From assembly GCA_029559475.1 (NCBI GenBank), contig JAKQBN010000051.1:1-27989 (forward strand): 27,989 nucleotides of DNA. Direction: 5' to 3'. The notes below the pieces were generated by a model. That model searched no databases. It saw only the letters and a program-made list of their open reading frames with translations, and had not been told where the DNA came from. This stretch comes from a bacterium. GTDB taxonomy: Bacteria > UBA4055. A program made the position numbers and the translations under genes. Positions 1 through 27,989 of the stretch are shown piece after piece; position 1 is the stretch's first letter; each line of letters begins with the position of its first letter.

Positions 1-975
1 TTCGCCTTCGCTTGATTCGTAAAACCTTTCCCACTGTATGATTTCGTCAAAGGTTATAATACCGTCAGCAGTAGGTGGCGGATTTGAAGAATATCTGGGA
101 TCATTAAATCCGTCAACTAAAGAATATGGAACAGTACCGTAGTGCACACCGTCAATTGTTAAATCTTTATAATAAAACTCACTATTAACCTCATGCTGTT
201 TATGTTGATTCGCAGCTGCGTACATATGGAAATTATACTCCCAGTGCGCCTGCGGATTGCTGACACCATACCAGTCTATTTCAATAGAAGGTTTACTGTT
301 ATCTGTTGGCAACTCTTGTTCCTCAGGCTGGGATTTATTCTCAACAGGCATATTATCAGCAAAATAAGACTCTTGATATGATTGCGCAGCAGAACTGAAA
401 ATAACATTATTAAATGTACCGTTACCAGTCAGCTCTTCTTTAAAACCACCTCCGAAACATTGAGCCATCCAGAAAACTTTCTTGTTCGCTTTTATACCGT
501 TGAACAAAGTTGCAAAGTCTGTATCTGAGATGCTTGTGTCCATCAGATTAAGATTTGACGAACCGCTGCCGTTAGTTGAACCGTGTCCGAATGTCCACAC
601 GAAAAGAAAATCATTATCCGTTGACTTTCTTCTTAACTCCAAAGCTACAGTTTCAAGATTACTGCTTGTTGCAGGATAATCGGTGATCATATAACCTGGC
701 TCTAGAATTTCGGCATGTTTAGCTGAGTAACGTTCTAAGTCAACATACCCATTTGTGCAATCTATACCATCAGCATAAAGGACATAGATATTAGCAGGAT
801 CGAAGCCTTTCAGATACAGCATTTCCCACATCAGATACGTATCCATCCAGAATGCGGCATACGGATCGTTTTGTGTCGGAGCTTTTGCTCCTGTTACGAG
901 AACAGCATATTTTTCTGCGGATAGCAGACACATTGAGGTTGCGATTAAAATAATCGCAAAGAGTTTCTTTAACAT
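1..975 (-). CDS. Secreted C13 (legumain/caspase-like) cysteine peptidase, C-terminus cut by window edge
   Basis: The frame is open from an ATG at 975 to the left edge: 325 codons with no stop, so the gene is partial. A signal peptide spans about residues 1-20 (MLKK, a hydrophobic core, then LLSA before EKYAVL). The next stretch, KYAVLVTGAK, has the form of the first strand of a caspase/legumain-like fold. His131 lies in the motif FVWTFGHGS after a hydrophobic strand, and Cys173 lies in FWMAQCFGGGF after another. A His-Gly then Ala-x-Cys-x-Gly pair at this spacing is the catalytic dyad pattern of clan CD peptidases, closest to family C13. It is probably exported to the envelope or medium. Substrate and any C-terminal sorting domain cannot be seen. 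The start is supported by AGGAG seven to eight bases upstream. That site lies in a leader able to hide it, described separately. Fold assignment is by motif, not by search. Confidence 0.82.
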   Translation of the reverse strand, partial: MLKKLFAIILIATSMCLLSAEKYAVLVTGAKAPTQNDPYAAFWMDTYLMWEMLYLKGFDPANIYVLYADGIDCTNGYVDLERYSAKHAEILEPGYMITDYPATSSNLETVALELRRKSTDNDFLFVWTFGHGSTNGSGSSNLNLMDTSISDTDFATLFNGIKANKKVFWMAQCFGGGFKEELTGNGTFNNVIFSSAAQSYQESYFADNMPVENKSQPEEQELPTDNSKPSIEIDWYGVSNPQAHWEYNFHMYAAANQHKQHEVNSEFYYKDLTIDGVHYGTVPYSLVDGFNDPRYSSNPPPTADGIITFDEIIQWERFYESSEGE

Positions 976-1147
976 GGTGTTTCTCCTTTTTTATGATGTT
1001 TTACATTTGAGAAACCACCTGTACATCCGTATATTACTAAGGGAGGTACAGGCGGTCACCCGTACTTGTGAAGATTTGCAGCCGCAGCTTTTCCGGGCCC
1101 ACGGCTACTTTCTTGTATAGGGTTAAATCGAATAGTACCTCCTTTTT
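976..1147 (-). promoter_or_regulatory. Structured 5' leader, candidate translational riboswitch
   Basis: Read on the minus strand, the gap before the C13-like peptidase gene contains several pairings. Helix P2 is GTAGCCG with CGGCTGC (plus 1078-1084 and 1102-1108, one G-U). Helix P3 is the hairpin at plus 1046-1065 (GTACGGGT / GCCTGTAC types, two wobbles, GACC loop). A short closing stem pairs GGAG(G) at 1138-1142 with CTCC at 1042-1046. Nearer the gene, GGTGGTTTCTC (plus 1009-1019) pairs with GAGAAACACC over the ribosome binding site (plus 976-985), with one bulge. The 3' strand of P3, CCGCCTGTAC, can instead pair for ten bases (one G-U) with GTACAGGTGG (plus 1015-1024), which would break both P3 and the sequestering stem. 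This is the layout of an aptamer with a translational on/off platform. The two hairpins joined by a GCAAA-containing linker recall the GEMM (cyclic-di-GMP-I) architecture, but the hallmark junction sequences are not evident. No class is assigned. Confidence 0.55.
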
Positions 1148-2614
1148 TTATTTTAAATACAGCATAGATTTTGTTTGAAGGATCTTCCCGTTAACGACAA
1201 GCTGATAGAAATAAATACCGGTGTTCAGAACATTAGCCTGAAAGTTAACTGAATGAATACCTTTGTTCATTTTCTTATTAAGCAGGCTTTTTACTATCTC
1301 GCCTTTGATGTTATAAATATTCAATTGTATTTCTGATGCCTTAGGAATTGAGAATGTAATTTCAGTTTCATTATTAAAAGGATTAGGATAATTCTGATTG
1401 AGTGTTGCAGTGGCTGGTAATGTCAATTCTGGATCATCTATTCCTGTTTCTATCTGCCTAGACTGAAAATAAATATAATTATAAAAATTTTCAGTATTTG
1501 ACTTACCGTAAACTGAATAAATAAAACGATTATTATATAATTCGACATCGAATGGACCATAGCTATAATTTGCAGTATCCGATTGAACAACTTCCCTTAG
1601 AAATGAACCGCTAACGTTTGTCGTATATATAATGTTAGCATTAATGCTGAATTCATTTTCTACAAAATGAAGATGATCGTCTGAGCTGATTAACATTTCT
1701 TTCGACCTTGACATATTAGAATTTACATATCCTGCATTTTGCCACAAGGTATCTAACAATGATTTTGTGTAAATAAAATTTTTGTTCGTATAATCATTGG
1801 TACCATAGCATATACTGCTAATTAAATTACCTTCATTTGTAAGTATAATTGCTTGTGCGGAGGAAGCTTCTTCAATATAATCCATTAAACGTATAGTACC
1901 CCATCTTTCCCTGCTTCTGTCGTATTTCATATAAAAAGGCCGGTATTCGTCCAAAGCGTAAATATAATATTCACCGACAGCGTGTATATTATTATCTGCA
2001 TCAAAAGTAAAATCCTTCATATACATATTTTCATAAGCGCTTATACATGTTACCGTCCAGTTAGCCGTATTTGTATCCGAAGCCTCATGATAAGCGTAAT
2101 ATGTCTGGGTGGGACTCCACATTATTGCGTACAGCCTGTTGTTCGAATCTATTTTTAAATTCAGTCCGTTATTACAATAATATATTTCTTCCTGACTGCT
2201 CCAAGTAGTCCCATCATATTTTTTGTAATATATCATCGTACTTTCTGCTTTATATACAATATGAACATTATTTTGAGAATCGCAAACGGCATTTATCCTG
2301 TATAATCTGCTTTCTGTGTTTTCGGGTGTTATATTCTCTATTTCTGACCATGTCTGACCACCGTCTGCTGATTTTCGAAATTCGATATGACAGCGCCAAA
2401 CAAAAGGATCTTCAGTTTCTATACCTCTGACCCAGAAGGCATAAATCACTCCGTTGCTGTCAACAGTGATAGCAGGACTTGAATTAGTTGTTGCGGGATA
2501 ATTTCCGTCTTCTGAAAGCTGGATCGGTTCGCTCCATTCGTATTGGGCGAATATTTGTGTCGGCTGGAGAAATGATATAAAAAGAAACGCGAAGATCAGA
2601 ATTTTATTTTCCAT
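1148..2614 (-). CDS. Secreted beta-propeller-like (BNR/Asp-box) protein with T9SS sorting domain
   Basis: A 488-residue protein with a signal peptide (about residues 1-23, ending QIFA before QYEWSEP). The central part is rich in short beta-strand units of the type seen in sialidase-like propellers: an Asp-box SADGGQTW at about residues 82-89 and recurring phrases such as VDSNGVIYAFW, CDSQNNVHIVYKA and DSNNRLYAIMW. The last ~85 residues are a classical type IX secretion C-terminal domain: LNQNYPNPFNNETEITFSIP, an IQLNIYNIKGE strand pair and the closing GIYFYQLVVNGK. It is therefore probably exported across the outer membrane and attached to the surface or released. The start at 2614 has AAGGA seven bases upstream. 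No catalytic residues were recognised, and binding or structural roles are equally possible. The gene is visibly more AT-rich than the housekeeping genes to its right. A pentanucleotide repeat sits just upstream. Confidence 0.88.
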   Translation of the reverse strand: MENKILIFAFLFISFLQPTQIFAQYEWSEPIQLSEDGNYPATTNSSPAITVDSNGVIYAFWVRGIETEDPFVWRCHIEFRKSADGGQTWSEIENITPENTESRLYRINAVCDSQNNVHIVYKAESTMIYYKKYDGTTWSSQEEIYYCNNGLNLKIDSNNRLYAIMWSPTQTYYAYHEASDTNTANWTVTCISAYENMYMKDFTFDADNNIHAVGEYYIYALDEYRPFYMKYDRSRERWGTIRLMDYIEEASSAQAIILTNEGNLISSICYGTNDYTNKNFIYTKSLLDTLWQNAGYVNSNMSRSKEMLISSDDHLHFVENEFSINANIIYTTNVSGSFLREVVQSDTANYSYGPFDVELYNNRFIYSVYGKSNTENFYNYIYFQSRQIETGIDDPELTLPATATLNQNYPNPFNNETEITFSIPKASEIQLNIYNIKGEIVKSLLNKKMNKGIHSVNFQANVLNTGIYFYQLVVNGKILQTKSMLYLK

Positions 2615-2657
2615 TTGAAATTCCTTTTAAGTAAGATTTATTTTCAGGTTCATTTTC

Positions 2658-2711
2658 AGTAGAGTAGAGTAGAGTAGAGTAGAGTAGAGTAGAGTAGAGT
2701 AGAGTAGAGTA
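2658..2711. repeat. Pentanucleotide tandem repeat (AGAGT)x10
   Basis: Ten perfect copies of AGAGT occupy 2661-2710, with a partial copy (AGT) before and a matching A after. On the minus strand the unit is ACTCT. The tract starts 43 bases upstream of the T9SS protein start codon at 2614, between a possible promoter and the ribosome binding site. Perfect short tandem repeats of this length are prone to slipped-strand length change. A five-base unit outside a coding region would change promoter or leader spacing rather than reading frame. Confidence 0.97.
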
Positions 2712-2717
2712 TTCTCT

Positions 2718-2746
2718 CTTATATGCTAACAAATTATTTTTAAGAA
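2718..2746 (-). promoter_or_regulatory. Possible sigma-70-like promoter for the T9SS protein gene
   Basis: On the minus strand, TATAAG (plus 2718-2723) lies 17 bases downstream of TTCTTA (plus 2741-2746). The -10 match is good and the -35 match poor. If it is used, transcription would start just before the AGAGT/ACTCT tract, placing the repeat in the untranslated leader. The rest of the 318-base gap (2615-2932) holds the repeat, AT-rich sequence, and the miaB promoter and hairpin listed separately. No gene was seen in it. Confidence 0.3.
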
Positions 2747-2846
2747 AAAAATTACACATTACTTACTACTTCTGCGTTGATAATATTTTACTTCATTCAA
2801 TATAAGGAATAGTTTAGAATGATGTCAAGAAAAATAAATCGTAATA

Positions 2847-2852
2847 TATAAT
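2847..2852 (+). promoter_or_regulatory. Possible -10 element for the miaB operon
   Basis: A perfect TATAAT occurs 81 bases upstream of the miaB start in an AT-rich region. A convincing -35 box at 17-18 bases is not present (GTCAAG/TGTCAA). It is the best candidate for the promoter of the five-gene plus-strand operon, but AT-rich sequence produces such matches by chance. Confidence 0.3.
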
Positions 2853-2900
2853 GTATTATATAAGGACATTATCATTGTTTTTAAAGCGTAATTTTGCTAT

Positions 2901-2918
2901 ATTACTTGCTTAAGTAAT
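2901..2918 (+). promoter_or_regulatory. Perfect inverted repeat just before the miaB ribosome binding site
   Basis: ATTACTT-GCTT-AAGTAAT is a perfect 7-base stem with a 4-base loop. It ends two bases before AAGGA (2921-2925), the ribosome binding site of miaB. It could be a leader hairpin affecting translation, or an operator. There is no T-tract, so it is not a terminator. The pairing is visible, the function is unknown. Confidence 0.5.
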
Positions 2919-2932
2919 GTAAGGATCCTGCT

Positions 2933-4267
2933 TTGGTTTTGAAATTTCATATAGAGACTTTCGGCTGTCAGATGAACGTGTATGATTCTGACCTTGTAGC
3001 TGGAATACTTTTAAATAACGGTTATGTTAAGGCTGATAGTATTCATAAAGCAGATATTCTTTTCGTTAATACCTGCGCGATAAGGGAAAAAGCGGTTGAG
3101 AGAGTGATCCATAAAATGGAACAGTACGCTCATCTGAAGCTGAAAAAAGGAAAACTGAAAATCGCCGGAATTCTGGGCTGCATTCCGCAGTATAATTCTG
3201 ACAGGCTGAAGAAGGAGCTGCCGTATATTGATATTCTGTGCGGGCCGGATAATTACGATCAGCTTCCGCAGATGATCAGCGATTGTCTGAAAAGCAAAAA
3301 ACTTCAGGAAAATCTCGATCTTAAGAAGGAACAGAATTACGAGGATATTCTTCCGTTCACTGAAAATACTCACTCGGCTTTTGTAACGGTCATTCGGGGA
3401 TGCAACAATTTTTGTGCGTACTGCGTAGTTCCTTATGTGCGGGGCCGGGAGCGGAGCAGGAGCGTTCAGTCGATAATGACTGAAGTCAAAGATCATGTTT
3501 CAAAAAGTATTACCGAGATAACTCTGCTGGGACAGAACGTGAATTCATATAATTCAGACGGTATGAACTTTGCTCAGCTGCTGAATAAAGTATCGGAAAT
3601 TGATGGTCTCAGAAGGCTGAGGTTCGCTACATCGCATCCTAAAGATATTTCAGACGAACTTATTAGTGTTATGGCTGACAATCCGAAGGTATGTAAACAT
3701 CTGCATCTGCCCTTCCAGGCAGGCAGCAATGAGGTACTAAAACGGATGAACAGGGGATATACTAGAGAGGAATATCTGTCAAAGATCGAAAAAGTAAGAA
3801 AAGAGATCCCGGGTATCGCTCTTACTACTGATATTATCGTAGGATTTCCGGGCGAAACCGACGAAGATTTCGAACAGACTCTTGATGTGATGAAAAGATC
3901 CGGATTCGACAATTCGTTCATGTTCATATATTCGGAAAGAGATCTTACTTTCGCAAAAAAGAATTTTAATGATGATGTTCCGAAAAAAGTTAAGGCCGAA
4001 AGGCATAAAAGGGTCGCAGAACTTCAGAAGCAGCTGGGAATTGAACAAATAGGTAAAGATACAGGTTCAATAAAAGAAGTGCTTGTCGAGTCGGTCAGCA
4101 AGAAAAGAAGCACAGAAATGATAGGCAGGACGGATCAGAACAGAATGGTCATTTTCAGCAGACAGGATGGTGTAAAGGAAGGCGATTACGTTCATGTTAA
4201 AATATCACGGGCCGACGGAGTTTCGCTTTTCGGTGAGATAGTAAATTTGAGGGACGGAGGCAGATAA
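2933..4267 (+). CDS. miaB: tRNA-2-methylthio-N6-dimethylallyladenosine synthase
   Basis: A radical SAM methylthiotransferase that adds the 2-methylthio group to i6A37 of tRNAs reading UNN codons. The order is standard for the family: UPF0004 domain with Cys12 (FGCQMN), Cys48 (NTCAIRE) and Cys83 (LGCIPQ) for the auxiliary [4Fe-4S] cluster; radical SAM core with Cys157-x3-Cys161-x2-Cys164 in RGCNNFCAYC; then a C-terminal TRAM domain (about 375-440). The 444-residue length is normal. The start is a TTG at 2933 with AAGGA seven bases upstream; a second TTG at 2939 would sit too far from it. The adjacent VPYVRGRERSR stretch favours MiaB over MtaB or RimO. The stop overlaps the next gene's ATG (TAATG), so the two are probably translationally coupled. 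It is first in an operon with lapA-like, nadB and two secreted-protein genes. Confidence 0.95.
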   Translation: MVLKFHIETFGCQMNVYDSDLVAGILLNNGYVKADSIHKADILFVNTCAIREKAVERVIHKMEQYAHLKLKKGKLKIAGILGCIPQYNSDRLKKELPYIDILCGPDNYDQLPQMISDCLKSKKLQENLDLKKEQNYEDILPFTENTHSAFVTVIRGCNNFCAYCVVPYVRGRERSRSVQSIMTEVKDHVSKSITEITLLGQNVNSYNSDGMNFAQLLNKVSEIDGLRRLRFATSHPKDISDELISVMADNPKVCKHLHLPFQAGSNEVLKRMNRGYTREEYLSKIEKVRKEIPGIALTTDIIVGFPGETDEDFEQTLDVMKRSGFDNSFMFIYSERDLTFAKKNFNDDVPKKVKAERHKRVAELQKQLGIEQIGKDTGSIKEVLVESVSKKRSTEMIGRTDQNRMVIFSRQDGVKEGDYVHVKISRADGVSLFGEIVNLRDGGR

Positions 4268-4608
4268 TGTATTATATCAGAAAAACAGCCCAGCTTATAA
4301 TTCTGCTGGCAATAATATGGCTGAGCATCGAGAATTATTCCGAAAAAGTGTCAAGATTGATCGTATTCGGCTATGAAATTAAAAACACTTCAATTGTGTT
4401 CGTTATATTTACCGCCCTGATCATCGGCGCGCTCATATCCGCCTTTTTCTCGGCTCTCAAAGAATGGAGAACGATAAAAGATAATAAAAAGACAGTTAAA
4501 GAATTGAAAAACAATATCAAGATCCTTGAAGACAGGCTGAACAACGAAAACGCCGAACTGAAAAAAGAAATATTAGGTCTGAAGGAAATTTTGAAAAATG
4601 AAAAATGA
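4267..4608 (+). CDS. LapA-like (DUF1049) two-helix membrane protein with coiled coil
   Basis: A 113-residue protein with two hydrophobic helices (about residues 6-22 and 42-66) separated by a short polar loop, followed by a charged Lys/Glu-rich coiled coil to the C-terminus. This matches the LapA/DUF1049 layout (lipopolysaccharide assembly protein A domain), whose E. coli member works at the inner membrane with LapB in controlling LPS synthesis. Identity here rests on topology and size more than on a signature, so the LPS role is inferred. GGAGG inside the end of miaB lies six bases before the ATG at 4267. Its 3' end overlaps nadB by 11 bases. Confidence 0.7.
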   Translation: MYYIRKTAQLIILLAIIWLSIENYSEKVSRLIVFGYEIKNTSIVFVIFTALIIGALISAFFSALKEWRTIKDNKKTVKELKNNIKILEDRLNNENAELKKEILGLKEILKNEK

Positions 4609-6250
4609 AGCTAAAGTTTATGATTATCTTGTTATAGGAAGCGGTGCGGCAGGACTGTATTTTTCAATTCTTGCCTCGGAGCACGGAAAAGTTCTTTTGA
4701 TGACGAAAAATTCTCTGAGGGATTCAAATACATATTACGCTCAGGGCGGGATCGCCGCTGTTGACAGGGAATCCGATTCCTTTGAAGAGCATATAAAAGA
4801 CACTCTTGTAGCCGGTGACGAACTCTGTAATCCCAAAGCGGTTGAAATAATAGTCAACGAAGCTCCCGAAATTATTCACGATCTAATACGAAGAGGAGTG
4901 AATTTTACGAAAGATGAGGGGAAAAAAGGTGAATATTCACTTCACAGGGAAGGCGGACATTCAGAAAGCAGGGTATTCCATTTTAAAGATATAACAGGTA
5001 AGGAACTTATAAGAGCACTTACTAAAAGCGTTAAAGAGAATAAAAACATCACGATAATGGAACATATGATGAGCGTGGATCTTCTCACCGAGCATCAGAA
5101 AATCAAACAGCCGAAAAATCTTAATTCAACAACATGTTACGGAGTGTATGCGTTCGACCTTAAGAAAAATAATGTGATCAAAGTTCTGTCACGATCTACG
5201 ATCTTAGCTACAGGCGGATCCGGACAGGTTTATCTGCACACATCGAATCCTTCAGTCGCGACGGGTGACGGGCTCGCTATGGCATACAGAGCAGGAGCTA
5301 CTATATCGAACCTTGAGTTCTATCAGTTCCACCCGACCACTCTCTATACGGAAAAGGAAAAAGAAAGCTCATTTCTGATATCCGAAGCCGTAAGGGGGTT
5401 CGGCGGAGAGCTGAAGACTAAGGACGGCAAGAAATTCATGCATAAATATCACCCGCTGAAATCTCTCGCTCCAAGGGATATTGTCGCAAGAGCTATCGAT
5501 ACAGAAATGAAAAAACGCGGTGAGGATCACGTTTATCTGGATGTCAGCAATTTTCCGGCAAAGAAAATAATCAGTTCTTTCCCGAACATATATCATAAAT
5601 GTCTCGAAGAAGGTATTGATATCACGAAGGAGATGATCCCGGTCGTTCCAGCCGCCCATTATCAATGCGGTGGAATTGAAACTGACCTTCACGGAAAGAC
5701 CGACATTAAAGGTCTTTACGCGATAGGCGAAGTTGCCCAGAACGGCGTTCACGGAGCGAACAGGCTCGCCTCGAATTCGCTTCTCGATGCACTTGTTTTC
5801 GCGAAAATAAGTTCTGTATCTGTGAAAAAATATATTTCAAAAAATATGACGGACTTCACAGGAATTAAGGAATGGGAGTATTATCATACTGAGAGACCTC
5901 TTGAAAAAGTCGTTGTGAGTTATCTGCGCAACACAATAAAGAGGCTCGTGAGCGAGTTCGTCGGAATAGTAAGGAGCGACGAAAGGCTGAAAATAGCTCA
6001 GAAGATGATAGATCTTATAACCTGGCAGGCGAGGGATTATTATATGCAGACGAAACTTTCGAAGGAGACTATAGAACTCAGGAATATTGCCGACGTGGCT
6101 TCTCTGATGGTAAGGTTCGCCAGCTTTCGGAAAGAATCGAGGGGCCTGCATTATAACATAACTCATCCGCAAAAGGATAATGTGAACTGGCAGAAAAATA
6201 CGAGGATCAGGAATACAGGCAGAAGGAGCAAAAGCGAGATCGTTAAATAG
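4598..6250 (+). CDS. nadB: L-aspartate oxidase
   Basis: A flavoprotein of the succinate dehydrogenase/fumarate reductase family that oxidises L-aspartate to iminoaspartate, the first step of de novo NAD synthesis. FAD binding motif GSGAAGL is at residues 14-20. Other hallmarks are YYAQGGIAAV, HREGGHSESRVFHFKDITG, FHPTTLY, ISEAVRGFGGEL, APRDIVARAID, VPAAHYQCGGI and the C-terminal FAD segment GEVAQNGVHGANRLASNSLLDALV, followed by a helical C-terminal domain. The length of 550 residues is typical. HREGGHS-type active-site sequence and the absence of partner subunits distinguish it from SdhA/FrdA. The partners nadA and nadC are not in this window. It overlaps the preceding gene by 11 bases and the next starts 11 bases after its stop, so it is in the middle of an operon. 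Confidence 0.95.
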   Translation: MKNEAKVYDYLVIGSGAAGLYFSILASEHGKVLLMTKNSLRDSNTYYAQGGIAAVDRESDSFEEHIKDTLVAGDELCNPKAVEIIVNEAPEIIHDLIRRGVNFTKDEGKKGEYSLHREGGHSESRVFHFKDITGKELIRALTKSVKENKNITIMEHMMSVDLLTEHQKIKQPKNLNSTTCYGVYAFDLKKNNVIKVLSRSTILATGGSGQVYLHTSNPSVATGDGLAMAYRAGATISNLEFYQFHPTTLYTEKEKESSFLISEAVRGFGGELKTKDGKKFMHKYHPLKSLAPRDIVARAIDTEMKKRGEDHVYLDVSNFPAKKIISSFPNIYHKCLEEGIDITKEMIPVVPAAHYQCGGIETDLHGKTDIKGLYAIGEVAQNGVHGANRLASNSLLDALVFAKISSVSVKKYISKNMTDFTGIKEWEYYHTERPLEKVVVSYLRNTIKRLVSEFVGIVRSDERLKIAQKMIDLITWQARDYYMQTKLSKETIELRNIADVASLMVRFASFRKESRGLHYNITHPQKDNVNWQKNTRIRNTGRRSKSEIVK

Positions 6251-6261
6251 CGGGGATTTTA

Positions 6262-9200
6262 ATGAACAGAAAGATCATAACACTTTTTTTCACACTTTTA
6301 TCAGCTTATCTGTATTCTGAAACGATTAATTTTAATATCTGGGACTACACTTTTTATAACGATTCGATGACCGTGAAATATAAAGAAAAAGTGTATAAGA
6401 CTTTCAGCTTCTCGACTCTGAAAATCGACGTTTATTTTGAGGAAAGAAGATTTGAAGGACAATACGCTGAAAATGTAACTATAAATTCATACGATTCAGT
6501 TCTTGTAAAACCCGATCTCGGTTTTACATATTTCGATCAGGACACACTGCCATTCGGGGATAAATTTCCGAGAAAACCTGTAGCCGTAGGAGCAAGAGGT
6601 ATTAAGAGGCACGGAGGATTTTCTGTTTATGAGTTTAATCCGTTCTTTATAAAAAACGATTCTCTATATTTTATTACTTCTCTGAATTTTACTCCCTCGA
6701 ACATGAAGAAATATGAAATCCCGGCTGTTAAAACCGGTTCACTTGAGAAGATCGATCTTGCTATAATAACAACTGCTGAGTACGTCGATAATTTTGAGAT
6801 ATACCGCGATTTTAAAACGAAGCAGGGATTAGAGACGGTAATTAAAACCGTGGAAGAGATCTATGCGGAATATCCCGGCGAAAGCAATGTAATTAAGATA
6901 AGAAATTATATTAAGGATAAGTACGTACAGAACGATCTCGAATTCGTAATAATCGGCGGAAGCTACGATATTATTCCCGTCGGTGAGGCTCAGCCTTATA
7001 TTTCCGCCCAGACCGGACCGGTTCATGCGGACACATTCTATTCGCATCTGGATGGAGATCAGGACGGGAACGTGAACGGGATATACTGTGAGCTTGACGA
7101 TGAACCTGATTATTATGCCGACGTATATGTCGGCCGCTTTCCGGCTTCGACAGAAGCGGAGATGGATGCGGTCATCAATAAAACGATCAAATATTATTCA
7201 TCTGACAGAAACTTCAGAACAGGATTCAACACTTCGGCCTTCCTTTTAGGATTTACTGTTGATACAGCCGGCGACGGCAGGAAATACTGCAATAATATCA
7301 AAACCGAATTGCCGGCATGGTTTCAGGTCGATTCGATGTATGAAGGTGTTACGCCTGATTTTAACTACGCGAACATTATGAGTAAATTTAACGCAGGTTA
7401 TAATTTCGTATATTCCCAATCTCACGGTGATGTTCATCTTATCAGGCAGAAGGACAATCAGTTTAAGATATGGAGTGATCAGATAATGAATACTGATTCC
7501 GTATCAGGATTATATATGATAGCTTCATGCGAGCCTGGAAGCATAGACAAGGACAGTTTCTCAAGGAAAGCCATGATAAACCCTACCGGCGGATGCGTTA
7601 ACTATATTGGGATGTCCGGGGAAGAGTGGCCGTCAAGTTCGAACAATATGCATGCCTATATTTTCAACGGGCTGTTCAGAAACCGATCTTACGGCGAGAG
7701 CTTCGCCAATGCCGCGATAATGTACGGCAGCATAGAAAGCAGTAACACAGGCCGGTATCTGGATTTCGGATACGCGTTCCAGGGCGATCCTTCGAACAGA
7801 CCTTTTTTGAGAGAACCGCTCAACATAACAATAAATTCGATCAGCCAGATCAAAAGAGGAAAGGGTACGGTAACAGGTTCTTTCAGTACCGCACCGAACG
7901 ATACTCTTCATGTAACGCTTACTGACGGCGAAAAAATTATATCAGCGACAAAAACTTCAGTATCAGGTTTCACAATTGAATACGAAGGACTTACATCGGA
8001 CAGCGCTTATATCAGTTTTTATTCTCAGGAAGTTTTCCTCAAAACCGCCGGCTTTCCGACTACCGCGCCGGACGAGATAGAATTCAATATCACGAACACT
8101 GCTCTGAACGACGCGAATCTGTCGGGTGTCGTTGAGCACGGTGAGAATTTCGGAATAAATTTCAGAATAAATCTGGATTCAAATCCGTCCTCGACCGACA
8201 GCCTTGTAACTAAAATTACAGGCTGTGATCATTCGGGTATCACAATCCTGAACGGAACCAAGAGATTCAGGCTGCCGTCAGCAGGATCTTACTACAATAT
8301 AAGCGCTTTTAATATCAGTTTCGCTTCTGCAGACCCATTAGTATCTGATTCAGTCGCTGTTCTCGATCTCGAGATACAAAAAAAAGATGGAACAAAGCTT
8401 TATTCAGAAAAACTCAGGGTGCCGGTCGCTGTTCCGTATTTAAAGCTTCAGTCATATACAAGAACAGGAAATACACTTTATCCGAAATTTATCAATAATT
8501 CTAAAGGAACGATTGATAAAGCGGAGATCACAATTAGCGGCGGAACGAAATCAACCGTTCTTCTCAGAAAGATCAGAGGTTATTCGATCGTTTCGGATTC
8601 TATTCTGTTCACAGTAGATTCAACTAAGTCATACAGTCTTTCCACTGAGATCAATGACGGATTCATTTACAATAACGGCGATGTTTCTTTCGATTTCTTG
8701 CAGCAGCAGCCGGTAGTTCTTTATGCGGATCATTCTCCCGGAAAGATCAATCTGGAATGGACTCATTCATATACCGGAGAAATAAGCTACAACGTATATA
8801 TGTCATCCGATGTAAATTTCAGTACAAAGGTGCAGGTTAATGACGAGACCGTCAGATCGAAGAAATATTCTTTCAACTATAACAACACCGATCCTGTATA
8901 TATTCAGATCGCGCTGGCTGATTCGGCAGGATATGAATTCTCTTATTCGGAGGTTGAAAAAGTTGTGCAGGTCCCTCTATATAAAAATACTGAGTTCAGG
9001 ATCGCGCCGTTCCAGCTTTATAATCCCGTACATGTCGACGGTAAACTTATATCTAATTCCCAGAATTCAGCTGTGGCGGGTATATATTCAAACGGAACTC
9101 CAGTGAACGGTACAGGACTGATACATGAAGCTGAGAACAACGGATTTTCAGGTGAACTGCAGCAGGGATTTGCCATCGGCGATATCGACGGGAACGGAAG

Positions 9201-10509
9201 TAACGACATTGTTAATTATTCTTTCAACAATGTAGGGGACAGTACGCTGGTCAAAGTGATAGATCTGACATCAGGCAGCGTAATAGCTCAGAGAAAGATA
9301 TACGGTTATATCATGGAGAACGCGCCGGTACTTGTTAACGCCGATGCCGATGATCAGCTCGAAATACTTATTTCGGTATTTAACGGCAACATAGGAGGCA
9401 CTCCTGCAAAAGGATCGTACGTATATATGCTCGATCTTAACGGCAATTCTCTTCTGACCGCACCTGGATTTCCGGTTTATTCAAGCTTCAGCTCATACAC
9501 CGTTCATTCGCCGTCGGTTCTCGATCTTAACGGGGACGGCGTAAAGGAACTGGTCTTTAACTGCGGTTCAAGGATAGTTCTCTATAACTTGTCCACAATG
9601 AGCAAGATCGCAGATTTTAATACGGGATTCACGATCCAGACATCTTTGTCTTACTGCGATATAAACCAGGATGGAAATACTGAAGTATTCGCGCTCACCG
9701 AAAGCTCAGGCACCTCAGGAAAGCTGCTCTGCTACAATTTCAACGGAACGACCCTGACTGTGAATCCGGCCTGTCCCACGGGTATAAACATTGATATGAA
9801 ATCGTTCAGTTTTTACGACCTGACCCCGCCTGTCAGTTTTGCGGACATCAATGACGACGGGAATGTGGAAATTATCGTTCTTACGGCTTCAAAACTATAC
9901 GTTTTAAACAGCAATTTCTCATCATACCCGAATTTTCCGGTCGGCTTGGATCAGCGCATAACCAAGAACAATTCTTCAGCGCCTTCTATCGCTGATCTTG
10001 ACGGCGACGGTCATCTTGACATTCTTTTCTACGATGCGAATTACAGAATGCAGGCATATTCAGGAAGTTCCGGAGCTTTACTTGAAGGTTTTCCGATACT
10101 GATCGAATATATGGACAGACTTGAAATAACTTCGCCTGCTGTTGCCGACCTTGACAGCGACGGCGATCTCGAATTCGCAATTGGAGCTGATGACGGAAAA
10201 ATGCTGGTCTACGATTATCAGAAAGCAACTTCAGGCAGGCCTGTATTTGATAAATACAGAGGGGATATGCGAAACAGCGGAATTTTCTTTCCGCTTGTTG
10301 TATCTTCGCCGACAGGCGTTTCGATCACATCATCAGCTGCCGAAGTGACAGTATCATGGAATGCGGTTTCTGGCGCGACGAAATATATAGTTTATTCATC
10401 ATCAGATCCGGGAGGAACTTTTACTTACGAAACAGAGACGACAGGATTGAGTTATACGACAGGAGTCTCATTTTTAAGAAAATTCTTTTATGTTATTGCT
10501 GTAAGGTAA
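6262..10509 (+). CDS. Secreted C25 (gingipain-like) cysteine peptidase with VCBS/FG-GAP repeats
   Basis: A 1415-residue exported protein with signal peptide residues 1-20. Residues 1-160 resemble a gingipain propeptide. The peptidase C25 domain covers about 165-520: LAIITTAEYVDNFEIYRDFKTKQG, FVIIGGSYDIIP, YADVYVGRFPAST, catalytic His388 in SQSHGD and catalytic Cys423 in IASCEPGS. Immunoglobulin-like beta domains follow (about 520-930). Six calcium-binding DxDxDG-type loops of VCBS/FG-GAP repeats begin near residues 974, 1088, 1133, 1195, 1245 and 1296 (for example DLDGDGHLDI). The C-terminus is a fibronectin type III-like domain ending FFYVIAVR. No T9SS sorting domain follows it, which is unusual for a C25 peptidase of this size. 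It is probably a surface or extracellular protease for protein breakdown or processing. The sequence lies 11 bases after nadB and 8 before the next gene. Confidence 0.9.
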   Translation: MNRKIITLFFTLLSAYLYSETINFNIWDYTFYNDSMTVKYKEKVYKTFSFSTLKIDVYFEERRFEGQYAENVTINSYDSVLVKPDLGFTYFDQDTLPFGDKFPRKPVAVGARGIKRHGGFSVYEFNPFFIKNDSLYFITSLNFTPSNMKKYEIPAVKTGSLEKIDLAIITTAEYVDNFEIYRDFKTKQGLETVIKTVEEIYAEYPGESNVIKIRNYIKDKYVQNDLEFVIIGGSYDIIPVGEAQPYISAQTGPVHADTFYSHLDGDQDGNVNGIYCELDDEPDYYADVYVGRFPASTEAEMDAVINKTIKYYSSDRNFRTGFNTSAFLLGFTVDTAGDGRKYCNNIKTELPAWFQVDSMYEGVTPDFNYANIMSKFNAGYNFVYSQSHGDVHLIRQKDNQFKIWSDQIMNTDSVSGLYMIASCEPGSIDKDSFSRKAMINPTGGCVNYIGMSGEEWPSSSNNMHAYIFNGLFRNRSYGESFANAAIMYGSIESSNTGRYLDFGYAFQGDPSNRPFLREPLNITINSISQIKRGKGTVTGSFSTAPNDTLHVTLTDGEKIISATKTSVSGFTIEYEGLTSDSAYISFYSQEVFLKTAGFPTTAPDEIEFNITNTALNDANLSGVVEHGENFGINFRINLDSNPSSTDSLVTKITGCDHSGITILNGTKRFRLPSAGSYYNISAFNISFASADPLVSDSVAVLDLEIQKKDGTKLYSEKLRVPVAVPYLKLQSYTRTGNTLYPKFINNSKGTIDKAEITISGGTKSTVLLRKIRGYSIVSDSILFTVDSTKSYSLSTEINDGFIYNNGDVSFDFLQQQPVVLYADHSPGKINLEWTHSYTGEISYNVYMSSDVNFSTKVQVNDETVRSKKYSFNYNNTDPVYIQIALADSAGYEFSYSEVEKVVQVPLYKNTEFRIAPFQLYNPVHVDGKLISNSQNSAVAGIYSNGTPVNGTGLIHEAENNGFSGELQQGFAIGDIDGNGSNDIVNYSFNNVGDSTLVKVIDLTSGSVIAQRKIYGYIMENAPVLVNADADDQLEILISVFNGNIGGTPAKGSYVYMLDLNGNSLLTAPGFPVYSSFSSYTVHSPSVLDLNGDGVKELVFNCGSRIVLYNLSTMSKIADFNTGFTIQTSLSYCDINQDGNTEVFALTESSGTSGKLLCYNFNGTTLTVNPACPTGINIDMKSFSFYDLTPPVSFADINDDGNVEIIVLTASKLYVLNSNFSSYPNFPVGLDQRITKNNSSAPSIADLDGDGHLDILFYDANYRMQAYSGSSGALLEGFPILIEYMDRLEITSPAVADLDSDGDLEFAIGADDGKMLVYDYQKATSGRPVFDKYRGDMRNSGIFFPLVVSSPTGVSITSSAAEVTVSWNAVSGATKYIVYSSSDPGGTFTYETETTGLSYTTGVSFLRKFFYVIAVR

Positions 10510-10517
10510 AATAAGGG

Positions 10518-11771
10518 ATGAAGAAATACCTTTTAATATTTTTTATAATTTCTTTTTCAGCCGTTGAAGCTGACGATATTCTCGTCCCGATGGACTTTTC
10601 CCAGAAAGATCATCTGAAAGCGTACGGGCTTGCTTACTGGGCGATCGACAAGAAAGCCGGAGTGGACTGGCTTCTTAACTACAGAGGCGGCTCGTTCAGG
10701 ATTGACGGATATGAGAATGTGATAAATGAAGCTTTGCTTCGAGGAGTCACCTACGAAATTATTTCTGATGCCGATTACGCAGGCATTTTAAGCGAGATCA
10801 CACAGACGAACGCCGATGTAGTCAAGCTCGAGAAAGCTCCGAAGATCGCCGTTTACACTCCGCAGGGAAAGTTCCCGTGGGACGATGCTGTTACTTTAGC
10901 GCTGACCTACGCTGAGATCCCGTACGAAACGGTATGGGACAAGGAAGTAATCCGCGGCGAACTGGCAAAATACGACTGGCTCCATCTTCACCACGAGGAT
11001 TTTACCGGCCAGTACGGAAAATTCTATGCATCCCAGGGTTCGACCGAATGGTACATAGATCAGGTGATCAGACAGGAAAAGGAAGCGAGAGAACTCGGTT
11101 TCTCAAAGGTCTCGAAGCTGAAACTTGCCGTTGCAATAAAAATAAAGCAATTCGTACTTGACGGCGGTTTCATGTTCGCTATGTGCAGCGCTACAGATAC
11201 ATTCGATATAGCTCTTGCGGCTGCCGGAACTGATATCTGCGAATCTGTCTTCGACGGCGATCCTGCAGATCCTCAGGCTCAGAACAAGCTGAATTACGAC
11301 AACTGCATAGCTTTCAAGGATTTCAGGATAGAAATGAATCCTTATGTATATGAACATTCAGACATAGATCTTACGGAAGAGATCAGCAGGTCAGCGAACG
11401 AGGAGAACGATTATTTTACTTTATTTGATTTTTCTGCGAAATTCGACCCGATCCCGTGCATTCTTACACAAAATCATACAAGGCTGGTAAAAGGCTTTAT
11501 GGGGCAGTCCACAGCTTTCAGAAGATCTTATATTAAGAAAAGCGTTGTGATCCTCGGCGATGTTCAGAATTCCGAGAACGTCAGATACATTTACGCGCCT
11601 GCGGGAAGGGGATTCTTTACTTTTTACGGAGGCCACGATCCGGAAGACTACAGGCATCTGGTAATGGATCCGCCCACGGAACTTGAGCTTTATAAAAATT
11701 CACCCGGATACAGGCTGATACTGAACAATATTTTATTTCCTGCCACGAACAAGAAAAAACAGAAGACATAA
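10518..11771 (+). CDS. Secreted conserved protein of the family mislabelled 'asparagine synthetase B'
   Basis: A 417-residue protein with a signal peptide (MKKYLLIFFIISFSAVEA). I recall close homologues across Bacteroidetes carrying the name 'asparagine synthetase B', but nothing here resembles AsnB: no N-terminal catalytic Cys and no ATP-pyrophosphatase motif. Conserved-looking blocks include DWLLNYRGGSF (50-60), PWDDAVTLALTYAEIPY (120-136), DWLHLHHEDFTGQYGKF (153-169), GGFMFAMCSATD (216-227, Cys223), TQNHTRLVKGFMGQSTAF (317-334), FYGGHDPEDYRH (369-380) and a C-terminal KKKQKT. The GGFMFAMCSAT turn followed by a distant GGH recalls ThuA or class I glutamine-amidotransferase-like folds; that is inference. 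True function is unknown and the location is periplasm or surface. It is last in the operon. The ribosome binding site is unusual, with AAGGG touching the ATG and AAGG overlapping the previous stop. Confidence 0.75.
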   Translation: MKKYLLIFFIISFSAVEADDILVPMDFSQKDHLKAYGLAYWAIDKKAGVDWLLNYRGGSFRIDGYENVINEALLRGVTYEIISDADYAGILSEITQTNADVVKLEKAPKIAVYTPQGKFPWDDAVTLALTYAEIPYETVWDKEVIRGELAKYDWLHLHHEDFTGQYGKFYASQGSTEWYIDQVIRQEKEARELGFSKVSKLKLAVAIKIKQFVLDGGFMFAMCSATDTFDIALAAAGTDICESVFDGDPADPQAQNKLNYDNCIAFKDFRIEMNPYVYEHSDIDLTEEISRSANEENDYFTLFDFSAKFDPIPCILTQNHTRLVKGFMGQSTAFRRSYIKKSVVILGDVQNSENVRYIYAPAGRGFFTFYGGHDPEDYRHLVMDPPTELELYKNSPGYRLILNNILFPATNKKKQKT

Positions 11772-11797
11772 AAAAAAAGGGCTGAAGCCCTTTTTTT
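11772..11797. terminator. Bidirectional intrinsic terminator
   Basis: A7-GGGC-TGAA-GCCC-T7 forms a symmetric hairpin that reads as an intrinsic terminator on both strands. It serves the plus-strand operon ending at 11771 and the minus-strand run ending at 11796. The minus gene's stop codon (11796-11798) overlaps the hairpin's end. Confidence 0.88.
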
Positions 11798-12944
11798 ATT
11801 TTAACAATTCAGTGCCTTGGAACTGCCTGTAAAGGCTCAGTTGATCGAGTATGAAGTTATATTTATCGGATCTGTTTACTATTATCTCGGAAATGATCTT
11901 GCCCAGACCAGGTCCGAGCATGAATCCCTGGCCGCACATTCCCACCGCGAGGAACATATTAGAAATATCTTTCGGCCTTCCTACTATGGGGAATCCGTCC
12001 GGTGTCATGGGATACAAACCTCTCCATGTTCTCCTTATCCTGATATTCTTAAGTCTGGGATGAAGCTCGATGATCCTTCTCGAAATAAGCGGAAGGAATT
12101 CGGAAGTGTTGTCAATGTCGGTCGCGAATATCTGAGGTTTAGGTGTTACGCAGAAAACGATCTGGCCTTCAATGTTCTGATAATAATAAAAATTCGCGCT
12201 CTGGCAGTCGCTTCTTAGATCAACGACCATCGGCTTAAAGAAATACTTAACCGGCTCCGTTACTCCCGCTTCGTGGCAGTCGGGGTTGACAGGTATATCA
12301 AGTCCGCACATCTTTCCGATGTTTTTTGCATCTGCTCCGGCCGCATTTATGTACGTATCAGCCGACAATTCTCGTTTATTTGTCTTAATTGATTTTATCT
12401 TATCGCCGTCCTTTTCGATCGAGATCACTTCTTCGTCAAAAAAGAAAGTCGTTCCGGCTTTTAATGAGATCTTATAGTATGCGCCTGCAGTTTTTAAAGG
12501 GGACGCAGAACCGTCTTTCGGAGAGAACGTTCCGCCTCTCAATCCTTCCGTTTTAATGCCGGGGACAAGCTCTCTTATCTTCTCGGGACTAACCCAGTCG
12601 ATATTCAGTCCGTAACCTTTCTGCTTTACAAGAAGATCCTTCAGGTTCTTTTCCTTATCTTCTTCATAGATCGGATAAAGATATCCTCCCTCAAGAAAAT
12701 CGATGTCTATCCCGTGATTATCCTCCATATCCTTTAAAAGTTCGATGCTGAGCTGACAGATCTTTATCTTGGCAGGATCCGAGTGAGTAGCTCTAATGCC
12801 TCCGATGGCCGCTCTGTTCTGACCCCTGCCGTATCCGTGTTCTTTTTCTATAACGGCAACGTCCTGGCCCTTTACAGACAGATAATAGCTTAGAGGAAGT
12901 CCGACGCTGCCGCCGCCGATAATTATGGTATCAAAATGTTTCAT
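11796..12944 (-). CDS. DAO-family FAD-dependent amino-acid/amine dehydrogenase subunit
   Basis: A 382-residue flavoprotein of the D-amino-acid oxidase fold (sarcosine oxidase beta, glycine oxidase ThiO, HcnC and archaeal proline dehydrogenase beta relatives). The N-terminal FAD motif is TIIIGGGSVGLPLSYYL, followed by VAVIEKE, GRGQNRAAIGGIRATH and a C-terminal GMCGQGFMLGPGLGKIISE dinucleotide segment. It most likely carries out substrate oxidation and passes electrons to the iron-sulfur flavoprotein encoded just upstream. The substrate cannot be read from sequence; sarcosine, proline, hydroxyproline or glycine are all possible. The frame has two ATGs, at 12950 and 12944. AGGGG is two bases from the first and eight from the second, so the second was chosen. 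The first would overlap the upstream stop by four bases. Its 3' end lies in the shared terminator. Confidence 0.85.
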   Translation of the reverse strand: MKHFDTIIIGGGSVGLPLSYYLSVKGQDVAVIEKEHGYGRGQNRAAIGGIRATHSDPAKIKICQLSIELLKDMEDNHGIDIDFLEGGYLYPIYEEDKEKNLKDLLVKQKGYGLNIDWVSPEKIRELVPGIKTEGLRGGTFSPKDGSASPLKTAGAYYKISLKAGTTFFFDEEVISIEKDGDKIKSIKTNKRELSADTYINAAGADAKNIGKMCGLDIPVNPDCHEAGVTEPVKYFFKPMVVDLRSDCQSANFYYYQNIEGQIVFCVTPKPQIFATDIDNTSEFLPLISRRIIELHPRLKNIRIRRTWRGLYPMTPDGFPIVGRPKDISNMFLAVGMCGQGFMLGPGLGKIISEIIVNRSDKYNFILDQLSLYRQFQGTELLK

Positions 12945-12946
12945 GA

Positions 12947-15013
12947 TCATTTCCCCTGTTCGTCAATTAAAGAATTCATAGGTACTTCTACCGTTAAAGG
13001 CCTTACCGTTCCCGGCGAAACATCGCAATAGTCAACTCCGGCCTGTTTAAAGATCCTGGGAAGAAGAACCGAACAGGTTTTTGAACCACAGGCACCCATT
13101 CCCACCCTTATCTGCTTGAGCTGGTTAACATCCCTGACCTTAAAGTCCTTTATGAAAGAAACGATCTCCTTAACTGTCACGCGCTCGCATCTGCACACGA
13201 TAGCGTTATCAGGAAGATGCGTGAGAATTGTTTCGTGATATGGTTCGGTAACAGCTTTATCCTGTACTCTTATTCCAATGGCTTTATGGGCATTCGAAAG
13301 AGACATTTTTACTGTAACAAGGTTTGTTTTATACTTCTTATTGTACCTGATATTAAGAACTTCCGCTTTTTCAAGAATGTTCCCGTCTATATCTGTAACG
13401 TCTATCCTGTCGCCCACTTTGAAATTCAGAATGTATTCGTGCGGAAGTATAACTTCTGCTGAAGATTCTCCAGTCTTTCTGGCAAGAGATACAGCAAGCC
13501 CGGGACAGATCGCTACGCACATTCCGCAGCCGGTGCACAGGTCGTTCGTATAATAAGGAGTATCAAGAATATTGCTTAGATCTCCGACAAGAGAAATGCA
13601 TCCCTTCGGGCAGACCGTCGTACACGGATTGCAGGGGATCTCCTGATAGCACTGGAATACGGGAGAGAAATTCTCTTTAATTACAACCGGTTTCGGCTCG
13701 AAAACTTTTCCAGGTTTTGATTTAAGTATTTCAGCTTTTTCTATAAAAGACTTATCGATCTCAATGTCTTTTCCTAAAAGTTTTGCCATTTTCAAACCGG
13801 CTATTCTTCCGCCGAACATAGCGGAGCTGGCTTCTGCTATCTCATCCGCGTCGCCTGTCTTTATTACTTTAAATCCGAATTGTTCAGCCTGTTTATAGAA
13901 TTCATCAACAGGCGTCAGACCCGTAGCTATAAGAAGTGTATCGGTTTCGTAAGTTCTGGCCGTGGTCAATATCGGATTCCAGTCCTTATCGACCTCCGCG
14001 ACTGTAACTTTCTCAACCTTTTCATGACCGAATGCCGCAAGAACCGTTGTGTTAAGATATACCGGAACGCCCATCCTTTTTATTTTGTCGGCATGAACTT
14101 TATAACCTGAGACTTTATCCATGATATCAACTATACCTACTACGCCAATCCCTGCCTGAAGCGCATGATAAGCCGCTATAAGACCCACGTTGCCGCTGCC
14201 GACGATGAATACTTTTTCGGATGATTTTATAAGGTCCCTGTTGACAAGGGTCTGGAATGCGCCAGCCCCATAAACGCCGGGAAGATCGTTCCCGGGAAAA
14301 ACGAGGCTCCTTTCTCTTGCGCCTGCAGAGACTATCATTCCCTGAAAGTCAATGAGGGAATATTTACCGTTATTTTTGTATACACCTGCTTTTTTGTCCT
14401 TATATATTCCTACTACGCTCGTTTCGTACAGAACAATTATGTTCTTGTGTTCAAGGATCTGTTTTTCAAGAAGAGCCGCGATCTCGAAACCCCTGGTACC
14501 GGCGTAGCTGTCCTCCTGAGAACCGAAAAATTTATGGGTCTGCAGAAGCAGTTTTCCGCCGAGCTTGTCTTTGTCTTCGACGATCACGACGTTAAAACCG
14601 AGTTTCGCAAGTTCCAGAGCCGAGGTTAATCCTGAAGGCCCGCCGCCGATGATCAATACATCGGTCTTTATTTCTTCGATCTTCTGTTCGAATCCGGGTT
14701 TGTCATCATGAGGAAGTTCAGGGACATGCACAAGAGTTCTGACATCCATTCCTTCCTTCAAAGGCGTCACGCACGATTTTAACGGCATCCCGTCAATAAT
14801 AACTGTGCACTGAGAGCACTGCCCGTTGGCGCAGAAAATTCCCTGGGGAGCATCGTCCTTTTTATGGATCGAGAACTTTTTTACTCCGTTAGCGAATAAT
14901 GCCGAGCTTACAGGTTCGTTCTCATAACCTTTCATTTCCCGGCCGTCAAAATAGAAAATTACTTCCCTGCCTGATCTTACATCAAGTACGGGATGTTGAT
15001 TTATTCTGTTCAT
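12947..15013 (-). CDS. Iron-sulfur flavoprotein, SoxA/HcnAB/PDH-alpha-like subunit
   Basis: A 688-residue fusion with, in order: a [2Fe-2S] domain with Cys61, Cys66, Cys69 and Cys81 (CANGQCSQC pattern); an FAD domain, GGGPSGL from 123; an NAD(P)-type dinucleotide motif, GSGNVGL from 272; a ferredoxin-like region with Cys461, 464, 468, 472 and Cys493, 496, 499, 503 for two [4Fe-4S] clusters; and a C-terminal BFD-like [2Fe-2S] domain with Cys607, 609, 642, 647. The arrangement combines HcnA and HcnB and resembles the alpha subunit of sarcosine oxidase or archaeal dye-linked proline dehydrogenases, but lacks the folate-binding GcvT-like domain of true SoxA. It probably relays electrons from the DAO partner just downstream. 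Start AAGG lies seven bases before the ATG. glyA lies 26 bases upstream, hinting at glycine or sarcosine metabolism. Confidence 0.87.
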   Translation of the reverse strand: MNRINQHPVLDVRSGREVIFYFDGREMKGYENEPVSSALFANGVKKFSIHKKDDAPQGIFCANGQCSQCTVIIDGMPLKSCVTPLKEGMDVRTLVHVPELPHDDKPGFEQKIEEIKTDVLIIGGGPSGLTSALELAKLGFNVVIVEDKDKLGGKLLLQTHKFFGSQEDSYAGTRGFEIAALLEKQILEHKNIIVLYETSVVGIYKDKKAGVYKNNGKYSLIDFQGMIVSAGARERSLVFPGNDLPGVYGAGAFQTLVNRDLIKSSEKVFIVGSGNVGLIAAYHALQAGIGVVGIVDIMDKVSGYKVHADKIKRMGVPVYLNTTVLAAFGHEKVEKVTVAEVDKDWNPILTTARTYETDTLLIATGLTPVDEFYKQAEQFGFKVIKTGDADEIAEASSAMFGGRIAGLKMAKLLGKDIEIDKSFIEKAEILKSKPGKVFEPKPVVIKENFSPVFQCYQEIPCNPCTTVCPKGCISLVGDLSNILDTPYYTNDLCTGCGMCVAICPGLAVSLARKTGESSAEVILPHEYILNFKVGDRIDVTDIDGNILEKAEVLNIRYNKKYKTNLVTVKMSLSNAHKAIGIRVQDKAVTEPYHETILTHLPDNAIVCRCERVTVKEIVSFIKDFKVRDVNQLKQIRVGMGACGSKTCSVLLPRIFKQAGVDYCDVSPGTVRPLTVEVPMNSLIDEQGK

Positions 15014-15039
15014 ATTTATGCCTTAAAATAATCTATTAT

Positions 15040-16314
15040 TTAGTCGTACAGAGGGTATTTTTTACTTAGCGTCATAACCTCTTCCTTTATCTGCGCCAGA
15101 AGTTCTTCATTTTTATAATCAGCTGCTATTCTAGCTATCATTTTAGCAATTGTTCTCATATCATCGGTATTGAAGCCTTTAGTAGTCGCAGCTGGAGTTC
15201 CGAGCCTTACTCCGCTTGTTATCATAGGCTTGCGCTTGTCAAATGGAACCATGTTCTTGTTAGTAGTGATGCCGGCTTTTTCCAGAGCGCCTTCAAGACC
15301 TTTACCCGAAACTTCTTTGTCGCTGAGATCTAATAGAACTATGTGATTATCCGTTCCTCCGGAAACGACTTTAAAACCCTGTGCCATAAGTTCATCAGCA
15401 AGAGCTTGCGCATTGTCCAATACTTTCTGCTGATAAACTTTAAATCCGGGTTCCAGAGCTTCTTTGAAAGCGACGGCTTTTGAAGCGATTACGTGCTCGA
15501 GCGGGCCGCCCTGAATTCCCGGGAAAATTACAAAATCCAAAGCTTCGGTCAAAGTTTTCGGAGCGGTCATATTTTTCAGCAATATCTCGCCGCCTTCGAA
15601 ATCGGAAAGTATCATCCCGCCTCTAGGTCCTCTGAGAGTTTTATGCGTCGTCGTAGTGACAACGTGCGAATAGGGAAGTGGTGAAGGATGCAGCCCTGCA
15701 GCTACAAGTCCGGCAATGTGGGCCATATCGGTCATGAACCACGCACCAACCTTGTCGGCGATCTCCCTGAAACGTTTAAAATCAATAAATCTCGGATATG
15801 CTGAAGCTCCTGCAACTATGATCTTAGGTTTACATTCAAGAGCCAGTCTTTCGAGTTCGTCGTAATCGATAAATCCCTTCTCGGTCACTCCGTAAGGAAC
15901 GATATTATAAAGCCTTCCTGTAAAGTTCACCGGAGAACCGTGAGTAAGGTGTCCTCCCATCGAAAGGTTCATTCCCATTATAGTGTCGCCGGGTTCTGCA
16001 AGAGCCATATAAACGCCCATGTTGGCCTGAGATCCGCTGTGCGGCTGAACGTTCGCCCATTTACAGTTGAACAGTTTTTTGGCTCTTTCGATAGCGATAG
16101 TTTCGGCTTCGTCCACGTTCGCGCAACCGCCGTAGTATCGCTTTCCCGGATAGCCTTCCGCATACTTATTCGTCATCACCGAACCGAGTGCTTCAAGCAC
16201 AGCTTTTGAAACAAAATTCTCTGATGCGATAAGCTCGATCTTATCGCACTGTCTTCTTTTCTCGTTTTCGATCGTCTGATATATCTCAGGGTCGAACTGC
16301 TGTAATATGCTCAT
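15040..16314 (-). CDS. glyA: Serine hydroxymethyltransferase
   Basis: A PLP enzyme interconverting serine plus tetrahydrofolate with glycine plus 5,10-methylene-tetrahydrofolate in the cytoplasm. The 424-residue length is standard. Hallmarks are [11 protein letters not shown] near residue 30, [15 protein letters not shown] (50-64), [13 protein letters not shown] (92-104), [17 protein letters not shown] (196-212) and the PLP lysine Lys225 in [18 protein letters not shown] lies six bases before the ATG. Its neighbours are rpiB 18 bases upstream and the iron-sulfur flavoprotein 26 bases downstream, consistent with cotranscription and with a possible glycine-related role for the downstream dehydrogenase. 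Confidence 0.97.
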
Positions 16315-16332
16315 TACCTACTCCGTAAAAAA

Positions 16333-16770
16333 TTATATTTTGTCAAGCATGTCTGTTCTTCTTTTGTGCCTTCCGCTGAGAAATGCGGTGTTTAAAAAAA
16401 CATCGGTGATCTCAAAAGCGGTGTTTTCGTCCGTGAATCTTCCGCCGAGTGCAAGAATATTGGCGTCGTTATGTTCTCTTGCCAACCGTGCGTATTCAAC
16501 GCTGTGACAAAGAGCCGCCCTTATCCCCTTTTTCCGGTTCGCAGCTATTGAAATACCTATTCCCGTACCGCATATTATAATTCCGGGCCGTCCGTCTTTT
16601 AAAACGGCATCTGCGGCTTTAGATCCAAATTCGGGATAATCAACCGAATCTTCGGTTTCCGTACCCAGATCATCTATCTCGTAACCCGAATTCTTAAGAT
16701 GGCCGATCAGCTTTTTTTTGAGCTCAAAACCGCCGTGATCGGACGCAATATGGATCAACTCTTTTGCCAT
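16333..16770 (-). CDS. rpiB: Ribose-5-phosphate isomerase B
   Basis: A 145-residue RpiB/LacAB-family enzyme interconverting ribose 5-phosphate and ribulose 5-phosphate in the pentose phosphate pathway. Visible signatures are IASDHGGFELK (Asp11, His12), the active-site Cys67 in IIICGTGIGISIAAN, and REHNDANILALGGR with His100. Length and motif order are normal. The ATG shares one base with the stop of the preceding TPR gene (TAATG) and no strong ribosome binding site is seen, so translational coupling is likely. A related allose-6-phosphate isomerase activity cannot be excluded from sequence. Confidence 0.95.
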   Translation of the reverse strand: MAKELIHIASDHGGFELKKKLIGHLKNSGYEIDDLGTETEDSVDYPEFGSKAADAVLKDGRPGIIICGTGIGISIAANRKKGIRAALCHSVEYARLAREHNDANILALGGRFTDENTAFEITDVFLNTAFLSGRHKRRTDMLDKI

Positions 16771-18179
16771 TATAAAGCTTTCAGGAAAGTATCGATGTAT
16801 TTCACCTCATCCCAGGAAGTATTTATCCATTTATAGCATTCTCTTGAAGGAAGGGTGGTTTTTCTGTTAATAAAAAGGTCGGATTTTGAGGGTACCTGAC
16901 CGTTCTCTTTCATCGAATGAAGCCTTCCTGTCTCGCCTGTTTTTTCATACAGTCCGTAAGCAATAACGTAAACAAGCTTGTCCTGATATTCAATTACAGA
17001 TGCGCAGTCATTGATGTTAGCAATATAAACAGAAGCCAGCGTTTTCTGAACGTTTATGTTCCTTGGATTTTTGGATCCGGCTTTTAAGCATTCTGATCTT
17101 GCGTCCGCATAATGCTTACGCTCGATATACATTTTCGCGAGGTTGATATTATGGATCTCGTTGGCTGGTTCAAGCTTTATGGCTTTCTGATTGTAATAGA
17201 TCGCTTTATCCACGTTATTCTTGTTGATCTTTATCAGTTTCTTGACAGCTTTAAGATTGTTCGGGTTGTTCTCGAGAAGTTTTTCGAGCATTTGAGAAGC
17301 CTTTGAATTATTACCTTCGTCCGCATAGATCGAAGCCAGTCTTTCTATAGTTCTCTGGTCGTTAGGGTTTTTATTGTAATTTTCTTCAAGTTTAATTTTT
17401 AATGCTTTCTGGTCTAGGAATTTTGAGATGAGGTAAGTATGTCTGTTATTTACCTCTTCATCTTCCGGGCTGGCTTCGAGATACTCGTCGTAATATTCAA
17501 TAGCCGAGTTCGCGTGTTCCTCTATGTCCGGATCGTCAGGATTTTCGGTCTTAAGATTTTCAGCAAGCTGGAAATGATAATTTCCGGCCTTTTTTAATAA
17601 TGAAAAATCCTTTTCAGTAGTAGTGTCTGCCCTATCAATCTCTATCATTTTCTCAACGATTGTTATTGCCTTATCAATTTCGCCTTCGGTAATGTAAATG
17701 TAATCGAGTTGAGTCAGTACCTGCTCATGATCCGGTCTCAGTTCTGAGAATCTCTCGTAATCTGTTTTCGCAGAATCTTTAAGTCCGAGCTCCTCATACC
17801 CCTGGCCTCTCCAGAAGAGAAGAACTGACTTTGCATGAGTAAAATCCGGGTCAATACCAATGATCTGGTCAATGTAGCTGACCATATCTCTGAATTTCTT
17901 CTGCTGCTTTTTGGTCTGGGCAAAGCTGGAATATTTATTTATATCGTTTTTCTGGGAGTCTGTTAAAGGAACGATCTCCTTTTTGACTACGGGAACCGGT
18001 TCGGTTTCTGCAGGTGTTTCATCAGTCTGAGCTATAAGAGGCTTTTCTGACTGAATTTCATTTTTCACAACAGGACTCTGAATGGTATTGTCCTCTTTTA
18101 CGGTCTGGGTCTGCGGCCCGCAGCTGATAACAGAAAATACGGCGCACATCGCAAATAAGATAACCGTCAGTTTTTTCAT
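16770..18179 (-). CDS. TPR-repeat lipoprotein
   Basis: A 469-residue lipoprotein. The chosen start, ATG at 18179, has GGAGG six bases upstream and gives a clean lipoprotein signal: MKKLTVILFAMCAVFSVISC with the lipobox Cys at residue 20. A longer frame from 18206 overlaps the previous gene and adds a hydrophilic tail before the signal, so it was rejected. After a low-complexity linker (about 25-75) the protein is built of helical tetratricopeptide repeats, for example LLFWRGQGYEELGLKDSAKTDYERF, KAITIVEKMIEID, RTIERLASIYADEGNNSKASQMLEKLL and EIHNINLAKMYIERKHYADA. It is likely a scaffold attached to a membrane, possibly working with the beta-barrel protein encoded 19 bases upstream. Partner and role are unknown. 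Confidence 0.85.
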   Translation of the reverse strand: MKKLTVILFAMCAVFSVISCGPQTQTVKEDNTIQSPVVKNEIQSEKPLIAQTDETPAETEPVPVVKKEIVPLTDSQKNDINKYSSFAQTKKQQKKFRDMVSYIDQIIGIDPDFTHAKSVLLFWRGQGYEELGLKDSAKTDYERFSELRPDHEQVLTQLDYIYITEGEIDKAITIVEKMIEIDRADTTTEKDFSLLKKAGNYHFQLAENLKTENPDDPDIEEHANSAIEYYDEYLEASPEDEEVNNRHTYLISKFLDQKALKIKLEENYNKNPNDQRTIERLASIYADEGNNSKASQMLEKLLENNPNNLKAVKKLIKINKNNVDKAIYYNQKAIKLEPANEIHNINLAKMYIERKHYADARSECLKAGSKNPRNINVQKTLASVYIANINDCASVIEYQDKLVYVIAYGLYEKTGETGRLHSMKENGQVPSKSDLFINRKTTLPSRECYKWINTSWDEVKYIDTFLKAL

Positions 18180-18198
18180 TTTTTTCCTCCAATTATCA

Positions 18199-19473
18199 TT
18201 AGTCATTATACTTTTCCTTCTTAAGTCTCCATCTGTCCGAAGATATCAGATTGAACTGGATCCTGAAAATGTTGTCCTCAAGTCCGTTGTTGTCCGTTGA
18301 CCCTGACTGAGTGAGACTGAATTTTATTTCTATGTTAGTGTTATCATCATTGAAAGGCAGATTGAATCCTAAAGTTTCGGAAATGTCGTATATAGATTTA
18401 CCGCCGTATTCGTATGGACGTTTTTCTACAGACAGAGCACCAGTGTATACCATTCTTAAATAATACGGGTCATACTTTCTGTTTCTTGGATCAAAGCTGA
18501 TACCGATAGTGTTTCTTGTGTAATCGACAAGCTTCGTATCATCTATCCCGATATTCAGACCTGAAAAATTTTTATATGACATGTCGTATGAAATTATGAA
18601 TTTCGATACTTTATAGGAAAGTCCGAGAGAGTATTCAAGCGGCCATTCCGGATCATTTATCTCATTTTCCGTATCTGATAATTCTTCAATGACGGTTCCG
18701 TATGAAGTTGTCCTGTCGAATTCGGATATTCTGTTAGCGTAGGAATAAACCGGAAACGAGAAGTCCGATCCGACATTTACGCCGAAAGGGGTTTTATAGA
18801 ACAACCCACCCCCAAGAGTAAAATGAAGTATCTGGGTTTTGTCCTTGGCCTCAAAATATTTTTCCCATTCAGTATCCCAGGCTGAGCTAACGGGATTCCA
18901 GACATAGGTAATATATTTGTACCTTCTCGAGATGTCGTAATTGCCGAGCTTGAATGATCCTTTTATATCAGCGGCGAATGTGTCGAAACCTTTTCCGTAG
19001 ATCAGCGAAAAGTTCGAAATGCTGCCCTTTCTCGTTTCAAGCGTGCTGACATAAGTGTTCTCAAAGCTTTCAGGGACTAGAGTTTCCGTGTCTGAGACAT
19101 TAGTGATGTCAACAATTGAAACGGGATAATACGAAAGACCGAAAAAATGCCTGTCCCCGAACGGCAAAGCAAAGCTGATGTCCTCGAACGAAAATCTGTC
19201 GTATTCCGATTTTACACCTGCTGAGTTCTCTGTGTTGTGCAAATAATACGATGCAGATAATGAGAAACTTGTATTAGACAGATACGCCCATGAAGCATAG
19301 TTGTGGTTTTTAAGTACCAGAGAATCGGCATAAGCAGTTCCTGTCGTATTATTAAGCGTTGGTTCAATGTCGCCTAATGATAATGCCGAGAACGATGAAG
19401 TGTCGGCAGAGACAGCTGTCAGGATCGTCAGAACAGATAAGCATATGAATTTCAAATATTTGTTTTTTCGCAT
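18199..19473 (-). CDS. Predicted outer-membrane beta-barrel protein
   Basis: A 424-residue protein with signal peptide MRKNKYLKFICLSVLTILTAVSA. The mature part alternates hydrophobic and polar residues with many aromatic girdle positions, for example FSLSASYYLHN, HFFGLSYYPVSIVDI, LHFTLGGGLFYKTPFGVNVGSDFSF, EYSLGLSYKVSKFIISYDMSYKNF and FRIQFNLISSDRW, as expected for a 12-16 stranded barrel. The layout recalls FadL/OmpP1-type transporters, but no signature was recognised. Unlike most barrels, about ten charged residues follow the last strand. GAGGA lies upstream of the ATG, and the lipoprotein gene before it ends six bases away. With the lipoprotein and TPR neighbours it suggests an envelope assembly of unknown function. 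Confidence 0.75.
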   Translation of the reverse strand: MRKNKYLKFICLSVLTILTAVSADTSSFSALSLGDIEPTLNNTTGTAYADSLVLKNHNYASWAYLSNTSFSLSASYYLHNTENSAGVKSEYDRFSFEDISFALPFGDRHFFGLSYYPVSIVDITNVSDTETLVPESFENTYVSTLETRKGSISNFSLIYGKGFDTFAADIKGSFKLGNYDISRRYKYITYVWNPVSSAWDTEWEKYFEAKDKTQILHFTLGGGLFYKTPFGVNVGSDFSFPVYSYANRISEFDRTTSYGTVIEELSDTENEINDPEWPLEYSLGLSYKVSKFIISYDMSYKNFSGLNIGIDDTKLVDYTRNTIGISFDPRNRKYDPYYLRMVYTGALSVEKRPYEYGGKSIYDISETLGFNLPFNDDNTNIEIKFSLTQSGSTDNNGLEDNIFRIQFNLISSDRWRLKKEKYND

Positions 19474-19479
19474 TATAGA

Positions 19480-20700
19480 TCATTCCTCTGTAGTGATATA
19501 GGAAACGTTCAGTCTGGGTTTAAGAAACACGCTGCTTCCGAACGGCGATCCCCAGTTCTTTTTTGAAGTTATTAAAAACCCGAAATTCTTTTCCGGCTCG
19601 CTTATCCATTTCTGGACCGGGCCGTCCATTACGAGATAGTTCAGAGAATCGCTTAGGTTTAATTTGTATGTCCATACATTAAGCGTGTCGTAATTGATCT
19701 TTTTTTTAGATGAATACCATAATGAATCGGTCATAATATAGACGAATAATTCTTTATTTGTCGATACACTGTTCGATATACCTCCGTAAACAGGATCGGA
19801 CTCATCAAATATCTCGGTAAGTTCAAGTCTGCCGGTGATAACAGTTGAGGAAGTTGATATGGAATCGGGCAGGGCGATTCTGCAAAGATAACTTTCTCCC
19901 GAAATCCCTCCAAGTTTGAATCTGTCGCCGGACAGATCTAGGCAGGAACTTCTCTTTTTAACAAGTGAAATGTCGTCTGAAATGAAAGTGCTGTCCAGCT
20001 TATTTACCGTCACGACGGAATCGGACCCGTCAGTGGCTGTTAATGTATCTGGATAAGAGTACTCCGCGTAAAGTTTCGGCCGTAATGATTTATAACCCCA
20101 TTTTGAAGAGTACATTTTTATAATGGGCGAAATAGCATTTCCTGCCGGACTTTTAATGTAAAAACTTTCAGTCTGATCTGTTGTAGTATCGTTTTCAGCC
20201 CAGCTTAATAAGGAATCCGCGTCAAGATCTATTCTTATCCGGTACACAGAAGAATCTGCTGAAGTTATATTTACAGAGCCATAGCTGTGAAGAGATGAAT
20301 AAAAATCAGTATTTTCCGCTGTCGAATCCGACCAGTCGGTTTCAGTTTTATATATTTCAAGCTGTTTACCCGTAATAAGAGGATCTGTCGAGTTGATATT
20401 GTAAATTATATATGCGGAAATAAGACTGTCATTCTTTACGGGAAGATCTACTTTGAAGACGGACTCCGCGAAAGCTGTAGTATCCGTTCCGTTGATGTCA
20501 GTTCCGGCGTAAATATAGCCGTCGTTCAGGCTTTTTGTTCCGAAAGAAACAGTGTCGTTTTCTAAAATGACCGTTGAAAACGAAGCATGGAAATCAGGAT
20601 CGTCAGGGTCAAAAATGCCGGATCCGTCATATTTCTGGGAGCAGGACAGAAGAACTAAAAAGATTACGGTTAAAGCTGTTTTAATTATTAATGATCTCAT
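19480..20700 (-). CDS. Lipoprotein with DNRLRE-like beta domains
   Basis: A 406-residue lipoprotein. The start at 20700 is preferred to the upstream in-frame ATG at 20712 because GGA lies seven bases before it and none precedes the other. The signal MRSLIIKTALTVIFLVLLSC ends in a lipobox Cys. The mature protein is beta-rich and Ser/Thr/Asp-rich. Two segments read like DNRLRE/CBM96-type modules found in FCB surface proteins: SAYIIYNINST...LEIYKTETDWSDS in the first half, and RLELTEIFDE...DTLNVWTYKLNLSDSLNYLV followed by PVQKWISEPEKNFGFLI near the end. It may bind carbohydrate or another envelope component. It appears to be the first gene of the seven-gene minus-strand run and faces a divergent regulatory region. 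Confidence 0.72.
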   Translation of the reverse strand: MRSLIIKTALTVIFLVLLSCSQKYDGSGIFDPDDPDFHASFSTVILENDTVSFGTKSLNDGYIYAGTDINGTDTTAFAESVFKVDLPVKNDSLISAYIIYNINSTDPLITGKQLEIYKTETDWSDSTAENTDFYSSLHSYGSVNITSADSSVYRIRIDLDADSLLSWAENDTTTDQTESFYIKSPAGNAISPIIKMYSSKWGYKSLRPKLYAEYSYPDTLTATDGSDSVVTVNKLDSTFISDDISLVKKRSSCLDLSGDRFKLGGISGESYLCRIALPDSISTSSTVITGRLELTEIFDESDPVYGGISNSVSTNKELFVYIMTDSLWYSSKKKINYDTLNVWTYKLNLSDSLNYLVMDGPVQKWISEPEKNFGFLITSKKNWGSPFGSSVFLKPRLNVSYITTEE

Positions 20701-20742
20701 TATCAATTCCATTTAACTTTTTATTACCCGGACAGTAAACTA

Positions 20743-20792
20743 ACGTAAATCGTTTTTGTTCGCGTTTCAGCTTTAATGAAACGCACGTAAAT
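20743..20792. promoter_or_regulatory. Repeat cluster in the divergent control region
   Basis: Between the divergent lipoprotein and NptA genes, a perfect inverted repeat GCGTTTCA-7-TGAAACGC covers 20762-20784. It is flanked by two direct copies of ACGTAAAT (20743-20750 and 20785-20792) that start 42 bases apart, about four helical turns. This is a plausible operator for a regulator of one or both genes. No T-rich tail immediately follows in a terminator-like register on the minus strand. Confidence 0.45.
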
Positions 20793-20808
20793 ATAACTTT
20801 TTTTATTG

Positions 20809-20814
20809 TATAAT
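20809..20814 (+). promoter_or_regulatory. Possible -10 element for the nptA-phoU operon
   Basis: A perfect TATAAT lies about 100 bases upstream of the transporter start and 17 bases after the ACGTAAAT copy. No recognisable -35 box accompanies it. It is a weak call in AT-rich sequence. Confidence 0.25.
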
Positions 20815-20914
20815 CAAATAGTTTTTTTTGCTGTTTTATTATTAGATTTTACATTTGCTTTAACGGATATTTTTTGATAAATTTCCTGCGCGTTTAAAAT
20901 ATGTGGAAAATGAT

Positions 20915-22063
20915 ATGAACGAACCTTTGAAAACCGCCGGCAGCAAGAAAGCTGATATGATAAAAAAAATAATTTCACTTGCCATTCTTTTATGGTTTTT
21001 CCTTTTAAGCATAAAACTTTTGGGTGAAGTGTTCAAACATTTTTTTTCCGAGCAGGCTCAAAATCTAATTGCTAACGCTACCGACGATCCTTTCGTTTCG
21101 CTTTTTATAGGTATACTTGCGACAGCAATAATCCAGTCATCTTCATCCGTTACATCCATAATCGTTGCATTCGTAGCATCAGGTTCAATGACATATATGA
21201 ACGCGATACCAATGATTTTGGGTGCGAATATAGGGACATCGGTGACGGGTGTAATCGTAGCTTTCGGGCAGGTAAGGAACAAACTTGAATTCAAAAGATC
21301 GTTCTCGGCGGCTATAGTTCACGACTTTTTCAACCTGTTCGGCGTGATCATTTTTCTTCCGCTCGAGATATACACGCACGTTCTAAGCGGAAGCGCGAAA
21401 TTCCTTACCGACATTTTAATAGGTAAATCGGCGGTCACTTTTGATTCACCTTTAGACGCTCTGGTAAAATCCGCTTCTCAGTGGATAGAATTATCCGTAG
21501 CGGGATTATTCGGACTGGAAGCAGGAGGCAGATGCCATTATAACGGATGGCTGCTCGCCGTGATGATCGTAATCAGTTTGTCGATTCTTTTTACTTCACT
21601 TATATATATATCCGCAATAATGAAAAAGATCCTTATCGGGAATTTTGAGAAGATAATTCACAAATACATTTTTAATCAGACATGGTCCGCGTTTCTATTC
21701 GGACTTACCTTCACTCTTCTTGTTCAGTCTTCTTCTGTAACTATTTCTCTGATCGTACCGCTTGTGGGAGCAGGGCTTTTTACACTTGAGCAGATCTTCC
21801 CTTATGCCGTCGGAGCTAACATAGGAACGACTATCACAGGAATACTGGCTTCCGTTGTTACCGGGAACGCCAATGCTATAACTATCGCTCTTGTCCATAC
21901 TATTTTCAACACGTTCAACGCTATAATATTCCTTCCCTTAAGGATGATCCCGATCTCTGCAGCAAAGTGGTTCTCGGATAAAGCTTATAAGAACAGGCTT
22001 TGGGCGGTGGGATTTACTGTAGTAGTATTTTTTGTAATTCCGATCATTATAATATTCATCTGA
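20915..22063 (+). CDS. NptA-type Na+/phosphate cotransporter
   Basis: A 382-residue inner-membrane transporter of the Na/Pi cotransporter family (SLC34/NptA type). The two inverted QSSS repeats that define the family are present: QSSSSVTSIIVAF from about residue 74 and QSSSVTISLIVPL from about 271, each followed by a GANIGTS/GANIGTT motif. About nine to ten hydrophobic segments are visible. It should import phosphate with sodium. The frame opens at a GTG (20903) with no ribosome binding site. The ATG at 20915 has GGA seven bases upstream and was chosen. Unlike longer homologues that carry a C-terminal PhoU domain, this one ends after the membrane part. The PhoU-like protein is encoded separately, 28 bases downstream. 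Confidence 0.92.
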   Translation: MNEPLKTAGSKKADMIKKIISLAILLWFFLLSIKLLGEVFKHFFSEQAQNLIANATDDPFVSLFIGILATAIIQSSSSVTSIIVAFVASGSMTYMNAIPMILGANIGTSVTGVIVAFGQVRNKLEFKRSFSAAIVHDFFNLFGVIIFLPLEIYTHVLSGSAKFLTDILIGKSAVTFDSPLDALVKSASQWIELSVAGLFGLEAGGRCHYNGWLLAVMIVISLSILFTSLIYISAIMKKILIGNFEKIIHKYIFNQTWSAFLFGLTFTLLVQSSSVTISLIVPLVGAGLFTLEQIFPYAVGANIGTTITGILASVVTGNANAITIALVHTIFNTFNAIIFLPLRMIPISAAKWFSDKAYKNRLWAVGFTVVVFFVIPIIIIFI

Positions 22064-22091
22064 AATTAAAATCTGACAAAAGGAGGTTTTT

Positions 22092-22793
22092 ATGATACTC
22101 ACCCAGTTTTTTAAAATGATGTCGCAGCAGGACCTTTTGACACAGGCGCTCAATGATACTCACGAAATGGCGGAAATAGCGAGCAGACAGTACAGCCATG
22201 TAATAAAAGTCACTTTCGACGATCAGAAGAAAGAACTGACTTCGGATGAGATCGAGCAGGTCAGAAAAAAAGACTTTCTCCTTAATCATTTTGAAAAATC
22301 GATAAGAAAGAAAGTATTCGAGCATCTCGCGGTCAACGACAAGGAAGAGCAGGAATTATATACAGCTTTCATCCTTACCACGATAGTGAACAATTTTGAA
22401 CGTATTGGTGATTACGCCAAGAACATTCTTGAAGTGGCTGAGATAAAGCATATGCTCAAAGATGAGGAATGGAACGGAAAGATCAAAGAATATTCTGATA
22501 AGATAAGTATAATCTTCCAGGATTCGCTGTCTGCTTTTAAAAACGGGGACGCTGAGCTGGCGAAGAAGGTCATAGACGAGCATTTCGAACTCAAGAGCAA
22601 AATAAACGACGACATCTACAAAGTAGCCACCAAAGAGCCTGACGGAAAAGTGAATTACGTAGTTTACGGATTATATTTAAGATATTTGAAAAGAATAAGC
22701 TCTCATCTGATGAACATCGCGACATCAATTACGAATCCTATTGACAAGATCGGTTATTATGTGGGCGACGAAGACAATAAGGAAGACGACTAG
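22092..22793 (+). CDS. PhoU-like phosphate transport regulator
   Basis: A 233-residue, entirely helical cytoplasmic protein resembling a PhoU domain repeat: two three-helix bundles with acidic/hydrophobic metal-binding helices such as LTQALNDTHEMAEIASRQYSH, EEQELYTAFILTTIVNNFERIGDYAKNI and YGLYLRYLKRISSHLMNIATSI. The NNFERIGDYAKNI and KRISSHLMNIATSI segments match the conserved E(R/H)xGDxAxNI pattern of PhoU, although the second copy lacks the usual Glu-Arg-x-Gly-Asp. AAAGGAGG lies five bases before the ATG, an excellent ribosome binding site. It follows the Na/phosphate transporter and probably controls its activity. Confidence 0.87.
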   Translation: MILTQFFKMMSQQDLLTQALNDTHEMAEIASRQYSHVIKVTFDDQKKELTSDEIEQVRKKDFLLNHFEKSIRKKVFEHLAVNDKEEQELYTAFILTTIVNNFERIGDYAKNILEVAEIKHMLKDEEWNGKIKEYSDKISIIFQDSLSAFKNGDAELAKKVIDEHFELKSKINDDIYKVATKEPDGKVNYVVYGLYLRYLKRISSHLMNIATSITNPIDKIGYYVGDEDNKEDD

Positions 22794-22813
22794 ATCTTCC
22801 CGGAAGTTATCTG

Positions 22814-23599
22814 ATGATAAACAAAGTCAAATTTTCTAAATTAAAGAAGATCACAAAATATTTCAGGATTGCTGACGAACTTAAGCGGGTAAGAGATCTG
22901 TACACTGGATCGTTTGTTTTCGACCTACAGGATTTAGCCTTATTCAGAGAATATCTGGCGGATGATCCGGATGCTTTGTATATAAAAGAGATCGATGAAA
23001 TCCTGAACGGATCCGATCCTGAAGCGAAATTCGAGAGTATACATATTCTCTACCTGAAGATCAAAAATGATTTTGGATATCCCGTACCCGATACGGAATT
23101 CGAAATCACAGGCAGCGACTCGTTAAAGCCGAAAAGAGAATCTACAAAGGCGGTTGTGATTCTTGAGAATCTCAGATCAGCGTTCAATACAGGCTCGATC
23201 ATAAGAACATGCGAATGTTTCGGTGCGGAAAAACTTATTCTGTACGGGATCACTCCGGGTATCGATAATATGAGGACGATCAAGACGGCAAAAGGGGCTC
23301 ATGAACATCTGAATATCGAAAGAAGCTCATCGGTTGAGAATACAGTGAATGAGCTTAAAATATCCGGTTATGTGATTATCGGCGCTGAGACGGGTAAAGG
23401 AAGCACTGATCTGAGAAACTGTAAATTTATCAACAGAACGGCGCTCATTTTCGGTAATGAAGAAATCGGGCTCTCCCGCAAAACTATAGATCTGTGCGAT
23501 CAGATCGTCTCAATAGAAATGAGGGGTACAAAGAATTCGCTCAATGTTTCTAATGCGGTATCGGTGTTCCTGTTTGAATATTCGAGGCAATACAGTTAA
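22814..23599 (+). CDS. TrmH/SpoU-family RNA 2'-O-methyltransferase
   Basis: A 261-residue SPOUT methyltransferase that would transfer a methyl group from SAM to a ribose 2'-OH in rRNA or tRNA. The three SpoU motifs are present: motif 1 NTGSIIR (125-131, Asn125 and Arg131), motif 2 IFGNEEIGLS (212-221) and motif 3 NSLNVSNAVSVFLFE (241-255). The first ~110 residues are helical and do not look like the L30e-type RNA-binding domain of RlmB, so the target nucleotide cannot be assigned. GGAAG lies seven bases before the ATG. It sits 20 bases after the PhoU-like gene and may be cotranscribed with it. It converges with the next gene with only two bases between stops. Confidence 0.9.
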   Translation: MINKVKFSKLKKITKYFRIADELKRVRDLYTGSFVFDLQDLALFREYLADDPDALYIKEIDEILNGSDPEAKFESIHILYLKIKNDFGYPVPDTEFEITGSDSLKPKRESTKAVVILENLRSAFNTGSIIRTCECFGAEKLILYGITPGIDNMRTIKTAKGAHEHLNIERSSSVENTVNELKISGYVIIGAETGKGSTDLRNCKFINRTALIFGNEEIGLSRKTIDLCDQIVSIEMRGTKNSLNVSNAVSVFLFEYSRQYS

Positions 23600-23601
23600 A
23601 T

Positions 23602-24072
23602 TCAGACTGCATCCGGATGGTTTTTACGCCAGTCTTCTATGATTTTATCATATTTAAGCGTTTTTGAATAAACATCGGCTACGCAGATAAGGTAACCGGC
23701 AAGAAGAAGTTTTAACAATAAAGAAAAATCGATATTGCTGTTGTCAGTCATTATAAAAGGAAGGTATTCTAGGCTGTAAACAAGCACGAAGATCAGTATT
23801 ACCGAGAACATTATTTGAGCGGTATCGGAAGCTATGTATTTTAGTTTTCCCAAATTCAGATATCTTGTGAATTCTCTTTTTTCAATATTGTCGGGAGTAA
23901 AAGAAAAGAAAACGCTGTCGCTTACCTTTATATTCCCCCGCTTTTCAAAATTGTCGTTTAGGATCTTAAGGAACTTTTCCCTGTTCGCAGCTATATATTT
24001 CTTGTGCGAACGGTTATTAACTATCACCATAACAAGCCAGGCTGCAAGAGTCGCGTATATTAAATATAACAT
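23602..24072 (-). CDS. Small three-helix membrane protein of unknown function
   Basis: A 156-residue protein with an N-terminal membrane helix (MLYLIYATLAAWLVMVIV), a hydrophilic 60-residue cytoplasmic or periplasmic section (NNRSHKKYIAANREKF onward), then two further helices (IMFSVILIFVLVYSLEYL and LLLKLLLAGYLICVADVY) and a charged tail ending WRKNHPDAV. The start at 24072 has GGAGG seven bases upstream. A longer frame to 24138 would place a polar stretch before the first helix and overlap the opposite gene's upstream region, so it was rejected. No family was recognised. It is transcribed divergently from the sugar dehydrogenase gene. Confidence 0.72.
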   Translation of the reverse strand: MLYLIYATLAAWLVMVIVNNRSHKKYIAANREKFLKILNDNFEKRGNIKVSDSVFFSFTPDNIEKREFTRYLNLGKLKYIASDTAQIMFSVILIFVLVYSLEYLPFIMTDNSNIDFSLLLKLLLAGYLICVADVYSKTLKYDKIIEDWRKNHPDAV

Positions 24073-24206
24073 GATCGGGCCTCCATTTCCGGCGTCTAAT
24101 TGAATTGTAAATCTAACAAATGAAAACGCATTATTCAAGGAATATTATTTGCTTTATTTTTCCTCTCGTTTTATTTATCTTGAGTGTAATTTTTACGGAG
24201 TGCAGG

Positions 24207-25271
24207 ATGAAAAAATACAGATTCGCGCTTGTAGGATGCGGAAGGATATCCTCAAAACATATAGACGCGATAAAGAACATACCGAATGCCGAACTGACTG
24301 CGGTATGCGACATAAATGAATCAAGAGCCAGAGCCGCAGCGGATAAAGCGGGATTAAAAAAATTCTATCTAGATTATGACGAAATGCTTAAGAATGAGGA
24401 AGCAGATATTGTTAATATACTGACGCCATCGGGACTTCACCCGGAACATACAATTGATATCGTAAAAAAATATAAGAAGCACATTATAGTAGAAAAACCT
24501 ATGGCTTTAAAGCTGTCTGACGCTGACGCAATGATCAAAACATGCGACCTGAATTCAGTCAGGCTGTTCGTCGTCAAACAAAACAGGTATAATCTTCCGG
24601 TCATGAAACTCCGGTCAGCCGTTGAAAAAGGCGAGTTCGGAAGGATATTCATGGGGAGCGTCAGGGTAAGATGGGCAAGGGATCAGAAATATTACGATCA
24701 GGACGAATGGCGCGGAACCTGGAAACTTGACGGCGGAGTGCTGGCCAATCAGGCGTCGCATCACATCGATCTATTAGAATGGATGCTCGGAACGCCCGTA
24801 TCCGTAATGGCAAAAACGGAGACCTATCTCGCTGATATAGAAGTTGACGATACCGCCGCAGCCATAATCACTTTCGAGAACGGAGCCATCGGGATAGTCG
24901 AAGCTACAACAGCGACAAGACCCGTAGATCTCGAAGGATCAATAAGTATTCTGGGCGAAAAAGGGACCGTAGTCATCGGAGGTTTCGCAGTAAATAAAAT
25001 GGAAACATGGAATTTTACCGGTCAGTCAAAAGACGACAGGGATAAAATATTAAAGGAATTCGCGGAAAATCCTCCCAACGTTTACGGATTCGGCCATATA
25101 AGATATATAGAACATGTTCTGGACTGCATAGAGAACAACAAACAGGCGCTCGTCGACGGGCTTGAAGGCAGAAAATCGCTCGAGCTTATCAACGCGATAT
25201 ATGAATCTGCTGAAACGGGAAAGGAAGTCGATCTCAAATTCAAACCCAAAAGATCGAAACTCGGCAACTGA
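24207..25271 (+). CDS. Gfo/Idh/MocA-family NAD(P) sugar dehydrogenase, WbpB/WlbA-like
   Basis: A 354-residue oxidoreductase. The N-terminal Rossmann fold has RFALVGCGRISSKHIDAI, followed by the family lysine in VEKPMAL. The second half contains VKQNRYNLPVMKLR, RVRWARDQKYYDQDEWRGTW and DGGVLANQASHHIDLLEWMLG, a block typical of UDP-N-acetylglucosaminuronate 3-dehydrogenases (WbpB/WlbA), which feed O-antigen or surface glycan sugars. The substrate assignment is moderate. The start at 24207 has GGAG six bases upstream and begins exactly at the Rossmann strand. An in-frame ATG at 24120 would add a hydrophobic, Cys-ending leader (see findings). A glycosyltransferase gene converges immediately downstream: the two stop codons abut as TGATCA. 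Confidence 0.9.
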   Translation: MKKYRFALVGCGRISSKHIDAIKNIPNAELTAVCDINESRARAAADKAGLKKFYLDYDEMLKNEEADIVNILTPSGLHPEHTIDIVKKYKKHIIVEKPMALKLSDADAMIKTCDLNSVRLFVVKQNRYNLPVMKLRSAVEKGEFGRIFMGSVRVRWARDQKYYDQDEWRGTWKLDGGVLANQASHHIDLLEWMLGTPVSVMAKTETYLADIEVDDTAAAIITFENGAIGIVEATTATRPVDLEGSISILGEKGTVVIGGFAVNKMETWNFTGQSKDDRDKILKEFAENPPNVYGFGHIRYIEHVLDCIENNKQALVDGLEGRKSLELINAIYESAETGKEVDLKFKPKRSKLGN

Positions 25272-26063
25272 TCACCGTCCGTATTTATACATAAGTTTAT
25301 TAACCCATACAGGCATAAACCTGAGAAGTGCTTTTGAAAGTATCTTAGGAATGTAAATGTATCCGTTAAGATGCCTGATAAGGAAGAACGAAACTTTCAG
25401 CTCGTTCCTAACGTTGCTCCGGAGAGTTCTGTTCTTCCAGAATTTGTTCGACACTCTGAACCAGATAAGAGGTTCGTGAATGTTATTCATTTTAATATTC
25501 TTTAAAATCGCTCTCGACCAGAGCTCATAGTCCTGGCTCTTTCTGAATTCTTCATTATAGTAACCGACAATATCGAAAAATTCCTTTCTAAAGGCTACTG
25601 AAGGATGAATGAACGGGTTTCGTGAAATAGCCCACTTCTTAATATCAGCCTGAAAAGGCATCTTTTTATAAAAGATCTCGGTGCCGTCGTCATCGATCTC
25701 TATGCATTCTGTCCCGACAAGCATCAGCTCATCGTCCTTCTCGAATTCCTCGAGTGTCCTCCGGAACCTCTTTCTGCTGCATATATCGTCCGAATCCATT
25801 CTGAAATAAATATCGGCGGGATAATTCCTTATAGCTTTATTTAAAGTGGCAGCAAGACCGAGATTTTTATCGTTCCGCATGATTATTATCCGTTTATCAT
25901 CAAGAGATTTAATGTACAGATCGATATCTTCGCTGATCACGCCGTCAATACAGATTATCACATCGAAATCTGAATATGTTTGAGATAGGATGCTATTTAA
26001 AGCGAGTTTAAAGTATTTAAGCCTGTCACCCGAAGAAACAGGCAGGAGGACCACAATTTTCAT
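25272..26063 (-). CDS. Family 2 glycosyltransferase
   Basis: A 263-residue GT-A fold glycosyltransferase. The N-terminus has VVLLPVSSGDRLKYFKLALNSILSQTYSDFDVIICIDG. The nucleotide-sugar metal-binding DxD-type motif is in IYFRMDSDDICSRKRF, and later FIHPSVAFRKEFFDIVGYYNEEFRKSQDYELWSRA carries the acceptor-side ED/QDYELW motif. No transmembrane segment is evident. The C-terminal region (about 225-263) is basic and amphipathic and could rest on the membrane. The frame extends four codons upstream to a TTG; the ATG at 26063 was chosen. Ribosome binding sites are weak for both. It is likely to act in surface polysaccharide synthesis, in keeping with the sugar dehydrogenase next to it. Donor and acceptor are unknown. 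Confidence 0.9.
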   Translation of the reverse strand: MKIVVLLPVSSGDRLKYFKLALNSILSQTYSDFDVIICIDGVISEDIDLYIKSLDDKRIIIMRNDKNLGLAATLNKAIRNYPADIYFRMDSDDICSRKRFRRTLEEFEKDDELMLVGTECIEIDDDGTEIFYKKMPFQADIKKWAISRNPFIHPSVAFRKEFFDIVGYYNEEFRKSQDYELWSRAILKNIKMNNIHEPLIWFRVSNKFWKNRTLRSNVRNELKVSFFLIRHLNGYIYIPKILSKALLRFMPVWVNKLMYKYGR

Positions 26064-26140
26064 ATCATAAACCAATTTTTTAAATCAGTAGAGGATTATA
26101 ATTTTTTTTTTAAGCTTTGTAAAGTATTTTTTATTTGAAC

Positions 26141-26169
26141 TTGATTTTAAAATACGGATCATTTATATT
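26141..26169 (+). promoter_or_regulatory. Sigma-70-like promoter for the beta-helix protein gene
   Basis: TTGATT (26141-26146) and TATATT (26164-26169) are separated by 17 bases, with four and five matches to consensus. They lie 35 bases before the start codon. The spacing and orientation fit. The sequence is AT-rich, so confidence is moderate. The 140-base gap around it (26064-26203) holds no gene. Confidence 0.45.
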
Positions 26170-26203
26170 TTTTCAAAAATAAGTTTTTAATAATGAGGAT
26201 GGT

Positions 26204-27850
26204 ATGAAAAAAATATTGTGTACATTTGCATTCTTTATTTTCGCTTTATATCTGCTGGCCGATGATCACGTTTACCTTATAGAAAATGACAGCATATATG
26301 ATACATTCACGTCTCAAATCAAAAGTGGTTTTATAAAAATAGGACACGGTGACCGGATCTTGTTTAAAAGCGGAGAAAAATTTACGGGTCAGCTTTTTGC
26401 GGAAAATCAGAGCGGAACACCCGATAATCCTATTGTTATAGATTCATATTCGCTTGACGCATCAGGAAATGTTGTGGCTGGAAAAGAAGACAAACCTGTT
26501 ATTTCTCATCAGCCGCCTGAAAAATCAGCCGATTCAGGATACAGAGCGCTATTTTTCAAAAATTCTCAATGTATTGAGATCAGGAACCTGATTATTGAGA
26601 ATTCAGGCGGAGGAGTATCATTCCTTTTTATAAATGGTGTGGATTTTAATCATATTTATGTGGAAAACTGCGAAATGAGTAATATTACAGGCACCGCAGT
26701 AATGGTAGCAAATCCGGGTCCGGACTGGAATAAAAGCTATAAGATATCTAAAGGCAGCGATGTAATTATAAAGAACAACATTATCAAAAACTGCGGAAAT
26801 CTCGGAATTTATGTTTATCAGGGCTGGAATGGCGAATTCACTTCATGGGAAGAGAACAATAAATACATTGCATACTGGTTCTCAAATGTTGTATTATCAG
26901 GCAACCGAATTACTGATATTACAAATAACGGAATTATTTTGTGGGGAGCATCATCACCGCTGATCGAAAAGAATTATGTCAAACATCCCGGGAAAGGATC
27001 AATAAGCGATGCAAAAAGAAAAGGCTGGGGTCAGGGTATTTTCGTATCATTTACTTTAAAGGCTGTTATTCAGTATAATGAAGTCTGCGATAACGAATAC
27101 ACTTTCTATACTGATACTAATAAAGGGGACGGAGACGCCGGAGGCATCGGTATAGATTACTTCAGTTACGATACTTTATGTCAGAACAATTATCTTCATG
27201 ACAATGCCCAGAACGGAATAGCTGTAATGGCGAATTACAGTCCTGATGCGCAGAACAAAGAAATTCAGAATCCACGTCCTGTAAAAAGAGCAGTAATAAG
27301 GGACAATGTATGCATAAATAATTCAAAAATGCCTGATCTGTTCAAAGAAGGCACCGGGCAGTACGCTGAAGCTCAAAACGATCCTGATTATCCTGAAGGG
27401 CACATAATTTCAAAAGACATGACCGACGGCGAATCCGCTTATGATTTTTGGAGATCAAGATGCGGTGAAATAAGGATCTCTGGACCTGCCGATGACTGCG
27501 AAATATATAACAATGTTTTTATTTCCAGCGATAACGCTTTCCAAATGATATCTGAAGGTTCGTGGTGGGGATATCCTCAGGATATAATATGGACGAATAA
27601 TATTTTCTATTCGGTGAACAATCCTGCAATAAAATTGTCTTACTTGGGCGGAGGTAATAGATTTGAAAATAACAGATTCAATTTTGAGTTAAAAGATCAA
27701 AACTGGATGAAAGGTATAACCGATTGGCATCCTAAAAAAGCTTCGCTTTTAAAAGATACAGAATTATATAGTACAGATAAACTGGAAATAAAAAAAGACA
27801 GTAAAGGCACCGAAAAGTGGATATCTCCCAAGCCGGTGCTAATTAAGTAA
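26204..27850 (+). CDS. Secreted right-handed parallel beta-helix protein
   Basis: A 548-residue exported protein with signal peptide MKKILCTFAFFIFALYLLA before DDHVYL. An N-terminal cap (GDRILFKSGEKFTGQLF, GTPDNPIVIDSY) is typical of pectate-lyase/NosD-like helices. It is followed by rungs with asparagine ladders: QCIEIRNLIIENSGGGVSF, VDFNHIYVENCEMSNITGTAV, DVIIKNNIIKNCGNLGIYVY, VVLSGNRITDITNNGIILWG, PLIEKNYVKH, DTLCQNNYLHDNAQNGIAVM and CEIYNNVFISSDNAFQM. Such proteins often bind or cleave polysaccharide, but no catalytic set was recognised. There is no T9SS tail; it ends WISPKPVLIK. GAGG lies five bases before the ATG. It appears to be transcribed alone. Base composition is AT-richer than the operons to its left. 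Confidence 0.87.
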   Translation: MKKILCTFAFFIFALYLLADDHVYLIENDSIYDTFTSQIKSGFIKIGHGDRILFKSGEKFTGQLFAENQSGTPDNPIVIDSYSLDASGNVVAGKEDKPVISHQPPEKSADSGYRALFFKNSQCIEIRNLIIENSGGGVSFLFINGVDFNHIYVENCEMSNITGTAVMVANPGPDWNKSYKISKGSDVIIKNNIIKNCGNLGIYVYQGWNGEFTSWEENNKYIAYWFSNVVLSGNRITDITNNGIILWGASSPLIEKNYVKHPGKGSISDAKRKGWGQGIFVSFTLKAVIQYNEVCDNEYTFYTDTNKGDGDAGGIGIDYFSYDTLCQNNYLHDNAQNGIAVMANYSPDAQNKEIQNPRPVKRAVIRDNVCINNSKMPDLFKEGTGQYAEAQNDPDYPEGHIISKDMTDGESAYDFWRSRCGEIRISGPADDCEIYNNVFISSDNAFQMISEGSWWGYPQDIIWTNNIFYSVNNPAIKLSYLGGGNRFENNRFNFELKDQNWMKGITDWHPKKASLLKDTELYSTDKLEIKKDSKGTEKWISPKPVLIK

Positions 27851-27989
27851 AAAGGAGTCAACTATTAATAAAATGAATTTTTAGAACCGCCCAAAACCCG
27901 TTCATTGACATAGTCAAGACAGTCCAAAAAAATCACGCTATTTCAAAGAGCATAAGACATTGATATTATGGCTAAGCATTCGCAGGACA
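27851..27989. other. 139-base tail with no callable gene
   Basis: Downstream of the beta-helix gene no hairpin terminator was seen. AAGGAG at 27852-27857 is followed only by a three-codon frame (ATG AAT TTT TAG at 27873). An ATG at 27968 opens a frame beginning MAKHSQD that runs off the window. It is too short to judge. Confidence 0.5.

Follow-up and report, generated by a model that had tools for sequence, protein, structure and literature searches.

A conserved RNA element occupies the 172-base intercistronic gap on the minus strand between a gene with the Por_Secre_tail sorting domain and one for a C13-like peptidase in the 27,989-nucleotide stretch of DNA analyzed here (the window). Judged from sequence comparison and predicted folding, the element is probably a cis-acting RNA restricted to its lineage, and it would set translation of the secreted-peptidase gene that follows it through a two-state switch between two helices, P1 and P4. 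Such a lineage-specific translational switch would probably be an orphan riboswitch, with a ligand step that we infer.

The leader, its neighbors and its relatives

The window is contig C81 of a 2.28-Mb genome of Candidatus Delongbacteria, and the stop codon of the upstream gene, which encodes a BNR-like protein, lies 5 nt from P1. The same genome carries a paralogous cassette on contig C44, whose leader is 98% identical to that of the window over 201 bases; mean identity of the two cassettes across the shared 1,484 bases is 88.8%. We noted that both contigs stop at the identical point within the paralogous C13-like genes (positions 1-1484 in the window and in locus L014), which suggests that duplication of the cassette interrupted the assembly.

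Relatives of the leader were collected with two covariance models. The first, R1, was built from four leaders and recovered leaders outside its training set 5' of C13-like genes (G000:C60, G011:C49 and G007:C32); it also yielded new copies 5' of other peptidase genes. The second, R2, was built from eight leaders, five of which had one base taken out of an unpaired linker so that P2 aligned, and it scored 51.5, 67.9 and 70.7 bits on three leaders outside its training set (G000:C60, G010:C109 and G005:C145, respectively). With R2 we counted 12 elements in 7 of the 13 lineage genomes examined, three of the elements lying outside the training set. Weaker R2 matches in two further lineage genomes and weak covariance-model matches within coding sequence (L044, L051 and L054-L056) were judged to be chance. 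At E ≤ 0.01, R2 matched none of 277 genomes from outside the lineage and none of 395 Bacteroidota genomes (the phylum of a Bacteroidales relative), in searches whose stricter filters may miss weak distant members. Even unfiltered, there was no match at the lineage's C13-like genes that lack the element (G001:C105, G005:C11 and G012) or at C13-like genes outside the lineage. The leader of one further C13-like gene (L031, G011:C56) is longer and contains recurring GGTGGTA segments; R2 does not match it, and it may have decayed or be of another kind.

All 12 elements are preceded by a Por_Secre_tail gene, the domain in G009:C265 falling below the Pfam cut-off (E 5e-5); the window's genome has only 39 such domains. 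All 12 are likewise followed by a secreted-peptidase-like gene. Nine of these downstream genes are C13-like, the one in G010:C342 as a sub-threshold match, and the others are a C25 gingipain-type gene (L047), an S8 subtilase (L048; match to solved subtilisins, E 1e-8) and a gene with papain-like motifs recognized by eye only, for which Pfam and PDB searches gave no match (L053). The regulated genes thus share the theme of secreted peptidases across several unrelated families, and this common theme points to a shared signal. It also makes identification of a ligand directly testable with short synthetic RNAs.

Table 1. Parts of the RNA element and the genes on either side of it, in window coordinates.
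Feature	Position	Strand	Evidence
Upstream gene, BNR-like protein with Por_Secre_tail	1148..2614	-	PF18962, 37.1 bits
Regulated gene, C13-like secreted peptidase, truncated by contig end	1..975	-	PF01650, 24.7 bits
Conserved RNA element in full, from P1 5' arm to CUCAA tail	1007..1142	-	R1 118.7 bits, R2 84.7 bits (window in both training sets)
P1 5' arm GGAGGUAC, Shine-Dalgarno-like	1135..1142	-	P1 paired in 94.7% of cells, 3 double-sided-change pairs
P1 3' arm GUACCUCC	1042..1049	-	Covariation, cognate matching
P2 hairpin GUAGCCG...CGGCUGC (CCGUAAUUA...UAAUUACGG in G001)	1078..1108	-	Covariation
P4 5' arm GACCGCCUGUAC, final four bases shared with P1 3' arm	1046..1057	-	Covariation
P4 3' arm GUACAGGUGGUU	1013..1024	-	Covariation, cognate matching
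AAUAUA, P4 loop, invariant	1030..1035	-	12/12 elements
Sequestor 5' arm GGUGGUUUCUC, overlaps P4 3' arm	1009..1019	-	Cognate matching
Sequestor 3' arm GAGAAACACC, over SD and up to start codon	976..985	-	Cognate matching

Covariation and the competing helices

The leader is conserved and structured, with covariation among its relatives. Folding of the window's leader against shuffles gave a z of -2.7, which by itself is modest support for structure. In a 12-row alignment that was fitted to a model with P2 and P4, favoring both, and from which P1 was absent, the three helices P1, P2 and P4 formed standard pairs in 89.6% of cells as opposed to 38-50% when the partner was slid. Double-sided changes occurred at 10 of their 22 pairs, and the covariation score was reached by none of 500 shuffles. 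Since G-U cells (20) outnumbered A-C cells (6), the functional form is most likely the RNA of the minus strand. Permutation also showed that cognate arms matched better than mismatched partners for P1 (p 4e-5), P4 (p 8e-4) and P4b (p 0.003), values that overstate independence because the 12 elements are mutually related and that serve as guides. P4b is the portion of P4 that is incompatible with P1, the P1 3' arm being re-paired within the P4 hairpin. Its cognate pairing was clearest in the window, G011 and G009:C265. It spans 7-8 bp in both the window and G011, shortens to ~3 bp in several other elements and is missing from G010:C342. A genome of the same genus carries two cassettes that have diverged but retained the architecture with changed stem sequences, P1 being GGAGGCG/CGCCUCC versus GGAGGUAC/GUACCUCC in the window and P2 being CCGUAAUUA/UAAUUACGG versus GUAGCCG/CGGCUGC.

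An earlier note on this DNA had proposed much of this architecture. Its P2 hairpin was kept in 12 related elements with double-sided changes, and the alternative helix that it described between GACCGCCUGUAC and GUACAGGUGGUU is present and corresponds to P4. The enclosing GGAG/CTCC stem also exists, at a length of 8 bp. A further hairpin, P3 (plus 1046-1065), was rejected as a conserved part; it paired at 60.5%, which 112 of 500 shuffles equaled. Comparative evidence supports the central claim of two overlapping folds that either mask the ribosome binding site or expose it, with P1, whose 3' arm overlaps the P3 3' arm, as the competing helix and gatekeeper in place of P3. The note had called for a covariation test in relatives; covariation was found for P1, P2, P4 and the sequestor, and P3 was not conserved. 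An inner stem, P1b (AACC/GGUU-like), was judged by eye and dropped as inconsistent.

The sequestor over the ribosome binding site, also foreseen in the note, co-changes in several lineages. The P4 3' arm pairs as well with each gene's own ribosome binding site, and the window pair GGUGGUUUCUC/GAGAAACACC differs from the G009 pair GGUGGAUACUC/GAGUAUCACC by compensatory changes; the sequestor of G010:C342 is CAGUC..CUCC/GGAG.GACUG and that of G009:C265 is UGCG..CUUC/GGAG.CGCA. Cognate duplexes between tail and ribosome binding site were stronger than mismatched ones (p 9e-4 for 11 distinct, related leaders). When the tail plus linker was set against the ribosome binding site plus start codon, p was 4e-5, or 4e-4 for nine diverse members and 0.03 for the seven most distant. 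G000:C60, G011 and G007 have a weak SD sequestor and G005 has none, and some of these leaders show start-codon pairing instead. Because P4 and the sequestor share an arm and P4b overlaps P1, each with cognate matching, the competition is between P1 and P4b on one side of the element and between P4 and the sequestor on the other. Sequence and structure prediction together point to an expression platform of mutually exclusive helices at the ribosome binding site. For the window's leader through the start codon, the competing nested folds were predicted at -49.4 kcal/mol (P4 state) and -49.1 kcal/mol (P1 plus sequestor), a gap of 0.3 kcal/mol that matches the balance expected of a switch, though a single sequence is no proof.

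We propose that in the OFF state P1 would close the upstream P1/P2 domain and leave the P4 3' arm free, and that this free arm would pair with the Shine-Dalgarno and start region. In the ON state the P4 hairpin, comprising P4 and P4b, would take up the P1 3' arm, with the sequestor arm consumed and the ribosome binding site open. The two states would interconvert in the cell, with the P1 state presumably OFF, and binding of a small molecule to the P1/P2 domain may shift their balance, as expected of an orphan riboswitch. The most specific form of the proposal is a new riboswitch class confined to Delongbacteria, which would sense a small molecule via the P1/P2 domain (possibly pseudoknotted) and gate translation of secreted peptidases from three or more unrelated families, each beside a sorting-tail partner gene. 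This form is tentative and we lean slightly against it.

Alternative readings

The core arms of P1 and P4 do not overlap, which speaks against strict exclusion; the two helices need not exclude each other and a pseudoknot is possible. P1 and the P4 core would then stand together, nearly coaxial, as an H-type pseudoknot whose connecting loop would place its AAUAUA alongside P1. Once folded, perhaps with ligand bound, this pseudoknot would hold the anti-SD arm and be ON, and unfolding would free the sequestor. The P1 and P4-core arms adjoin with a junction of 0-1 nt in 12/12 elements, the connecting loop is 22-25 nt, the invariance of AAUAUA is unexplained by a plain hairpin loop, and P4 does not extend into P1 in G010:C342. 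Although the H-type geometry is allowed in 12/12 elements, the competing nested fold is likewise supported, and the P1-excluding P4b, with its 7-8 bp in the window and G011, showed cognate matching. Given this P4b result (p 0.003), a pure pseudoknot is a rival and not the leading reading, and we regard it as rather unlikely. AAUAUA was also considered as a sigma-70-like promoter and this was rejected, there being no promoter-like site at that position on the minus strand.

The P1 5' arm is itself SD-like and stands shortly past the upstream stop codon, and its GGAGGU is near-invariant. A terminating ribosome or bound 30S subunit might block P1, favor P4 and open the peptidase ribosome binding site, coupling the peptidase to translation of its partner with no metabolite sensed. 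The stop codon lies 4-7 nt 5' of P1 in 6/12 elements, and AGGAGGTACT also serves as the SD of a C44 BNR gene, with AGGAGGCACT for the other BNR gene. In the other 6/12 elements, however, the stop-to-P1 distance is 22-58 nt, out of reach of a terminating ribosome. The fixed stop position or leader peptide expected of a translation-coupled attenuator is not seen in the 12 elements, this distance being variable and no leader ORF conserved; the SD-like arm has no conserved upstream ORF, and the conservation of P2 and AAUAUA would go unexplained. We consider such coupling improbable. The identity of the P1 5' arm AGGAGGTACT (window 1134-1143) with the SD of a C44 BNR gene, whose neighbor has AGGAGGCACT (L014 4046-4060 and 2587-2600), suggests a possible ribosome-binding-site origin or role for the switch helix.

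Expression could also be set by melting of the sequestor, as in an RNA thermometer, or by a regulatory protein that binds P1/P2. The sequestor is an SD-masking hairpin and the conserved unpaired bases are possible protein contacts, but a thermometer would not need the conserved competing P1/P2/P4 domain and no regulator gene was found beside the elements in the loci examined. We hold either to be quite improbable. A DNA-level element or passive repeat devoid of RNA function (operator, mobile repeat or terminator) would fit the duplication of cassettes within genomes but is very improbable given the G-U-rich covariation on one strand, a sequestor that co-changes with its own gene's start region, a fixed position relative to the start codon, and the lack of any terminator-like site at the leader.

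Comparison with known RNAs and observations on the gene pair

Scans against Rfam 15 at gathering and permissive thresholds gave no match for the window and chance-level matches only for its relatives. The earlier note's suggestion of c-di-GMP-I (GEMM, RF01051) fails with this result; a 351-base scan did not match this family at E values as high as 10, and the likeness is limited to superficial GC-rich hairpins. The thiM TPP and btuB cobalamin leaders are translational riboswitches with an anti-SD expression platform. The proposed P1/P4 switch resembles these in its upstream structured domain, its competing helices and an arm that would alternate between an upstream partner and the SD, whereas it differs in having no Rfam match, in being intercistronic and lineage-restricted, and in that its ligand sensing is a candidate property. 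SAM-II and preQ1-II are pseudoknot riboswitches, and a possible H-type pseudoknot of P1 and P4 with an A-rich loop near the ribosome binding site would be similar. In contrast to these two, the pseudoknotted 3' arm would here be the anti-SD and not the SD, and the element has an extra large P2 domain in the first loop and no Rfam match.

A full-text search of the open-licence literature returned no paper on Delongbacteria with riboswitches, and nothing relevant on Delongbacteria with type IX secretion or on riboswitches with gingipains or secreted peptidases. The riboswitch-discovery papers compared do not mention a theme of extracellular proteolysis. Going by its sequence, the element appears to represent a new RNA family, and we class it as a candidate translational riboswitch; we found no description of it in the open-licence literature searched. 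If true, Delongbacteria would have an RNA family of their own and a candidate orphan riboswitch controlling extracellular proteolysis.

We also observed the gene pair without the RNA. In a distant genome (L057 3-2931), a Por_Secre_tail gene is directly followed by a C13-like gene with the element absent, so that the gene pair seems to be older and the RNA to have been added to it. The 5-bp unit AGTAG is perfectly repeated in tandem (10.8 copies, window 2658-2711) 44 bp 5' of the BNR gene start, and four copies (L015 8524-8543) lie 43 bp 5' of the matching BNR gene in a genome of the same genus. Changes in the AGTAG copy number could cause phase variation in the expression of the same gene pair.
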